Source of the DNA: an uncultured Poribacteria bacterium
GTDB taxonomy: Bacteria > Poribacteria > WGA-4E > PCPOR2b
Direction of reading: 5' to 3'
DNA length: 64,000 nt
Assembly: GCA_958296125.1 (NCBI GenBank)
Contig: OY282444.1
Location: 3,505,623 to 3,569,622, forward strand
The position numbers and the translations under genes were made by a program. A model generated the notes under the pieces. The model was not told where the DNA came from and searched no databases. It saw only the letters and a list, made by a program, of their open reading frames with translations. Below, one piece after another: positions 1 to 64,000 of this stretch (position 1 is the stretch's first letter; each line of letters begins with the position of its first letter).

Positions 1-1340
1 TCAATCTTAGTGAAAGACTCATTGTAACGCTCCAAATCAAATCCAATCCTCTCGGCAATTCGATTTATTGCGTTACCGATGCTTGCCTCCGCTACAGTCG
101 AAATTCCGGCGAGATTGTTCCTACCGCCATTGCTAGCAAAGCGGCTCGCGAGCAGAATTAACAACGGGAATTCTGGCGGCAGCTCTGAATCGGGGAACGT
201 AGTTGAAATTGTCCCTGTCTCAATCTCATCTGATATATGTTCATTATGGGATTCCAGCCAAGCTTCCCACCCCTCTTGATCAACGAGACTTTGACCTACA
301 AAAATATGCGAGGCAGCCATCTCTTCCTTCATAAAATTCCCAACTTCATCAACACAAGCTGCCGTAAGTTTGCTCAATCTCTCTATATTGACCAGATTCC
401 GAATTGCGACCCCCTTCTCTAGGAGTCTGTAAGCGTGTTGAGCGAGGATTGCTCGACTCGTTGGAGCAATCCCTTCGGGAATTGAAGCAACGACAAAACC
501 GAATCCGAGAAACAGGAGTTCACCCCAGTGGGTATTTTGATCTGGAAGCAGAAACGCTACGATAACCGCCACCCCTCCCAATATGCCCCCGGCAATTCGG
601 AAAGAGTCGTAAAAAAAACCCATCTGCACTTCCGCTTCGGTATCTAGGTCAACAATCGCAGGCGCACATTGGTCGGATTTGTTTATCTCCAATTGATCGC
701 CTATCCCAACAACGATTGCCCGCGCTTCGCCTTCAAGGACATACGTTCCAGCAAAGATCATATTACTCTGCTTTTCAGGTGGCAAGTCCGGTGTCGTAAT
801 CTCTTCGTCAGTTTTCTGTGCATACGTTGTTGTTCCAAATACCGGTGCTTCATCGACAACCAAAGCCTCAGCCTCAACAACGCGGGCATCAGCGGCAATA
901 TAGTCTCCTTCCTTCAGGAGCAACAGATCACCGGGCACAATCGCCGCAGGGGAAAGTTTGATAACGCGCTCATCTCGAATAACGGATACCCTGACCTCTA
1001 AATGCGTTCTAATAGACTGAAGCTGGTGGTGGGTTCTGCCAGCCTGAATGAATCGCCAGAGGACATGAAAACATAGGAGGGAGGAAAACACTAAGATCTC
1101 GTGGATCGCACGTTGGAAGTAGAAAAGCGTGCAGATAACAACGAACAGGAGAATGACCGTTGAATTGGTAAATTGCTTCAGTAAGAGAATGAAAAGCGAA
1201 CTTTCATGAGATCGCAGAATTTCGTTGATCCCATATTTGCTACTTTGGGCAGTTGCTTCCTTACTACTTAACCCACGTTCGAGGTCTGTCTTGAATTCGT
1301 GTAGAAGATGTGGAATTTTTTGGGTGTACCAATTCGACAT
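1..1340 (-). CDS. P-type ATPase-like protein with degenerate catalytic motifs (partial)
   Basis: The 5' part of a gene running off the left edge; the ATG is at 1340-1338 and about 446 codons are visible. Read on the minus strand, residues 13-32 resemble the N-terminal cation-ATPase domain (LERGLSSKEA...YGINEI). Hydrophobic segments follow, then an actuator-like stretch with VPGDLLLLKEGDYIAAD. An M4-like SIPEGI lies near residue 285. The architecture is that of P2-type cation pumps, but the signatures are altered. The actuator TGES position reads FGTT, and the phosphorylation loop reads CVDEVGNFM where the family has CSDKTGTLT. The aspartate (D331) remains, while the Lys and Thr that define DKTGT are lost. 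A nucleotide-domain-like stretch continues to the edge. I infer a non-pumping or divergent paralogue; the P-domain is outside the window. Confidence 0.75.
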   Translation of the reverse strand, partial: MSNWYTQKIPHLLHEFKTDLERGLSSKEATAQSSKYGINEILRSHESSLFILLLKQFTNSTVILLFVVICTLFYFQRAIHEILVFSSLLCFHVLWRFIQAGRTHHQLQSIRTHLEVRVSVIRDERVIKLSPAAIVPGDLLLLKEGDYIAADARVVEAEALVVDEAPVFGTTTYAQKTDEEITTPDLPPEKQSNMIFAGTYVLEGEARAIVVGIGDQLEINKSDQCAPAIVDLDTEAEVQMGFFYDSFRIAGGILGGVAVIVAFLLPDQNTHWGELLFLGFGFVVASIPEGIAPTSRAILAQHAYRLLEKGVAIRNLVNIERLSKLTAACVDEVGNFMKEEMAASHIFVGQSLVDQEGWEAWLESHNEHISDEIETGTISTTFPDSELPPEFPLLILLASRFASNGGRNNLAGISTVAEASIGNAINRIAERIGFDLERYNESFTKI

Positions 1341-1409
1341 GGTTCAAGATTCTTATCTGAAAACTTGGCTTGTCTGAAAACTTGGAAAGTATAGGAAATA
1401 GAGCGGCTA

Positions 1410-1450
1410 TTGACATACTCCCGCCCCCTAAAGGGTGGGGATTCTTACCT
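1410..1450 (-). repeat. IS200/IS605-type terminal hairpin, no transposase
   Basis: The plus strand reads TTGACATACTCCC, a C-rich/G-rich stem around a CTAAAG loop, then GGGGATTCTTACC. This is the layout of right ends of IS200/IS605 (tnpB-carrying) elements seen on the complementary strand. A second copy with a different stem lies at 22006-22043. No tnpA or tnpB is nearby, so it is a solo end or miniature derivative. Confidence 0.6.
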
Positions 1451-1524
1451 GTTCCTTTAGGGCTTGGAATTGTTCTATCAACAAAGTTAGCTCCTATTAC
1501 GCTGTTACGGTGTAATCGTATGTC

Positions 1525-1561
1525 TGAAAATAAAGAAAGCCTTGCCTAATGACGAGGCTTT
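1525..1561 (-). terminator. Rho-independent terminator of rplU-rpmA
   Basis: On the minus strand, AAAGCCT pairs with AGGCTTT (7 bp, 12-nt loop) and is followed by CTTTATTTT. It begins 30 bases after the rpmA stop. Confidence 0.65.
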
Positions 1562-1590
1562 CAATTTGACGAATCTGTTGGAATAAAGGG

Positions 1591-1857
1591 CTAGAAATCA
1601 GGGCGTTTCGAGTAAACGCTAACTTTTTTGCGGAATTTATCCTTCCGCTCAAACTTGACATAGCCATCAATCGTTGAGAAAAGGGTGTAATCGTTTCCGA
1701 CCCCAACGTTTTTTCCGGGGTGGAGGTGCGTGCCGCGCTGTCGGACCAGGATACTTCCAGCGGTCACAGTGCTCCCAGAAAACTGCTTAATCCCAAGCCG
1801 TTTACCGATACTATCTCGTCCATTGCTCGTGCTGCCGCCGCCTTTTTTATGAGCCAT
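1591..1857 (-). CDS. rpmA: 50S ribosomal protein L27
   Basis: An 88-residue protein beginning [16 protein letters not shown], the standard L27 start, with the conserved [15 protein letters not shown] core and a basic C-terminus. L27 reaches the peptidyl-transferase centre of the large ribosomal subunit through its N-terminal tail. The tail begins directly with MAHKK, with no Firmicutes-type cleaved leader. The frame stays open further upstream, but the MAHKK start is chosen because it matches the family exactly. The start overlaps the end of rplU by 11 bases, indicating translational coupling, and a hairpin terminator follows the stop. Length and sequence are ordinary for the family. Confidence 0.97.
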
Positions 1858-2200
1858 TTTCGTTTCCCTCCTCAGATGCGTGATTTCCATCTCGTATTTC
1901 AGTAATGCGTAATCGGGTGAATTGCTGCCGATGTCCAAGTTTCCGCTTATAGCCTTTACGCCTTTTCGATTTGAAAACGACAATTTTTTTGTCTTTACCT
2001 TGTTGCACAACTTCGCCGATAACGGCGGCATTTTCGAGGTATGGCGTGCCAACTTGCACGTTGCCGTCACCATCGCCTATAGCTAATATTTCTGATAGGG
2101 TCACTGCTTCACCGACAGGCGCGTCTAACTTTTCAATGTCAATTAGCGTATCCACCTGAACCCGATGCTGTTTCCCTCCCGAGGCAAATACAGCATACAT
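1847..2200 (-). CDS. rplU: 50S ribosomal protein L21
   Basis: A 117-residue protein starting [14 protein letters not shown], typical of L21, with the conserved [11 protein letters not shown] segment and the basic [20 protein letters not shown] stretch that contacts 23S rRNA. It is somewhat longer than the common length of about 103 because of a hydrophilic tail (residues 107-117), part of whose coding region overlaps the rpmA start. A consensus-like promoter at 2271-2299 lies just upstream, so rplU-rpmA can be transcribed independently of rng. The order rng-rplU-rpmA is common in bacteria. Confidence 0.97.
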
Positions 2201-2270
2201 CTTTTTTTCTCCTTAAAGAATCTGTGTAGTGCTCGCGTCCCCCTCAAAGGCAGCGAAGACGCAAGCAAAA

Positions 2271-2299
2271 AGTATAACAAAAATTCTCTTAACAGTCAA
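2271..2299 (-). promoter_or_regulatory. Sigma-70-type promoter for rplU-rpmA
   Basis: On the minus strand, TTGACT and TATACT are separated by 17 bases. The elements sit between the rng stop and the rplU start, about 70 bases upstream of the latter. Confidence 0.6.
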
Positions 2300-2301
2300 T
2301 A

Positions 2302-3849
2302 CTAATTCAAATAAATCTCGCGATTAGAACCCTCTGCAAAGATTTGATAATCCTCAAGATGTATATCTGCATCCCCTTGCAGCCGAATCTGTAGATTCAT
2401 TGATTTTTCAAGTTGTCCCAATCTACTGGCTTTATTGTCAAGCAAATGGGATACGATGTGTTCATTTGCAACCACCCTCAACCTGCTCTTCCGCGATTTC
2501 CGATGAGCTTTTTTGATAGATCGCAGCAGATCAATCGTAATTGTATCGGTGGAGAGGACTGAGCCGTGTCCATCGCAGTAGGGGCAAGATTCAGTGAGAA
2601 CGGTTGCCAAGCTGGGGCGGGTCCGCTGCCGTGTCATCTCGACAAGCCCAAGCTCGGATATGTGTAAAAGGTTGGTTCGGGCCCGATCTTTGTCTAACGC
2701 TTGCTGCAACAACTTATAGACCTTCCGTCGATGCTCGGGGTCATCCATATCGATAAAATCGATGACGATAATGCCCCCAAGGTCTCTGAGGCGAATCTGT
2801 CTGACCACTTCCTCAACAGCCTCTAGGTTTGCGCTCAAGATGGTATTATCAGGGTCTCTTTTCCCGACAAATTTCCCTGTGTTGACATCAATAGAGACCA
2901 TCGCTTCCGTCTGTTGAATAACGAGATAGCCACCACATTTGAGCCAGATTTTTTCACTAAGCGCGTTTTTGAGCTCTTTATCAATACCGTAGGACTCAAA
3001 GATAGGGGTTGATTTATCATAGAGCTTGATCTGTGAACTCGGTTCCGAAACAGAAGATGAGAGATAGTCCATCGCTTCCTGATACTGTTCTTTGGAATCG
3101 ATGACAAACCGTGTCACTTCACTGGTGAACGCATCGCGAATGACCCGGACAATAAAGCTGTGTTCTTTATGGACAAGACTCGGAGCGGGCAGCTTCTCAG
3201 CTTGTTTAACAATCCGCTTCCATTGTCCAACAAGGTACTGAATCTCTGCGGTAAAGTCCGCTTCACTTTTTCCTTCAGCGGAAGTTCGGATAATAAACCC
3301 GCCCTCGATATTAGTGCGGATTGACTCGGCAATCCCCCTCAGACGCTGCCTTTCTTCCGCTGACTCAATCCGTCGAGAGACACCGATGTTCGACGCGGTG
3401 GGTAGATAGACGACATACCGCCCAGGCAGTGTGATACAGGTGGTCACCCGGGACCCCTTTGTACCAATCGGCTCTTTGCCAACCTGCACTAGAATTTCTT
3501 GGTTTGGGTGGATGAGGTCGCTGATGGAATGCGAATACCCCCTGCCAGGCTTGGGTGAATTGGTTGAATTTCTATTCAGATCCAGTTTCGCGGAATCTCC
3601 GTTGGAGCTATCTTCTTCCAAATCGCGAATGATATCCGAAATATGCAGAAAAGCGTGTCGTTCCAATCCAATATTAACAAAGGCAATCTGCATTCCGGGC
3701 AGGACGTTTTCTACGCGTCCTTTATAAGTGTTGTTAAGCGTATGCTCATCATTTTTGCGTTCAATATCAATCTCGGTCAGAACGCTATCTTCAAGTATCG
3801 CACATCGCGTTTCATATTCATCGTCAGAGATGATAATCTCTTTTTCCAT
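2302..3849 (-). CDS. rng: Ribonuclease G/E family endoribonuclease
   Basis: A 515-residue single-strand endoribonuclease of the RNase E/G family, involved in rRNA maturation and mRNA decay. The ATG at 3849 is chosen because GGAGG lies 5 bases upstream; the frame is open further but lacks a better signal. An N-terminal S1-like region contains YKGRVENVLPGMQIAFVNIG, followed by GTKGSRVTT. The DNase I-like catalytic part has MVSIDVNTGKFVG and GIIVIDFIDM, which carry the family's two metal-binding Asp residues. CPYCDGHG supplies the zinc-link cysteines. There is no long RNase E-type disordered C-terminal scaffold, so RNase G is the better name. It lies upstream of rplU-rpmA on the same strand. Confidence 0.93.
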   Translation of the reverse strand: MEKEIIISDDEYETRCAILEDSVLTEIDIERKNDEHTLNNTYKGRVENVLPGMQIAFVNIGLERHAFLHISDIIRDLEEDSSNGDSAKLDLNRNSTNSPKPGRGYSHSISDLIHPNQEILVQVGKEPIGTKGSRVTTCITLPGRYVVYLPTASNIGVSRRIESAEERQRLRGIAESIRTNIEGGFIIRTSAEGKSEADFTAEIQYLVGQWKRIVKQAEKLPAPSLVHKEHSFIVRVIRDAFTSEVTRFVIDSKEQYQEAMDYLSSSVSEPSSQIKLYDKSTPIFESYGIDKELKNALSEKIWLKCGGYLVIQQTEAMVSIDVNTGKFVGKRDPDNTILSANLEAVEEVVRQIRLRDLGGIIVIDFIDMDDPEHRRKVYKLLQQALDKDRARTNLLHISELGLVEMTRQRTRPSLATVLTESCPYCDGHGSVLSTDTITIDLLRSIKKAHRKSRKSRLRVVANEHIVSHLLDNKASRLGQLEKSMNLQIRLQGDADIHLEDYQIFAEGSNREIYLN

Positions 3850-4127
3850 TGTCGCCTCCGGTCTTAAGTTCAAGAACTCGGTCACAAAACTCACAACTCA
3901 TCTATCTATGGAGGCAACGAACAAAACAATCAAGTTTAGAAAAAAGCAATCTTTTAATCGATAATGGTAATCCGTATGCTTTTGCATTGTCCGGGAGTAT
4001 CGCACAATATTGTCCCGGTGTAAGACCTACGACAGATACAGTTTCACCCTTTTCTTTTTCGTTGTTACTGTACTATCATTATATTCGTGACAATCTTCAC
4101 CATGACTGCACCGTGAATCCACGATTG

Positions 4128-4157
4128 TGTAGGGAACGCAAATCTGTGTTCCCTACA
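4128..4157. repeat. Perfect hairpin, 10-bp stem
   Basis: TGTAGGGAAC and GTTCCCTACA form a perfect inverted repeat around a 10-nt loop. No U-tract follows on either strand, so it is better read as a palindromic repeat than a terminator. Confidence 0.6.
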
Positions 4158-4170
4158 TCCCCTAGTCTCG

Positions 4171-4213
4171 CCTGCCTGCCTGCCCCGTTCGCGGGGCCCG
4201 GTCTCGGAACGGA
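4171..4213. repeat. Dispersed palindromic repeat (CGTTCGCGGGG family)
   Basis: Contains CCTGCCTGCCCCGTTCGCGG followed by GGTCTCGGAACGG. The same modules occur at 22139-22182, 40956-41010, 41136-41192 and 52901-52930. Confidence 0.6.
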
Positions 4214-4324
4214 GGCACGGACGCTCCCCAAATTGTGTGACTGCCATCTGAAGTGCGTAACTCCTAAATTATTGAAAATATGGTAAGCATTTGAAAATTA
4301 AAAGATTAAATGGGCATGCGTACT

Positions 4325-4425
4325 ATCACTAAATGCGTGAGAAAACCGCATAAGCACTAAAAGTGCCACGTCGTTAGAAGCAGGGATATGTTCGCGCTAG
4401 AGCGAAAATGCTATTCCCACGGCAT
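4325..4425 (+). mobile_element. Possible remnant of an IS200/IS605 right end
   Basis: The stretch contains AAACCGCATAAGCACTAAAA, GTGCCACGTCGTTAGAAGCA and then a TTCGC/GCGAA hairpin with ATTCCCA. This resembles the region after tnpB, where the omega-RNA scaffold and right end overlap. The hairpin module CGCTAGAGCGAAA has a near match, CGCTAAAGCGAAA, at 22409-22421. No tnpB coding remnant is visible, so this is tentative. Confidence 0.35.
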
Positions 4426-4477
4426 TCCTCACCGGTTATCTGCTAGTACACCTTTCCGACCTGATTTAATTAGAACC

Positions 4478-6052
4478 TTAACTTTGTTCGCGCGGAGTCA
4501 TTGTGACCACTGGTATAATCAATTCTCCCGTCGAGATGCCTCCATGTTGGAACCCCCCTCGGAACTGGCGGGTATATTCATTGAATTGATTAGGGTAAAC
4601 GAAGTAATAATCTTCTTTTGCGATAATGTAGTTTTTACTTGAGTTTTCGGCAGGTAATCTATACCGTCTGGGATCATTGATATAAATGGCGTGATTCGTA
4701 TCACACCCTAAATTGGTGCCAACTTTGAAACGAAGACTTGTAGAGGTTTCGCGGTTCCCATACGCCCTCGATGGTCGATTACAGAGAACCGACCCGTGAT
4801 CTGATGTGAGAACGATAACGGCATTCTGATTCGAGATAATTTTTAAAATCTCGAAAAGTGCCGAGTGAGCGAACCACGATTTCGCCAAAGATTGAAAGGC
4901 GGATTCATCCGGGGCAATCTGTTGAAGAATCTCTGACTGCGAACGTTGATGCGTTAACATATCAATGAAATTAACGACCAAAGCGGATAGGCTGATCCGA
5001 TCAAATGAAGAGACTTGACGTATAAACTCATTGCCGCCTTTGATATCAAAAATCTTAAAATACTTTAATCCCGGTTTAAGCTTGAGCCCGGCACGTTGGA
5101 GTTGGAGTTGGAGGAGGTACCTTTCATAACGGTTCGTGCTGGTTTCGTCCTCAGCATTCTCTTGCCAATACTGTGGAAATCTTTCCGCAATCTCTTGTGG
5201 AAACAGACCACTAAAAACTGCATTACGCGAGTAGAGCGTTGCACTGGGTAAAATTGAAAAATAGTAATCCCTATCGATATAGAAATAGGGTTGGAGCACA
5301 GGTTCGATTGCTATCCAATGATCCAGTCTTAGACAATCAACGACAATCAAATACACTTGGCGTTCTTGGCGCAGATGAGGGATAACAAATTTATCGACAA
5401 CATCGACAGACAGGATCGGGGAATCCTCGCCTTGTAACCAGCGGAGATAGTTTTCCTGCACATAATTGGAGAATAAAGCATTACACTCTTTTTTCTGCTC
5501 TAAATGTGTTTCTTCAAGCCCTGTTTGTGCCAAGCGATCAAACTCAAGATCCCATTCAAGCAATTTCAGATAGATTTCTATCCATTTCCGCCAGTCTGGC
5601 CCTGCGTCCTTGCTAGCGCGGATCTGATTAAAATCGTGGGTATAGTTGCGTGGCACCTGCGCTTCAATGATTTTGGTCTGATCCAGGACACGCTTCAAGG
5701 TCGAAGCAATTTGAGCGACACCGATGGGCTTCACCAAAAAGTCGCTAATCCGTTTTCCTAGCGCCTCATCGATTAACCGATCTTCGCTGCCTTGTGTAAT
5801 CATAATCACCGGTAAGATAGGGTTAATCTCACGGATTCGATCAAGCGTTGTCATCCCATCCTGCCCTGGCATGACCTGATCAAGCAAAACGGCATCGTAG
5901 TGGGATTCCTTGAGTAACGAAATGGCATCCGCCCCATTGGAAACCGGTGTAACTGCGTAAGACTTTTCGCGGAGCAACAGAATGTGGGGTTTCAGTGCAT
6001 CAATTTCATCATCAACCCATAGGATTTTACGCGTTATGTTTTGCGCTAACAC
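4478..6052 (-). CDS. porX: PorX-like response regulator with PglZ phosphatase-superfamily domain
   Basis: 524 residues with GTG start (AAGGGGGG just upstream). Residues 1-125 are a receiver domain: acidic pair D14/D15, phospho-acceptor D58 in AVLLDQVMPG, T86 and K108 in FLVKP. A linker precedes a PglZ/alkaline-phosphatase-superfamily domain at about 215-520. Its metal-ligand pattern looks complete: D239 (VVDCLRLDHW), T272 (PSATLYSRN), D364/H368 (NFIDMLTHQR), D418/H419 (TSDHGS) and H503 (FQHGGIS). This architecture defines PorX, which in Bacteroidetes regulates type IX secretion and whose PglZ domain is reported to act on oligonucleotides. The start lies inside the 3' end of the kinase gene (26-base overlap), so the pair is co-translated. 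The role here is inferred. Confidence 0.88.
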   Translation of the reverse strand: MLAQNITRKILWVDDEIDALKPHILLLREKSYAVTPVSNGADAISLLKESHYDAVLLDQVMPGQDGMTTLDRIREINPILPVIMITQGSEDRLIDEALGKRISDFLVKPIGVAQIASTLKRVLDQTKIIEAQVPRNYTHDFNQIRASKDAGPDWRKWIEIYLKLLEWDLEFDRLAQTGLEETHLEQKKECNALFSNYVQENYLRWLQGEDSPILSVDVVDKFVIPHLRQERQVYLIVVDCLRLDHWIAIEPVLQPYFYIDRDYYFSILPSATLYSRNAVFSGLFPQEIAERFPQYWQENAEDETSTNRYERYLLQLQLQRAGLKLKPGLKYFKIFDIKGGNEFIRQVSSFDRISLSALVVNFIDMLTHQRSQSEILQQIAPDESAFQSLAKSWFAHSALFEILKIISNQNAVIVLTSDHGSVLCNRPSRAYGNRETSTSLRFKVGTNLGCDTNHAIYINDPRRYRLPAENSSKNYIIAKEDYYFVYPNQFNEYTRQFRGGFQHGGISTGELIIPVVTMTPREQS

Positions 6053-7613
6053 CTCGCCCCCCTTTCTCTCTCTCCTTAAATCTCATCTGGAAGAAATTAT
6101 AAAGTGAAATGTGCTTCAACAGTTTCGATGCTTTACCAGTCCCAGCGGTTTCCACGGGCAATACAATCTCGAAGGTTGTCCCCTGTGAGCTGGTCTCAAT
6201 GAGTCGAATCTGCCCATGATGATACGCTTCAACGATCCGTTTAACAAGCGTCAAACCAAGTCCCCATCCATGTTTCTTCGTTGTCACCCCCGGACGGAAG
6301 ATTTTATTCCGATTTTTCCGGGCAACTCCCTTTCCGTTATCTTTGTATAGGATGACAATCTGATGTCCCCTCGGATGGAGCCGTGGATCGATTTGGATGA
6401 CACCATTTTCCTTATCTATGGCATCAAGTGAATTCCGGATCAGGTTTTCAAAAACCCACTGTAGTAAATCTGCATTTGCTACAATTTCGGGAAGTTCACG
6501 GTCAACCACGCGCAATTCAACCTGTTTACTGAGATTTGGCAAACGCTTTTGAAAATAGGCAACAGCATCACCGATAACCGTGTTAATGTCGATAGGGGTT
6601 TGCTGTGGATACGAGCCAATCTTGCCAAAACGTTCTGTAATACGCTGGAGTCGAGCGAGATCGCTCTGCATATTTGCATAAATTTCGGCGGTGGTATCAT
6701 CTCCCCGCTGCTTGTCCAACTCCATCGATAACTCAACCCATCCCATCAGGGATGAAATCGGTGTGCCGAGTTGATGCGCGGTTTCCTTCGCAAGTCCCCC
6801 CCAAATTGATGCCTGTTCAAAGGTTTTAATTCGTCGATAGCTCAAAAAGCCGACAATCAAGATGGTCGAAAACACAGCGACCAATACGATGGGCATAATG
6901 AAGATGCCGTAGTCAGGGATTACCTCGTGATACAGATAGCCCTGAAGGGAACCGGGGTTGGTTTGCAGTAGCGTGTACCGCCCCACGGCTTTGGAATTTT
7001 GAACAAACCGCTTTGCTCGTTCGTATTGCTTCGGCGTAGCGGTCTGTGCTGTGAGCAATTCATCCCAGATTCTCCACTGCCGTGGATTATCCTCTGAATC
7101 CGTCATGACAAAGGGCAGTCGATCTATTGCATTTGCGTCCGCCTCGCCGTGATAGAAATACCCATCAATCAGGAAATTATGGAGCGGTTTTGGGGTTTCG
7201 TCCTGCTGCATCCGATTGAGAATTTTATTGAGTTTTGATTGCTCAGCATCAGAGAGCGGAATGCCATCAGTAATCTTGTTTTCAATGGGCTTATCGCTGA
7301 GATTTTTAGCGATTTGGGCTTGACCGTCGGCATCCGTGATGATGAATGAGAGCCGGCTTTCAGTCAACAACTCCTCCTTAATAATCTGGCTCAACTGGTC
7401 TCGGAGTTGTCTATCGTTGATACTTGGAAGCAAAGCCTCAAGGTTCGCCAATGGCTCCACCTGCTTCTCGAAAACTTTATTGTGTTGGAGAAGCTGCCGG
7501 GTGTAATACACAAAGGCAAGCGAAAGGATCAGCAGCCCAACAATGAAACAGGTAAGCAAGAAATTGGAGGCAGCGTAGCCGGTAGGTACAGTCCTCTGAC
7601 GTTTGAAAAACAT
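6027..7613 (-). CDS. porY: PorY-like sensor histidine kinase
   Basis: A membrane histidine kinase of 528 residues from the ATG at 7613; a GTG at 7634 would add 7. TM1 spans about residues 16-38. A periplasmic sensor of about 200 residues follows, then TM2 (about 236-259). The dimerisation box is KETAHQLGTPISSL with H280. The ATPase part has the N-box around N390 (FENLIRNSLDA), DNGKG at 425-429 and GWGLGL at 449-454. The ETAHQLGTPISSLMGW box is of the kind seen in Bacteroidetes PorY-type kinases. It overlaps and precedes the PorX-like gene, which strongly suggests it phosphorylates that regulator. A consensus-like promoter lies at 7671-7700. Confidence 0.85.
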   Translation of the reverse strand: MFFKRQRTVPTGYAASNFLLTCFIVGLLILSLAFVYYTRQLLQHNKVFEKQVEPLANLEALLPSINDRQLRDQLSQIIKEELLTESRLSFIITDADGQAQIAKNLSDKPIENKITDGIPLSDAEQSKLNKILNRMQQDETPKPLHNFLIDGYFYHGEADANAIDRLPFVMTDSEDNPRQWRIWDELLTAQTATPKQYERAKRFVQNSKAVGRYTLLQTNPGSLQGYLYHEVIPDYGIFIMPIVLVAVFSTILIVGFLSYRRIKTFEQASIWGGLAKETAHQLGTPISSLMGWVELSMELDKQRGDDTTAEIYANMQSDLARLQRITERFGKIGSYPQQTPIDINTVIGDAVAYFQKRLPNLSKQVELRVVDRELPEIVANADLLQWVFENLIRNSLDAIDKENGVIQIDPRLHPRGHQIVILYKDNGKGVARKNRNKIFRPGVTTKKHGWGLGLTLVKRIVEAYHHGQIRLIETSSQGTTFEIVLPVETAGTGKASKLLKHISLYNFFQMRFKEREKGGRGVSAKHNA

Positions 7614-7670
7614 CTGTGTGCCCCAATCAAGCACGGCAAAAACTTATGCACGCACCAAATAATTGATACT

Positions 7671-7700
7671 ATTGTATCAGACAACATACCGTAAAGTCAA
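7671..7700 (-). promoter_or_regulatory. Promoter of the porY-porX operon
   Basis: On the minus strand, TTGACT and TACAAT are 18 bases apart, about 60 bases upstream of the kinase ATG. It is divergent from the promoter at 7731-7760. Confidence 0.55.
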
Positions 7701-7730
7701 GCACTCGTTTGGGTCATTCCAAAAACAGGC

Positions 7731-7760
7731 TTGACATAGCCTTGCGGATTCTTTTATAAT
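7731..7760 (+). promoter_or_regulatory. Consensus sigma-70-type promoter for the lipoprotein gene
   Basis: TTGACA and TATAAT are perfect hexamers with an 18-base spacer, about 80 bases upstream of the GTG start at 7839. It lies back to back with the porY promoter, so the short interval could be a shared control region. Confidence 0.7.
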
Positions 7761-7838
7761 CAACTTCAACTTGAGGGAAAAGCAAAAATCAGTCGTTCAT
7801 AGTATCGTAATCTTATTTTTTTCATACAAGGAGATTCT

Positions 7839-8786
7839 GTGCAACACCAAGAATACAACTGGATCTATCTAATCGTTTTACTAACGGCTTGCCTCGGGAT
7901 CGGCTGCCAAGGTGGGGCGTTCAACATGGGCGAGGTCGGCACCAGCGAAAATCCACTCGAAAAATCGGGCGAGTTGGCGGAGAGTGAAGTCTGGGCGGGG
8001 AAGATCTTAATCGCCGGTGAGGTCATTGTGCCGGAAGGGAAGACGCTGACGATTCGATCCGACTCCGTTGTCGGTTTCGACCCGATAACCGGTGTCCATC
8101 AGTTGATTATACGCGGATCGCTGTATGCGGAGGGCGATCCAGACCGTCAGATTATATTCGGTTCGCTCGGGACCGAGACCGAACTGCCCAAAACCGGCGA
8201 TTGGATCGGCATCCGATTTGAAGAGACGAGCCTCAACTCTCGCCTGAGCTACTGCCGTATTCAGCATGCTGACACAGCCCTCTCCTCCCAATCCGATAGC
8301 GTGCAGATTGAAAGTTGCTTGTTAAACAATAACAAGCTGGCAATTCTTTGTGACGACGGCTCCCCAACGATAAGCGGCAACGAGATTAACAAAAATGGCA
8401 CAGCGATCAGATGCCTCAAAAATGCGTCCCCAGAAATCACCCGAAACTCAATCCAAGCGAATGAGTTCGGGGTTGTCTGCGATGATGACTCCCGCCCCAT
8501 GATTCATTACAACGAAATCTCTAGCAATTACCAGCACGCGATTATGTGTTACGCCTCCGCTTCGCCCGAAATTGTTTCCAACAACATCATTTTGAATAAG
8601 GGGTGGGCGGTATATGATGGCGGCCGATTGCGCGAAAATTATATCCGTGGGAATAAGGAGATTGGGCCGGATGTCGTTGACCGTGGAATCGGGCGGGAGA
8701 GTGGGCAATTCTATAACGTAGACGACGTTTTGGATCCGCGGGCTGTTCCTGTGCCCGACGCTGGAATACAACGAGAAGGCTACTAA
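7839..8786 (+). CDS. Lipoprotein with right-handed beta-helix repeats
   Basis: 315 residues, GTG start with AAGGAG 5 bases upstream. A hydrophobic signal (residues 8-22) ends in GIGC, giving a likely lipidation Cys at 23. Residues 50-110 resemble a beta-helix cap (GKTLTIRSDSVVGF, LIIRGSLYAEG). From about 130 onward, repeats of the NosD/PbH1 type recur (IESCLLNNNKLAILCDDGSP, PEITRNSIQANEFGVVCDDD, PEIVSNNIILNKGWAVYDGG). Such folds bind or cleave polysaccharide or act as surface scaffolds; no catalytic residues can be assigned. The RNase HIII-like gene follows 9 bases downstream, so the two are probably co-transcribed. Confidence 0.8.
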   Translation: MQHQEYNWIYLIVLLTACLGIGCQGGAFNMGEVGTSENPLEKSGELAESEVWAGKILIAGEVIVPEGKTLTIRSDSVVGFDPITGVHQLIIRGSLYAEGDPDRQIIFGSLGTETELPKTGDWIGIRFEETSLNSRLSYCRIQHADTALSSQSDSVQIESCLLNNNKLAILCDDGSPTISGNEINKNGTAIRCLKNASPEITRNSIQANEFGVVCDDDSRPMIHYNEISSNYQHAIMCYASASPEIVSNNIILNKGWAVYDGGRLRENYIRGNKEIGPDVVDRGIGRESGQFYNVDDVLDPRAVPVPDAGIQREGY

Positions 8787-8795
8787 GGACATGAT

Positions 8796-9530
8796 ATGGC
8801 GAAACCTACGCAAATCTCATCTGAATACCACAACTGGACCGCTTGGGTCGGCACAGATGAAGCGGGCAAAGGGGACTATTTCGGATCGTTGGCGGTAGCC
8901 GGTGTATATGTCAACCCCGAAATCCGTAAGGTATTGCACGCATTGGGAGTGCGCGATGGAAAGCAACTCTCCGATGTGAAGGTCAAGAAACTTGCCCAAG
9001 AGATTCGGATGCGCTTTAGCGATTATATCTCGTTGTTTGAGGTTGAGCCGTTCCAATATAATGAACAATACGCTTCATTTAGGGAAAGCGGTCAAAACCT
9101 GAACCATCTTCTTGCGTCGCTTCACGCCGCAGCGATTCAGAATCTCCTCGAGTGTGTAGACTGCCGCCACGTCCTTGTAGACCGCTTTGCCAAAGAGGAG
9201 GTATTGGCAGCACAGTTGCGGATGACCCTGAATCCTGACATCGAGTTGGTGCAAATGCCGAAGGCGGAAAGCGATATTGCTGTCGCCGCTGCATCAATTA
9301 TTGCCCGTGACGCTTTTCTCCAACGACTAGAGCAACTCTCTAAAAAGTATCAGATCCAACTGCCCAAAGGCGCGACGCAAGTGATTGACGTGGGCAAACA
9401 GTTTGTTAAACAGCATAGCTCCGAATCTTTGCGTCATGTTGCCAAGCTGCACTTTCGGACAACGACAGATATTTTAGGAAATAAGCGATCAGCTAAAAAC
9501 GCGATAAGACGGGGGAGAACGTTATGTTGA
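8796..9530 (+). CDS. rnhC: Ribonuclease HIII-like protein
   Basis: A 244-residue RNase H2/H3 superfamily protein that would cleave the RNA strand of RNA:DNA hybrids. The signature VGTDEAGKGDYFG carries catalytic D21 and E22. The third acid is D129 in VLVDRFA, and the last is in AESDIAVAAASIIARD (E158/D160). GKGDYFG fits RNase HIII rather than HII. The motif starts at residue 18, so the N-terminal TBP-like substrate-binding domain of about 80-90 residues found in Bacillus-type RNase HIII is absent. That makes this a short form. It follows the lipoprotein gene closely and precedes a tandem repeat leading into thiI. Confidence 0.85.
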   Translation: MAKPTQISSEYHNWTAWVGTDEAGKGDYFGSLAVAGVYVNPEIRKVLHALGVRDGKQLSDVKVKKLAQEIRMRFSDYISLFEVEPFQYNEQYASFRESGQNLNHLLASLHAAAIQNLLECVDCRHVLVDRFAKEEVLAAQLRMTLNPDIELVQMPKAESDIAVAAASIIARDAFLQRLEQLSKKYQIQLPKGATQVIDVGKQFVKQHSSESLRHVAKLHFRTTTDILGNKRSAKNAIRRGRTLC

Positions 9531-9564
9531 CTCGCTTAAAAATCTCTGGCTTCAAAAACCTTTT

Positions 9565-9697
9565 CGTAGGTTGGGCTTCCTAGCCCAACTCGTGATATAG
9601 AATGACAGGACTTCGAGAGGCGTTAAATATCAAAATCGTAGGTTGGGCTTCCTAGCCCAACTCGTGATATAGAATGATAGGACTTCGACAAGCGTTA
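9565..9697. repeat. Tandem duplication of a 72-base hairpin unit
   Basis: Two units begin at 9565 and 9637 with CGTAGGTTGGGCTTCCTAGC. Each carries the perfect hairpin GTTGGGCT-TCCT-AGCCCAAC and continues CAACTCGTGATATAGAATGA. Unit 2 ends in CGTTATG, which is the thiI start codon, so the duplication forms the thiI leader. The same position in unit 1 reads CGTTAAA. Confidence 0.8.
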
Positions 9698-10857
9698 TGG
9701 AAAAGCTATTTCTGGTGCATTACGGCGAGGTTGGGCTAAAAGGCAAGAACCGATCCTTTTTTGAGAAGAAACTCGTTCAGAATATAAGACTGTCACTGAA
9801 AGGAACGGGATACGCAGAAGTGCGGCGAATATACGGACGGATTCTGGTGACGCTGCATCCCGAAGCAGATATCGTAGCGATCCAAGAACGGTTAGGCAAA
9901 GTCATGGGAATTGCCCATTTTGAGCTCGCCTCAGCAGCGGCACAGACCATCGATGCCATTCAAGCTGCCGCATTGGAACTCATCAGAGACCGGGAGTTTA
10001 AGACCCTCAAGGTTGAAACGAAACGGGCGAACAAACGTTTTCCGCTCACTTCGCCTGAGATTAGTGCGACGGTGGGAGCATATCTACTCAAGGGGACCGG
10101 CACGTCAGCGGATATGCACACCCCCGATCTGCGCTGCACCATTGAAATTGTTGAAGAGGCAGCGTATATCTACGTGGACAAGATTCGAGGAGTCGGCGGG
10201 CTGCCCGTTGGCACTAGCGGAAAAGGTATCGTCATGCTTTCTGGTGGGATTGATTCGCCGGTTGCTGCTTGGCGGATGATGAAACGGGGTGTCAAAGTGC
10301 TCTTCGTTCACTTCTACAGCTATCCTTACACAGACAAAGCATCGCTTGAGAAAGTAGAGGAACTCGCTGAGATTTTGGCGGCTTGGAATTATCGAACACA
10401 GGTTTACCTGGTGCCATTCGCCGAGGTGCAGCGGGAAATTGTAACCCAAACCCCCGCCCCGTTTCGGGTCATCCTTTACCGTCGAATGATGATACGCATT
10501 GCTCAGCAGATTGCGACAGCTGCAAAAGCAGAGTGCCTTGTCACCGGGGAAAGCCTTGGGCAGGTTGCCTCACAAACATTGGGCAACCTTCGGGTGATTG
10601 AGAAGGTTGCAGAGCTCCCCATTTTACGCCCCTTGATTGGCGACGATAAAGCGGAGATTATGGACTTGGCGCAGCAGATTGGGACCTTTGAGATTTCAAC
10701 ACTCCCCCATGATGACTGCTGTTCACTCTTTGTTCCCAACCATCCGGCAACTCACGCCTCACTTGAAGCGGTTCAAAAGGCGGAGGCAGCACTGGACATC
10801 AATGCGCTTGTAAAGCTAGCAGTGGAATCAGTCGAAAAAAAGATAGTTGACGATTGA
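9697..10857 (+). CDS. thiI: tRNA 4-thiouridine synthase / thiamine-pathway sulfurtransferase ThiI
   Basis: 386 residues. An N-terminal ferredoxin-like region (HYGEVGLKGKNRSFFEKKL) is followed by a THUMP domain (about 60-165). The PP-loop ATP pyrophosphatase domain has SGGIDS at residues 182-187. ThiI adenylates U8 of tRNA and inserts sulfur to give s4U; in some bacteria it also supplies sulfur for the thiazole of thiamine. The conserved VTGESLGQVASQT and DDCCSLFVP segments are present. There is no C-terminal rhodanese domain, so the sulfur carrier must be separate, as in Bacillus. The start codon abuts a tandem hairpin repeat, and no strong Shine-Dalgarno sequence is visible. Confidence 0.93.
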   Translation: MEKLFLVHYGEVGLKGKNRSFFEKKLVQNIRLSLKGTGYAEVRRIYGRILVTLHPEADIVAIQERLGKVMGIAHFELASAAAQTIDAIQAAALELIRDREFKTLKVETKRANKRFPLTSPEISATVGAYLLKGTGTSADMHTPDLRCTIEIVEEAAYIYVDKIRGVGGLPVGTSGKGIVMLSGGIDSPVAAWRMMKRGVKVLFVHFYSYPYTDKASLEKVEELAEILAAWNYRTQVYLVPFAEVQREIVTQTPAPFRVILYRRMMIRIAQQIATAAKAECLVTGESLGQVASQTLGNLRVIEKVAELPILRPLIGDDKAEIMDLAQQIGTFEISTLPHDDCCSLFVPNHPATHASLEAVQKAEAALDINALVKLAVESVEKKIVDD

Positions 10858-10875
10858 CAATAATACGATGTAGGC

Positions 10876-11041
10876 CCCTCCCCCCCCGTTTACGGGGGGG
10901 ATAAAGGGGGGGTGGTCTCCCCGTTTACGGGGGGATAAAGGGGGGTTGGTCTCCCCGTGAGGGGAGATTAGGGGGGCTAGTCTCTTACGGGGGGATTAAG
11001 AGGGGTTGGTCTCCCCGTGGGGGGATAAAGAGGGGGCTTGT
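10876..11041. repeat. G-rich direct repeats, about five units
   Basis: Units of about 29-36 bases share CTCCCCGTTTACGGGGGG, GATAAAGGGGGGT and TGGTCT, with decay toward the right. Members of the same hairpin class lie at 14950-15090, 22827-22921 and 25738-25895. The units have no unique spacers, so this is not CRISPR. The run follows thiI and could fold into strong hairpins or G-quadruplexes. Confidence 0.75.
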
Positions 11042-11124
11042 CAGCAAGGTATGATAAAAAAATCTGAACCCGCTATCGCCTGCAATGGCAAATTCGGTGC
11101 CATGCGCTCTGGTGGGGGAAAATT

Positions 11125-11454
11125 CTATTCCGCCGCCACGCCCTTTTCCAAGACCTCTTGAATGTAAACGTTTAGGTTGAGATGACGACGAGCGGCGTTC
11201 AAAGCAATACGACGGTGCAGTTCAGGACTTGTTTCAATCATGAGTTTGCCTGAGAAGGGGCTCTCTGGCTTTTTCCCTTGTTCTTGGCAAAATTCAAGGT
11301 ACTCCTCAATTGACTTCTGCATCTCTTGCCGAAGCTCCGTTACAGATGAACCGTAGAACGTGATCACGTCATTTGTGTTGGTCACCGTTCCATGAAATGC
11401 GTCAAGTTCCGGATCAAAATCGATAACCCCGAGATAACCTTTGTATTCAATCAT
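11125..11454 (-). CDS. hicB: HicB-family antitoxin
   Basis: 109 residues. The N-terminal half is a degenerate RNase H-like HicB fold (YKGYLGVIDFDPELDAFHGTV, ELRQEMQKSIEEYLEFCQEQ). The C-terminal half, from about residue 66, is a ribbon-helix-helix DNA-binding segment (GKLMIETSPELHRRIALNAA and ARRHLNLNVYIQEVLEKG). It would neutralise HicA and autorepress the operon. Its ATG overlaps the hicA stop by 4 bases, giving the toxin-first order usual for hicAB. Confidence 0.9.
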   Translation of the reverse strand: MIEYKGYLGVIDFDPELDAFHGTVTNTNDVITFYGSSVTELRQEMQKSIEEYLEFCQEQGKKPESPFSGKLMIETSPELHRRIALNAARRHLNLNVYIQEVLEKGVAAE

Positions 11455-11705
11455 GGCATAATCCCTGCACTTTCGAGAAATCTTCGCAGATCCTTTACTG
11501 CCCCCTTATCCAGATTTGGACTCGGATGTGGGCGATGAAACACTGCAACGCGATTATTAAGCGACACAGCAACTCTCGATCCGGAGCGTTCACTCAAGTT
11601 GGCCCCTAAGGTTTTCAACAAGGTGTTAACCTCCCGCCATTTGATATTGCCCGATGTAGTTTGTGCAAAGATCGCGGTGAGTGTTCTTCTGTGACGTTTA
11701 TTCAT
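11451..11705 (-). CDS. hicA: HicA-family toxin
   Basis: An 84-residue double-stranded-RNA-binding-fold mRNA interferase. Recognisable segments are IKWREVNTLLKTLGANLSER, GSRVAVSLN, FHRPHPSPNLDKGAVKDLRR and the C-terminal FLESAGI. Classical HicA proteins carry a catalytic His in a GSHH motif. This one belongs to the subgroup with GSR at that place and two histidines, H57 and H60, in FHRPHP. It is translated ahead of and coupled to hicB. The pair is a chromosomal type II toxin-antitoxin module and may mark a formerly mobile segment. Confidence 0.88.
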   Translation of the reverse strand: MNKRHRRTLTAIFAQTTSGNIKWREVNTLLKTLGANLSERSGSRVAVSLNNRVAVFHRPHPSPNLDKGAVKDLRRFLESAGIMP

Positions 11706-11841
11706 CGTTACATTAAACCAAAAACATCATTATTGATAGGTGCACACCCTGCTATAAGAATACAGGCTACAGCGATCAGGCACGCACTCCAAATAGATTG
11801 TAGCGTAAGCCAATCCCTATGTCAAGACGGAAGGATGCTTT

Positions 11842-12867
11842 ATGGATGAAGCCCATCTGAAAACAATTCTAGAAGGCTTTCGGGATCGAAAGATTCTGGT
11901 TGTCGGGGATTTTTACCTTGACGCATACTGGTTGATTGATAAAACGAAATCAACCCTGTCGCTAGAGACCCCTTGGCACACAAATCCCGTCGTAGATCAA
12001 CGCTACAGCCCCGGTGCCGCGGGAACGGTCACTAACAACCTCGCTGCCTTAGAGGTCGGAGAGATTTACACGCTGAGTGTGATCGGCGAAGATGGGTTTG
12101 GCAGCACCTTGATCGATCACTTAGAAGCCAACGGGTGCATTACAGATTTCATGATTACCGCCCCGAACCGGTTCACCCCGACCTATCTCAAACCCATCCA
12201 CCGCGGATATGAAGCCGTTGAGACGGAAGGACCCCGATTTGATATCGAGAACCAATCAATGATGCGAGCTGAAGTAGAGGATAAGGTGCTCCACGCCTTG
12301 CGCCAATGTGTGCCGCAGGTGGAAGGGGTCATCGTTGGGGATCAGATGCCGCACAACAACTGGGGCGTTATCACAGATCGGGTGCGGGTTGAAATCTGCC
12401 GACTTGCCGTGGAATTCCCTGACAAGCTCTTTTTTGCGGATTCGCGGACACGGATCGGCAAATACCATCACGTTACTATCAAGCCGAACCGATTTGAGGC
12501 GAAACGCGCGGTTGATCCGGATTGGAGCGGAGGAGCTGTCGATTTGCAGGAGGCAAAACGATGTGGGCAGATCTTAACAGAGCGAACCGAGAAGCCACTT
12601 TTTGTAACCGTTGGTTCGGAGGGTATCTTGGTGTTCTGCGGTGGACAGGTTGAGCATGTGCCGGGCATCCCACTTGAGACGAAGATCGATCCGGTGGGAG
12701 CGGGTGACAGTGTTTCTGCTACAGTTGTTGCGGCACTCTGCGGTGGATCTAGCTACCTTGAGGCGGCGCAGGTCGGAAACCTTGTCGCATCGGTCACTGT
12801 TACTAAAATTGGGACAACCGGCACTGCTTCACATAAAGAGGTAATTGAGAGATTCCGAGAGATTTAA
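11842..12867 (+). CDS. PfkB-family carbohydrate kinase (RfaE/HldE N-domain type)
   Basis: A 341-residue ribokinase-like kinase. The N-terminus ILVVGDFYLDAYWLID and the SPGAAGTVTNNLAAL segment resemble the heptose-7-phosphate kinase domain of HldE/RfaE. The C-terminal anion-hole signature DPVGAGDSVSA carries the catalytic Asp. No cytidylyltransferase domain is attached. The substrate cannot be read from sequence; heptose phosphate, fructose or another sugar are possible. The gene stands alone, divergent from hicA and convergent with the COG3014-like gene. Confidence 0.8.
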   Translation: MDEAHLKTILEGFRDRKILVVGDFYLDAYWLIDKTKSTLSLETPWHTNPVVDQRYSPGAAGTVTNNLAALEVGEIYTLSVIGEDGFGSTLIDHLEANGCITDFMITAPNRFTPTYLKPIHRGYEAVETEGPRFDIENQSMMRAEVEDKVLHALRQCVPQVEGVIVGDQMPHNNWGVITDRVRVEICRLAVEFPDKLFFADSRTRIGKYHHVTIKPNRFEAKRAVDPDWSGGAVDLQEAKRCGQILTERTEKPLFVTVGSEGILVFCGGQVEHVPGIPLETKIDPVGAGDSVSATVVAALCGGSSYLEAAQVGNLVASVTVTKIGTTGTASHKEVIERFREI

Positions 12868-12885
12868 TCTGAGTAGGAAAAGGGA

Positions 12886-14256
12886 TCACTCAAACGTGCG
12901 ATAATTCAGAAACGTCTTATCATTTTTCCGAATTATCACATCCTCCAATACATCGGTTTTAACCTGCCGATTGGTGCGGTCGGAGAATGAAAGCGTGATA
13001 TTATGCACACCCGCCGGTAAGCGCATCCGCACCAGAAAAATCTGATTCGGCAAGGTTTGCCACGAACGGGTGTCTGCACTTTCGGTGGCAACATTCAGTA
13101 AGTTGACAAGCCGTCCGATCACTTCTCCTTCTTTATTGGCGAGACGGAAACCGAGATATTTTAACACGCCGCGCACAACGGTGCGGAGCATAATGGTGGG
13201 CAACTCGGATTCAAATGTTTTCAGTGCTGCGCCTTCGACATCCTCAACTAAGACCCCAGCCGTGTATCCGTGTGCGGTATCTGCGTCAATGCCGACGAGC
13301 CTCGGACGATTTGAACGATAGGCGGGAATTGCGACGCGCAAAAGGTATTCAATTTCAATCTCTTTATACCGCCGATTTCGTCTGTGCACCAGTCGACGGG
13401 CGTATTCCCGCACCTCTTTTTCGTCTTGAGGGTCGTCGTCTTGGACAATCGGATCGGACTTGAGAATCGGGAAAACTATATTTTCCTCAATTTTGGGAGG
13501 GACAAACCCGGTTTCGTAGAGCAGGATGAGCTCACCTGAATCAGGGGGGGCCTCAAGAGGGTTGCCGTAGGTTGCCGCGTATTTCTCAAATTCCTCTCGA
13601 AAGCCTAGTTTCCCCGCGAGACGCACCAGAGACTCCCCCACATCCTGCGGAAAAGGCACACCCAAGGCACTTTCATACTGTTTATACGCCTTTTCTGCCC
13701 AACGATAGGCGATGAACGCATCGTTCCAATCCCCTGCCCACTCGTAGAGGATGCCCGATAGATAGGCACTGAACGCAGCCCCGACAAATTCGTAATTCTG
13801 ATCAGCGTCAGCATAAAACTGAAGCAGCCTGCTCGCTTTCCGACACTCAACGAGTGCGTCATCTGGCATGTTCAGATAGACGTAATTGAGTGCGCGATAG
13901 TAATGAATAAGGAGCCGCTCATACTGGCTTCCAGCGTATGAACGGAGGTTATCTGAAGTGAGCAGCGAGGCAGCTTCCCGCGAGACACTTTTGGTATACA
14001 AGTCATCCGAGGTAATCTCGGCAAGCTCAAACGTGCGGTTGCTTTCATCGAATAGGTCACCGTAGTGGGCAATGAGCCCCCGTTCAAAGAGATACGGTAA
14101 TTTGGCTTGCCGCTTACCTCCTGCGTCCAGTTCAACTAGAGCTCCATCAAAATCGCCCTGTTCAAAAGCGATCCGCACCTCCTCCATGCTGTAGGGGCTA
14201 CATCCGAGGCTTAGGCATAGCAGTGCCAAAAGCGGAAGGATTTTCACGGTTTGCAT
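12886..14256 (-). CDS. COG3014-like TPR lipoprotein
   Basis: 456 residues. The signal ends LSLGC with lipidation Cys19. Residues 25-200 form TPR-like helices (FEQGDFDGALVELDAGGKRQ, HYYRALNYVYLNMPDDALVE, LSGILYEWAGDWNDAFIAYR). A predicted beta-rich C-terminal half follows, with GELILLYETGFVPPKIE and HNITLSFSD. This matches the uncharacterised COG3014 lipoproteins, which in other genomes often lie beside an LpoB-like gene, as here (13 bases apart, same strand, LpoB-like gene first). I infer a periplasmic role connected with envelope or peptidoglycan assembly; no enzymatic motif is seen. Confidence 0.75.
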   Translation of the reverse strand: MQTVKILPLLALLCLSLGCSPYSMEEVRIAFEQGDFDGALVELDAGGKRQAKLPYLFERGLIAHYGDLFDESNRTFELAEITSDDLYTKSVSREAASLLTSDNLRSYAGSQYERLLIHYYRALNYVYLNMPDDALVECRKASRLLQFYADADQNYEFVGAAFSAYLSGILYEWAGDWNDAFIAYRWAEKAYKQYESALGVPFPQDVGESLVRLAGKLGFREEFEKYAATYGNPLEAPPDSGELILLYETGFVPPKIEENIVFPILKSDPIVQDDDPQDEKEVREYARRLVHRRNRRYKEIEIEYLLRVAIPAYRSNRPRLVGIDADTAHGYTAGVLVEDVEGAALKTFESELPTIMLRTVVRGVLKYLGFRLANKEGEVIGRLVNLLNVATESADTRSWQTLPNQIFLVRMRLPAGVHNITLSFSDRTNRQVKTDVLEDVIIRKNDKTFLNYRTFE

Positions 14257-14268
14257 GGCTTGCTCTTC

Positions 14269-14874
14269 CTAAAAAGTTGCTCGCTTTCGCTCGATGAATT
14301 TCTTAATTTTCTTTTGACCAAGCCACACTTTTTCATTGGTTTCAATGTTGGTCAAGGTCAGGTCGGTTTGATAAAATGTGACCTGTTTCCCGCCATCAAG
14401 GTCTTCAATCGTGTTAATCTGTCCTGTCATCATGTAGTCTGCGCCCAACTCTTTGCCCATCGCCTTGACGGTTTCGAGGTTGGCAAACCTGCTCTGATCC
14501 CCTTTCTCATCACGCAGTTCACCTCGCTCGGTAGCACTAGCAACGACGGATACCAAACCGGAATTGATAAACGCCCGCTCAATATCGCTGACAAATGTAG
14601 GAATTGCGATGTGCTCCGTGCTGCGGTTGCGGATCGCGCCAACAATGACAACCGGCCTTTTGCCTTGGGTGCCAACCGTGTGTCGTGAGATCCATGGGTG
14701 ATTGAGACAATCCGCAATCATCGTCTCGGAAACTTGGCGTGAATCGGTGTCGTTCCATCGGCCGGAAAGGTCAATAACTGTGTCGGCTTCGATGCGCTGG
14801 ACTGTTTTTGCTGAGCCGCAGCCTGTAAGGATGATAAACAAAATGTAACTGATTGGGATGATTACCTGTTTCAT
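14269..14874 (-). CDS. LpoB-like lipoprotein (COG3417, penicillin-binding-protein activator family)
   Basis: 201 residues with signal MKQVIIPISYILFIILTGC and lipidation Cys19. The body matches the LpoB/COG3417 pattern: a DLSGRWNDTDSRQVSETMI segment, RPVVIVGAIRNRSTEHI, an N-rich helix then GADYMMTGQINTIEDL, and ending in TNIETNEKVWLGQKKIKKF. In E. coli LpoB activates PBP1b from the outer membrane; in distant phyla this is only a family-based guess. It is the first gene of a two-gene unit with the COG3014-like gene. Confidence 0.8.
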   Translation of the reverse strand: MKQVIIPISYILFIILTGCGSAKTVQRIEADTVIDLSGRWNDTDSRQVSETMIADCLNHPWISRHTVGTQGKRPVVIVGAIRNRSTEHIAIPTFVSDIERAFINSGLVSVVASATERGELRDEKGDQSRFANLETVKAMGKELGADYMMTGQINTIEDLDGGKQVTFYQTDLTLTNIETNEKVWLGQKKIKKFIERKRATF

Positions 14875-14949
14875 GAGTCCTCCTCATTTTTGAGAGTGTA
14901 TTTGGGTTATTTGGTTTTTGGTTTTTTGACTGAATTTTGGGGGGCTGTT

Positions 14950-15090
14950 ACCCCTGCAAGAACCCCCCTTAATCCCCCCGCAAGCGGGGGGAAAGGGGCC
15001 GGCCTCTTAATCCCTGCAAGAACTCCACTTAATCCCGCTTGCGAGAATCCCACTCCCCCCCCCGCTTGCGGGGGGGTAGGGGGGGGTAAA
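14950..15090. repeat. C/G-rich hairpin repeats (CCCCGCAAGCGGGG class)
   Basis: Three decayed copies of a unit with AATCCCCCCGCAAGCGGGGG, preceded by CAAGAACCCCCCTT. The 338-base gap 14875-15212 contains only these, the terminator at 15092-15135 and a further hairpin at 15168-15200 (GGGTAGG...CCTACCC). I see no gene here. Confidence 0.75.
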
Positions 15091-15091
15091 C

Positions 15092-15135
15092 AAAAAAAAG
15101 CTGCTAAACGCCTCAGTGTGAAGCATTTAACAGCT
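15092..15135 (-). terminator. Rho-independent terminator of the giant surface-protein gene
   Basis: On the minus strand AGCTGTTAAATGC pairs with GCGTTTAGCAGCT (two mismatches) around an 11-nt loop, followed by eight T. It lies about 80 bases after the stop codon at 15213. Confidence 0.85.
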
Positions 15136-15212
15136 AGGTTAAGGTTAAGTAAGTCGCTGTATTGGGTAGGGAGGCATCAGACAGCGTGCCTCGCCTACCC
15201 GTTGAGGTTTGT

Positions 15213-18200
15213 TTACTTTAGGATCAGCATCTTACGGGTGGCGGAGAAGTCGCCGGCACTGAGGCTATAGAAATAAATGCCACTAGCAACCTGTTCCCCG
15301 AATTGGTTTCTGCCATCCCAGTAGATAGCTTTGCTTCTCGACTCATAAACCGCTGCGGCTTGATGGCCGAGGTCAAGGGTTCGCACCACTCGCCCGGTAG
15401 AATCGTAGAGGGTCAACGTAACATCGGCATCTTCTGCCAGACGATACGGAATCCACGTTTCTGGGTTGAACGGATTTGGATAGTTCCGAAGCAGTTCGGT
15501 CTCTGCCGGAATCTCATAAGCAACGAGATCTTCCACCTCAAGGATACCGCGCTTCACATCATCTGTTGTAACGATATGACGCACCGGCTTAACCCCAATC
15601 AACGGATCTGGTGAATCAACGGAAATCTCAATGACATCGCCAACTCGTGCGGCATGAGCGTCATTAAGGTCAACAAAGGTCATGTTGTATCCGCCCATCG
15701 CTGTTTCATCGGAGGTGATCCGACTGAGCGAGGCTTTTGTTGATAGGTTCTTCACCTTGACGCGGAAGCCTTCCCTTGCGAGGCCGGTGCCTTCGTTAAT
15801 AACAGCACCGTGAACATCAAGGACCGGGGTTTGACCGTCAACCTTGTATCCAGCGAGCGCAATAGGTGCAGCCCCCGCCAGCGTGTCGTTAGCCCACCCG
15901 TCTCCGGTGACCGTTGCAGAAGCATCAGCAGTCGCCGTTATGAGATATGCTGCGTCTCCCATGACAGGCCCGTCTCCGGGGTCCCCGGCTTGACTGATGG
16001 CTTGGAAGTTACCGTCGATTGAAACAATGATGTTTGCGACATTCCCACCGAACAGCGTTATGAGGTCGCTGATGTTGGTTACGCTTGCATCGTTGAGGGG
16101 CAGCCCGACAAGGTTCTGTCCCGCACTGAGGTTAATGGTGCCATCCTCCCAGGCATCGCCGGTGAAGGTGACCGTTGTGTCAGCGGTCATCGAAAGGACA
16201 ATCCCCAGGTCAGCGGTAATCGGCAAGGCCTCACTGCGGCTATTCCACGAACTGCCATCATAGGTAATAGCGAGCGTGGCGGCAGTGCCAATCATCTCAA
16301 GGAGATCTTCCACAGTGTCGAGACCTTCAACTTTAAGTGGCACGTGGAACAAGCTAACCCCTGCCGGTATCATTGAAGTGTATTCGATGCTATTTTGTAA
16401 CATAACCGTTGTAGAGGCCATGCCACTATTGCCGGCGGCATCCATCGCAGTTACTGTGATGGTTTGCATACCGTTCATCGCTTCGTTATCTGCACTGATG
16501 GTTACTTCAGCACTGTAAGCATTACCTGCAGCCATATCCGAAGGCATATCTGCAGCCATGTCTGAAGGCGCATCTGCAGCCATATCCGAAGGCGCATCTG
16601 CAGCCATGTCTGAAGGCGCATCTGCAGCCATATCCGAAGGCGTGTCTGCAGCCTCATCTGCCATGGGTGCCATGGTCGCCATAGTCAGTGCGACTGTCGT
16701 TTGCGTTGAATCCAGCATTGAGACATCCGCCATCACCGAAGCAATCGCTCCAGCATCTGTAACCGTAGCCGTAATCGTCACCATCTCCCCGTTTGAAACG
16801 GTGTCAGGTGATGCGGTTACTGTTACCGCCGGTGCCATCGTGTCAACGGTCAACATCCCCGCAGACAGGCTCGAACTGGTCTCCGTGAGCGTAACTGTGA
16901 CCTCATGGACTCCATCGTGCAGGTCCGCAACGGCTGTGTAGCTGCCGGTATAGGTGCCTTCAGGCCCCTCGGTCATTGATGCTCCAGTCACAATCGAACC
17001 GATCGAGAAGGTTAGCATCTGACTCGCGGTGCCGGTGGCGTTGATCGTTACGGTGTCCCCCACCGTCGCCATCGTTGTATCAATCGAAGCGGTTAGCAGG
17101 GTTACCATATTGGTGGTGACCGTTACTGCATGCGCTGCCGGTGTTAAGTTCGGCGCGCTCGCGGTAATCGTCGCTGCCCCAACGGTCGAATCCATGTAGT
17201 AGACCATCGCTGAAACATCACCTGTAGGAATAGTCACGGTGATGGCTTCGGTCCCCGCTCCCTCAGCGGTCTCAGCGAAGGTGCCGGCTGAGCTTGAGGT
17301 GAGGGTGACATCGACATCGGTTCCCAGCGCGGTCTCATTGCCATTAGCATCTTGCAGCCCAACCGTGATAGCCAGTGGCATCGCCCCGGCATCAGCGGAA
17401 ACAGCACCGGCGCTGCTCAACGAAAGCTGGCTCGGTGTGGAGTCTTGGACTCTAACCTGAACGTCGGCTACAATCGGCTCGCCATCAAACAGGATCTTGA
17501 ACGGCGTGACCTCACGGGCAGTCGGTGCGTCGGCATTCTCGTAGGTGAAGACAATCTCATCACCTGCTTCTACCTCAAGTCCACCCAACTTCACGCGGGC
17601 AACCATATCCCGGCCGACGGGGTCCAGTTTTTCCACACTTACCGTCGTTGAGGCACCTTGATGCCTGTGCACCACAGTGTAGGTTCCCTTGTCCTCCTCT
17701 GAAGCGGCAGCACTGTTGGGTGCTGTCCACGGAGCAGGAACTTGAACTCGGAACTCACGGGGCGCGTCAATGATACCGACAGCGGTGTAGGTAAACGTAA
17801 GATCTACCCCTGTGGCACCTGCTTGGACAATCTTCGGTGTAACGGTCCCTGAACCGGAGCCCGGTCTCGCCTCTCCAACATCAACGGTAAGCATTGTCGT
17901 CTCGCCGGAGACATTGACATACGAATCGGCTGCGTCACCACCGTGAACTGCAACGGCAAATGCAACACCGGTCCCTGCGGCAGGCTGCACATCACCTGTG
18001 TAGACAAACGTCACGGTCCCGTTGGCACTCAGATTAACGCCCTCAACGATGACCATTTGGCCGTCAAAGGTGGACGTAAACGCGGGTGTTACCGTTACCG
18101 TCTCCGCACTCGGCGCAGACCAACCAGCGGGGATGGCCAATCGAACCTTGCCCCCAATCATTTGACCCGCCGCGGTGTAGGTAACGGTCAGCTCGCGGCC

Positions 18201-21200
18201 GGTATCGCCGGTATGGAGCGACGCATCGCCATCGGTTACGGCAAGGACTGCTTTACCTTTCCCACTCGCTTGCGGATTGACTGTTATTGTCGGTTGCGTG
18301 CGTAGCGGTGCAAGGTTGCCACCTTCATGCCCCCGAATCGCAACCCGAAACGCATCGGTGCCCGTTGTAGCGGAGGCTACCGCACGCCCGGTGCCGGTCG
18401 CACCATAGGTGATTTTGATGGTATTAGTTTTGTCAAGCGAGAAGATAGGCACGTTCACAGAGAACTTATTATCATCTGTGGCGGAGCCAAGCCCAACGCC
18501 TTCCACTTCGGTATATCCCGGCTCGCCCACCTCTTCAACTTGTGGTTTACTCCAGCTCGATGGAACGGTAATTTTCAACTCTCCATCTTCGATGGTCTGG
18601 CTTGGGGTGTAGGTAAAGACTAATTGCACATCGTCCGCAGCTGCCCGAACCGTTGTCGTATCAACTGCCACGGTTCCGGTGCCGTCCAATGCACTGGTTA
18701 CTTTGACTTGTAAGACACCGGGCTTATCTTTATAAATCTTCCCTGTTTTGTCAGGGTTTCTTATCTTCTCCCGGTCCTTGTGCTCCAACTCACTGGTAAT
18801 GCGGGCGAAAACGCCGTCCCCATCCCCATCGGTTTGAATCGTGAAGTCGGCGGTCCCAACAACGTCCTGAACCTCTGCACCAACATCGGCACCGGTCCCA
18901 CCGCCGTAGATAAATCGGAAACTCCCACCTTTGGCGAGCTTATCGATCGTTGCGATCACGAGGCTGTTGGTGATTTCCAATGAGGAGACCCCCGAACCGC
19001 GCGTCGTCACATAATTCCGCTTTTGAGGGTCATTCTGCAGCGAACCCCAACCCGATGGAAGCTCGAGGCTTACCGCGCCCCCGTCCATCGTGCCTGCCGC
19101 TGTGAACGTTACCTCTAGCGCCCGATGACTACTGCCCGCCTCTATTGAGGTCGGCGATAGCACCGCAGTCCCCTTACCATCGCTGATATTGCTCAGCGTA
19201 ACCGTAACTGTCCCGGCCGTCCGGGTGCTCGCACCTGAAGAGGTTCTAAATGTGCCGGTCACTTCGACATCAGCGGCGACATGATGTAACACCGCTGCCT
19301 TGCCATCATCAGCTGTGCTACCATACGTAATCGTGACGTACTCACCGACATTCAGCTGCCCAACCGCAACGGTGATCGTCCGACCGGAGACCGTGATCTC
19401 ATCGGCACCAATAGCACCGACTCCCCCGCTCTTTTTCGCTTGGCCATCGACTGCTATCCGGCCCACTACCCCTTTCGTCTTCGTCGGCGCACTGCCCAAC
19501 GCGGACGGGATGGTCAATCGAACCAAGCCACCCCTTATCGGGGTCGCCTCCGCTGTAAACCTGAAATTGATGGTGGCATCACTGCCGGCATCGAACGTGC
19601 TGGTGCCATCGATTGCAAAGTTTATCGCATCCCCCGATGTCTTCACAACGGAGAGGATCGGTTTCTCATTCACATCTGTGGTGGTCGGATCGTCCTGAAT
19701 TGCATCTGTTGAACCTCCAACCGTCACCCCCCAGCCATACTCGCCCGCATCGGCTACGATGTTGACCCGGCGGATTCTCGCCGTTAGCGTTTTCCCTTTC
19801 TTAAGGCTGATACTTGTCCAAGTTATCGTCGTATTAGTTACCCCGAAACTATCAGACTCCGAACCTGTAACATACCCGTAGGCAGCAGAGTTATCATCCT
19901 GGAGTATCTGATCGGCATCGGCATCTATGACAATCCCATCCGGAGTAATCACGATCGTTGTGTCCGTCAGGTCGGTATACGCGGTATACGTTACGGTGAT
20001 ATCCCGACGCTGCGAACCCGCCTCCACCGAAGTCGGCGACAGATCCACCTTACCAGAACCGTCAATATCGACCCACTGACCACCAGTCACCTTCATAGCA
20101 ACAGCGTCGTCAGCATCGGCAGTTGTGGTGACCTCATCATCTGCATTTACGACGATACCGCGCTGGACAATGGTCTTCGCGGTGATATTCGGTGGACGGA
20201 ATGGATCAGTCCCAGCTCCAGCCCCAATCGCGGCAGTGCGAGTATAGGATACGATAATTTGCTGACCTATACTAAGCGTGGTAATCGGGATCGTTAGCTT
20301 CATGGGTGTCCCAGGATTGTCGGCATCGACGAAAGCCATACCAGCCGCTTCCACCGCGGTGCCAACTGCTCCCCCGCCCCTGGTGCTCACAGTAAAATCA
20401 GCAGCCGTGAAGGTGTCCTGTGGCCCTAAATGGGCCGTTCCTACTCCTGCGGGGCCAAAGAATAACTCTAGCTGACCCCCATCCATCGGGCCAGGTGCTG
20501 TAAAAGTGAGCGTGAATCGGGTATTTGTCTCGCCCGGGAATACCCGAGCCGGTGTAATTTTAAGCTCTCTTGTGAGGGGGTCACGGTTAGGATCGGTAGT
20601 AAGCGGACCATTTCCTATGATATTGCCAACCCTGACTTCAGGTAGAAACGATAATAGACCCAGAACATCGTTCCTTGTCGTCTCACTGCATTGGAATTTA
20701 TAGCTGGCATACTTGACATTATCAACCCGGTTAACAGTAGCGTCGTCCGGATCGTCATCACGCAGACGATCATCCGTTGCAGTGAGCATCCTCGGGATAG
20801 GGGCAGTGACATCACCCAATCGAATGATGAGGGTTCTATCAGAAGCCCGCTGGGAACCCCAATCTGAACCGAAGGTGACGGTTATCCGCTGGTCCGCTAT
20901 GAAGTCTACATTTGTCAGGTTGTTATTATCTGCGAGGTTAGAGCCTGAGGTGACAGTGCCCTCTCCATTCGTTGCGTATACCAGTGTAGGTGCAGCAGTA
21001 CCCGCTTGGACTGAGACTTCTAGGAACTTGTTAGAAACCTTCCAACCCGGTGGTATCGCAACCCGAAAGCGACCGCCAACTAGGTTTTCAGCCATTGGCA
21101 GGTAGGAAAATTCCAGAACATTGCGAACACTACCCGCAGCAAGAGGGGGAGGAAGAGCATCATCATTATCAAGAGCAGCCATTGGAGCAAGAGTCTTAAT

Positions 21201-21923
21201 AGCGAGAGCTACACTATCATCGACAAGCATCGGGGGGACCGTGGTAGCCACGCCGGCAGTAGGGCGGTGCCCCCATTTTACCTTTACAGGTTCTTGTAAT
21301 CCTCTGAGGGTTAAAGTATAGGCCCCGCCGTCCAAGGCAGTCCAAGTGGATCCTTCTAGGGACTTGGAAGTGAGTGCATAGCTAGTTGTCCCGGTAGGGC
21401 TAGGGAAAACTGCCTTAAAGATTATGTAATATGCACCAAATTCCAGAGAATCGGCTAGAGCTGAGGCAGCCTCTGCTTTGATCACACCATCCGAGTCTTG
21501 TGTTAGATTCGGAAGTGGTGTACCCCCTGTGATAGTCCCCCCCAGGGCAGTGTCAGCCGGCAGGGAAAGGGCACCCTCGGTCGCGCTCGAGAAGATATAG
21601 CCATTTATTCCCGTTGCTGTGCCAGCCGGATCCACTATCTCGATACCGTTTGGGATAGTAACCTCGAACCCATCATTGCCATCAGCACCGGCTGCCCACG
21701 TCATCTTAGCGGCCACCGTGTAAGTGCGACCGGCACCACTTCGCTCCACCACAGCCTTAGGGACGACCGAGCCATCAGCTGAAAAATAGTGGAACGTCGC
21801 TACATTAGCCCCTGGAGCAGGCGCGGCCTCGTCAATGAAAAAGCCCGCAACCAGCATCAAGCTGATAATTGAAAATATGCTTAACTTCTGAAGGTTTAAC
21901 CCTTCTTGTTGTTTAAACATCAT
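15213..21923 (-). CDS. Giant repetitive secreted protein with T9SS-type C-terminal sorting domain
   Basis: About 2,236 residues. ATG codons at 21923 and 21920 both follow GAGAGG; the choice is open. A signal peptide (SIISLMLVAGFF) leads into at least seven modules of about 150 residues, coded at roughly 450-base intervals between 20.5 and 17.7 kb. Their shared pattern is SPTSxEAG, then TVTYTA, GG and IPxGW. Ig-like regions follow (TASIDTTMATVGDTVTINAT; APAVTVTASPDTVSNGEMVT), then an 8-residue tandem repeat (PSDMAADA). A domain with GQNLVGLPLND and a carboxypeptidase-regulatory-like segment precede the last 90 residues. These carry NYPNPFNPETWIPYRLAED and ASGIYFYSL, ending in RKMLILK. The tail is the T9SS type-A/FlgD-like sorting form. 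It is probably an exported adhesin or cell-surface scaffold. Confidence 0.88.
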   Translation of the reverse strand: MMFKQQEGLNLQKLSIFSIISLMLVAGFFIDEAAPAPGANVATFHYFSADGSVVPKAVVERSGAGRTYTVAAKMTWAAGADGNDGFEVTIPNGIEIVDPAGTATGINGYIFSSATEGALSLPADTALGGTITGGTPLPNLTQDSDGVIKAEAASALADSLEFGAYYIIFKAVFPSPTGTTSYALTSKSLEGSTWTALDGGAYTLTLRGLQEPVKVKWGHRPTAGVATTVPPMLVDDSVALAIKTLAPMAALDNDDALPPPLAAGSVRNVLEFSYLPMAENLVGGRFRVAIPPGWKVSNKFLEVSVQAGTAAPTLVYATNGEGTVTSGSNLADNNNLTNVDFIADQRITVTFGSDWGSQRASDRTLIIRLGDVTAPIPRMLTATDDRLRDDDPDDATVNRVDNVKYASYKFQCSETTRNDVLGLLSFLPEVRVGNIIGNGPLTTDPNRDPLTRELKITPARVFPGETNTRFTLTFTAPGPMDGGQLELFFGPAGVGTAHLGPQDTFTAADFTVSTRGGGAVGTAVEAAGMAFVDADNPGTPMKLTIPITTLSIGQQIIVSYTRTAAIGAGAGTDPFRPPNITAKTIVQRGIVVNADDEVTTTADADDAVAMKVTGGQWVDIDGSGKVDLSPTSVEAGSQRRDITVTYTAYTDLTDTTIVITPDGIVIDADADQILQDDNSAAYGYVTGSESDSFGVTNTTITWTSISLKKGKTLTARIRRVNIVADAGEYGWGVTVGGSTDAIQDDPTTTDVNEKPILSVVKTSGDAINFAIDGTSTFDAGSDATINFRFTAEATPIRGGLVRLTIPSALGSAPTKTKGVVGRIAVDGQAKKSGGVGAIGADEITVSGRTITVAVGQLNVGEYVTITYGSTADDGKAAVLHHVAADVEVTGTFRTSSGASTRTAGTVTVTLSNISDGKGTAVLSPTSIEAGSSHRALEVTFTAAGTMDGGAVSLELPSGWGSLQNDPQKRNYVTTRGSGVSSLEITNSLVIATIDKLAKGGSFRFIYGGGTGADVGAEVQDVVGTADFTIQTDGDGDGVFARITSELEHKDREKIRNPDKTGKIYKDKPGVLQVKVTSALDGTGTVAVDTTTVRAAADDVQLVFTYTPSQTIEDGELKITVPSSWSKPQVEEVGEPGYTEVEGVGLGSATDDNKFSVNVPIFSLDKTNTIKITYGATGTGRAVASATTGTDAFRVAIRGHEGGNLAPLRTQPTITVNPQASGKGKAVLAVTDGDASLHTGDTGRELTVTYTAAGQMIGGKVRLAIPAGWSAPSAETVTVTPAFTSTFDGQMVIVEGVNLSANGTVTFVYTGDVQPAAGTGVAFAVAVHGGDAADSYVNVSGETTMLTVDVGEARPGSGSGTVTPKIVQAGATGVDLTFTYTAVGIIDAPREFRVQVPAPWTAPNSAAASEEDKGTYTVVHRHQGASTTVSVEKLDPVGRDMVARVKLGGLEVEAGDEIVFTYENADAPTAREVTPFKILFDGEPIVADVQVRVQDSTPSQLSLSSAGAVSADAGAMPLAITVGLQDANGNETALGTDVDVTLTSSSAGTFAETAEGAGTEAITVTIPTGDVSAMVYYMDSTVGAATITASAPNLTPAAHAVTVTTNMVTLLTASIDTTMATVGDTVTINATGTASQMLTFSIGSIVTGASMTEGPEGTYTGSYTAVADLHDGVHEVTVTLTETSSSLSAGMLTVDTMAPAVTVTASPDTVSNGEMVTITATVTDAGAIASVMADVSMLDSTQTTVALTMATMAPMADEAADTPSDMAADAPSDMAADAPSDMAADAPSDMAADMPSDMAAGNAYSAEVTISADNEAMNGMQTITVTAMDAAGNSGMASTTVMLQNSIEYTSMIPAGVSLFHVPLKVEGLDTVEDLLEMIGTAATLAITYDGSSWNSRSEALPITADLGIVLSMTADTTVTFTGDAWEDGTINLSAGQNLVGLPLNDASVTNISDLITLFGGNVANIIVSIDGNFQAISQAGDPGDGPVMGDAAYLITATADASATVTGDGWANDTLAGAAPIALAGYKVDGQTPVLDVHGAVINEGTGLAREGFRVKVKNLSTKASLSRITSDETAMGGYNMTFVDLNDAHAARVGDVIEISVDSPDPLIGVKPVRHIVTTDDVKRGILEVEDLVAYEIPAETELLRNYPNPFNPETWIPYRLAEDADVTLTLYDSTGRVVRTLDLGHQAAAVYESRSKAIYWDGRNQFGEQVASGIYFYSLSAGDFSATRKMLILK
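16528..16647. repeat. 24-base tandem repeat, five copies, inside the giant gene
   Basis: In-frame units of GCAGCCAT[A/G]TC[C/T]GAAGG plus GCATCT encode PSDMAADA on the minus strand. The two third-base variants alternate from unit to unit, implying that a 48-base pair of units was duplicated. The copy number is likely to vary between strains. Confidence 0.85.
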
Positions 21924-22005
21924 CAAACCTCTCTTTTCATGTTATTTGTGTGAAATATTAATTTTAGAACAAGGCAATTCCCAAAAACAGCAGAATTGCA
22001 CTTTA

Positions 22006-22043
22006 TTGACATACTCCCAAACCTAAAGGATTGGGATTCTTAT
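22006..22043 (-). repeat. IS200/IS605-type terminal hairpin, second copy
   Basis: TTGACATACTCCCAAACC, a CTAAAG loop, then GGATTGGGATTCTTATCC. The flanks match the copy at 1410-1450 while the stem has changed on both arms, preserving pairing (CCCAA/TTGGG in place of CCCGCC/GGTGGGG). Confidence 0.6.
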
Positions 22044-22428
22044 CCCCATCCGATAAGCGTGGAATTGCATGGGACGATGCCCCGCCCCGTTGGCTGCCCT
22101 GCCCGTCCAAGCAAGAGTATCCCATCCCTGGTCTGTCCGTGCCGAGACCCCCGCGAACGGGGCAGGCAGGCAGAACGGACCACTCTGGCAAGTGGTTTCT
22201 TACAAGGACTCGTTGGTTATCCAGATAGAATGGCTGGGGCTACCTCGGTGTCTACGAAGCCGATGGACTCAACCACCGCCAGCCTGCCCGGTCTCGACAC
22301 GGACTCCCGTTCGCGGGGCAAGCACCTATCTGGGGAAAAGGCTTTGACTTTCAAAATCGTTATTAACGGATATTGTAATATATTTCGACAATAGTCTCAA
22401 CAAAAAAACGCTAAAGCGAAACTTATAT

Positions 22429-22466
22429 CCCAAGTATACCTAGTCTCGGAACGGACAATACTTGGG
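22429..22466. repeat. CCCAAGTAT hairpin of the dispersed palindrome family
   Basis: CCCAAGTAT and ATACTTGGG pair perfectly around ACCTAGTCTCGGAACGGACA. The loop carries the CTCGGAACGGACA half of the larger palindromes. It follows CGCTAAAGCGAAA, matching the motif at 4397-4409. Confidence 0.65.
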
Positions 22467-22566
22467 TTTTACAGGATAAAGCCTCTATCCTATAATACAT
22501 AATACAACCGATCGGAAGATATGTCAAGCTGTTTCGATCGATTATTTTTCGTGGGAGGCTATATCT

Positions 22567-22661
22567 GTGGGAAGAATCTCCCATTGTGGGAGGGATTTCC
22601 CATTGTAGGAAGAATTTCCCGTTGTGGGAGGGATTTCCCATTGTGGGAGGGATTTCCTAAT
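22567..22661. repeat. 19-base tandem repeat, five units
   Basis: Units of GTGGGAGGGATTTCCCATT, two of them diverged (GTGGGAAGAATCTCCCATT, GTAGGAAGAATTTCCCGTT). Further single units occur at about 22795-22806 and 23024-23090. There are no spacers. Confidence 0.85.
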
Positions 22662-22826
22662 CCCGAATTTCTACCAATCCCAATCCCGAACCCCCACTAA
22701 AGGCATCAACTGCAAAAATAAACCGCTTGTCAAATAAACGCTTGTCAGATCACAATGGTTTCCAAAAATTAGAGGAATCATGGTCGGGATTAGGAAATCC
22801 CTCCCACATTTAGCTAAGCCGCTCCC

Positions 22827-22921
22827 TCTCCCCCCCCGCCCCGATAGATCGGGATGAAGACACCTGCGAGCCACTCCCTCTCCCCCCCGCTTGCGGGGGG
22901 GATTAAGGGGGGGTTCTTGCA
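22827..22921. repeat. C/G-rich hairpin block
   Basis: Contains CCCGATAGATCGGGAT and then CCCCCCGCTTGCGGGGGGGA before TTAAGGGGGGGTTCTTGCA. It belongs to the same class as the blocks at 14950-15090 and 25738-25895. Confidence 0.7.
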
Positions 22922-23121
22922 TTCCGCAGCAGAGAAACTGGGTTCGGATCAGTTTATCCTTGACAAATTAGCCCCCCATTTGCAAAAATACTACCCCAAG
23001 CTATTTCGATCGATTATTTTCCGTGGGAGGGATTTCCTAATCCCGACCACCCACTACCTGTAGGAGGGATTTCCCAATCCCGACCTTAATCCCTCCCACC
23101 TACATAGAGGTCAATCTAAAG

Positions 23122-24471
23122 ATGCAAAAAGACAATCACCCCACCTACCTCATCAAAATCGCCACCGTTTGGGGGGCAGCCATCCTCCTAATTTTAGGGA
23201 TCGGCGCATTGCGAAAGACACCTCCGGACCCCGATACCGATTCCCTGCCTGCCTCCGTGCTTTCCAGATTCATTAGCAAGCCACCCCCCGACCGTCCCAA
23301 TCCCGCGTCCAAAAAACGGGATTACCTTAAAAAATCAGATTGGCCCGAAGGCTTGCGAATCTACCGGGATTGGTGGACAGAGCGGGATGCAGCGGTTTAC
23401 ATCGCTGAAATGAGTCGCGACGCTAAAGAGCTTCGGTTTGGCGTTGAACTTGCTAACACCCGTCTCTTGGGTCGAGAGACCATCGCGAGTATGGCGAGGC
23501 GGCTCGCACAACAAGATATTCCAGTGTTGGCGGGTGTCAATGGGAGTTTTGGCCTCCGTGGAGATCGGATTGGGCGTGGGGGGGTCATCTTTAACCTCCA
23601 TATCCAAGATTGGGAATTGGTCAGTATCCCACCCCGCCGCGATTGGTGGGGATTCCCGCCCCCGTCCCCGTGGGGTGAAACCAGTTTCGGGGTAACAACC
23701 GATGGTGAATTTTTACTCGATGCCGTCCAATTAAACGGGGTTATCCACATCAATGGAGCATCGATCGAAGTCGATTGTATCAATCAGATTCGTGAGGTCG
23801 GATGTGCTGCTGTGCTTTACACCCCCCGATTTGGGGAGCAGACCCTGACACGCAGGAGCTACGAAGTGATCCTCAAGCAACTGGAACAGCCACTGACAGG
23901 CAGGTATCGGAGCCGTTTCAAGATTGATCGGGTGAATCGACGGGGCAATAGCACGATTCCCCCGGACGGAGTTGTGTTGGCACTCGATTATGATTTGGCG
24001 CACACATGGGATGCCACATTCAGAGCGGGTGAGACAGGGTCACTCGAGATCGCGCTTTCACCCCCCGAATGGCAGCGAGCCCCCGATGGCATTGGTGGGA
24101 ATATTCGGCTCTTACGGGATGGAAAAATCGAACCGGAGCTGGTGGAATTTCACCAGTCGGGCGGTAGATCCAATTATCGCCACCGCAACGGGGCGCGACG
24201 GAACCCGCGGAGCGCATTGGGATTTAACGATGATAAACTGTTCCTGATTGCGGTGGACGGCCGTCAGCGCGGATATAGCCTCGGAATGACATTTTATGAG
24301 ATGGCTGGTTTTTTGCGCGATCTCGGCGCGAAACATGCCATAAACTTTGATGGCGGGAGTTCCTCCGCGCTGTGGGGGCTTGGCGGTATTGTGAATCGTC
24401 CCTCGCGCGGCTACGAACGGTCGGTTTTCAATGTAGCGATGATTACGACTCAGAGGAAGGTGAAAAAATGA
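23122..24471 (+). CDS. Phosphodiester glycosidase family protein (NAGPA domain), membrane-anchored
   Basis: 449 residues. An N-terminal hydrophobic segment (residues 11-27) is followed by a proline-rich linker. The catalytic region resembles the domain of N-acetylglucosamine-1-phosphodiester alpha-N-acetylglucosaminidase: AGVNGSFGLRGDRIGRG (about 137-153), NPRSALGFNDDKLFLIAVDG (about 356-375) and INFDGGSSSALWG (about 408-420). NAGPA proteins hydrolyse sugar-phosphate diesters; related bacterial proteins act on exopolysaccharide. The catalytic core looks complete. The stop overlaps the sulfatase-maturase start (ATGA), so the two are one transcript and probably act on the same extracytoplasmic glycan. 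Confidence 0.85.
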   Translation: MQKDNHPTYLIKIATVWGAAILLILGIGALRKTPPDPDTDSLPASVLSRFISKPPPDRPNPASKKRDYLKKSDWPEGLRIYRDWWTERDAAVYIAEMSRDAKELRFGVELANTRLLGRETIASMARRLAQQDIPVLAGVNGSFGLRGDRIGRGGVIFNLHIQDWELVSIPPRRDWWGFPPPSPWGETSFGVTTDGEFLLDAVQLNGVIHINGASIEVDCINQIREVGCAAVLYTPRFGEQTLTRRSYEVILKQLEQPLTGRYRSRFKIDRVNRRGNSTIPPDGVVLALDYDLAHTWDATFRAGETGSLEIALSPPEWQRAPDGIGGNIRLLRDGKIEPELVEFHQSGGRSNYRHRNGARRNPRSALGFNDDKLFLIAVDGRQRGYSLGMTFYEMAGFLRDLGAKHAINFDGGSSSALWGLGGIVNRPSRGYERSVFNVAMITTQRKVKK

Positions 24472-25733
24472 TTGAATATAAAGCGCCGCGTGCGTTTCAT
24501 GTGATGACAAAACCGATTGGGGCAATCTGTAATTTGGATTGTGAATACTGCTTCTATCTGGAGAAAGAGAAACTTTATCCCGATGCCGGGTCGTTTCGGA
24601 TGAACGATGAGATTTTGGAAAATTATGTGCGTCAATATATCGAATCGCAGCAGGTCAATGAGATAACCTTTGCTTGGCAAGGGGGCGAGCCGACGCTGAT
24701 GGGGGTTGACTTTTTCCGACGCGCTGTCGAATATCAGCAGAAATACCGACGTGTCGGGACGCGCATCCAAAATACATTTCAGACCAACGCGACCCTGCTA
24801 AATGATGAGTGGTGCACGTTCTTCAAGCAGCACAATTTTCTAATCGGTATTAGCATCGATGGTCCCCCCGAATTACACGATAGATACCGCTACGACAAAC
24901 GGGGCAATCCCTCCTCCGATGATGTCATTCGGGGCTTGCGGTTCCTACAGAAGCATCAGGTAGATTACAATGTGCTCTGTGTCGTCAACAGTCATAATGC
25001 CGATTATCCGCTTGAGGTGTATCGCTACTTCAAAGAGCTCGGTGCTCAATTTATGCAGTTTATCCCCGCTGTTGAGCGCGTGGGTGAGAGGGGTGTGACC
25101 GATCGGACGGTCGGCGCGGCGCAATACGGCAAATTCCTCTGTGCCATCTTCGATGAGTGGGGTGTCAACGATATTGGAAAGATTTTTGTCCAGATCTTCG
25201 ATGTCGCGTTAGAGGCGTGGTTAGGCTATCAACCGAGTTTGTGTATTTTCAACGAGACCTGCGGGAACGCGATGGCAATCGAGCATAACGGGGATCTCTA
25301 CTCCTGCGATCACTACGTTGACCCTGAATACTTCCTCGGAAATGTCATGGACACGCCGATGGAAGCGTTGGTTGAGTCGACGTTCCAGCGGAAGTTCGGA
25401 ACCGACAAGCGGGACACCTTGCCTCAGTATTGCCTAGATTGCGAGGTCCGTTTCGTCTGTAACGGCGGCTGCCCCAAAAACCGTTTCATCAAGACACCCA
25501 ACGGTGAAGCTGGGCTGAACTATCTCTGTGCGGGTTATAAGCAGTTTTTTAATCACATTGACCGACCGATGAAAATGATGGCTGCGGCGTTGCAGGCTGG
25601 CCGCCCTGCCGATAGTGTTATGCCGTTGATGCGTCCTAAGCCGATAGCAGAGGCGGGGGCGCGGGAGGTTGGACGGAATTCGCCGTGTCCTTGTGGGAGC
25701 GGGAGGAAGTATAAGCAGTGTTGTTTGGGGTAG
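24468..25733 (+). CDS. Anaerobic sulfatase-maturating radical SAM enzyme with C-terminal SEC-C motif
   Basis: 421 residues from the ATG at 24468, which overlaps the preceding stop by 4 bases. The radical SAM cluster is C21-x3-C25-x2-C28 (CNLDCEYC). Typical anSME segments follow (FAWQGGEPTLMG, QTNATLLNDEWC, SIDGPPELHDRYR). The SPASM part has CGNAMAIEHNGDLYSCDHYV and CLDCEVRFVCNGGCPKNRF. It would oxidise the active-site Cys of sulfatases to formylglycine. The last 20 residues, with CPCGSGRKYKQCC at 407-419, are a SEC-C zinc-binding motif, an uncommon appendix that may recruit the unfolded substrate or SecA/SecB-like partners. A Cys-type sulfatase is encoded convergently 170 bases downstream. 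Confidence 0.92.
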   Translation: MIEYKAPRAFHVMTKPIGAICNLDCEYCFYLEKEKLYPDAGSFRMNDEILENYVRQYIESQQVNEITFAWQGGEPTLMGVDFFRRAVEYQQKYRRVGTRIQNTFQTNATLLNDEWCTFFKQHNFLIGISIDGPPELHDRYRYDKRGNPSSDDVIRGLRFLQKHQVDYNVLCVVNSHNADYPLEVYRYFKELGAQFMQFIPAVERVGERGVTDRTVGAAQYGKFLCAIFDEWGVNDIGKIFVQIFDVALEAWLGYQPSLCIFNETCGNAMAIEHNGDLYSCDHYVDPEYFLGNVMDTPMEALVESTFQRKFGTDKRDTLPQYCLDCEVRFVCNGGCPKNRFIKTPNGEAGLNYLCAGYKQFFNHIDRPMKMMAAALQAGRPADSVMPLMRPKPIAEAGAREVGRNSPCPCGSGRKYKQCCLG

Positions 25734-25737
25734 GATA

Positions 25738-25895
25738 CTCCCTCTACCCCCCCTTAATCCCCCCCGCAAGCGGGGGGGAGAGGGAGCATTTAGCAAGTGG
25801 GGGGAGAAGGGATCCCCCCCCGCTTGCGGGGGGGCAAGGGGGGGTTCTTGGGGTTCGCAAGTGGGGGGGGGGAGCGTTTAGCAAGTGGGGGGGTT
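25738..25895. repeat. C/G-rich hairpin repeats between convergent genes
   Basis: Two hairpins of the form CCCCCCGCAAGCGGGGGGGA and CCCCCCCGCTTGCGGGGGGG, then degenerate GTGGGGGGG runs. They fill the gap between the maturase and sulfatase genes and could act as a bidirectional transcription block. Confidence 0.7.
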
Positions 25896-25900
25896 CGTGT

Positions 25901-27394
25901 TTATGGATCTGTTCCTTCGGAGTGCCACTGAATTTGTGATGTATTTGTGCGAGGGGGTGGGGGCCAGTGCGAACCGCGTTGGCTGGTGAGCCCTCTGTTG
26001 GGACCGGGGATAAAGTCTCGGTTAGGGGTGCCGATGAGCTGTCCATTTTCAGCCCAAGCCTCGTCGCCACCATAGAGTTGACCGATTAGCAGATCTGTTA
26101 GATTGCTGAGGATAGCGGCATGTTCAGCGGAAGCGGAGAGGTCTATCAATTCATCTGGATCGTTGTGTAGATCAAAAAGCTGCCGACAGTTGCCAACAGG
26201 ATAGTAGATGAGCTTATAACGGCCGTCGTGGATCATGCGTGTGGCGTGGTCATCCTCGCCAACCTCGCCGTAGAACCAATCTCGCCGCTGCTCGCCGACC
26301 ATTGAAATGCCTTCGACCGTCTCAGGGATAGCGATGCCCGCCAAGTCCAGCAACGTCGGCATCACATCCGCCCAACCGACCAATCGATTATCGACGCGGT
26401 TGTAACCCACCCGCTCATCTCCAGCGGTGCCGAGTAGAATCATCGGGATGTTGGCGGAATATTCGTAGAAAAGCCGTTTGGCCCACATACTATGATTGCC
26501 TAGCATATCGCCGTGATCGGAGGTGAAGCAGATAATCGTATTGTCGAGCTCACCTTCTTCACGCAAGGTCCCGATAATGACGCGCAACTGATGGTCGATA
26601 TGGGTGCAGAGGGCATAGAAGGCGCGACGGGCGGCGAGGATCTGGTGCGGTGTGAACTTCGCCCCTCGCGCGGTGTTGGCTTGCAGACTGAAAGACAGGT
26701 TTTCTGGGGCAGCGGACCAGCTGCCGCAATACGGTTCATCAATCGGAATATCGCGGTAAAGCTCAAGATACGTTTGCAGGGGAACAATGGGAGGGTGGGG
26801 GTGACGGTAGGAAACGAACCAGAAAGCGGGCCGAGTTGGATCGCGGCGTTTAATAATACGTGCCATCTGCCCTGTCGCCCAGTTGGTCGCGTGGGTCTCC
26901 TCTGGCAGGTGCCAGGGGCGGGTGCCGTATTCGTTGTTGCTCATGCCGTGATCAAAGTGTCGTCCTGCATATCCCTGATCCCCCAGAAAAAGCTCGTAAT
27001 CATCTAACACCCCATATTGGACCCGGCCCTCCTCGTCCAAAATTACGTCGTCAAAGCCGATGCGGTCCCGTTGCGGATAGACGTGCAGTTTCCCGACCGC
27101 ATACGCTTGATAGCCCGCGTCCCGAAAGGTCTGTGCCATCGTTGGGATTGCGGGCATGGTCAGTTGATCCTTAAACACCCGGTCCCCGTGGGTGCGAGGT
27201 GTCACCCCTGTCATAAGGGTTCGACGGGCTGGAATGCAGACCGGGCATTCAGCATAGGTGTTAGTGAAACGCACGCCGCTGCGACAGAGTTCATCAAGGG
27301 TCGGGGTTTGGATAGCTGGATGTCCCGCAGCACCCAAGAGCGCAGCGGGCCAATGGTCGCTACTTATCAAAAGCACGTTTGGTTGGGTAGACAT
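25901..27394 (-). CDS. Type I sulfatase (Cys-type)
   Basis: 497 residues, ATG with AAAGGA 8 bases upstream. The N-terminus NVLLISSDHWPAALLGAAGH supplies the metal-binding Asp residues. The signature is C53-I-P-A-R57 followed by RTLMTG, the site of conversion to formylglycine. Further family features are TSDHGDMLGNHSMWAKR (metal Asp/His and Lys) and YRHPHPPI. No signal peptide is visible, so it is probably cytoplasmic or the start is misjudged. The substrate is unknown. It is convergent with the gene for its likely maturase and followed upstream on its strand by the aldo/keto reductase gene (18-base gap), which suggests co-transcription. Confidence 0.92.
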   Translation of the reverse strand: MSTQPNVLLISSDHWPAALLGAAGHPAIQTPTLDELCRSGVRFTNTYAECPVCIPARRTLMTGVTPRTHGDRVFKDQLTMPAIPTMAQTFRDAGYQAYAVGKLHVYPQRDRIGFDDVILDEEGRVQYGVLDDYELFLGDQGYAGRHFDHGMSNNEYGTRPWHLPEETHATNWATGQMARIIKRRDPTRPAFWFVSYRHPHPPIVPLQTYLELYRDIPIDEPYCGSWSAAPENLSFSLQANTARGAKFTPHQILAARRAFYALCTHIDHQLRVIIGTLREEGELDNTIICFTSDHGDMLGNHSMWAKRLFYEYSANIPMILLGTAGDERVGYNRVDNRLVGWADVMPTLLDLAGIAIPETVEGISMVGEQRRDWFYGEVGEDDHATRMIHDGRYKLIYYPVGNCRQLFDLHNDPDELIDLSASAEHAAILSNLTDLLIGQLYGGDEAWAENGQLIGTPNRDFIPGPNRGLTSQRGSHWPPPPRTNTSQIQWHSEGTDP

Positions 27395-27412
27395 GAGTTA
27401 TTCCTTTCCAGT

Positions 27413-28363
27413 TCACAGGTCAATGGCATCGGCTTCCAGATTCAACCAACGCATCTCATCGGGCGACAGTTGGATTGCCAACGCTTCAAGGCACGAAGCT
27501 AGCTCCGCTTGATTCACGGGCCCGACGAGCGGAAAAGTCGGAAATGGTTGGTGAAAAACATACGCCAGCGAAATTTGTATTGCCGTGCACCGCTTCTGCT
27601 CCCCAAGGCTTTGTGCACGTTTGAGTCGCTCAAAATTGGCATCGTTATAATACACCCGCACCATGTCTTGATTTTCCCGCTTGTCAGGGGCAAACCGTCC
27701 ACTGAAGAACCCGCGTGCCTGCGAGGACCAAGGCAGCAGCGGAAATTGTGTCTCATGATGCCACGTCCACGCCGCTTCCGACACGGACACAACGCCTTTC
27801 CACATCGCTTCCATCGGCACCGCTAAGCTGATATTGTTGCTGCTGCCCGCGAATCCCTGCAACCCATGTGCTGCAGCATAGGCATTCGCTGCTTGGAGGC
27901 GTTCAAGCTCCCAATTCGATGCGCCAATCGCTCGAAGGTTGCCCGATCGGATTTCCTGATTCAGGTGCTCGATAATTGTCCCGACGGGAATGATTGGGTC
28001 ATCTCGATGCAGCAAGAACAGGTCGATGTAATCGGTCTGTAGACGGAGGAGGCTTTCATGGATGTCATGGGCGAGTTCCTCTGGACTCAGGCGTGGACGG
28101 GGCACAGCGGCGTGTGGATGCCCGCCCTTGTCAACTAAAAACACCTCAGATCGATTGTTCCGATTTTTCATCCACATGCCGATCAGCCGTTCACTGTCGC
28201 CGCCGCCGTAGCTGTGTGCGGTATCAAGTGCATTGCCGCCGGCCGCAAAAAATTCGTCTAGCATCAAATAACTGTGTTCCAGCTCATCGGGCGTAAGCAG
28301 CATACACCCAAGTATGAGCTGTGAAATCTCTTTGTCTATTCCTGGGATTGTTCCGTAATTCAT
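27413..28363 (-). CDS. Aldo/keto reductase
   Basis: 316 residues from ATG 28363, with AAAGGAG 5 bases upstream. A TIM-barrel oxidoreductase with the tetrad visible: Asp and Tyr in NALDTAHSYGGGDSERLIG, Lys in FLVDKGGH, His in YIDLFLLHRDD. IGASNWELERL and FPTFPLVGPVNQAEL are the usual NADP-binding and C-terminal segments. It would reduce an aldehyde or sugar. It is the first gene of a two-gene unit with the sulfatase and divergent from the enolase-superfamily gene, so a shared sugar pathway is plausible. Confidence 0.9.
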   Translation of the reverse strand: MNYGTIPGIDKEISQLILGCMLLTPDELEHSYLMLDEFFAAGGNALDTAHSYGGGDSERLIGMWMKNRNNRSEVFLVDKGGHPHAAVPRPRLSPEELAHDIHESLLRLQTDYIDLFLLHRDDPIIPVGTIIEHLNQEIRSGNLRAIGASNWELERLQAANAYAAAHGLQGFAGSSNNISLAVPMEAMWKGVVSVSEAAWTWHHETQFPLLPWSSQARGFFSGRFAPDKRENQDMVRVYYNDANFERLKRAQSLGEQKRCTAIQISLAYVFHQPFPTFPLVGPVNQAELASCLEALAIQLSPDEMRWLNLEADAIDL

Positions 28364-28438
28364 TGGATCTCCTTTCGGCGGGTGTGTTGGACACATGATA
28401 GCAGAAAAAGCGAAAAAGGTCTATGCTAACCACAATTT

Positions 28439-28468
28439 TTGCCCCGCAAACGAAAACTATGCTACAAT
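28439..28468 (+). promoter_or_regulatory. Candidate promoter of the enolase-superfamily gene
   Basis: TTGCCC and TACAAT with an 18-base spacer, about 45 bases upstream of the start codon. The -35 hexamer is weak. Confidence 0.35.
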
Positions 28469-28516
28469 ACATACTAGATTTTTTACCCTTGTTTGACCTT
28501 TGGGAGGATTTTAGTG

Positions 28517-29707
28517 ATGAAGATTAAAACCCTTGAAATGCTTACGCTGCACATCCCTTTTTACACCGATTATGTTACCCGACACATGCAACGCGCCCTG
28601 ACCCACTCAGAACAGATAGAGATATACCGCGTTGAGTTGGATAACGGCGTTATCGGCTATGGTGAAAATATGGGAGACGAATCCGCCAACTTCGATCGGG
28701 TCATCGGACAAAACCCGTTTGCAATCATGCAGGACGATAGCATCGGTTTCGGTATCCAAATGTCCCTGTTTGATGCTGTCGGCAAATCGGTTGGTGTGCC
28801 AGCCTACCAACTGCTGGGCGCAAAGGTCCGGGACCGCTGCCCGATTTCGTGGTGGGATATTGATATGCCGCCGGAGGATTGGGTGAAAGAGGCGGAGGAG
28901 TCCGTGAAACGGGGTTACACATCGATTAAGCTGAAAGCCCGTCCATGGCGGGACATCTTTGAGCAGGTGGAAGCTGTTGGAAAGGTTGTCCCGGAAGGTT
29001 ACAAATTGGACATTGATTTCAACGGTTTTCTCCGAACCGCGGCGGGCGCGCAGCCTGTTTTGCAGGAGTTGGATAAGCACCCCAACGTCGCATACTACGA
29101 AAGCCCTTACTATCTCGGCACAGATATCGAAGGTGCCGCGCGTCTACAGGAAGCGGTGGAAAAACGGATTGTTGAACACTTTAACGAATCGTGTTTACAC
29201 GCCCGCTGCTGCGGTGGGTTTGTTGTCGGGGGTGGAGCAACGGGGACGCGGACGCTCAACGCGTTGTGCGCTTCGTTTGACAAACCCTTCTGGCTACAGA
29301 TGGTCGGAACGGGTATTACCACCGCATACGCCATGCACATCGGGGCGGTGCTGTCCCACGCACAACTACCCGCAATCACCTGCTTTGAGTTGTGGGAACA
29401 TGATCTTTTAACGCAACGGTTGGAGGTGGTGGACGGAACGATTGCCCCACCGGAGAGCCCGGGCCTGGGGGTCGAAATTGATGAGTATGCGCTGGAACGC
29501 TACCGGGTTGAACCGGGAACCCCCTCGCCCACAGCACTCTATAAACAGCGGGAGCGAACCTGCCGTGTGCATATTCCTGACAGCAAAGGTGGCGAGGTTG
29601 TCCACGATTTTACCGGTGAGGATGTCTACTATCCCGCTTTTAGTGAAGGGGAGTATCCGGGATTTGTCCGTGGCGTTTGGATGGAAGTGATTGAAGGGAA
29701 AGGATAA
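28517..29707 (+). CDS. Mandelate racemase/muconate lactonising enzyme family protein
   Basis: 396 residues from ATG 28517 (GGGAGG upstream; a GTG one codon earlier is possible). An enolase-superfamily capping domain (residues 1-110) is followed by a barrel. SIKLKARPW provides the KxK lysine pair, KLDIDFNGFL the first metal Asp, VAYYESPYY the second acidic ligand, and HFNESC a possible third. These enzymes abstract a proton alpha to a carboxylate, commonly in sugar-acid dehydration. The histidine or lysine base on the opposite side cannot be assigned with confidence, so the substrate is open. It is surrounded by carbohydrate-related genes. Confidence 0.85.
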   Translation: MKIKTLEMLTLHIPFYTDYVTRHMQRALTHSEQIEIYRVELDNGVIGYGENMGDESANFDRVIGQNPFAIMQDDSIGFGIQMSLFDAVGKSVGVPAYQLLGAKVRDRCPISWWDIDMPPEDWVKEAEESVKRGYTSIKLKARPWRDIFEQVEAVGKVVPEGYKLDIDFNGFLRTAAGAQPVLQELDKHPNVAYYESPYYLGTDIEGAARLQEAVEKRIVEHFNESCLHARCCGGFVVGGGATGTRTLNALCASFDKPFWLQMVGTGITTAYAMHIGAVLSHAQLPAITCFELWEHDLLTQRLEVVDGTIAPPESPGLGVEIDEYALERYRVEPGTPSPTALYKQRERTCRVHIPDSKGGEVVHDFTGEDVYYPAFSEGEYPGFVRGVWMEVIEGKG

Positions 29708-29735
29708 ATCTGAACGTTCAGGGGGGAGGTGCTAA

Positions 29736-29767
29736 GGGCAACGGTTAGCGTTGGATTACCGTTGCCC
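29736..29767. terminator. Hairpin between convergent genes
   Basis: GGGCAACGGT and ACCGTTGCCC pair perfectly around a 12-nt loop, 28 bases after the enolase-superfamily stop. There is no U-tract, so termination is possible but not certain. Confidence 0.45.
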
Positions 29768-29814
29768 CTAGTGCCCCGTCACTACAAAATTGATAGCGTG
29801 CTGGCAACACAAAT

Positions 29815-30234
29815 TTAAAGCATGTTAAGTTGAGCGGCAATCTCGGTCAACCTGTTTTCCATCTGATTTGCGGCTATTTCAAGTTTTTCTGGATCGATTT
29901 TCAGCCGTCGAATCCTATCATCCTGGTGTGACAGGATGCAAAACAGGTAGTTTTTCCTCAAATCAAAGCCTGATTGTTTAATATTCTCTTTCACAGTGCC
30001 TTCCGGGTAATACCACCGTTGCCCTCGGGTCTGTTTCAGATTCACGTGACAATGACCCTCGTCGCCACCGAAACAGTCGAACCGCAAAACCTCGTCATCG
30101 TGGAAATATAAAGAGGCTGCGGGCCCATGACCCCCCCGGTCAGACCGCCAATAGACTTCCAATCTAACGTTATCCTGCACCGGGTATTCAACCCAATCAA
30201 ACCGTTCCTGATTATTTACTATCTTAGATGCCAT
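29815..30234 (-). CDS. Hypothetical protein
   Basis: 139 residues, ATG with GGAGG 5 bases upstream. I do not recognise the family. It has no signal peptide or membrane segment. The N-terminal part is rich in aromatic and charged residues with beta-strand character (RLEVYWRSDRGGHGPAASLY, EVLRFDCFGGDEGHCHVN). The C-terminal 30 residues look helical (EKLEIAANQMENRLTEIAAQ). Several His, Cys and Asp residues (GDEGHCH, ILSHQDD) could bind a metal, but nothing shows it. The good ribosome-binding site and composition support a real gene. Confidence 0.65.
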   Translation of the reverse strand: MASKIVNNQERFDWVEYPVQDNVRLEVYWRSDRGGHGPAASLYFHDDEVLRFDCFGGDEGHCHVNLKQTRGQRWYYPEGTVKENIKQSGFDLRKNYLFCILSHQDDRIRRLKIDPEKLEIAANQMENRLTEIAAQLNML

Positions 30235-30440
30235 CTGTCCCTCCAGTTATGAGCAAGTTCACAGCCATTATTTATCCTTCAAATAGAAGCGGGCTCATCA
30301 ATAATGGACATGGGTTTAACGCCTAGACCTATACTGTGCCATACAGTCTAGCACTAACTGAGGAACAATGTCAAGATAAAGATTTCGCTCATGCATCTTC
30401 AGGGATGTCCCCAACCTTTTTCCCCATTTTCACAGGGGCC

Positions 30441-31511
30441 CTAAGGTAGCTCAACCTCAATTCGGCGACCCGTTTGACTGGACTCCAAAGCTGCATCAAT
30501 TATGCGGGCGACTTGGAGCGCATCGCGGCCCGATGCAGGCGGGGTGCCTTCACCTTGTCCCGCACGAATAAAGTCGCGGATGAACTCCTCCCCGGCAACG
30601 CCACCATACGCTGGAGATTCACCCAAAGTATAGTCAAACTCCCGCTGAGGAGCCCCCGCCCAAGAACTGTTAGCGGTCTCAATGTTCAGATGTTGTGCAA
30701 CGCTTGGGGAAGCCCAGTGCATTCGACCGTCCTGACCGTTGAGGCCGACATAGGTGTCGTAACTGGGTTGGTTGGGGTATTTTGATCCACTCAACGCAAG
30801 GGTATATCCCGCATGCAGCGAACCAATTGCCCCCGATCGCAAACGAAAAGAGAGCGTAGCAATATCCTCCACGTCGATATCCTCACCGCTGCGTGTAGCA
30901 ACCTCGGCAGACACCGATACAATCTCGTCGTGAGTTACGTAGCGTAGCATGTCGATATAATGACACCCCAACCACGCCAAGATTCCACTTCCCGCGTATT
31001 CGTGGCGAAAGAGCCAGCCTTGTGGGTCGCGGTATTTTACCTGCGTTGTCAACATACGCATCTCAACTGACATCAGCGGTCCCAACAAGCCCTGCCCCAC
31101 AAGCTCTCGCGCTTCACGAATCATCGGATTGTAGCGATTTTGATAGCAGACACCTAACTGCATACCCACGCGCTCCGCCGCCTCGACAACCCGCTGCACA
31201 TCTAGGGCAGTTCTGCCGATCGGCTTTTCTGCCATTAAGTGTTTGCCGGACTCCAATATACGTATAAAAATATCTGGCTTCAAGTCCGTTCTCAAGGTGG
31301 CAATAGCAAAGAAAATATCGTCCCGCCCTAGAATTGTATCCAGATCGGTAGTGATGCTTTCTACCTTATACTCCTCCGACGGTTGGATAGACGCTAGGGA
31401 AGCTTGGTCTTCCCCCCAAATAAAAATGCCTTCGACTTCCGGCAATTCCTGCAATGTGCTGAGATGCGCTTCAAAATGAGCATTTCCTGGGCTGAGTAGC
31501 ACCGCTTTCAT
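30441..31511 (-). CDS. Gfo/Idh/MocA family oxidoreductase
   Basis: 356 residues, ATG with GGAGG 6 bases upstream. A Rossmann-type N-terminal domain reaches the hallmark HLMAEKPIGRT (the EKP lysine, about residue 95). The C-terminal alpha/beta domain has GWLFRHEYAGSGILAWLGCH with the substrate-binding His, and DMLRYVTHDEIVSVSA. Members oxidise or reduce sugars and inositols with NAD(P). The first glycine-rich loop is atypical (LSPGNAHFEAHLSTL rather than GxGxxG), so cofactor binding may differ. It is isolated between a hypothetical gene and tRNA-Ala. Confidence 0.88.
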   Translation of the reverse strand: MKAVLLSPGNAHFEAHLSTLQELPEVEGIFIWGEDQASLASIQPSEEYKVESITTDLDTILGRDDIFFAIATLRTDLKPDIFIRILESGKHLMAEKPIGRTALDVQRVVEAAERVGMQLGVCYQNRYNPMIREARELVGQGLLGPLMSVEMRMLTTQVKYRDPQGWLFRHEYAGSGILAWLGCHYIDMLRYVTHDEIVSVSAEVATRSGEDIDVEDIATLSFRLRSGAIGSLHAGYTLALSGSKYPNQPSYDTYVGLNGQDGRMHWASPSVAQHLNIETANSSWAGAPQREFDYTLGESPAYGGVAGEEFIRDFIRAGQGEGTPPASGRDALQVARIIDAALESSQTGRRIEVELP

Positions 31512-31792
31512 TTTCTACCTCCTTTTCTTGAGCAGAGTTATCATAAGAATTAAATGACCCTACCAATAGGCAGCCATCGTTTGACAACCTAACGACATTG
31601 TGGTATTCTTTTGCGATATTGAAGAGCATCTCATCAAATCTTTGCCGCCGCGTGCACAGCTGCATCTGACAATCTTAGGGGTGTTAGATAACGGCTTAAT
31701 GCCCCGGCACCTAATGCCGCTCCGAACAGAAAAGATAGCACGCAGAAATCAAGCAACTAGTAGGGAATAGGGATCTGTGGGCACAAAAAAGG

Positions 31793-31865
<73 letters not shown>

Positions 31866-31936
31866 ACTTGAACGACCCTATTTTAACATACCAACGGGCA
31901 AAGTGCAAGGGAAAAATCAGCTTTGTCTAAAAACTT

Positions 31937-32743
31937 TCAAGAACCTGTGCTGTGATAACGGCGTAACCCACTGCACCAGAGCAGATAGCTAGCACAAACC
32001 ATTACCAGCGCAACAACCGGTGCCCCGAATTGAAAGGATTCAGGCATACCGAGAAATTCACCCTTCTGAAGAAGCTGCTGGGCGGGATAATATGTCACAA
32101 AAGCGACGGGGAGAATAAATGTCAAAAGTAGCCGCACGGCGAGGGGATAGATGGAGATGGGAAAAATCGCCGCCTCTTTGGTCGCGGCAACGAGCAAATC
32201 TGTCAATTTTCCCGATTTTGTCGTCCATAGTGCGACGGTGGCACTGATGAGCATGAGCGTAAACATAATCACCCCACCACTTAGGATTGTTGTAAAGGTG
32301 AACAGTGCAACGCTCAACGTCCAACGAAGATCGGTCAAATGGAACGCGACAACGAAAATGGCAACACTTGTCAATGCTCGCGAGACGTGGATTAGCTCCA
32401 CACGACTCGCAAGGAGGTAGAATAGCGGGGGCACAGGTCTAATCAGGACACCGTCCAACTCACCGCGAATAATGTATCGATCAAAATCGTCTAACTGGCT
32501 GCCCAATATCCGCATGAATGAATGCGCCACGTTTCCTAAACCGTATAGGAACACCACCTCTGCCCATGTCCAGCCGTTAACCGTGCGAAACTTCGCGAGA
32601 AGCGCGCCCAACAAGCCGAGCAGGCAGGCTTCGCTGACAACAATGCCAAAGCACATGAGACCAAAAGAGAGCCGATATTGAAGCCGGGAACGCACATACG
32701 CCCCGGCAAGCAGAAAGTAGAGTTTGATATAACGTCGCATCAT
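31937..32743 (-). CDS. ABC-2 type transporter permease (COG3694-like)
   Basis: About 268 residues from the MMRR start at 32743; a GTG at 32821 would add 26 residues and the choice is unsettled because neither has a strong ribosome-binding site. Six hydrophobic segments are visible. The conserved LDGVLIRPVPPLFYLLASR loop and the GKLTDLLVAATKEAAIFPIS region match the second membrane subunit of an uncharacterised three-gene exporter family (COG3694). It is third in the ATPase-permease-permease unit 31937-34635. The transported substrate is unknown. Confidence 0.85.
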   Translation of the reverse strand: MMRRYIKLYFLLAGAYVRSRLQYRLSFGLMCFGIVVSEACLLGLLGALLAKFRTVNGWTWAEVVFLYGLGNVAHSFMRILGSQLDDFDRYIIRGELDGVLIRPVPPLFYLLASRVELIHVSRALTSVAIFVVAFHLTDLRWTLSVALFTFTTILSGGVIMFTLMLISATVALWTTKSGKLTDLLVAATKEAAIFPISIYPLAVRLLLTFILPVAFVTYYPAQQLLQKGEFLGMPESFQFGAPVVALVMVCASYLLWCSGLRRYHSTGS

Positions 32744-32834
32744 CAAAAGGTTATGGAAGCCTGGATCTGCTGGATGTGTCAATCCGAAGGTATACAGAAG
32801 GAAGGGAGTTTCTTCATCCACCCTTCCAATTCTT

Positions 32835-33635
32835 TTATCCGCCCTGGATTACTAGTTTACGGAAGGCGGCCCGGTATCCGAGCCGTCCAATTCCCACCAA
32901 TGCACCCACCCAAGCCAACTGTATTAACAGTGCCGTGACGAGGTGCTCCCCTATGAATTGACCGGTGTAAATGGCAGTCGGAAAATAGATAATCGCACGA
33001 AAGGGCAAAACCGCTGCAACCTTGGCTAAGAAAGTAGGATAAAATTCCAATGGCAAAAAGTAGCCGGAAAACAACATAGCCAGCCCCCATATAACGAAAG
33101 CGTAGAGGCCGCGGATCTCGACAAGCCAGAAGGCGAAAATACCGATTATAAATTCGATACTGAACAGTATGACATACCCTAAGACCACACTCATGATAAA
33201 GAGGGATAGCGTCAAAAGTGATGGGGGTAGCGATAGCCCAAACGCACCATAAAACAGCAAGAATTTTGGGAGCATATTGAACAGTGCCGTATGGCTTGAA
33301 GTTCCTGCAGCCGTTGCAAGCGTCATCAACTGAAAATCAATTGGTTTCATTAAATCGGTGACCACCTCGCCCGTGCGGACCTTCTCTTCGATAATACGTG
33401 CTATCCTAAGTGTAAATGTGAAGGTCAATAGGGTCTGTGAGACGACGATGTATGTCAGAATCCCGTTCAGGTCGTATCCTTCTACCGAGGTCCGCCCCGT
33501 GTATAACGCCTTCCATAGATAGACATAAACTAACATGAACAACACGTTGATAAGCAGTTCCATCCACAACTCGAACCGATATGTCAGCGTCCGCTGAAAG
33601 GCTTTCACCGTAAAAGTGAGATATTTTTTTATCAT
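32835..33635 (-). CDS. ABC-2 type transporter permease (COG4587-like)
   Basis: 266 residues from ATG 33635. Six membrane segments are evident, with the cytoplasmic loop RIIEEKVRTGEVVTDLMKPI characteristic of this permease group; the partner subunit has the analogous LDGVLIRPV loop. The start lies 16 bases after the ATPase stop. The two permeases probably form a heterodimer driven by one ATPase dimer, as in other COG4586-COG4587-COG3694 units. Confidence 0.87.
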   Translation of the reverse strand: MIKKYLTFTVKAFQRTLTYRFELWMELLINVLFMLVYVYLWKALYTGRTSVEGYDLNGILTYIVVSQTLLTFTFTLRIARIIEEKVRTGEVVTDLMKPIDFQLMTLATAAGTSSHTALFNMLPKFLLFYGAFGLSLPPSLLTLSLFIMSVVLGYVILFSIEFIIGIFAFWLVEIRGLYAFVIWGLAMLFSGYFLPLEFYPTFLAKVAAVLPFRAIIYFPTAIYTGQFIGEHLVTALLIQLAWVGALVGIGRLGYRAAFRKLVIQGG

Positions 33636-33651
33636 GATATGATCGGCGGTA

Positions 33652-34635
33652 TTAGTGCATCCCCAATTCATAGATGCGTCGAACAATCTCCTCAATTTCC
33701 GGTTCCGATATCGTTAAATCCTGAATCTCATAGCGCGCTGTCAACTGCGCGATGACTTCGGAGGCAGAAGTTGTATCGCGATCAAATGCAAGCCATATCC
33801 GATTTCCGTCGCGGCGGGTCAGGTCCACACCCTCAAGTTGGATATCGGAATACGCCTGTGCAAGGTCAACGATGAGCAGCCGGGTTTTGCCGTAGCGTTT
33901 TTTCAAGGCATCGATCGCACCGTTATAGATAATTTTACCACTGTCAATGATAATCAGTCGCTGACAAACCTTCTCGACATCGTTGAGGTCATGCGTTGTC
34001 AGGATAACCGTGACTTGGCGTTCTGCATTAACCTGCCTCAGAAACTGACGAACCTGCTCCTTGGCAACCACATCCAAGCCGATGGTCGGTTCATCTAAGT
34101 ATAGGATCTCCGGGTTATGTAGCAAGGCCGCGGTCAGATCGCACCGCATCCGCTGGCCGAGGCTCAATCTCCGCACCGGCGTGGACAGAAATGGCTGTAA
34201 TTGCAACAGTTCGCTGAAAAACTCAAGGTTCTGTTTGTAGAGATTCTGCGGAATTTCGTAGATATGCTTGAGCAATTCAAAGGAGTCAATAACGGGCAGA
34301 TCCCACCAGAGTTGGGTGCGTTGTCCAAATACCACGCCGATCCGGCGAGTATTTTCCTTCCGGTGGCGATACGGCATCAACCCCATCACATCAATATGTC
34401 CCGAAGTTGGCACCAGAATCCCTGTCAGCATCTTGATGGTTGTTGATTTCCCCGCCCCGTTGGCACCGATGTATCCCACCAATTCGCCACGCTCAAGGGT
34501 GAAATTCACATTATCAACGGCTTTGATAATATCATGCTCGCGCGAGAACGTGCTGCTGAGATTTCCCCAAAACCCGGTGCGGCGTTTATAGACTTTGAAG
34601 TGTTTGCTCAGATGTTCGACTGTGATGATTGGCAT
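33652..34635 (-). CDS. ABC transporter ATP-binding protein (COG4586-like)
   Basis: 327 residues from the ATG at 34635, where MPIITVEHLSKHFKVYKRR is the usual family start; the frame is open upstream but has no family match. Walker A is GANGAGKST (about residues 58-66), signature RRLSLGQRMRCDL, Walker B EILYLDEPTIGLD, and the switch His is in LTTHDLNDVE. The C-terminal 80 residues form the extra domain seen in exporter ATPases of this group. It is the first gene of the three-gene transporter unit and divergent from the alpha/beta hydrolase gene. Confidence 0.92.
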   Translation of the reverse strand: MPIITVEHLSKHFKVYKRRTGFWGNLSSTFSREHDIIKAVDNVNFTLERGELVGYIGANGAGKSTTIKMLTGILVPTSGHIDVMGLMPYRHRKENTRRIGVVFGQRTQLWWDLPVIDSFELLKHIYEIPQNLYKQNLEFFSELLQLQPFLSTPVRRLSLGQRMRCDLTAALLHNPEILYLDEPTIGLDVVAKEQVRQFLRQVNAERQVTVILTTHDLNDVEKVCQRLIIIDSGKIIYNGAIDALKKRYGKTRLLIVDLAQAYSDIQLEGVDLTRRDGNRIWLAFDRDTTSASEVIAQLTARYEIQDLTISEPEIEEIVRRIYELGMH

Positions 34636-34760
34636 TTTTGTTAGCGTCAGGTTAAATCTATCGGTTAATTTGTAGAAAAACAGAATTATTTGCGTCAAGA
34701 GGGGGTTACGTGATATTGTATTAGCAAATTGAAAATTGACGCGGAGCGGAGTTGAGAACA

Positions 34761-35639
34761 ATGCACGTCTGGAAAGAACACAGCTTGCAGGTAAATGGGC
34801 ACGAAATGGCATGGTTTGAAATTGGCGCAGGACCGACCTTGGTCTGCCTCCATGGCAGTTTGGATCATCTGCTTTATCGTCCGATGGGAGAGCTATTCGC
34901 CCAAAAATACAGATGTATCCTCTACGACCAACGCGGATCCGGTCAATCGAAACGGCTTGAGAGCGGCAAGGATGTAATGGAGGTCAAGAAATTCACTCAG
35001 GATCTCGACGCGCTTCGTGACCATTTGGGTTTGGATCAGATGCTGCTGTTGGGCCATTCGTGGGGCAGCGGATTGGGATTACTCTACGCTCAGGAGTATC
35101 CGGATCGCTTATCACATCTCATCTTGGTGGGTCCAGGGCCGCTCAATTCAGAAATGAGGGTTTGTTATCGCGCAAATAGAGATCGGATGGCATACCCAAC
35201 CTCGCCTGAAGATTTTGCAGCGATCCGACGGTCATACGACGAAGCGAGGGCTGAAGGAGGTGGGGTTCCACGCGAGATTGACGAAGCTCTGATGCAGGTA
35301 TGGGCTCGCGTCATGTTCTACTCGCGTGAGACGGCGACACCGTTTATCGAATTCTATCTGAAGTGTGGTGGCTATCTGAGACATGCTGAGCCACCCACAA
35401 ACTTCAAGCATGAAACGCAGCTCGCAAATGCGAATAGGATTACCGCACCAACCTTAGTTGTGTATGGATATCAGGACTATGAACCAATTACACAAGCATA
35501 TCTAATTAAGGAGCAGATTCCTCAGACAGAGATTGCCTTTCTGAACCGATGTGGGCATATCCCTTGGGTTGATCAGCCGGAGGCGTATTTCAAGGTCGTT
35601 GACACATTCCTATCCACGGCGTTGACAGAATCCCAATGA
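34761..35639 (+). CDS. Alpha/beta hydrolase (proline iminopeptidase-like)
   Basis: 292 residues from the ATG at 34761. The fold is marked by LVCLHGSLDHLLYRPMGELF and YDQRGSGQSKR. The nucleophile Ser is in LLGHSWGSGLG, the acid Asp in VYGYQDYEPI and the His in NRCGHIPWVDQPEAY. DQRGSGQS is characteristic of proline iminopeptidases and related hydrolases, but the substrate is uncertain. No signal peptide is seen. It stands alone between two oppositely oriented genes. Confidence 0.87.
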   Translation: MHVWKEHSLQVNGHEMAWFEIGAGPTLVCLHGSLDHLLYRPMGELFAQKYRCILYDQRGSGQSKRLESGKDVMEVKKFTQDLDALRDHLGLDQMLLLGHSWGSGLGLLYAQEYPDRLSHLILVGPGPLNSEMRVCYRANRDRMAYPTSPEDFAAIRRSYDEARAEGGGVPREIDEALMQVWARVMFYSRETATPFIEFYLKCGGYLRHAEPPTNFKHETQLANANRITAPTLVVYGYQDYEPITQAYLIKEQIPQTEIAFLNRCGHIPWVDQPEAYFKVVDTFLSTALTESQ

Positions 35640-35699
35640 GACGTTCAAGGCCACATCGCGGACAGGAAAGGTAAAACAACAGTATATTAAAGCAGATTG

Positions 35700-37493
35700 C
35701 TAACCGTCGTCGCCATACATCTGATCAATTATCGCTTTATGCCTCTCCATAATGACCGGTCGTTTGAGTTTGAGCGTCGGTGTCATCTCTCCCGATTCCT
35801 CTGAAAATTCCTCCGCCATTAAAGTGAACATCCGAACCCGCTCAAAGTCAGCAAAATCGGGCAAATATTGGTTAATCTCACCCCGAATTAACCGCTGAAT
35901 CTCTTGCGTCTGGAGGAGTGCGGGGATATCCTCTGCTTCAAGCTGCTGTTCTGCCGCGTACTCTTTAATCGCATCAAAATTTGGCACAATAAGCGCAGCA
36001 ACACTTTTGCGCTGATCGCCGAGAAGCATGATTTCGCTGATGTAAGGACTTTGCTTGAGGTGATTCTCAATGGGTTGCGGCGCAACGTTTTTCCCATTGG
36101 AAAGGATGAGGAGGTTTTTCTTACGATCCGTTATTGTCAGGAATCCTTCCTCATCAATTTCCCCGATGTCACCTGTGTAAAACCACCCGTCTGCGTCAAT
36201 AGCTTCTGCTGTATCTGAGGGTTTGTTGAAATACCCTTGCATGATGTGCGGGCCCCGCGACAGAATCTCACCATCTTTAGCAATTTTCATCTCCACGCCC
36301 GGGAGGACGGGCCCCACGGTGCCAAACTTCCATTGGTTGGGCCTATTCACACTGATGACAGGTGAGGTTTCCGTCAGGCCATATCCTTCAAGGATGAGGA
36401 TGCCCGCTGCATGGAAAAACTCCGCAATCGCTTTCGACAAGGGCGCACCGCCGGAGACAAAGAAGCGGAGCCGTCCGCCGGTGACCGCCTTCAGTTTTTG
36501 GAAGACTAGTTTATCGGCAAGACTCGCTTTCAGCGATAAGATAGGGGATGGCTTCTTTTTCTGTTGGATGGCTTGACTCACCTTTGAGCCGACACCGACA
36601 CTCCAATGAAAGATCTTCTGTTTCGTAGAAGAGCCTTCTTTGACAGAGTTGAGAATTCGTTCGTGCATCGCCTCATAGACACGGGGCACACTCATCATAA
36701 TTGTCGGGCGAACCTCTTGCATGTTCTGACGAATAGTAAACGGGCTTTCAGCATAGGCAATCGTCGCGCCAGTGCTAAGGGGCAGATAGTGCCCTCCCAT
36801 CCGTTCAAAGACATGCGACAGCGGGAGGAAAGAGAGGAAAACATCATCGGGGGTGATTGTAACAATCCCCATAGCCGCCTGCACATTCGACATAAAATTG
36901 TTGTGGGTCAGCATGGCACCCTTCGGATCGCCTGTTGTGCCGGAGGTATAAATAATCGAGGCGAGGTCGTCCGGTGTAACAGCCTCGCTGGATTGCTGGT
37001 AGAGCGGCTCCCCGTTTTCCACCTGCTGCCCACGCTCGCACACCTGATCGAATGTGCACACTGAGTCGTCTTGCAGGTCATCAAAGGTAACAATATGCTG
37101 AAGATTCGTTGGGACATTTGCATCCCAGTCCTTGATTTTCTGCAGCTGTCTTTCGCTGGATACGCAGAGAATCTTTGTCCCCGAATCCCTGACGATATAC
37201 TCCACCTGTGCGGATGTCAGCGTCGAAAACATTGGGACAGTAACCCCGCCGCCGGCAAGGATCGCCAGATCGATTATTGCCCACTCCGGACGGTTTTCTG
37301 ATAGCAGCGCGACCCGATCTCCTTTCTGCAAGCCGAGCTCCTTCAGGCCTAAGCAGAAGTCTCTGATCCGCTCTGCGAGTGTTGCATAAGAGATGTCCTG
37401 ATACTCCTTATCAACTTTGTGAGATAACGCAATCTTTGAGCCATGTTGCTGGATGGTATTTTGTACCATTTTGTTGATTGTTATTTTGTCCAT
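35700..37493 (-). CDS. Long-chain acyl-CoA synthetase (AMP-forming)
   Basis: 597 residues from ATG 37493, with GGAGG 6 bases upstream. An adenylate-forming enzyme: P-loop IIYTSGTTGDPKGAM, the A5-like segment ILEGYGLTETSPVISVNRP, WFYTGDIGEIDEEGFLTITD and DRKKNLLILSNGKNVAPQPI. Length and segment order match the FadD15/FAA1-like long-chain group. It activates fatty acids for degradation or lipid synthesis at the inner membrane. The gene is monocistronic in appearance. The final EFSEESGEMTPTLKLKRPVI segment carries the usual C-terminal TPTLKLKR motif. Confidence 0.93.
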   Translation of the reverse strand: MDKITINKMVQNTIQQHGSKIALSHKVDKEYQDISYATLAERIRDFCLGLKELGLQKGDRVALLSENRPEWAIIDLAILAGGGVTVPMFSTLTSAQVEYIVRDSGTKILCVSSERQLQKIKDWDANVPTNLQHIVTFDDLQDDSVCTFDQVCERGQQVENGEPLYQQSSEAVTPDDLASIIYTSGTTGDPKGAMLTHNNFMSNVQAAMGIVTITPDDVFLSFLPLSHVFERMGGHYLPLSTGATIAYAESPFTIRQNMQEVRPTIMMSVPRVYEAMHERILNSVKEGSSTKQKIFHWSVGVGSKVSQAIQQKKKPSPILSLKASLADKLVFQKLKAVTGGRLRFFVSGGAPLSKAIAEFFHAAGILILEGYGLTETSPVISVNRPNQWKFGTVGPVLPGVEMKIAKDGEILSRGPHIMQGYFNKPSDTAEAIDADGWFYTGDIGEIDEEGFLTITDRKKNLLILSNGKNVAPQPIENHLKQSPYISEIMLLGDQRKSVAALIVPNFDAIKEYAAEQQLEAEDIPALLQTQEIQRLIRGEINQYLPDFADFERVRMFTLMAEEFSEESGEMTPTLKLKRPVIMERHKAIIDQMYGDDG

Positions 37494-37727
37494 GACCACC
37501 CTCCTTTTCCACTAACTCGACAGTAACAAACGGTAGTAATATCTGCCTGTCCCTCGTTTTGATGTATCCAAGCTTGCTGTCATTGGCAAGTCTACCAAGG
37601 GTATCGACATAACAGCCGAGAACCTCACGGCTTTGCTATCTGAATTATATCATATTTTTCTTACTAAGTCACCTATGTTTTTTATCTCAAACCGCAACCG
37701 TAATCTACATTTTTACTGTTAATCAAC

Positions 37728-39731
37728 CTACTTCCCATCACCTTTCGCATTATGGGCAACGTATTTGTTGTACCACGCCAACTGCCGCTTGAGCATATCC
37801 AACTGATGACGCGGTTCTCCAATGCCGTGACCTTCGCGGGGATATTTGACGAATACCGTCTCAACCCCGACAGCTTTGAGCCCGGCGTAGAATTCCTCCG
37901 ATTGCGGCAAAGGAACCCGGATATCTTCCTCACCGTGTAGGATGAGGGTTGGGGTTTGGGCACTCTCTACATGGCTAATCGGCGACCGCTCGCGATACAA
38001 TTCTAAACCTTGGGATGGAGGGCCCGCAAAGTAGAGCGACATAAAATTCGGAATATCGGTTTGTGCATAAAAGCTGACCAGATTGATGACACCACAAACA
38101 TTACAAGCGGCTTTGAAGCGATTGGTGCGAGTGATAATCCAGCTGGTCATGTAGCCGCCGTAGCTTGAACCGCCGACGATTAGATGGTCGGGATCGGCAA
38201 TCCCCTGTTCAACCAGAAAATTGATGCCCGTCATGATGTCCTGATAGTCGCCGCCACCCCAGTCGTTAAAGTTCGCCGTGGCGAAGTCGTTTCCGTATCC
38301 ATCTCCGCCGCGGAAATTCGGTGCAAAGTAAGCAAACCCTTCGCCGCTGAAATAGTGCCATGTCGGTTTGAATCCCAAATCGCGTGAGCTACGGGGACCG
38401 CCGTGTGGTTCAACAATGAGCGGATAGCTTTTACCCGCTTCATAGCCAACAGGCAGACAGAGTAAACCTTCGATCTCAAGCCCGTCACTGCTGCGCCATT
38501 GAATCACCTGCACTTCACCAAGCGCAAAGTTTTCTAGCTGTGGATTGAGTTTCGTAAGCGGCTTCATCTCTCCTGTGCGGATAGAACCGACCCAAACATC
38601 CGCTGGAGCGTAAGGTTCACTACGAGTACACAGGAATGTGTCGCCATCACCGGCGATGGAAATCTCGCCAATGACACAATCGCCACGGGTAATTTGACGA
38701 ATTTCGCTCGCCGCTTTTGAAGCGGAATACAGCTGCCAACGCACCCGATCCATTGCGACGAAGTAGAGGGCTTCTCCATCCGGAGCCCAGATTGGTATAT
38801 CGGCGTTACGATCAAGCCGGGCGGCGGTCAGGTTTGTTGAGGTGCCGCCCGCCGCCGAGATGATGTGGAGGGCTTTCTGACCATACCCTGCTGGACTATG
38901 CAAATATGCGATCTGCTCCCCATCCGGCGACCAACACGGCGCACTCTCACCGCCGGGGTGCGCTGTCAATTTTCGGATATTCTGTGTTTCGATGTCAACG
39001 ATATGAACAGTCCCGTTGAACATTATATCATTTGCCTTTGGAGATGGCGTAGAGACAAAGCCGATCTGCTTTCCATCCGGCGACCAACGCGGCTCGCTGA
39101 CGTGGAAATCCCCTGCTGTCAGTCTCTGAGATTTGTCTACATTGAGGTTCGCATCTGACCCCTCTCCCGGCAAGCTAAAGAGCAGTGCAGGTGCATCGTC
39201 CAGCGTTTCGACCTCGATAACCCACAGATGCTGCTGCTTGAAGTCATCTACCCCCATGACCACCCGATCATCTTGAGCTTTCTTCCGCTTAGCTTCAGCT
39301 GGGCTATCCTCCTCAGTCTTCAGAAATGCGATCCGTTTTCCGTCAAATGACCATCGCGGATTTGACGCGCCGTTTTTCGTATGGGTGAGTTGTTTTGCCT
39401 CGCCGCCCGCGATCGAAATAATCCAGATCTGCGTTTTGTCCCCCCTCCGCTTTGAGACAAAAGCAAGTCGGGTGCTGTCAGGGGCCCATTGTGGATCGCG
39501 GTCTCCATTGGGACCATTCGTCAACTGGAACGGTTCACCCCCATCGGTTGAAACGAGCCAAATATGCCCCCGGTGTTCACTCTTATCAACTTCAAGGATT
39601 GGAACGGTGCGGACAAACGCCGCCCATTTGCCATCAGGCGAGATCGCTGCCCCACTGAGGCCTTTCAACGCAACGATATCCTCCGGTTGAAGGGTTGCTA
39701 ATTCTCGATGTTTTTGTGTGTTGGCGCTCAT
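37728..39731 (-). CDS. S9 family peptidase (acylaminoacyl-peptidase / prolyl oligopeptidase type)
   Basis: 667 residues. The N-terminal about 400 residues form a PD40-type propeller with repeated WSPDG motifs (DPQWAPDSTRLAFVS, NPRWSFDGKRIAFLK, EPRWSPDGKQIGFVS, APCWSPDGEQIAYLH). The C-terminal hydrolase domain has the nucleophile in GGSSYGGYMTSW, Asp in LHGEEDIRVP and His in REGHGIGEPRH. No signal peptide is visible, so it is probably cytoplasmic and removes peptides or acyl-amino acids. There is no clear Shine-Dalgarno sequence ahead of the start. Confidence 0.92.
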   Translation of the reverse strand: MSANTQKHRELATLQPEDIVALKGLSGAAISPDGKWAAFVRTVPILEVDKSEHRGHIWLVSTDGGEPFQLTNGPNGDRDPQWAPDSTRLAFVSKRRGDKTQIWIISIAGGEAKQLTHTKNGASNPRWSFDGKRIAFLKTEEDSPAEAKRKKAQDDRVVMGVDDFKQQHLWVIEVETLDDAPALLFSLPGEGSDANLNVDKSQRLTAGDFHVSEPRWSPDGKQIGFVSTPSPKANDIMFNGTVHIVDIETQNIRKLTAHPGGESAPCWSPDGEQIAYLHSPAGYGQKALHIISAAGGTSTNLTAARLDRNADIPIWAPDGEALYFVAMDRVRWQLYSASKAASEIRQITRGDCVIGEISIAGDGDTFLCTRSEPYAPADVWVGSIRTGEMKPLTKLNPQLENFALGEVQVIQWRSSDGLEIEGLLCLPVGYEAGKSYPLIVEPHGGPRSSRDLGFKPTWHYFSGEGFAYFAPNFRGGDGYGNDFATANFNDWGGGDYQDIMTGINFLVEQGIADPDHLIVGGSSYGGYMTSWIITRTNRFKAACNVCGVINLVSFYAQTDIPNFMSLYFAGPPSQGLELYRERSPISHVESAQTPTLILHGEEDIRVPLPQSEEFYAGLKAVGVETVFVKYPREGHGIGEPRHQLDMLKRQLAWYNKYVAHNAKGDGK

Positions 39732-39820
39732 GATATTCTTTGATCCTACTACCGACGGTTTTTAGAGAATAGATATGGGCAAGTCAGGTGAGTTATGGTA
39801 AAATATCCTCTATCCAATAA

Positions 39821-39943
39821 TGTGAGTTTCAGCAGAGCGGCGTTATGAAACGAAGCTATCGCCCAAAATGGGTGAATCCGATGCCCATGATACCCCATTT
39901 GCCAAAGATTTTCAAGCCTGTTTTGAAAGTCTGAAACTCACAA
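39821..39943. repeat. 12-bp inverted repeat bracketing a 29-codon open frame
   Basis: TGTGAGTTTCAG (39821-39832) and CTGAAACTCACA (39932-39943) are perfect inverted repeats. Between them an ATG at 39845 opens a 29-codon frame that starts MKRSYRPKWV and ends inside the right arm. It has no Shine-Dalgarno sequence. It could be a miniature element or a remnant of a larger insertion; I do not recognise the peptide. Confidence 0.45.
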
Positions 39944-40012
39944 AGATAGCAATCTCATCTGAGTACATCAGGAAAAGGGGAAGGCGGAGGACACAAACTC
40001 CACCAAATAGAT

Positions 40013-40843
40013 ATGAAAAACGCGGATGAAGACGCTCTTTTTGAGCTCGCGCAGTTAGAAAATGACCAGATTGACCTAGCTAAGGGTGCCCTCCTCATTG
40101 CCAAAGATGCCTATGCCGATCTGGACATTGAGGTATATCTACAACGGTTGAATCAGATGGCTGAGGAACTTCAAGCGGAGATGGGTAGGGAAGCGGATAC
40201 AAGTGATCAGATTAACCACCTGAACCGCTACCTATTTGAGGCGCAGGGATTTGCGGGCAGCAGTCAAGCCCATTATTACGATGCACGGAATAGTTATCTC
40301 AACGAGGTGCTTGAGCGCAAAATTGGCATTCCGATTACGCTTTCGATTGTGTACATGGAAATTGGCAAGCGGATTGGGTTGCCGTTGGTGGGAGTCGGTT
40401 TCCCTGGACACTTTATCGTCAAGCATAAGGATTTAGAAGCCGTAATCGATCCCTTCGAGGGAGGACAAATCCTGTCCGATGAAGATCTCTCCGATAGGTT
40501 GACGCAAATTTTCCGTGAGTCTGTGCCGATGCATCCGCGGTTTCTGCAAGCTGTTACGAATAAAGAGATCCTCGCGCGGATGCTGCGGAACCTGAAACAG
40601 ATTTACTTTAGGGAAGAGGAGTATGAGAAAGCGGTCAGAGCAGCCGAGCGGATTACATGGCTCGACCCTCAAGCCGCACAAGACTATCGAGATCTCGGCT
40701 ATCTGTATTACCAAGTCAATGCCTACGCTAAGTCTCTGGCTTCCTTTAATACCTATCTCCGCTTATCGGATGACCCTCCAGATCGGGAGGAAATTGCCAG
40801 AAACATCCGGATCCTGACTCAACAAATTGCTAACCTGAATTAG
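40013..40843 (+). CDS. SirB1-family transglutaminase-like/TPR protein
   Basis: 276 residues. The SirB1 N-terminal domain is recognisable by HLNRYLFEAQGFAGSSQAHY, YDARNSYLNEVLERKIGIPI and TLSIVYMEIGKRIGLPLVGV, then FPGHFIVKH. A TPR pair follows (about residues 195-270; YEKAVRAAERITWLDPQAAQ, AYAKSLASFNTYLRLSDDP). Members are widespread and poorly characterised; the transglutaminase-like core here has His in GHFIVKH and Asp in AVIDPFEGG but no obvious catalytic Cys. It stands alone on the plus strand. Confidence 0.85.
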   Translation: MKNADEDALFELAQLENDQIDLAKGALLIAKDAYADLDIEVYLQRLNQMAEELQAEMGREADTSDQINHLNRYLFEAQGFAGSSQAHYYDARNSYLNEVLERKIGIPITLSIVYMEIGKRIGLPLVGVGFPGHFIVKHKDLEAVIDPFEGGQILSDEDLSDRLTQIFRESVPMHPRFLQAVTNKEILARMLRNLKQIYFREEEYEKAVRAAERITWLDPQAAQDYRDLGYLYYQVNAYAKSLASFNTYLRLSDDPPDREEIARNIRILTQQIANLN

Positions 40844-40955
40844 TTTCGCCAAACCTGCGCGTCTGAACCCTTCGCACGGTTTCACTCCTTTCCCCTGTCA
40901 TTCGAGGAAGTTTTATTAACAGTTCATTTTTTCCTTGACAGAAATTCTCACAAGC

Positions 40956-41010
40956 CCCATGTTTTCCTGCCTGTCCCGTTCGCGGGGGTCTCGGAACGGA
41001 CAACATTGGG
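40956..41010. repeat. Large palindromic repeat, copy with CCCATGTT arms
   Basis: Outer arms CCCATGTT and AACATTGGG (one bulge) enclose CCTGCCTGTCCCGTTCGCGG and GGTCTCGGAACGGAC. The right flank GGGTCAAACCGTG is the reverse complement of the left flank of the copy at 53028-53073. Confidence 0.75.
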
Positions 41011-41135
41011 TCAAACCGTGTAGTTTTTTTTCCATCCATAGTAAAAATGTGTTATAATAGGTTTATACTCCCCTGAAGCAGTGGTCTGAATCAAGGAAGT
41101 GAACGGACTGCTACTAGTCAGTCTATCATAGGAAT

Positions 41136-41192
41136 CCCAATGTTTTCCTGCCTGTTCCGTTCGCGGGGGTCTCGCCTGCGGACAACATTGGG
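41136..41192. repeat. Large palindromic repeat, copy with CCCAATGTT arms
   Basis: Perfect outer arms CCCAATGTT/AACATTGGG enclose CCTGCCTGTTCCGTTCGCGG and GGTCTCGCCTGCGGAC. The flanks GGAAT and AGCAGTCA are, on the minus strand, TGACTGCT and ATTCC. These are the same flanks as the hairpin at 52858-52895. Confidence 0.75.
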
Positions 41193-41312
41193 AGCAGTCA
41201 GTGGTAAACCGTTTGCCACAGAAAGAAAAGTCTGCTTTAGCATCCCATGTAAGATAAGACAAAGGGTCATTCGGTTGTTGGCACAAACTCAAACTATTTT
41301 TGGAGGTAACAA

Positions 41313-42791
41313 ATGAATGCAAAGAAAACCTCAGGGGCTTTGATGACCTCGTTGATCTTTCACGGACTCGCCTTCTTTATCACGGGTATCTATCTCGTTA
41401 CCCAAACTCAACAGTTCAAAGATTTAGTCGGTGCCGAAGTCCTACAAGCAAAGGAACCCCCCAAACCACAAGTTCGGAAACCGGTCATCAAACCGGTGGT
41501 TAAGCCAACCGTTCCAACCACAAACACAGTGGTAGTTGAGCAAGTTCAAGTCCAACCCAGAGTGACGACAGCGGCAGTTGTGCGCCCAACCTCTGTGCAG
41601 CCGCAAACCGTTTTGGAATTTTCCAATAAAGTCGTGAAGTTAGATGCTCCCCTCAATCCTAACGTTCCGAAAGTAGCAAGTGCCAATCAACCTGTGCCGC
41701 AAGTCGTGACCCATGCCGATCTGCCGGTTTCTGATGCGCCAGGGGCATTGGCATTTTCCGCACCCGTCGCAACGACTCCCAGTGCCGCTCCCAAGAATAT
41801 CGGTCGTGGGATTGGCGGTGTTGTGCAGGTGAAGGTCGCCTTTGCGCGTCCGAAAGGGCTTGCCATGGTCGAGCATGTCGGTGCCACTCGCGATGCCTTG
41901 AATGATGTCGTTGAGAACATTACGCTGGGTAACGTTGAAGTCCCTCCATTGCCGCGCGGCGAACCCGGCGGGCGTGTCGTTGGCAAAGGGAGCGATATTC
42001 GGGGTGTCTTCCGCTTTACGCGCGTTCGTCACAGTCTCGCTGACTGGTGGGCAGATGCCTCCTCACTGAACGCTTTTACCAAGTGGCTCAATGAGCGCAC
42101 CCAAATTAAGACCGACATGAACGTTGAAGGCGGCGCATTGAAGCTAAACGATGCCAACTTGATGAAATGTCCGTTAGTTTTCATGACCGGACATGATCCG
42201 TCACACGTCCGATCCAAGAACCTGATGGGGCGGCAATATGGCGGTGGCAAGATGGACAGTCGATTCTCCGAAACGGAAATGGCTGCATTGCGGCGGTATC
42301 TCGTTGAAAAAGGCGGTCTCCTCGTCTTTGACGACTGCGGTGTGGACGCAGCAGCGCAAGCGATGCCCCGCTTATTCTTGGCACAGATGCGATATGTGAT
42401 GCCAGAATATCAGGTGCAACGTATCTCCAACGACCACGAAATCTACGATAACTTCTATGAAATGGGTGGTCCGCCAACCGGATTCGACATTTTCTGGTGG
42501 GGGTCTCGTCCAGGGAGGCGGAATTTCCTCGAAGGCATTTCCGTTGGCGAAAAAATTACAGTAATCCTAGTTCGCCGTGACTATATGTGCGCGATGGAAT
42601 CGGTCAGTTTACCAACCCGCTCCGTCAAATACTCACCCGGTGTCTATCGTTTCATGACCAACGTTGCGGTTTATGCTCTGACGCACGGTTCAATTGCGGA
42701 CTACTCCGGTTATGTGCCAGAAGATAGAATGGCATCGCAGCGGCTGCCCACCGAGGCACCAGAGGCAGCAAAAATTGGGGCAATTGAATAG
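41313..42791 (+). CDS. DUF4159 protein with TonB-like N-terminus
   Basis: 492 residues, ATG with GGAGG 6 bases upstream. The N-terminus has one membrane segment (ALMTSLIFHGLAFFITGIYL) and then a Pro/Lys/Val-rich stretch (PPKPQVRKPVIKPVVKPTVP), like the periplasmic arm of TonB. The C-terminal part, from about residue 235, is a DUF4159 domain (LADWWADASSLNAFTKWLNE, KCPLVFMTGHDP, YLVEKGGLLVFDDCGVDAA, YEMGGPPTGFDIFWWGSRPG), a fold likened to class I glutamine amidotransferases. No TonB C-terminal domain is present. It may be an envelope protein working with other DUF4159 neighbours that are not in this window. Confidence 0.83.
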   Translation: MNAKKTSGALMTSLIFHGLAFFITGIYLVTQTQQFKDLVGAEVLQAKEPPKPQVRKPVIKPVVKPTVPTTNTVVVEQVQVQPRVTTAAVVRPTSVQPQTVLEFSNKVVKLDAPLNPNVPKVASANQPVPQVVTHADLPVSDAPGALAFSAPVATTPSAAPKNIGRGIGGVVQVKVAFARPKGLAMVEHVGATRDALNDVVENITLGNVEVPPLPRGEPGGRVVGKGSDIRGVFRFTRVRHSLADWWADASSLNAFTKWLNERTQIKTDMNVEGGALKLNDANLMKCPLVFMTGHDPSHVRSKNLMGRQYGGGKMDSRFSETEMAALRRYLVEKGGLLVFDDCGVDAAAQAMPRLFLAQMRYVMPEYQVQRISNDHEIYDNFYEMGGPPTGFDIFWWGSRPGRRNFLEGISVGEKITVILVRRDYMCAMESVSLPTRSVKYSPGVYRFMTNVAVYALTHGSIADYSGYVPEDRMASQRLPTEAPEAAKIGAIE

Positions 42792-42797
42792 AATCTG

Positions 42798-42863
42798 TTG
42801 ATTCGGACACCTCTCGAATCAATCGAATAAAAAAAAGCAGCCATTCATCTGGCTGCTTTTTTT
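42798..42863 (+). terminator. Terminator region after the DUF4159 gene
   Basis: A first hairpin pairs TTGATTCG with CGAATCAA (42798-42822). A second pairs AGCAGCCA with TGGCTGCT (42836-42857) and is followed by seven T. The second hairpin also has an A-run upstream, so it could terminate in both directions. Confidence 0.85.
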
Positions 42864-42926
42864 ATTGCCCTGTTTCAAATGCCTTTGCGTGAAGCGATTG
42901 CTAACCGTTCATTTAAGGAGATTTGT

Positions 42927-44312
42927 ATGGAAGCTTACAATGTGCAGTTATCTCTCTCAGAGGGGCAGCTGCGGCCACTCTATATCGAAGGATACACCGA
43001 CCAACTCAGCTACGCATCGGGTGACGAAATTGGGTTTCATGTATCTACCAGCGCATCGCAGTATTCACTTGAGATTGCGCGCATCGGTGCGGGGCGCGAG
43101 GTGGTCTGGAGCGAGAAAGAACTTCCCGGATCTGCGTATCCAATTCCAGAAGATGCATCGTCGCACGGCTGCCGCTGGCCCGCGAGCTTCAAGCTGCGTG
43201 TGTCGGATACATGGCGGAGTGGATACTATGAAGTGTCAATGCGGGCAGAAGATAACGGCGGGGGTTTCACATACAGAAACCGTCGGACAGCTGAAGGAGT
43301 GATGCACTTCGTCGTGCGCTCTGCACAGCCGGGACATGACACGAAAATCTTGCTTCAACTGGCGACGAACACCTATAACGCCTATAACAACTGGGGCGGA
43401 TATAGCCTCTACAGCTATCATGGCAACAGCAACTTACAGGGGCATCGCGTTTCTTTCAACCGACCGATGGCGGGGCTTTTTAGCAGGTGGGAGTTATCGT
43501 TTGTGGAATGGGCTGAACGGAATGGCTATACACTCGATTATGCTGTCAACAGCGACCTTGAGTTTCATCCGGAAATTTTGAAGGGATATCGACTGGTGTT
43601 GAGCGTCGGCCACGATGAATACTGGTCTGGGGGGATGCGGGACAACCTAGAGGCATTCATCGCTGACGGTGGGAACGCGGCGTTCTTTAGCGGGAATTCG
43701 GTCTGCTGGCAAGTCCGCAGCGAAGAGGAAGGACGCGCCTTGACCTGTTGGAAGCAGTGGTACAATCAGGACCCCATTTACAAGACAGACGACTATCGAA
43801 CCTTGAGCACCTTGTGGAGTCATTACCTCGTCGGCCGCCCTGAAAACGAATTGACCGGTGTCGGTTTTCTTTACGGCGGCTACCACCTTAGCCACGGTCA
43901 GTTCATGGATGGCTCAGGCGAGTACACGGTGCATCACCCAGAGCACTGGGTTTTTGAGGGAACCAGTCTCAAGCAGGGAGATAATTTCGGGGGTAAGCAC
44001 ACCATCGTGGGCTACGAGTGCGATGGCTGCGAACTACAAATTAAGAGCGGGCTGCCGGTCCCAACGTATCGGGATGGCACCCCCGATAGCTTCCTTATTC
44101 TCTGCACTGCTCCGGTGCGCTGGCATCCAGACGATTGTGAATGGTATGAACGTTGGGAGAGAGGCCGCACCGGTGCCGCGACGATGGGAATCTATACCCG
44201 CGGAGGCACCGTTTTCACCGCCGCCACGACCGATTGGGCACATGGGTTGCAGGGCGGTGATCCGGTTGTGGAACGCATCACCCAAAATGTGCTTGAGCGA
44301 CTATCCCGTTAA
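42927..44312 (+). CDS. N,N-dimethylformamidase large-subunit-like protein
   Basis: 461 residues from ATG 42927, with AAGGAG 6 bases upstream. The sequence matches the dimethylformamidase beta-subunit family domain. Segments include LLQLATNTYNAYNNWGGYSL, SYHGNSNLQGHRVSFNRPM, YRLVLSVGHDEYWSGGMRDN, GGNAAFFSGNSVCWQVR and FTAATTDWAHGL. An N-terminal beta-sandwich (about 1-130) precedes a GATase-like core. Dimethylformamidase hydrolyses an amide with Fe and needs a small subunit, which I do not see. The natural substrate in this organism is unknown. It is convergent with the PHP gene. Confidence 0.8.
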   Translation: MEAYNVQLSLSEGQLRPLYIEGYTDQLSYASGDEIGFHVSTSASQYSLEIARIGAGREVVWSEKELPGSAYPIPEDASSHGCRWPASFKLRVSDTWRSGYYEVSMRAEDNGGGFTYRNRRTAEGVMHFVVRSAQPGHDTKILLQLATNTYNAYNNWGGYSLYSYHGNSNLQGHRVSFNRPMAGLFSRWELSFVEWAERNGYTLDYAVNSDLEFHPEILKGYRLVLSVGHDEYWSGGMRDNLEAFIADGGNAAFFSGNSVCWQVRSEEEGRALTCWKQWYNQDPIYKTDDYRTLSTLWSHYLVGRPENELTGVGFLYGGYHLSHGQFMDGSGEYTVHHPEHWVFEGTSLKQGDNFGGKHTIVGYECDGCELQIKSGLPVPTYRDGTPDSFLILCTAPVRWHPDDCEWYERWERGRTGAATMGIYTRGGTVFTAATTDWAHGLQGGDPVVERITQNVLERLSR

Positions 44313-44346
44313 ACCGGATCAGTTAGTCTCCCTTGATGTCCTCGCT

Positions 44347-45243
44347 TTAATTAAAGAAAAACGGATTTGACCATGCCTTCTTGCCGCTCTCATCGGTAAT
44401 CTCGACACGGACGTACTTGACGCTGCTTGGCGGTTCATACGTTGCCTCAGTCAGTGCCTCTCCTTCGGGGGCGACGATGCGCTTTCCGCGACTGCGCTGG
44501 GCTTTGAAAACGATGGACTGTGCCGGCGAACACTTGACGGTGACACTCTTTTTATCTTCGCCGTCCTCCACCAAGTCCAGATCGATGAGCTCCGGTCCGA
44601 GGGTTGAATAGAAAGCACCGGTGCGAAACGCGGTCATAATCGCATCGGTGGTGAGCTCGGGTGCCTTCACCATGACCCAACCGTGAAAACAGTCGTGCTC
44701 CGTACCGTGTGCGTCGTCGGCTGCAATGCCGAAAACGGGGCGGCCTGCCTTGTCCAATAAATCATCCCAAGCCTGCTCAGAAAAGCCCTTGCCGATGCCC
44801 ATGCAGGTATCGTTGTAGACTTCAACGGCGAAGTATCCATTCAGCGGTAGATAGTCGAGCAGCGTATGTCCGCACCAGTAGGGGTGGCAGAGCACCGCCT
44901 CGCCGCCCTGCCGCTTGATATCTTCGATTACAGCGTTGGGGTGCAATTCAGCGCAGTTGATGCGCTCGTGGAGGTTTATAGCGACGATATGATATGTGTC
45001 ACCGCCATAAGGGTTGTTGGGATGGACTTCACTGCCAGAGATTGCCAAAAAGTCATCGCTGCTGTAGGCGGAAACATCGTTGACCTGTCGATGATCGGTC
45101 AATACTAAGAAGTTGTAGCCTGCTTCACGGTAAGCCGCAAAGCGGTCCGCCATCGGCAGCCTGCCATCCGACTCGGTGCTATGGCTGTGGGTATTGCCGC
45201 GATACCATTGTCCGGGCTGTTTGAAGGGATTAACGTTTGACAT
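44347..45243 (-). CDS. PHP-domain metal-dependent hydrolase
   Basis: 298 residues, ATG with AAGGAG 6 bases upstream. Metal-binding motifs of the PHP fold are in order: NTHSHSTESDG (residues 17-27), LVLTDHRQ, ISGSEVHP, VLCHPYW and ADDAHGTEHD. Such proteins hydrolyse phosphoesters of nucleotides, sugars or small molecules. The C-terminal about 90 residues form an additional beta-sandwich (VTVKCSPAQSIVFKAQRSRG, VKYVRVEITDESGKKAWSNP), as in CehA/McbA-type proteins. No signal peptide is visible. It is divergent from the nucleotidyltransferase gene. Confidence 0.88.
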   Translation of the reverse strand: MSNVNPFKQPGQWYRGNTHSHSTESDGRLPMADRFAAYREAGYNFLVLTDHRQVNDVSAYSSDDFLAISGSEVHPNNPYGGDTYHIVAINLHERINCAELHPNAVIEDIKRQGGEAVLCHPYWCGHTLLDYLPLNGYFAVEVYNDTCMGIGKGFSEQAWDDLLDKAGRPVFGIAADDAHGTEHDCFHGWVMVKAPELTTDAIMTAFRTGAFYSTLGPELIDLDLVEDGEDKKSVTVKCSPAQSIVFKAQRSRGKRIVAPEGEALTEATYEPPSSVKYVRVEITDESGKKAWSNPFFFN

Positions 45244-45400
45244 AAAAATCTCCTTGTTGGTTTGGACAGTCTGGTTGAATAGTTGTATTTTAACACACCG
45301 TTTTCAAAACGAAAATAGAAAAAACGATTTGAAACCGCCAAAAAAAAGATTTACGCTCAAGGTTCAGTCGTGTAAAATATGGTCAAGGAGATTGGTATAA

Positions 45401-46147
45401 ATGAAGACGATTATTATCGGTGCCGGGCGCGGTAGGCGGCTTATGCCACTGACAGAGGATACGCCCAAGTGCTTCGCAGCAGTTAAAGGGAAACGCATCC
45501 TCGATTGGATACTCGAAGCGTGGCGGGCAGCAGATGTGGCGGATATGGTCTTCGTCGGTGGGTATCAGATTCAACGCATCCAACACGATTACCCTGCCTT
45601 CCGCTTTTACCATAACACCGATTGGCAGCAGAATAATATCTTAGCCTCGCTTTTTTGCGCTGAAGCCGAAATGAACGAACCCTTTGCCTGCACCTATGCG
45701 GACATTATCTATCGCCCTTGGGTGACGCAGAAGTTGATGGATACCCCTTACGATATTACGCTTGTCGTCGATACTGCTTGGCGAGCCCGTTACGCAGCAC
45801 GCACCCTTCATCCCGAAGATGATGGTGAAAAAATCCTTGCAGATGGAGCACTAGTTACAAGAATCAACCGTGAGATAGCCCCCGAAGCTGCACACGGGGA
45901 ATATATCGGTGTCGCAAAATTTAGCCAGCGCGGGGCACGTCTCCTACGGGCCCATTTCCACCGAGCGTGCCATGAATATAACGGCACCCCCTTTCAAGGG
46001 GCAGCCTCTGTGCAGAAAGCGTATCTGATCCAACTCTTTCAGGAGATGGTTGAGCAGGGCGTGGAAATCCACAAGGTGGACATCGCGGGCGGGTATTACG
46101 AGATCGACACCACGCAGGATTATGAGATTGCAAATCAAGTGTGGTAG
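45401..46147 (+). CDS. Sugar-phosphate/choline-phosphate nucleotidyltransferase-like protein
   Basis: 248 residues. The N-terminus IIIGAGRGRRLMPLTEDTPK carries the NTP-transferase GxGxR and PK motifs, although the motif G-A-G-R-G-R-R differs slightly from GxGTRLxPLT. CTYADIIYRPWVTQKLMD holds the metal Asp of the LicC/phosphocholine cytidylyltransferase type. YYEIDTTQDYEIA near the C-terminus is typical for that group. It would activate a headgroup or sugar phosphate with CTP or another NTP. The spacing of AAGGAG to ATG is about 10 bases. The AAA-nuclease gene follows. Confidence 0.82.
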   Translation: MKTIIIGAGRGRRLMPLTEDTPKCFAAVKGKRILDWILEAWRAADVADMVFVGGYQIQRIQHDYPAFRFYHNTDWQQNNILASLFCAEAEMNEPFACTYADIIYRPWVTQKLMDTPYDITLVVDTAWRARYAARTLHPEDDGEKILADGALVTRINREIAPEAAHGEYIGVAKFSQRGARLLRAHFHRACHEYNGTPFQGAASVQKAYLIQLFQEMVEQGVEIHKVDIAGGYYEIDTTQDYEIANQVW

Positions 46148-46232
46148 GGAAAATCGACTTTTCAGTATAGAACCTCGGTTGAATCTGGTTCCGATTGCTA
46201 AGAGATTCTGCAAAGATGAGAGGAGGTCCCGG

Positions 46233-47813
46233 ATGCGTTTTTTTAATACCGCCGGGCCTGTCCGGAGTGAAGACCACTATTGTTTACCACCGCTGACCCG
46301 ATTGGATCTGGAGGAAATCCTGCTACTCATTGACCAGAAAAAATACTTCGTCCTGCATGCCCCCAGGCAGACCGGTAAAACCACCTGTCTGTTGGCATTA
46401 ATGGATGAGATTAATCAACAGGGGAAATACCGATGCCTGTATGTCAACGTCGAGGGCGGTCAATCGGCCCGTGAGGATATCAGACGGGGAATGCAAGCAA
46501 TGCTAAGTGAGGTGGCTTCCATGGCGCGGGATTTCTTGGGAGATGGGTTTGTTGAAGAGGTCTGGACCGAGATTCTAGAAAAAAATGGAGCGCATGCGGC
46601 TCTGAACGAGATACTGACTCGCTGGACGCAAGTGTCCCCAAAACCGCTTGTTCTTCTGATTGATGAAATTGATTCACTGGTCGGTGATACATTAATCTCC
46701 GTTTTGCGGCAACTACGCACCGGGTATTTCAAGCGGCCGGCCTCATTTCCACAAAACATCATCCTCTGCGGCGTGCGAGATGTACGCGATTATCGAATCC
46801 ATTCGGAGAAAGAGAAAGCCATTATCACAGGGGGCAGTGCGTTTAACGTTAAAGCGGAGTCATTGCGCCTCGAAGATTTTAGCCGCGCAGAAGTAGAGAT
46901 TCTCCTCAATCAACATACCGAAGAAACCGGGCAGGTGTTTGAGGAGGCCGCCCGTTGTCTCGTTTGGGAGCTGACGCATGGCCAGCCCTGGTTGGTTAAT
47001 GCCATCGCCTATGAAGTCTGTTTCAAGATGAAAGCGAACCGGGACCGCTCAAAAACGATTACCGCTGAGATGGTGGCACAAGCGAAGGAACAACTCATTT
47101 TACGGCATGATACGCATATTGACTACCTAGCGGATAAGCTATCCGAAGAGCGGGTTCGACAGGTGATTGAGCCAATGCTGGCAGGAATGGATGATCCGAA
47201 TCGTATTCCCACGGACGATGTCCAGTATGTGCGAGATCTCGGATTGATACGGATAGATGAAGGACAGTTGAGCATCGCCAACCAAATCTATCAGGAAATT
47301 ATCCCTAGAGCCCTGACCTTTAGCACCCAGTTGACCATCACGCATCAACCGGCGTGGTATATTCGGACAGATGGGCGGCTTGACCTCGACAAACTTCTTT
47401 CCGCTTTTCAGCAATTTTTTCGAGAACACTCCGAAAGCTGGATACAGCGTTTCGATTACAAGGAGGCAGGGGCACAGTTGCTGATGCAAGCGTTTTTGCA
47501 GCGGATTGTCAACAGTGGGGGGCGCGTGGAAAGGGAGTATGGACTGGGTCGGATGAGAACCGATTTACTGGTGATTTGGCAGCATCCGGACGGCCCCCAA
47601 AAATCAGTCATCGAACTCAAAATCCGTTACGGGGCTTTTGAGAAAACATTGGAAGAAGGGCTTTCCCAGACTTGGGCATATATGGATCGCTGCAATACAG
47701 AAGAGGGGCATCTAGTAATCTTTGACCGAGATGTGGATAAGGCGTGGGAGGAAAAGATTTTCCATCGAGCAGAAAGCCATCAAGGAAGGGCAATCAAGGT
47801 TTGGGGGATGTAG
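46233..47813 (+). CDS. AAA-ATPase with C-terminal PD-(D/E)XK nuclease-like domain
   Basis: 526 residues from ATG 46233 with AGGAGG upstream. Residues 1-60 match the common leader FNTAGPVRSEDHYCLPPLTR. The P-loop reads HAPRQTGKTT and the Walker B region PLVLLIDEIDSL. The helical region includes ELTHGQPWLVNAIAYEVCF. The C-terminus has MRTDLLVIWQ and KSVIELKIRYG, giving D...ExK of a PD-(D/E)XK nuclease fold. The family is common in Bacteroidetes and related phyla and is often multicopy; a defence or mobile-element role has been suspected but is not shown. It follows the nucleotidyltransferase gene by 85 bases. Confidence 0.82.
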   Translation: MRFFNTAGPVRSEDHYCLPPLTRLDLEEILLLIDQKKYFVLHAPRQTGKTTCLLALMDEINQQGKYRCLYVNVEGGQSAREDIRRGMQAMLSEVASMARDFLGDGFVEEVWTEILEKNGAHAALNEILTRWTQVSPKPLVLLIDEIDSLVGDTLISVLRQLRTGYFKRPASFPQNIILCGVRDVRDYRIHSEKEKAIITGGSAFNVKAESLRLEDFSRAEVEILLNQHTEETGQVFEEAARCLVWELTHGQPWLVNAIAYEVCFKMKANRDRSKTITAEMVAQAKEQLILRHDTHIDYLADKLSEERVRQVIEPMLAGMDDPNRIPTDDVQYVRDLGLIRIDEGQLSIANQIYQEIIPRALTFSTQLTITHQPAWYIRTDGRLDLDKLLSAFQQFFREHSESWIQRFDYKEAGAQLLMQAFLQRIVNSGGRVEREYGLGRMRTDLLVIWQHPDGPQKSVIELKIRYGAFEKTLEEGLSQTWAYMDRCNTEEGHLVIFDRDVDKAWEEKIFHRAESHQGRAIKVWGM

Positions 47814-47971
47814 CCCATCGCGCAGATGATGATCCCAACCTACAAAGAGACTGCGAACCAATGGTAGGGAAAAGGGGGGCTGCAACCTTTAGTCAAGACG
47901 GAGGCCTTGTTTTTTACCAAATCCGAATTGGCTATTAGCATTTGTGAGCAGAATTAGAACAGGAGGGCCTT

Positions 47972-48697
47972 ATGCAAATTCTTAATCTCGAATCAGGAAC
48001 GCCTTTCCAGATGGGAAAGGGCAAAAATTGGCGGGTCGTTCATCCCGATATGGGGGCGACACAGATAACCCTCAACCACGGACAACATGCCCCCGGTCAG
48101 GAGTTCACACAACATCTTCACGACGAATCAGAAGATATGATTGTGGTGCTTGAGGGTGGCGGTCATATTCGGCAGGGGGATGTTTACACCCCCATTACCG
48201 CAGGCGATGGTATCTTTGTGCCGATGCGTGAGGTTCACGGCACTGTCAATACGACAGACCAACCGGCGCGGCTCATCAGTTTCCAAGCCCCACCGGACAT
48301 GGCACTCTACCGCGGCGAACGGGATCACTCCAACGATTCACCCAAACCAGAAATGGGACACAGAAGCGGCGTGCAAGTGATTCCGATGGCAAAAGCGGGC
48401 CCCGTGTTCGGTAAATCGGGAGATTGGCGTAGCGTTGTTTCGCCACAGAACGGGAGTCAACATCTGTCGATCGATTACGTCCAACTCGATGCGGGCGAAG
48501 GGTTTACGCATGAATCCATTGGCGCAGAATCAATTTATGTCCTGATTGGTGGGGGGGCAGCGGTGAAAGCGAAGGGAGAAACATCAATGCTTGGCTTGAG
48601 AGACGTGCTCTTTCTCAAGCCTAAAGATACCTTCTCGTTATCACAGGTTGGCAGCGAGCCAGCCACGCTGCTTCATTGTTGGGCGTTAGTGAAATAG
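47972..48697 (+). CDS. Tandem-cupin protein
   Basis: 241 residues, ATG with AGGAGG upstream. Two cupin barrels are visible. The first has the metal-binding set H...HDESEDMIVVLEGGGHI and PMREVHGTVN; the second is weaker (QLDAGEGFTHESIGAESIYV, then LIGGGAAVKAKGE). Bicupins of this type bind a divalent metal and act as dioxygenases, isomerases or sugar-binding proteins. The second barrel lacks the full His set, so only the first may be active. It is followed closely by the GH36-like gene, suggesting a sugar-related role. Confidence 0.8.
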   Translation: MQILNLESGTPFQMGKGKNWRVVHPDMGATQITLNHGQHAPGQEFTQHLHDESEDMIVVLEGGGHIRQGDVYTPITAGDGIFVPMREVHGTVNTTDQPARLISFQAPPDMALYRGERDHSNDSPKPEMGHRSGVQVIPMAKAGPVFGKSGDWRSVVSPQNGSQHLSIDYVQLDAGEGFTHESIGAESIYVLIGGGAAVKAKGETSMLGLRDVLFLKPKDTFSLSQVGSEPATLLHCWALVK

Positions 48698-48813
48698 GCA
48701 ATCAAAAAATAGAAATAGAGAAACAGATTCATAATTTTGAGATAAATTTGCCTCAACCTCTATCAAATTTATTCGATTACGTTTCATGTTTCACGTATGG
48801 AGGCACATTACGG

Positions 48814-51219
48814 ATGAAAGAAGAAGCGGGTGATCTGAGAGTTAGCCGAAAAGGCAGCCATGTCATCGCGAAAAATAATCTATTCCAAATCAATTTCGAC
48901 CTTTCCAAAGGAAGCTGGAACTACATTGACAAAACCGGCTATAGCGTTATCAGGGACGCATATACGAGGATTATTTTACAAGATGGAACAGTCCTCACAA
49001 CGTTGGATCCGGGAGTTGCGGAGTTTATAACAAGTCCGACCACCGAAGATGAATCTGGCATTTACCAACCACTTACATTTTCGCACCAACCCGAAGGGCA
49101 TGGGATGCAGACCCGTCTCTATCTGAAATGTTATCCCAAGAAGCCCTATGTTGTATTGACTGTCGGGCTAAAAAATACCCACGAGGCACCAATTGCGTTA
49201 GAACAGATTTCCACCATTGATGTTTCCCCGCACAACGGTAACGCCAAAGGCGGGGTCTATTTAGGCGGCGCGCCATCGGGGTATTACACTTTTTTGGACA
49301 TGAATACACCGATAGCCTCTGGACTTAAAGAGATCCACGACGGCTTTCGCATCAACGAAGATGCTTCCACCACTTCCTGTTACAATGGGGTGCTCTACGA
49401 TACAGAGAGTAAGCGCTCCCTCGTCTTCGGCTTTTTGAGTTTTCAAAAATGGTGGTCTGCTGTCCAAATGGGATATGAGGGACGAACGCAACGGGGTAAG
49501 GAAGAAAATCACGGTGTGAATCACTGGGCTCTCTATCATAAGTGTGAAAACCATATCTGCTGTCAAGGGGAGGAGGTCTACGCTGAACCTGTTTACTTGA
49601 ACTTCGCGCATCAGGGGTGGGAGGCTTACAATCACTACGCCGAGATGGTTGGCCACCGTGTGAAACCAAAATCGCTCAATCGGGTTTTCTCAGGCTGGTG
49701 TGCCCAAGACAGCGAGGACGGATCGATAAACGAGGCGCAAATCTCCAAACAGATGGAGCAAATTACCAACAATCGATTATCTGATCCATTGATTCCCGGC
49801 GGATTTGAGTATATCCAGATTGGACAGGGTTGGGAAGAGTCAATCGGCAGCTATCAAGCAGACGTGCAGAAATTTCCAAATGGGATGAAATCAGTTGCCA
49901 ACCAGATTCATGCCAAGGGGTTAAAAGCAGGCATCCGATTCGCGCCATTTAGTGTAGAGATTAACTCCGAACTTTTGAGAACGCACCCGGAGTATTTCTT
50001 GCAAGAACGTGATCAAAAGAAACCAGCTTCCATCATTCTGCCGACAGATGGGCTAGAGGTCGCTGTCCTCGATGCCTCGCAGCCGGGGGCACAAGCATAT
50101 ATCCGCGAAAACATGCGAAAACTGATTGATGAGTGGGGATATGATCTAGTCAAAGCGGATTTGCTTGCTTACACAATGGGACCCCTGACAGACCTAAACA
50201 ACTTCGTGGCACACGACTCATCGCTCACCGCTGTTGAACTTTATCGACTTGGGGTTCAGCTGTTGAATCAGATTATTGATGAAAGCGAGAAGAAAGTTGT
50301 TCTGGCAGCGTGCAATACATGCCGGGGCCCGAGCATCGGAGATTTCGTGCTGAATGAAACAGCTTCAGGTTACGGCGGCTACGTCGGCGAAGGGCCTTGG
50401 GAAAGTCCACAAGGGTTGAAACCGATTGCCAATGCTCACACGGCACATCTTCCGATGTATGGTAACGCGTGGACCAATGAGTTTGGCACCCTAACTGTCG
50501 ATGAACCCCTCCCGCTGAACGAAGCACTTATTGCAATGACAATGGCAGGGCTGAGTGGCGGAGTTGTCACTTGCGGCGATGATTTCACGACCCTCAAGCC
50601 GGAGCGGGCGAAGCTGCTCGCCAAAATCTTTCCGCTCACCGGTGATTCTGCCATACCTGTTGATCTCTACGAAAGCAAATTTCCGCAAATCTGGAATCTA
50701 CCGATGACATCCCCCTCCGAATCATGGAATGTTGTGGGTATCTTCAACTGGACGGATAGAAAGGCAGATGTCGATTTTACTTTGGATGCGCTCGGCTTAA
50801 ATCGCTCTCGATACTATCTTGTGCATGATTTCTGGAATCGTGAATTCCTCGGAAATGTCCGAGACCGGGTAACGCTGTTCGATATTCCATCCCGCTCTGT
50901 CAAACTGCTGTGTTTACGCGCAGAACAGAATGTGCCCCAACTACTCGCCACAGATATTCACCTCACACAGGGCGGTGTGGAGGTGCTGTCCGCCGGTTGG
51001 GATAAGCGAAGCCAGAGTTTCTTAGCGGTCTGCAACCCCCCCAGGCACGGTAAAGCAACATTGTTCATTCATGTGCCTCAAGATTACGTCCCTGCCACAA
51101 TCGCGTGTTACGGGGCCGACTACCGCTTTCGTTGGGACAGACAGATCTATGAATTTGAATTCGATTCAAGCACAGCACTCGTGCAAGTCAGTGTTCAATT
51201 TGCTAAAACATCCGGATAA
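48814..51219 (+). CDS. GH36-like alpha-galactosidase family protein
   Basis: About 801 residues from ATG 48814 (GGAGG upstream); an in-frame earlier start inside the cupin gene is possible but unlikely. An N-terminal beta-sandwich (about 1-310) is followed by a barrel with GWCAQDSEDGSINEAQISKQ, EYIQIGQGWEESIGSYQAD, GLKAGIRFAPFSVEIN and WGYDLVKADLLAYTM. The Asp of KAD (D449) occupies the GH36/GH27 nucleophile position. No signal peptide is evident. It would cleave alpha-galactosides or related glycans. The clan-D glycosidase resemblance is good, exact specificity unknown. HD-domain and cupin neighbours share the strand. Confidence 0.8.
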   Translation: MKEEAGDLRVSRKGSHVIAKNNLFQINFDLSKGSWNYIDKTGYSVIRDAYTRIILQDGTVLTTLDPGVAEFITSPTTEDESGIYQPLTFSHQPEGHGMQTRLYLKCYPKKPYVVLTVGLKNTHEAPIALEQISTIDVSPHNGNAKGGVYLGGAPSGYYTFLDMNTPIASGLKEIHDGFRINEDASTTSCYNGVLYDTESKRSLVFGFLSFQKWWSAVQMGYEGRTQRGKEENHGVNHWALYHKCENHICCQGEEVYAEPVYLNFAHQGWEAYNHYAEMVGHRVKPKSLNRVFSGWCAQDSEDGSINEAQISKQMEQITNNRLSDPLIPGGFEYIQIGQGWEESIGSYQADVQKFPNGMKSVANQIHAKGLKAGIRFAPFSVEINSELLRTHPEYFLQERDQKKPASIILPTDGLEVAVLDASQPGAQAYIRENMRKLIDEWGYDLVKADLLAYTMGPLTDLNNFVAHDSSLTAVELYRLGVQLLNQIIDESEKKVVLAACNTCRGPSIGDFVLNETASGYGGYVGEGPWESPQGLKPIANAHTAHLPMYGNAWTNEFGTLTVDEPLPLNEALIAMTMAGLSGGVVTCGDDFTTLKPERAKLLAKIFPLTGDSAIPVDLYESKFPQIWNLPMTSPSESWNVVGIFNWTDRKADVDFTLDALGLNRSRYYLVHDFWNREFLGNVRDRVTLFDIPSRSVKLLCLRAEQNVPQLLATDIHLTQGGVEVLSAGWDKRSQSFLAVCNPPRHGKATLFIHVPQDYVPATIACYGADYRFRWDRQIYEFEFDSSTALVQVSVQFAKTSG

Positions 51220-51286
51220 AACGACGCTTTACGCCCCGATAGATCGGGATTTCGCTGCGCTCAACATGACGCAAAAGGAGGCATCT

Positions 51287-52303
51287 ATGAACTATCCTCA
51301 AGTATTAAAGGAACTTGAAGGGCTCGTTACTGAAACCTACAACCTATGGGATCATAACCGGGTTGGATTCCAATGGCGACACTATACATGGAACCACACG
51401 ATGCGGGTCCGTGCGATGAGCATGGAGCTCGGCAGGCGCGAGGACGGCGATGTCACCAAGCTCGAAGTTGCGGGGACGTTGCACGACATCACCAAGCGGT
51501 ATGATGGCGAAATTTTGTCGGATGAAAAAGGCAAACGGGTCGTTAATCATGACGGACTTTGGCTGAATGAACAACTTATGCCGAGTCGAGAGAATCTCGT
51601 CACCCGGCTCTATGACGAAAACAACCTTGCCGGCACGGTTCATCATGAGTCCGGAGCGGTTATCACCGAGAAGATACTGGCGATGTATGATTTTGATCCA
51701 GATTTCGTCGATGCCGTTCGCGCCATTGTGCTAGCACACCTGAAGCCGATGAACCTCACCCAGGAACGGTATGATTTTCTCTACAGAAACGTTGAAAATC
51801 AGATTCTATATGATGCTGACACGATGGACCCAAATGTCGGCTATACCGCATTTTTCCGCAATGTCCATATCCACAGCTATTCCGCTATCCGGCGCAACGG
51901 CAAGTTCGATCTTGAGGAGTATGTCCAGAGCCTACCTCGCTGGGTCAATTCCAAGCAGGCTTTTGTTGAACATTTATTGACAGAATCGGCGAAGGAGGTC
52001 GGGCAGGCACGGCAGGATCGAAACCGAGTCTTGGCAGATCAGATCGCGTCGGAAGTCGGAGATATGGAGACGAACCGAAAATACGGGCTACTCAGTGTTA
52101 TTGAATACTTCGTCGGTGATACCGAAGACCCGCACTTTATGAACCAGTTGACCTATCTCAAGGAGCATTGGATCCCGAAACGACAGAAATGGCTCGCCGA
52201 GGAAGAAACCACAGGGGCGGCTCGAGATCGCGCAGGTGAAGCGTTAGATCGGGTGATCGATTTCACCAATACCCTTGAGCGGGAGTATCGAGGGGAAATT
52301 TGA
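51287..52303 (+). CDS. HD-domain phosphohydrolase-like protein
   Basis: 338 residues from ATG 51287, with AAGGAG 7 bases upstream. The HD set is in the first half: His in WNHTMRVRAMSMEL, the HD doublet in VAGTLHDITKRYD, and distal His/Asp in VHHESGAVI and LYDADTMDPN. This arrangement fits predicted metal-dependent phosphohydrolases related to the YqeK/Cas3''-like HD group. The C-terminal third is helical and charged with no recognised domain. It is separated from the GH36-like gene by a short palindrome (CCCGATAGATCGGGAT at 51236-51251). Confidence 0.8.
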   Translation: MNYPQVLKELEGLVTETYNLWDHNRVGFQWRHYTWNHTMRVRAMSMELGRREDGDVTKLEVAGTLHDITKRYDGEILSDEKGKRVVNHDGLWLNEQLMPSRENLVTRLYDENNLAGTVHHESGAVITEKILAMYDFDPDFVDAVRAIVLAHLKPMNLTQERYDFLYRNVENQILYDADTMDPNVGYTAFFRNVHIHSYSAIRRNGKFDLEEYVQSLPRWVNSKQAFVEHLLTESAKEVGQARQDRNRVLADQIASEVGDMETNRKYGLLSVIEYFVGDTEDPHFMNQLTYLKEHWIPKRQKWLAEEETTGAARDRAGEALDRVIDFTNTLEREYRGEI

Positions 52304-52384
52304 GGAGTCCCTGCGAAAAGAATGTGCTTTTGCTTAACGATACCTTATGCAACCGAGGGATTGGGTGGCTCCAATCCCTCAATT

Positions 52385-52771
52385 TTACTCTTCAATCAAC
52401 TGTCTTCCGGCAAACCCGGCATCAATCTCGTGCCAGTATAAGATCGCTTCTTCCCCAGCCCTCCAGCAAAGGTAAACCTCTCTACCCTCCCGAAGGTAAG
52501 GGAAGTCGATCAACCCCGGATTTATATCTTTTATTGTGCACCCATAGGACTGAATCTCTTCAATGGTGTCCCGGAACTTTCCTGTCAATTCGAGAAACTG
52601 CGGTGTTTTTCGATGCCCACCGTTGTGCCGAATAACTTCAAAGAGCGGAGTCAATTCTGCTCCCAGTGGTTCTAACTCCTCCCGAAACTCCCTCAGTTCT
52701 GATAGTTTCTGTTCTAATATAGGGATTAATCGGTTCGCTTCTTCTACAGTAAAATATCTCTTTCGTCGCAT
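52385..52771 (-). CDS. DUF2203 family protein
   Basis: 128 residues starting MRRKRYFTVEEANRLIPILE, the family hallmark, followed by a coiled-coil (KLSELREFREELEPLGAEL). The C-terminal part holds GCTIKDINPGLIDFPYLREG and EVYLCWRAGEEAILYWHEID, also family-typical. The function of DUF2203 is unknown. There is no strong ribosome-binding site. It is convergent with the HD gene. Confidence 0.85.
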   Translation of the reverse strand: MRRKRYFTVEEANRLIPILEQKLSELREFREELEPLGAELTPLFEVIRHNGGHRKTPQFLELTGKFRDTIEEIQSYGCTIKDINPGLIDFPYLREGREVYLCWRAGEEAILYWHEIDAGFAGRQLIEE

Positions 52772-52857
52772 TGTTCACCCAACTTTATATTCCATGATGA
52801 ATTTTCATGCTGCTTACCAATAACGGTTCACAGAAGTGTACCTCATATTCGATGAAA

Positions 52858-52895
52858 TTTGACTGCTCCCAAGCATAAATACTTGGGATTCCTAC
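52858..52895. repeat. IS200/IS605-like hairpin, TGACTGCTCCC variant
   Basis: TGACTGCTCCCAAGCATAAA leads into TACTTGGGATTCCTACC; CCCAAG pairs with CTTGGG. It is parallel to the TGACATACTCCC-type ends at 1410 and 22006 and shares flanks with the copy at 41136-41192. Confidence 0.6.
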
Positions 52896-53027
52896 CCTGG
52901 CCTGCCCCGTTCGCGGGGCACACGGAACGGTGGCACGGACGAGCGGTGGCGTGAGACGCTCCCACAAGAAAGATAATCTAATTATAACACAGTCTAACTA
53001 TCGTTGAAATAAAAAAACACGGTTTGA

Positions 53028-53073
53028 CCCAATGCTGTCCGTTCCGCTTGCTCTCGGAACGGACAGCATTGGG
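53028..53073. repeat. 19-bp perfect palindrome of the dispersed family
   Basis: CCCAATGCTGTCCGTTCCG (53028-53046) and its exact reverse complement (53055-53073) surround the 8-nt loop CTTGCTCT. It is preceded by CACGGTTTGA, which also flanks the copy at 40956-41010 in inverse orientation. It ends about 70 bases upstream of the haem protein gene. Confidence 0.85.
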
Positions 53074-53144
53074 CTTGTGCGAAGTTCTATCAAAAGAGTT
53101 AAGCGGGTGTCGAAATTCACAAAGTAATTTGGAGGCTTTTACCT

Positions 53145-56100
53145 ATGCGTATTAGCAGTTATTTGTTCCGTCCTCAATTGATTGGGATGCAAGCACCTGC
53201 TCGCTTTTGTATGCTCGTTGGCTCTTTTTTCGTGTTCGGGATCGGTGTTATTCTGATGTTAGTCCTTTGTGGAGCAGCATCAGCCGACGAAAACTTGATA
53301 GATGTAAACCCCTACGGAATCAATCAACGGATTCCGTGGAGGACATCTCGCGTCGTGGGTGCCCCGGAGGCCACCGATGATCTCTCAACGTTAACCCGTG
53401 AGCCGAAGCGGTTTGTGGATGCGGGAAAAGCGATCTTCAACGGGAAGGGCTCGTGCTATTCATGCCACACACTAAATCCCTCCGCACCACTGGGCAGAGG
53501 CCCTGATCTCACCGATATTGGGGTGCACGCTGCGATGCGAAAGCCGAGCATGGAGGCGAAGACGTATCTCATCGAGTCCCTCTATGCCCCATCTGCATTC
53601 CTTGTCCACGGATACGGTAAGACCATGACACCGGCGTGGAAACCCCCGATCAGTCTGTCAAATTTGGAGATCGAAGCAGTCATCGCATTCCTTCAGAGCC
53701 AGGGAGGCGAAGTGGATCTGACACCGTTTGAACCACCGATTGATATACAAACCGTTGCAAGGGAGATGGAAGCGCGTCCCCTTGTCCATGCCGCAGACAC
53801 CGAGCGAGGGGCGGAGGTATTCGTCAATGTTGTCAAATGTATCGCATGTCACGATGTCGATGGGATTGAGAAACCTGAGCACCCAACGCTTGATGATGGG
53901 GTTGAGGTCATTCCCGGTCCTGACCTAACGGATATTGCCGCATTAAATAGCATCGGTTATATCGAAGAATCCATTCTGGAACCGAACGCCGAGATTGTGC
54001 GCGGATACGGGGTGGCATCTGTTGCAACCGGCGGCCTGGTTCTTCAGGGAACGCTCATCTCACAAGATAGTGAAAAAATCGTCCTGAATATCGACGGAGC
54101 GACGGAGCCAACGGAGAGGACGCTCCTTTTGAGTGAAATTGACCCTGAACCCATTGAAGCGTTGACGGATTTGGCAGAGAAAGGGTATTTTTGGATTCAG
54201 GTGACACCCGCCAATTCGGAGCCGATCCGCGGAGATCTCGTTGGAGAGGATGAAGAGACACTTACGCTCAAGGTTGAAGTCCCTCTCGGAAAGATTCAAA
54301 CGGTATCAAAATCACAGTTGAAAACCTACGTAACTGTCACCTTATTTGACAGTGAGTCGATCGTCGGCACATTCGTCTCTGAAAACGAGTCCCAAATCGT
54401 CTTAGATATCAACGGGGCGAGGCGCACCATTGATAAATTCGATATTGACGAAGGCCCAACCTACAGTCGCGCTTTCGGGAAACGAATCAACCTAAAATCC
54501 CCGATGCCGGATAACTACGCGCAACTCCTGTCGGTTGATGAGCATTACAATCTACTCGCCTTTTTATCGACGCTGACTGGCAAAACGATGGGATCGGAAT
54601 CCGGACCGACCTTATCACTCCGCCCCAAACAAATATTCACCCAATTTCCGTTAAATCAACCCGTTTATATTGAGCCTGAGCCGGGGACAGATCGGCTGCT
54701 TGTGATTGAGCTAGCAGGAAAAATTCGCCGTTTCAAAGACGATCCAGAGACCGAAAACGCCGAATTTCTGATTGACACAGGGCGCGAAACCTACGGCTTA
54801 ACATTCCACCCAAATTACGAAGAAAACGGTTACCTCTACGTTGTCAGCAATGGACCGATAGGGGGGAAAGTCACTGAGACTAGAAACTACGTTTCGCGTT
54901 TTACGGTGGAACGTCAACCGCCGTATCGCTGTGATCCGAACTCTGAGCTGATTATCCTAGAGTGGCTGTCGAACAACCATAACGGCGGCGATCTTGCATT
55001 CGGCCCCGATGGATACCTCTACATCCCTGCCGGCGACGGTGCGATGGACTCCGATACCAACCTCACCGGGCTTCCCGGAAGCTACGATCGAGACCCGAAA
55101 GGACAAGATCTCAGCAACCTGCCCGCGACGATTATGCGTATTGATGTCGATCATCCGAGGGCAGGGCACCCCTATTCGATCCCAAGTGATAACCCTTTTA
55201 TCCATCTGGAGGGGGCGCGACCCGAAATTTGGGTCTACGGGATTCGCAATCCGTGGCGAATCACCTTTGACCGGGAGACGGGACATCTCTGGGCAGGAAA
55301 CGTCGGGCAAGATCGGTGGGAGATGATCCATCTGGTGCGCCGCGGGGACAATTACGGTTGGAGTCTTTACGAAGGCAGCCATCCCTTCTTCCTCAACCGC
55401 AAACCGGGTCCCACACCTATCGTCAAGCCGACGGTCGAACACCCCCACTCTGAAGCTCGTTCAATCACCGGGGGCGTTGTCTATTACGGCTCAAAGTTCC
55501 CGGAATTGCGGGGTGCTTACGTCTACGGCGACTATGCAACTGGCAAAATGTGGGCACTGCGCCACGACGGAGAGAAACTTATCTGGCATCGGGAAATTGC
55601 CGATACAACGCTGCAGATTGTGAGCTTCGGCGTTGATCATAACGATGAAATATTAATCGTAGATTTGGCGCGTGGTCTCTATCAATTAGAACGCAAACCC
55701 GAATCTACAGAAAAATTTCCGACCCGCTTGAGTGAAACAGGCATGTTCACATCGGTTAAAGAGCATCAGACCGATCCGGGGCTGATTCCCTATTCAGTTA
55801 ATGCGCCGCTGTGGGCGGACGGAACGCACGTAGAACGATTCATTGCATTACCGGGCGATTCCCAAATCGAGATACCCGCTGCCGATGGGGTCGGATGGAG
55901 TTTCCCGGATGGAACGGCATTGATCCAAACCTTCGCGCTCGATCTGGAAGCAGGCAACCCTACCTCCAGACACCGGATTGAAACGCGGCTGCTGACCCGA
56001 CAACAGGGCGAGTGGGTGGGATATTCTTATATCTGGAACGACGAGCAAACCGACGCAACGCTTGTGGATGCTGCTGGGATAGACCGTGTCTTCACAACTC

Positions 56101-56699
56101 AGGATTCAAGGCTCCCTGAAGGCAGCCGAGAACAGGCTTGGCACTATCCCAGTCGAGAGGAGTGTATGGGTTGCCACAGTCGTGCTGCCAACTATGTCCT
56201 AGGACTCACCACGCTTCAAATGAACAAAGTCCACAATTACGGCACGGTTTCGGACAATCAACTGCGGACGTTGAATCATATCGGCGTTTTCAAGAAGCCA
56301 TTATCGAAGCCGCCGGAGGAGTATCCCAAGCTAGCTGACCCTTACAATCTCGAAGCACCTCTTGAGGCAAGGGCACGGTCATATCTACACGCCGCGTGTG
56401 CAAATTGCCATGTTCACACAGGTGGTGGCAATGCTCGTATTGTGTTAGACTTCACGACGGAACTAGACCAAACCTACAGCGTCGGTTTCCAGCCGCAGCA
56501 CGATACCTACGGCATCCCCGACGCGATGCTCATCGCGCCCGGCGACCCGGGACGTTCGATCCTTTATCAGCGTGTCGCCCGGCACGGTAAGGGGAAAATG
56601 CCGCCTCTGGCAACTTCTCAGCAGGATCAGCAAGCGGTGCAACTGTTATACGATTGGATTTCACAGATGAAGCCGACCTCTAAAAACCAGGGGCGTTAG
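53145..56699 (+). CDS. Multihaem c-type cytochrome / sugar (sorbosone-like) dehydrogenase fusion
   Basis: 1,184 residues with a long signal anchor (residues 24-47). Two N-terminal haem c motifs (C104YSCH, C232IACH) are followed by repeated beta segments (LQGTLISQDSEKIVLNIDG; DSESIVGTFVSENESQIVLD). The middle, from about 490 to 850, is a glucose/sorbosone dehydrogenase-type propeller (GLTFHPNYEENGYLYVVSNG, GGDLAFGPDGYLYIPAGDG, IWVYGIRNPWRITFDRETG, DNYGWSLYEGSHPF). The C-terminal part has two more motifs (C1007MGCH, C1085ANCH). It looks like a periplasmic electron-transfer oxidase of sugars, with all needed haem sites in one chain. Similar fusions occur in Planctomycetes. No partner genes are visible. 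Confidence 0.88.
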   Translation: MRISSYLFRPQLIGMQAPARFCMLVGSFFVFGIGVILMLVLCGAASADENLIDVNPYGINQRIPWRTSRVVGAPEATDDLSTLTREPKRFVDAGKAIFNGKGSCYSCHTLNPSAPLGRGPDLTDIGVHAAMRKPSMEAKTYLIESLYAPSAFLVHGYGKTMTPAWKPPISLSNLEIEAVIAFLQSQGGEVDLTPFEPPIDIQTVAREMEARPLVHAADTERGAEVFVNVVKCIACHDVDGIEKPEHPTLDDGVEVIPGPDLTDIAALNSIGYIEESILEPNAEIVRGYGVASVATGGLVLQGTLISQDSEKIVLNIDGATEPTERTLLLSEIDPEPIEALTDLAEKGYFWIQVTPANSEPIRGDLVGEDEETLTLKVEVPLGKIQTVSKSQLKTYVTVTLFDSESIVGTFVSENESQIVLDINGARRTIDKFDIDEGPTYSRAFGKRINLKSPMPDNYAQLLSVDEHYNLLAFLSTLTGKTMGSESGPTLSLRPKQIFTQFPLNQPVYIEPEPGTDRLLVIELAGKIRRFKDDPETENAEFLIDTGRETYGLTFHPNYEENGYLYVVSNGPIGGKVTETRNYVSRFTVERQPPYRCDPNSELIILEWLSNNHNGGDLAFGPDGYLYIPAGDGAMDSDTNLTGLPGSYDRDPKGQDLSNLPATIMRIDVDHPRAGHPYSIPSDNPFIHLEGARPEIWVYGIRNPWRITFDRETGHLWAGNVGQDRWEMIHLVRRGDNYGWSLYEGSHPFFLNRKPGPTPIVKPTVEHPHSEARSITGGVVYYGSKFPELRGAYVYGDYATGKMWALRHDGEKLIWHREIADTTLQIVSFGVDHNDEILIVDLARGLYQLERKPESTEKFPTRLSETGMFTSVKEHQTDPGLIPYSVNAPLWADGTHVERFIALPGDSQIEIPAADGVGWSFPDGTALIQTFALDLEAGNPTSRHRIETRLLTRQQGEWVGYSYIWNDEQTDATLVDAAGIDRVFTTQDSRLPEGSREQAWHYPSREECMGCHSRAANYVLGLTTLQMNKVHNYGTVSDNQLRTLNHIGVFKKPLSKPPEEYPKLADPYNLEAPLEARARSYLHAACANCHVHTGGGNARIVLDFTTELDQTYSVGFQPQHDTYGIPDAMLIAPGDPGRSILYQRVARHGKGKMPPLATSQQDQQAVQLLYDWISQMKPTSKNQGR

Positions 56700-56795
56700 G
56701 ACAAAGTTTCCGAAGAATGACCTATCTCGCCAAATCGCTATTCATCTCATCGCGGAGGTCGTCAATGCGCTTGTCGGTTTGCTTGGGCGAGGTTA

Positions 56796-57581
56796 TCACC
56801 AAAAATTGAAGTCTCCCTTTATCTCCCCCCAAGTGGTCGTGAATTTCCTCCGCGGCTGCACTGAAAGTGCCTCATATTGAACCTCAAAATCGTCGAAGTG
56901 GACCCGGTTCCCCCATCCTGACGACAGATAAATTCTCCCCGCCGTGTAGGTGTCGTCAAGAAAATCTAGCATTGCTTTGTCATCAATAAAGCATTGAAAC
57001 CGATTCCCCTTGGCAATAACCTTCAACCGATACCACTTGTGCAGCCTGAAATCAAATAGTCGAAACGCGCGTAGCTTGTCTTTATTATAGACAGTCCATT
57101 TGTCTGCTTTCATAGAAAGCTTCATATGTTCAATGTTCGCTGCAAGCCCTCTTCTTATATCCTGAAAATTTATATCTTGATTACCTAGGAAGAACTTGTA
57201 AGATCGCCTGTACCGAAGTGCTTGGATCTGCTCGTTCCTCTTCGCCTGCTCAATGAACGGCTCAAGGAGCGGATCCGTATGAGCGCGCAGCCCAATGAGT
57301 GCGCCACCGTTGATATCCCTAACCAGCCTGCTGATTTTTACAGACACCGACACTTCGTAGTTGCTTGCGATTATACCATCAACCGCAATCATAACCTCCG
57401 CTTTCTCCTCCGCTTTAGGAGAACTGAGAACCAATTCACCATTTTGAATCTCCCCATTTTGGGCACCTTGCACAAACGTCCATCCCTTTAAATCGCCATC
57501 GTTAAAATTATCACGAAATATCTCTGCCCATACCGATGATACCAACAACGTAAGTATCAACATAACCATCGTATGCTTCAT
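56796..57581 (-). CDS. Secreted family A protein, copy A1 (LamG/DUF1080-like)
   Basis: 261 residues. Signal peptide MKHTMVMLILTLLVSSVWA, then EIFRDNFNDGDLKGWTFVQG, ending in a concanavalin-like beta-sandwich (YRLKVIAKGNRFQCFIDD, GRIYLSSGWGNRVHFDDFEV). The NDGDLKGW opening and FDDFEV closing resemble DUF1080/3-keto-disaccharide-hydrolase or LamG-type domains; no catalytic residues can be assigned. It is paralogous to A2 (58806) and A3 (62059). Its C-terminal third is almost identical to A3, while its N-terminal third differs from both. It lies after the propeller gene B1 on the same strand. Confidence 0.82.
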   Translation of the reverse strand: MKHTMVMLILTLLVSSVWAEIFRDNFNDGDLKGWTFVQGAQNGEIQNGELVLSSPKAEEKAEVMIAVDGIIASNYEVSVSVKISRLVRDINGGALIGLRAHTDPLLEPFIEQAKRNEQIQALRYRRSYKFFLGNQDINFQDIRRGLAANIEHMKLSMKADKWTVYNKDKLRAFRLFDFRLHKWYRLKVIAKGNRFQCFIDDKAMLDFLDDTYTAGRIYLSSGWGNRVHFDDFEVQYEALSVQPRRKFTTTWGEIKGDFNFW

Positions 57582-57697
57582 GAGATATCACCGTCCTTCT
57601 CTGCTGGCATTCAACACAGATTTACGCACAATGGATCGCAGATGTTTTGATACGACACAACTTTTGACCCCTTTTCCACGGGTGGTGTTTCAAACTG

Positions 57698-58759
57698 TCA
57701 CTGTCTCTCCAATTTCATACGTCCCCAAAGGGTGGCTTGATTACTTGACACCTCCACCGACAAGGAACGGTCGGGAATGACCCATGTTGGGTCAGTATCC
57801 GATGCCGGATCCGTAGTAAGTTGCGCCCGATTATCCCCGTTGGCATCCATGACATAAATATCTGGACGCTGACCAACCCGAAAGGCGTGATACGCAATCC
57901 ACCTCCCATCGAGAGACCACGCAGGTGCACGGTCTTCCCATGGGTGGCGGGTTAGGTTGACAACGTTGTCTCCATTAGGGGTCATGGCATAGATATCGTC
58001 CTGACCGCCTTCCCGATTGGACTGAAACGCTATCTTTGTCCCATCGGGCGACCATGTGGGCGCAGCGTCAAGGGCAGGGTGGTTGGTCAAATTGACCTGC
58101 TTTCTACCATTTGACCCCATTACATAGATTTCCCCATTCCCATCCCGATTGGAAAAAAACACAATTTTTGAGCCATCAGGCGACCAAGAACCGACCTCAT
58201 CCCTTCCCGGCGACTGTGTTAAATTCTTTAACTGGTTTCCTGCGATATCCATAACGCAAACATCAGTCATGCCATCTGGCGACCCATCAGTGCTAGTAAG
58301 AGCTAACCGCTTCCCATCCGGGGACCATTTTGGCGATAGGTACGTTTGACCCCCAAACCGTTTGGTCAAGTTTTTGATTTGAATTATAGGCTGAGGCCCC
58401 AAAAAATCAGGAAGAATAACAGGAGTCGCCAAATGTATGAAAGTGACAAATGGGTCCTGTGGGTCATGCAGGTGGTAGGCAGTATATTTTCCATCCGGGG
58501 ACCAGGCAATTGGACCATATCTGTGATCACTAAGCCACCAAGGTACTTCAAGCCAAGGTATTCCAAATCCGAATCCATCGGCATCAATCAAATAAACTGA
58601 CATATCAATCTGAAAAAGGGGGTCTCGATCTCGATCGGATAGAAATGCGATGGTACCGGTCCATTCGTTGGCGGAAGTCTGTTTAGTAAGCAGACTCCAT
58701 GCGAATAGGAGTATTATGGCACCAAAAATCTTTTGATGCCCTGCGAGTTGCTTCAACAT
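57698..58759 (-). CDS. Secreted family B protein, copy B1 (PD40/TolB-like propeller)
   Basis: 353 residues from ATG 58759, with GGAGG 7 bases upstream. The signal-like segment (IFGAIILLFAWSLLT) is followed by a TolB-like propeller of PD40 repeats with WSPDG motifs (SPKWSPDGKRLALTSTDGS, GSWSPDGSKIVFFSNRDGNG, TWSPDGTKIAFQSNREGGQD, AWSLDGRWIAYHAFRVG). TolB itself is periplasmic, but this protein lacks the TolB N-terminal domain, so it is a generic exported propeller. The C-terminal two thirds are nearly identical to B2 at DNA level; the N-terminal 100 residues have diverged. Confidence 0.87.
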   Translation of the reverse strand: MLKQLAGHQKIFGAIILLFAWSLLTKQTSANEWTGTIAFLSDRDRDPLFQIDMSVYLIDADGFGFGIPWLEVPWWLSDHRYGPIAWSPDGKYTAYHLHDPQDPFVTFIHLATPVILPDFLGPQPIIQIKNLTKRFGGQTYLSPKWSPDGKRLALTSTDGSPDGMTDVCVMDIAGNQLKNLTQSPGRDEVGSWSPDGSKIVFFSNRDGNGEIYVMGSNGRKQVNLTNHPALDAAPTWSPDGTKIAFQSNREGGQDDIYAMTPNGDNVVNLTRHPWEDRAPAWSLDGRWIAYHAFRVGQRPDIYVMDANGDNRAQLTTDPASDTDPTWVIPDRSLSVEVSSNQATLWGRMKLERQ

Positions 58760-58805
58760 GTATAATCCTCCTTGAATTTGTTTGGCACCCATGCGTAACC
58801 AGACT

Positions 58806-59594
58806 TCAATGGAAGTCCCCCTTTATCTCTCCCCAAGTGGTTGTGAGTTTCCTCCGAGGCTGCACCGGACGCGCATCATATTGAACCTCAAAGTCATCGA
58901 AGTGAACACGGCTGCCCTTTGCTGACGACAGATAAATTTTCCCTTCTGTATAGGTGTCGTCAAGAAAATCTAGCATTTTTATGTCATCAATAAAGTATTG
59001 AAACCGATTCCCCTGGGCAATAACCTTCAACCGATACCACTTGTGCAGTTTGAAATTAAATAGCCGAAATGTGTGTAGCTTATCCCTACTAAAGGTTTTC
59101 CATAAGTTTCCTTCCATAGAAACCTTCATCAGTTGAATGGTCGCTGCAAGACCTCTTCTTATATCTTGAATATGTGCATCATCTTCAATATTTATATCAC
59201 CTAGGACGAACCTGTAAGATCGCTTGTGCAGAAGTGGTAGTAACTTCTTGTTCCTCTCGTTCTCCTTCAACTTCTTAAGGAGCGGATCTGTATGGGCGCG
59301 CAGCCCAATGGTTGCACCACCGCTAATATTCCTAGCTAGCCAGCTGATTTTTACAGATACCGACGCTTCGTAGTCGCTTGAGATTATACCATCAACCGCA
59401 ATGATAACCTCCGCTTCTCGCTCCTTTTTAGGAGAACCGAGAACCAATTCACCATTTTCAATACCACCATCTTCATCACTCTGTATAAACGTCCATCCCT
59501 TTAAGTCACCATCGTTAAAATTATCGCGAAATATCTCTGCCCTTACTGATGACACCAATAACGTAAGTATCAACATAACGATCGTATGCTTCAT
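58806..59594 (-). CDS. Secreted family A protein, copy A2
   Basis: 262 residues with the same signal peptide and fold as A1 (MKHTIVMLILTLLVSSVRA, then EIFRDNFNDGDLKGWTF). The N-terminal region (DEDGGIENGELVLGSPK) matches A3, not A1. The C-terminal region (IAQGNRFQYFIDDIKMLDFL, EGKIYLSSAKGSRVHFDDFE) differs from the near-identical pair A1/A3. It lies 46 bases upstream of B1 in the minus-strand unit A2-B1-A1. Confidence 0.82.
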   Translation of the reverse strand: MKHTIVMLILTLLVSSVRAEIFRDNFNDGDLKGWTFIQSDEDGGIENGELVLGSPKKEREAEVIIAVDGIISSDYEASVSVKISWLARNISGGATIGLRAHTDPLLKKLKENERNKKLLPLLHKRSYRFVLGDINIEDDAHIQDIRRGLAATIQLMKVSMEGNLWKTFSRDKLHTFRLFNFKLHKWYRLKVIAQGNRFQYFIDDIKMLDFLDDTYTEGKIYLSSAKGSRVHFDDFEVQYDARPVQPRRKLTTTWGEIKGDFH

Positions 59595-60005
59595 GAGATA
59601 TCACCTTCCTTCACTGCTGGCATTCAACACAGATTCAAGCGCAGTGGATCGCACGCAATTCCTTGAGAGCTCAATTGTAATTACGCAGGTTCACCCTTTG
59701 CCCGATAGATCAGGTGGCTACAATATTCCAATAGAGCACCGTAACCCAAAAACTCGGTTTCTCTTTAACGGGTAGCAACTTAAAAACGGGTAGCAACTTA
59801 AACTATTTTAACACACAATCAATGCGCTTTCAATATAAAGATTGCTTGACACTTTGATTCTTGTGTGCTATTATTTCTAAAGGAAAAGTATGTGCTGTCC
59901 CATTTACAAATGACTCTAGATGAAATGAGTGTGTCTCTCCGGAGGAAGTGATTTCGTTACCCTCCTGCCCCCCAAAGGAAGGTAACATTTGAAGGGAGAA
60001 TACTA
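59595..60005. other. Duplicated leader segment, copy 1
   Basis: 411 bases between A2 and the plus-strand gene at 60006. About 59625-59880 is nearly identical to 62900-63130, including CGCACGCAATTCCTTGAGAG, CTACAATATTCCAATAGAGC and a promoter. An 18-base element ACGGGTAGCAACTTAAA is present twice in tandem here (59768-59800) but once in the other copy. No gene is seen. Confidence 0.75.
59846..59874 (+). promoter_or_regulatory. Consensus sigma-70-type promoter, copy 1
   Basis: TTGACA and TATTAT with a 17-base spacer, about 130 bases upstream of the start at 60006. The same sequence recurs at 63099-63127. Confidence 0.75.
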
Positions 60006-60737
60006 ATGAATACAAGGCTAACGAAAAATATCCTTCAGACGATTGGTGGAGTTCTCGTGCTAACAGTTTTAATGTGTGCAGGGATGTTTCTTTACGCCCA
60101 ATGGGATTTGAAACGTTTTAAGGAATCACTCGGGGAACTGCCCGAGGTTTCACCTATAACTACCTCACAGACAGAGAAAAAGGCAAATACACACACCGAA
60201 GAAACAACCTCTACCGAAATAGCGGTACCAAAACCCTTGACACAGCATCATATTGAACCGGAATCCTCCAAAGAGCTCGGAATGGAAGTGCCTTCACTTG
60301 AAACACTCGATTTTCTCATGGACGAACTTTCTCTTTCTGAAGTGGAAACCTTGAAAGAAATGATTGCTGAAGAGAATCTTGAGGCAGATAAGGGCACACA
60401 AGTTGACGAGTTTCAGGCGGATATCGATAGGAGTAGTGTCGCAGGTTTTATTTCAGCCCTTGAGTCGGGCAACATTAGCATAGGCACAAGTGATCCAAAA
60501 GAGGTTGCTACTGTTGTTGAAATGCTCAAACGCTCGACAGAGGGTCCAATAGCAATTGATGATCTAATTACTATGCTGGAAGCGTGGATAAGAATCCAAT
60601 CCGATACCCCACATGGGCAATCAATGGTAAATGAAAGTCGTGATCCGCTTACGGCTGCGCTTTTACGGCTCCGAGCTAAGAAGGAAGAGTCTTTGCAAAG
60701 TGGAGAAGATACAAAGTACACTGTACAGATCGACTGA
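60006..60737 (+). CDS. Hypothetical membrane-anchored acidic protein
   Basis: 243 residues, ATG with GGGAG 7 bases upstream. One N-terminal transmembrane segment (TIGGVLVLTVLMCAGMFLYA, residues 12-31) anchors a Ser/Thr/Glu-rich, low-complexity linker (about 45-90) and an acidic helical C-terminal region (LDFLMDELSLSEVETLKEMI; SVAGFISALESGNISIGTSD). I do not recognise the family. It is the only plus-strand gene in the A/B array and the only one with its own consensus promoter. Its base composition (A+T-rich) differs from the older genes nearby. Confidence 0.7.
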   Translation: MNTRLTKNILQTIGGVLVLTVLMCAGMFLYAQWDLKRFKESLGELPEVSPITTSQTEKKANTHTEETTSTEIAVPKPLTQHHIEPESSKELGMEVPSLETLDFLMDELSLSEVETLKEMIAEENLEADKGTQVDEFQADIDRSSVAGFISALESGNISIGTSDPKEVATVVEMLKRSTEGPIAIDDLITMLEAWIRIQSDTPHGQSMVNESRDPLTAALLRLRAKKEESLQSGEDTKYTVQID

Positions 60738-60965
60738 AAGCCCAAAGAAGGAACAGAAGAAAGTGAAGAGCATCTTTTACAGCTTTTGTTCTGATTTCTG
60801 TTGTAGTTTCTGGACTTGTATTTTACTTCGCGCTACAACACAACGCGCTCTTGTAGTTAATACAATCTCTGCTGGCATTCAACACAGATTCAAGCGCAGT
60901 GGACCGCAGATGTTTTGATACGACACAACTTTTGACCCCTTTTCCACGGGTGGTGCTTCAAATTG

Positions 60966-62009
60966 TTACTGTCTCTCCAATTTCATACGTCCCCAAAGGG
61001 TGGCTTGATTACTTGACACCTCCACCGACAAGGAACGGTCGGGAATGACCCATGTTGGGTCAGTATCCGATGCCGGATCCGTAGTAAGTTGCGCCCGATT
61101 ATCCCCGTTGGCATCCATGACATAAATATCTGGACGCTGACCAACCCGAAAGGCGTGATACGCAATCCACCTCCCATCGAGAGACCACGCAGGTGCACGG
61201 TCTTCCCATGGGTGGCGGGTTAGGTTGACAACGTTGTCTCCATTAGGGGTCATGGCATAGATATCGTCCTGACCGCCTTCCCGATTGGACTGAAACGCTA
61301 TCTTTGTCCCATCGGGCGACCATGTGGGCGCAGCGTCAAGGGCAGGGTGGTTGGTCAAATTGACCTGCTTTCTACCATTTGACCCCATTACATAGATTTC
61401 CCCATTCCCATCCCGATTGGAAAAAAACACAATTTTTGAGCCATCAGGCGACCAAGAACCGACCTCATCCCTTCCCGGCGACTGTGTTAAATTCTTTAAC
61501 TGGTTTCCTGCGATATCCATAACGCAAACATCAGTCATGCCATCTGGCGACCCATCAGTGCTGGTAAGAGCTAACCGCTTCCCATCCGGCGACCATTTTG
61601 GCGATAGGTACGTTTGACCCCCAAACCGTTTGGTCAAGTTTTTGATTTGAATTATAGGACGAGGCCCCAAAAATTTAGGAAGCATAACAGGAGTCTCCAA
61701 ATATATAAAAGTGACAAATGGGTCCTGTGGGTCATGCAGGTGGTAAGCAATATATTTTCCATCCGGGGACCAGGCAATTGGACCATATCTGTGATCACTA
61801 CCCTTCCAAGGTCCTTCGTTTAATCCATCGGCATCAATCATATAAACCATTATATCAATCCGAAAAAGGGGGTCTCGATCTCGATCGGATAGAAATGCAA
61901 TTCTGCCTGTCGGTGCGTCGGCAGAAGTCTGTTCAGTAAACAGGCTCCATGCAAATAAAAATATCATGGCACCAAAAATCTTCTGAGACACTGAGAATTG
62001 CTTCAACAT
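60966..62009 (-). CDS. Secreted family B protein, copy B2 (PD40 propeller)
   Basis: 347 residues from ATG 62009 with GGAGG upstream. The same architecture as B1. The DNA from the stop to about 61,670 is nearly identical to that of B1 and includes downstream flanking sequence, whereas the signal peptide and first about 100 residues differ (LNEGPWKGSDHRYG against GIPWLEVPWWLSDHRYG in B1). Confidence 0.87.
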   Translation of the reverse strand: MLKQFSVSQKIFGAMIFLFAWSLFTEQTSADAPTGRIAFLSDRDRDPLFRIDIMVYMIDADGLNEGPWKGSDHRYGPIAWSPDGKYIAYHLHDPQDPFVTFIYLETPVMLPKFLGPRPIIQIKNLTKRFGGQTYLSPKWSPDGKRLALTSTDGSPDGMTDVCVMDIAGNQLKNLTQSPGRDEVGSWSPDGSKIVFFSNRDGNGEIYVMGSNGRKQVNLTNHPALDAAPTWSPDGTKIAFQSNREGGQDDIYAMTPNGDNVVNLTRHPWEDRAPAWSLDGRWIAYHAFRVGQRPDIYVMDANGDNRAQLTTDPASDTDPTWVIPDRSLSVEVSSNQATLWGRMKLERQ

Positions 62010-62058
62010 GTATAAGCCTCCTTCTTGAATTTGTTTGGCCCTCATGCGTGACCGGACT

Positions 62059-62865
62059 TCAATGGAAGTCCCCCTTTATCTCCCCCCAAGTGGTTGTGAG
62101 TTGCTTCCGGGGCTGCACTGAAAGAGCCTCATATTGAACCTCAAAATCGTCGAAGTGGACCCGGTTCCCCCATCCTGACGACAGATAAATTCTCCCCGCC
62201 GTGTAGGTGTCGTCAAGAAAATCTAGCATTGCTTTGTCATCAATAAAGCATTGAAACCGATTCCCCTTGGCAATAACCTTTAACCGATACCACTCGTGCA
62301 GTTTGAAATCAAATAGCCGAAATGTGTGTAGCTTGTCCGCGACAAAGATTTTCTCAGGGAATCCGTCTTTTCTTACAGAAACCTTCAGAAGTTGAATGGT
62401 CGCTGCAAGACCTCTTCTTATATCTTGATGTTCACCATCTTCAATATTTATATTACCTAGGAAGAACCTGTAAGATCGCTTGTACAGAAGTATTCGGAGA
62501 TGCTTGATCTTCTCGTCCTTTTCCAAAGGAACAGTGAACGGCTTAAGGAGCGGATCCGTATGAGCGCGCAGCCCAATGACTGCTACACCATCGCCCATAT
62601 CCCTGGCTAGTTTGCTGATTTTTACAGACACCGACACTTCGTAGTCGCTTGATATTATACCATCAGCAACAATCATAACCTCTTGTCCAAACTCCACCTT
62701 AGGAGAACCGAGAACCAATTCACCATTTTCAATGCCACCATCTTCGTCGCCTTGTACAAACGTCCATCTCTGTAAATCACCATCGTTAAAATTATCACGA
62801 AATATCTCTGCCCTTACTGATGACACCAACAATGTAAGTATCAACATAACCATTGTATGCTTCAT
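62059..62865 (-). CDS. Secreted family A protein, copy A3
   Basis: 268 residues from ATG 62865, the same start as A1 and A2 (the frame is open upstream but lacks a match). The N-terminal half resembles A2 (VQGDEDGGIENGELVLGSPK), and the C-terminal half is nearly identical to A1 (GRIYLSSGWGNRVHFDDFEV). Thus A3 is a mosaic of the two other copies. It lies 49 bases upstream of B2, repeating the A-then-B order seen for A2-B1. Confidence 0.82.
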   Translation of the reverse strand: MKHTMVMLILTLLVSSVRAEIFRDNFNDGDLQRWTFVQGDEDGGIENGELVLGSPKVEFGQEVMIVADGIISSDYEVSVSVKISKLARDMGDGVAVIGLRAHTDPLLKPFTVPLEKDEKIKHLRILLYKRSYRFFLGNINIEDGEHQDIRRGLAATIQLLKVSVRKDGFPEKIFVADKLHTFRLFDFKLHEWYRLKVIAKGNRFQCFIDDKAMLDFLDDTYTAGRIYLSSGWGNRVHFDDFEVQYEALSVQPRKQLTTTWGEIKGDFH

Positions 62866-63098
62866 GAGATATCGCCTTCCTTCTCCGCTGTAAGTCAATA
62901 CAGATTTACGCACAATGGATCGCACGCAATTCCTTGAGAGCTCAATTGTAATTACGCAGGCTCACCCTTTGTTCGATAAATCAGGGGGCTACAATATTCC
63001 AATAGAGCACCGTACCCCAAAAACTCAGTTTCTCTTTAACGGGTAGCAACTTAAACTATTTTAACACACAATCAATGCGCTTTCAATATAGAGATTGC

Positions 63099-63127
63099 TT
63101 GACACTTTGATTCTTGTGTGCTATTAT
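63099..63127 (+). promoter_or_regulatory. Consensus sigma-70-type promoter, copy 2
   Basis: TTGACA and TATTAT with the same 17-base spacer as the copy at 59846-59874. The gene it serves is not evident. Confidence 0.7.
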
Positions 63128-63186
63128 TCCTAATGGTTATTTATAGTAGAAGTGAGTTGTTTGTGCAAACCAGAAAGGAGTTTAGA

Positions 63187-63228
63187 ATGATTATCCGAAT
63201 GTGGAAAGTAATCCCACCGATGTCATAA
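63187..63228 (+). pseudogene. 13-codon open frame with strong ribosome-binding site, possible broken gene
   Basis: AAAGGAG lies 6 bases ahead of an ATG that opens MIIRMWKVIPPMS and stops at TAA. In the same frame, without another stop, 73 codons follow to 63447, ending in a hydrophobic segment (FLVLCIFFIVASAPLVVVF). A single stop mutation in a small membrane-protein gene would explain this, but a leader peptide or chance is possible. Confidence 0.3.
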
Positions 63229-63612
63229 GAATCGAAGTTGGAATTACCATTACTCCTAGAGAATAGAGCAGTGCCAGAAAAGTGTCTCTGCCGCAGTGAA
63301 AAGCTATCTACACCCTCCCAAAAAATAAAACAGAGACAGCAGCAACTCTCCTTAAAGTATCTTTCTCGCTTTTTAGTCTTATGCATATTTTTTATAGTTG
63401 CGAGTGCACCCCTGGTTGTTGTCTTTAGATGCACGCTGGACCTCTGATGAAGCGGGGTGGTTGCAGCACAGTATGGCCGCGGTTGAGGCGGGCCCCTTTT
63501 TTACCGAACCGCATGTGTCGGTCAAAGGGGTAGTGTTGAGACGAGTAGATTGGCACGGCGTTTATTTTCAAAAACCGCCCCGATGCGGAGGAGAAACAGT
63601 CGATAATTGATG

Positions 63613-64000
63613 TTATCGGCTGCTCTGTTTGAGCCACCCCCACACCGTGAATGTTTTGCCTGTCCGAGAGGATCCCGTGACCGGGGCGGGAGCAACTGCA
63701 AAAGCAGGATTATACCATGTAGGATCAGTGTCATCATCGGGATTATTGGAGAGGTTTTTTTGATTTTCCCCATCGTCGTCCATCACGTAGATTTCCAAGT
63801 TCCCATCTCTATCAGACACGAAGGCAATGCGTTTACTGTCAGGGGACCATGAGGGATTCCAATCATTAAAAAAGGGATTAAGGGAGAGGTTTTTTTGATT
63901 TTCCCCATCGGCATCCATCACATAGATTTCCCTGCTCCTCCCATTCTTCATGGAAGTAAAGGCAATGCGCCTACCGTCAGGGGACCATGAGGGATTTTCG
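63613..64000 (-). CDS. PD40-propeller protein, copy B3 (partial)
   Basis: The 3' part of a gene running off the right edge. The visible 129 codons comprise propeller repeats with WSPDG/WSPDS motifs (PSWSPDGRRIAFTS, NPSWSPDSKRIAFVSDRDGN) and EIYVMDADGENQKNL, ending in a tail (FTVWGWLKQSSR) comparable with the ATLWGRMKLERQ tail of B1 and B2. It is more diverged than B1 and B2 are from each other. Confidence 0.8.
   Translation of the reverse strand, partial: ENPSWSPDGRRIAFTSMKNGRSREIYVMDADGENQKNLSLNPFFNDWNPSWSPDSKRIAFVSDRDGNLEIYVMDDDGENQKNLSNNPDDDTDPTWYNPAFAVAPAPVTGSSRTGKTFTVWGWLKQSSR

Follow-up and report, generated by a model that had tools for sequence, protein, structure and literature searches.

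Duplication, putative gene conversion and signs of positive selection in an inserted array of tailed secreted proteins in Poribacteria

Two gene families, A and B, form an array in a poribacterial genome, and we somewhat favor the explanation that duplication, gene conversion and positive selection are diversifying a set of secreted, probably surface-bound binding proteins encoded in an inserted array. The window, i.e., the whole stretch of 64,000 nucleotides that we analysed, is part of a single 5.16 Mb contig. On the minus strand the order of the array is A3-B2, then a gene X on the opposite strand, and then A2-B1-A1, as listed below. Both A/B units had been described in a sequence-only reading of this DNA and are real, subject to two corrections.

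56705 to 64000, continuing to about 64746 past the window: lineage-specific insert; the genes on either side of it enclose a different 346-aa gene in genomes G002 and G003
56796 to 57581, minus strand: A1, predicted secreted DUF1080-like beta-sandwich protein, 261 aa, hydrophobic N-terminus; PF06439 45.5 bits (cut-off 26.8)
56817 to 56867, minus strand: C-terminal tail of A1, LSVQPRRKFTTTWGEIK
56869 to 57023, minus strand: putative A1/A3 conversion tract, 155 identical bases; A3 side 62126 to 62280; permutation P = 0.0005
57598 to 59883: duplicated unit, copy 1; copy 2 at 60866 to 63136, 89% identical
57698 to 58759, minus strand: B1, predicted secreted PD40 propeller, 353 aa from the likely start MLKQL (the ORF opens at 58792); PF07676 134.7 bits
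57700 to 58294, minus strand: putative B1/B2 conversion tract, 595 identical bases; B2 side 60968 to 61562
57713 to 57763: tail of B1
58806 to 59594, minus strand: A2, A-family copy, 262 aa, with B1 next on the same strand; PF06439 43.2 bits
58821 to 58871: tail of A2
59846 to 59874, plus strand: perfect TTGACA-17-TATTAT promoter-like site upstream of X; duplicate at 63099 to 63127, where X is absent
60006 to 60737, plus strand: X, 243 aa, one likely membrane segment near the N-terminus, between both units
60966 to 62009, minus strand: B2, second B copy, 347 aa, 595 bases the same as in B1; tail at 60981 to 61031
62059 to 62865, minus strand: A3, A-family copy, 268 aa from ATG (the ORF opens at 62925), C-terminal part probably converted with A1; PF06439 39.7 bits; tail at 62074 to 62124
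63613 to 64000, minus strand: "B3", the 3' part, inside the window, of a 346-aa PD40 gene; distant B paralogue that carries the tail

In two sister species (G002 and G003) a cytochrome c gene is followed by a 346-aa gene and a 497-aa gene, and in the genome studied here the middle gene of this site is replaced by an 8.0 kb block. These indicate that the array is a lineage-specific insert at a conserved site. As far as can be judged it is no artefact of collapsed repeats, because it lies on a single 5.16 Mb contig and an independent genome holds X, A, B, A and a broken B together. The gene previously read as a partial third B copy is complete; it encodes a 346-aa PD40 protein, crosses the end of the window (63613 to about 64653), is only 35% identical to B2, and is one among many PD40 paralogues, with 68 match places genome-wide, rather than a copy of B. 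X shows no Pfam hit above cut-off, and neither A nor X matches a phage family. X adjoins A-B-A on contig C23 of G004, and relatives of X were found in 22 of 40 genomes searched; X as a component of the system was rejected, since many genomes beyond the genus carry such relatives but have no family A. Control by a neighboring ECF sigma factor was also rejected, as an ECF sigma gene adjoins A or B in G002 and G004 and none was seen beside the array here. The ORFs listed around the array include no recognised reverse transcriptase, on which ground a diversity-generating retroelement was dismissed.

The A+B duplication of 2.3 kb was recovered by self-BLAST, in which A1 is about 83% identical to both A2 and A3. 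Between the coding sequences of B1 and B2, 51 of the 1041 sites compared are different, and every one of them falls within the first 447, whereas the final 595 coding bases are identical and the similarity extends beyond the stop codon, to 57598 and 60866; this bears out the earlier observation of near-identity over about the last 700 bases and into the downstream flank with a diverged start. In permutations (n = 5000) the longest identical run between B1 and B2 was at most 209 bases. A3 shows a MaxChi break near alignment codon 209 (P = 0.0035). Of the mosaic structure claimed for it, the A1-like C-terminus stands (24 vs 4 informative sites), and the "A2-like N-terminus" is weak (45 vs 35). 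The duplication as a whole is 89% identical, yet there are identical tracts of 595 bases between B1 and B2 and of 155 bases between A1 and A3, and we read these tracts as gene conversion. The proposed combination of duplication and gene conversion is thus supported by self-BLAST, the permutation runs and MaxChi. "Expanding" finds no clear support: the genome contains only three A and two B genes, and losses are as visible as gains.

The families also appear to change faster than their surroundings. Omega is 0.36–0.82 among dispersed A copies, whereas it is 0.02–0.22 for almost all flanking genes in the syntenic blocks (up to 0.35 for an adjacent ECF sigma gene) and 0.11–0.17 for the single-copy A orthologues in an ABC transporter operon. 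In site models of A, M2a is preferred over M1a (2ΔlnL = 80) with omega of 4.5 at 8% of sites, a test that recombination and alignment error near indels can inflate; under strict masking, which drops every column lying up to 4 codons from a gap, the signal falls to 12.1 (P = 0.0024), and two smaller subsets give P = 0.03–0.05. The central segment of A, analysed with its own tree, gives P = 6×10−11 and the C-terminal segment P = 0.54, and for the ABC orthologues 2ΔlnL is 0.0. In B, dN/dS is 1.05–1.75 at codons 60–150, compared with 0.18–0.22 in the unconverted parts of the body. These results support positive selection in the centre of A with conserved ends, at a strength sensitive to masking, and they agree with the suggestion that these are diversifying proteins, on the omega contrasts, the codon models in A and dN/dS > 1 in B. 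The variable part of A is presumably exposed. It is also evident that the selected sites include residue 18 of the signal peptide, which is hard to account for by ligand binding and counts against the explanation that we favor. Moreover, synonymous distances to other species are 0.22–0.48 for A versus 0.61–0.78 for the cytochrome gene; because those of A are low, part of the pattern may stem from between-species exchange or from synonymous sites being locally constrained.

Relaxed constraint could produce this pattern, if redundant duplicates in a variable island had a near-neutral middle, with conversion and residual constraint acting on the folded ends. Much of central A indeed has omega near 1, few sites remain in the strictest masked test, and B is broken, deleted or replaced beside A at three other places (in G004, G005 and G002). 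Against this, all 18 aligned A genes are intact with in-frame indels only (a further copy on contig C245 of G005, outside the 18, is split over two frames), the ends are strongly conserved, and a site class with omega > 1 is found at P from about 0.003 to 4×10−18 according to masking. We consider relaxed constraint rather unlikely as the explanation.

What A might do at the molecular level was approached through its family. A1–A3 match PF06439 across the whole domain at 39.7–45.5 bits, above the curated cut-off, whereas strong members in the same genome reach about 150 bits. A PDB sequence search with A returned weak levanase/galectin-like matches only, and the AlphaFold model (pLDDT 27) was unusable; A is, by its profile match, a distant DUF1080-like sandwich. 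DUF1080 proteins have been described as hydrolases of 3-keto sugars (PMC9007349), and an A relative sits in an ABC transporter locus that has SBP_bac_1 and MalK-type parts, between the gene for the permease and that for the ATPase, both of which findings, like the profile match, would suit A proteins that are periplasmic or surface 3-keto-glycoside hydrolases, each tuned to different sugars. However, in a low-identity and thus indicative alignment, the NSG and YE[IL]Q[VI]LD segments common to the two strong PF06439 members of the genome are unaligned in A1, A2 and the ABC-linked A, and a hypervariable insert stands in their place; an unsystematic look also noticed no sugar 3-dehydrogenase gene beside A. 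A hydrolase role is thus doubtful. For B1, the best Foldseek matches of a low-confidence model (55) are TolB, and it scores 159 bits against the TolB (Tol-Pal) equivalog, below the cut-off of 343.

An obligate secreted complex of A and B, along the lines of the two-component system suggested in the sequence-only reading, is very improbable: the two genes lie side by side in the same orientation in G000 and G004 and both are variable and tailed, but of 6 genomes in the genus only 2 have an intact A next to an intact B, an intact B is lacking at most dispersed A loci and at 5 of 5 ABC-operon A genes (leaving aside G003:C125, which stops at a contig end), an intact B occurs without A on contig C89 of G002, and B is frequently lost beside A. 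On these neighborhood data the two families are largely apart in most genomes, the outcome that the sequence-only reading had itself named as refuting its view, and obligate pairing was rejected. The link between A and B appears instead to be a C-terminal tail common to many unrelated secreted proteins. This tail of about 20 residues, with the motif [FL][SA]VxPxxKLxTxWGx[LI]K, ends A, B and many Kelch, LamG and PD40 secreted proteins, and its carriers include DUF1080-like and Laminin_G_3 proteins. Among 220,049 aa from overlapping loci picked around A and B, the motif occurs in 66 ORFs within the last 40 residues and elsewhere once; an unbiased sample of 400 kb, taken together with the remainder of the window, gave 8 tail matches, of which 7 are C-terminal, whereas shuffled tail profiles gave 0–2 hits. 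Of the best profile matches in the genome studied, 29 of 30 end within 9 residues of the stop. A profile search, from which the genome-wide counts are taken in place of full proteomes, found the tail in 79 of 79 Poribacteria genomes with 12–100 matches each. No Pfam or NCBIfam model covers the tail and our literature searches found no description of it, and it may be an undescribed surface address label.

Two known sorting systems resemble the tail. PEP-CTERM and IPTLxxWG-CTERM tags, compared here through library scans, are short C-terminal tags that share an invariant motif and occur on a wide range of unrelated secreted proteins, and the letters WG recur in the tail; it differs in having no transmembrane helix after the motif, and the genome shows no match to exosortase PF09721 (a control search was positive in 1 of 14 genomes). 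Cargo of the type IX secretion system (T9SS; CTD types A, B and C, TIGR04183/PF18962 and TIGR04131/PF13585) likewise combines a Sec signal with a C-terminal signal on many unrelated secreted folds. The genome itself encodes a SprA/Sov-like protein of 2170 aa, which exceeds the PF14349 cut-off (the search covering this genome only) and matches TIGR04189 at 143 bits in five stretches (E = 6×10−42), below the cut-off of 200; a PDB sequence search with this protein gave no match. In contrast, T9SS signals have an Ig-like fold, which the tail lacks, and the C-terminal domain models had no hit in A, B and the other tailed proteins scanned (TIGR04183, 0 of 16). T9SS is, moreover, described as restricted to Bacteroidota (PMC10202324), whereas the tail is found in the phylum Poribacteria. 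A 2014 study reported Por-type C-terminal domains on poribacterial WD40 proteins but detected no genes of the Por system, and it left the pathway for later work (PMC3909097). We tentatively suggest, at somewhat short of even confidence, that the tail is an undescribed C-terminal sorting signal taking unrelated beta-rich proteins to the poribacterial surface via a T9SS-like (SprA/Sov) route outside Bacteroidota, with A/B-type arrays as fast-diversifying cargo.

Under the explanation of diversifying binding proteins, the N-terminal signals of A and B would lead to Sec export, and the tail would mark them for sorting to, or anchoring at, the cell surface, where a candidate outer-membrane translocon of SprA/Sov type encoded in the genome may recognise it. 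A surface location is most likely, as predicted from the signal-like N-termini and the common tail. The variable segments would form a ligand-binding face, and selection would come from a changing partner, such as host or matrix glycans, competitors, predators or phages. Glycan binding is probably the likeliest interaction, because A is a lectin-like sandwich and has a single-copy relative in a sugar-type ABC transporter operon. The array resembles antigenic-variation-like sets of diversifying surface proteins in its tandem copies, sharp-bordered conversion tracts, conserved ends and variable centre with dN/dS > 1; it differs in its small number of genes, and no silent cassettes or expression site were recognised for it.

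Poribacteria are dominant sponge symbionts, and the route by which their "eukaryote-like" repeat proteins reach the cell surface becomes a directly testable question through the common tail and the SprA-like protein. The fast change in A and B makes them concrete candidates for recognition of the host, the matrix or competitors.

The array lies on a single contig of 5.16 Mb (98.85% complete), of which the window covers bases 3505623-3569622; the named relatives of the window are Candidatus Poribacteria MAGs. Poribacteria are a phylum of sponge symbionts. The array comprises two secreted families, A (DUF1080-like beta-sandwich) and B (PD40 propeller), with X, a 243-aa protein with one likely membrane segment, between the two A+B units (tail denotes the shared C-terminal motif [FL][SA]VxPxxKLxTxWGx[LI]K):

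62865-62059, minus strand, A3, first in minus-strand transcription order; tail at 62074-62124
62009-60966, minus strand, B2, after A3; tail at 60981-61031
60006-60737, plus strand, X, between B2 and A2
59594-58806, minus strand, A2, after X; tail at 58821-58871
58759-57698, minus strand, B1, after A2; tail at 57713-57763
57581-56796, minus strand, A1, last of the array; tail at 56817-56867

Family A scores 40-45 bits against PF06439, above the cut-off of 26.8. At E<=1e-10 it occurs in all six genomes of the genus, the window's own included, and in 0 of 53 genomes from beyond the genus. The low-confidence structure model of the B propeller is nearest to TolB. What a sequence-only reading took for a partial third B proves to be a PD40 gene that is complete (346 aa), extends to about 64653 and shares 35% identity with B2.

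The same reading proposed duplication with gene conversion, and both are evident. The copies at 57598-59883 and 60866-63136 show 89% identity, with uneven divergence along their length. B1 and B2 share an identical 595-base tract that ends in the stop codon, all 51 differences lying upstream, whereas the longest identical run under permutation is at most 209 bases. From codon 150 onward their synonymous distance is 0.013, compared with about 0.32 to the copy in another genome of the genus (G004), and the identical tract was therefore copied recently. A1 and A3 share an identical 155-base run (P = 0.0005), with a MaxChi break near codon 209 (P = 0.0035). A perfect TTGACA-17-TATTAT promoter-like site is present in both duplication copies (59846-59874, belonging to X, and 63099-63127); X is gone from the second although the site is kept, the expected outcome of tandem duplication with loss.

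The insertion spot is a variable locus. In G002 and G003, a 346-aa gene separates a cytochrome c gene from a 497-aa gene; in the window's genome an 8.0 kb block (the array and the PD40 gene) lies between the cytochrome c and 497-aa genes. The corresponding spot in G004 bears PD40 genes and a PMT-like glycosyltransferase gene, and the G004 array (X, A, B, A and a broken B) is on a different contig. Window segments 63398-63473 and 63525-63773 weakly match glycosyltransferase and PD40 stretches downstream of the A-B array in G004 (contig C23), of which they are apparently remnants.

The suggested two-component pairing of A with B is not supported across the genus. Among the six genomes, intact neighbouring A and B are found only in the window's own and G004. 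Only the last codons of B remain after A in G005 (contig C245), and in G002 B is short and chimaeric on contig C41 and present without A on C89. No B adjoins the dispersed A genes of G001, nor several of those of G002, G004 and G005; G003 contig C125 ends beside its A. Five of the six genomes have an ABC transporter operon whose permease and ATPase genes flank a single-copy A relative (loci L048-L052); the A search did not find this relative in the window's genome. At three loci (L039:7390-8934, L043:10955-12475 and L077:10419-11867), the neighbour of an A or B gene is an ECF sigma factor that carries a long C-terminal extension.

Pairwise omega is 0.36-0.82 for dispersed A genes, 0.02-0.22 for almost all flanking genes of syntenic blocks (the few values >1 come from ORFs antisense to other genes), 0.35 for the ECF sigma gene adjoining A, and a normal 0.11-0.17 for the ABC-linked A orthologues. 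Positive selection on A is well supported and sensitive to masking. In our own implementation of site models (11 sequences, 238 codons), M2a is favored over M1a (2dlnL = 80.2; omega 4.5 at 8% of sites) and M8 over M8a (77.3); dropping near-gap columns with margins of 2, 4 and 6 codons leaves 38.2, 12.1 (P = 0.0024) and 11.4 (P = 0.0033), and the ABC-linked orthologues give 0.0. By segment, each with its own tree, P is 3e-5 (N), 6e-11 (centre) and 0.54 (C). In B, dN/dS is 1.05-1.75 at codons 60-150 and 0.18-0.22 in the body. The selected A sites are concentrated in two A2 stretches, residues 95-130 and 164-170, within or adjoining segments that replace the YEIQVLD stretch conserved in strong PF06439 members, and for A a binding role is thus a better reading than proven enzyme activity. 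To other species, A and B have synonymous distances of about 0.22-0.48, lower than the 0.61-0.78 of the neighbouring cytochrome gene, which suggests exchange between species or paralogues.

A and B have unrelated folds and like C-terminal ends (A2, ...RPVQPRRKLTTTWGEIK+4; B1, ...LSVEVSSNQATLWGRMK+4), a tail common to unrelated secreted folds phylum-wide. In 220,049 aa, a regular expression for its core matched the C-terminal 40 residues of 66 ORFs and one other position; this count is not unbiased because the loci overlap and were picked around A and B. In an unbiased 400 kb sample taken together with the remainder of the window, the tail profile has eight matches, seven of them C-terminal (shuffled profiles, 0-2 matches). 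The whole genome yields 66 matches at E<=1, and 29 of the best 30 end at most 9 residues from the stop; the proteins have signal-like N-termini. All 79 Poribacteria genomes searched contain the tail (12-100 matches each at E<=1e-4), and no Pfam or NCBIfam model covers it. Carriers include DUF1080-like, PD40, Kelch and Laminin_G_3 proteins, and tandem arrays are common. Loci L159, L160 and L161 hold tailed proteins in tandem: Laminin_G-type runs (four; about six to seven) and five consecutive Kelch-type genes.

Taken together, the array is a small insert encoding secreted proteins that diversify fast and end in a phylum-wide C-terminal tail. Duplication, conversion and the tail itself are established, and the location, ligand and route proposed for these proteins are inferred. 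An exosortase was looked for in the window's genome and is absent. A 2170-aa protein (L162:5892-12404; about 1477891-1484403 on contig C1 of this genome) has a SprA_N match over the cut-off and matches TIGR04189 (T9SS translocon Sov/SprA) in five stretches at 143 bits, against an equivalog cut-off of 200; the tail and this protein may act together. A 2237-aa protein of the window (15213-21926, minus strand) has a FlgD_ig / Por_Secre_tail-like domain at its C-terminus, a putative further C-terminal signal of this genome that differs in kind from the tail. Poribacterial WD40 proteins have been reported to bear Por-type C-terminal domains and the Por secretion genes to be missing (PMC3909097), and it is in this phylum that a SprA/Sov-like protein is found here.
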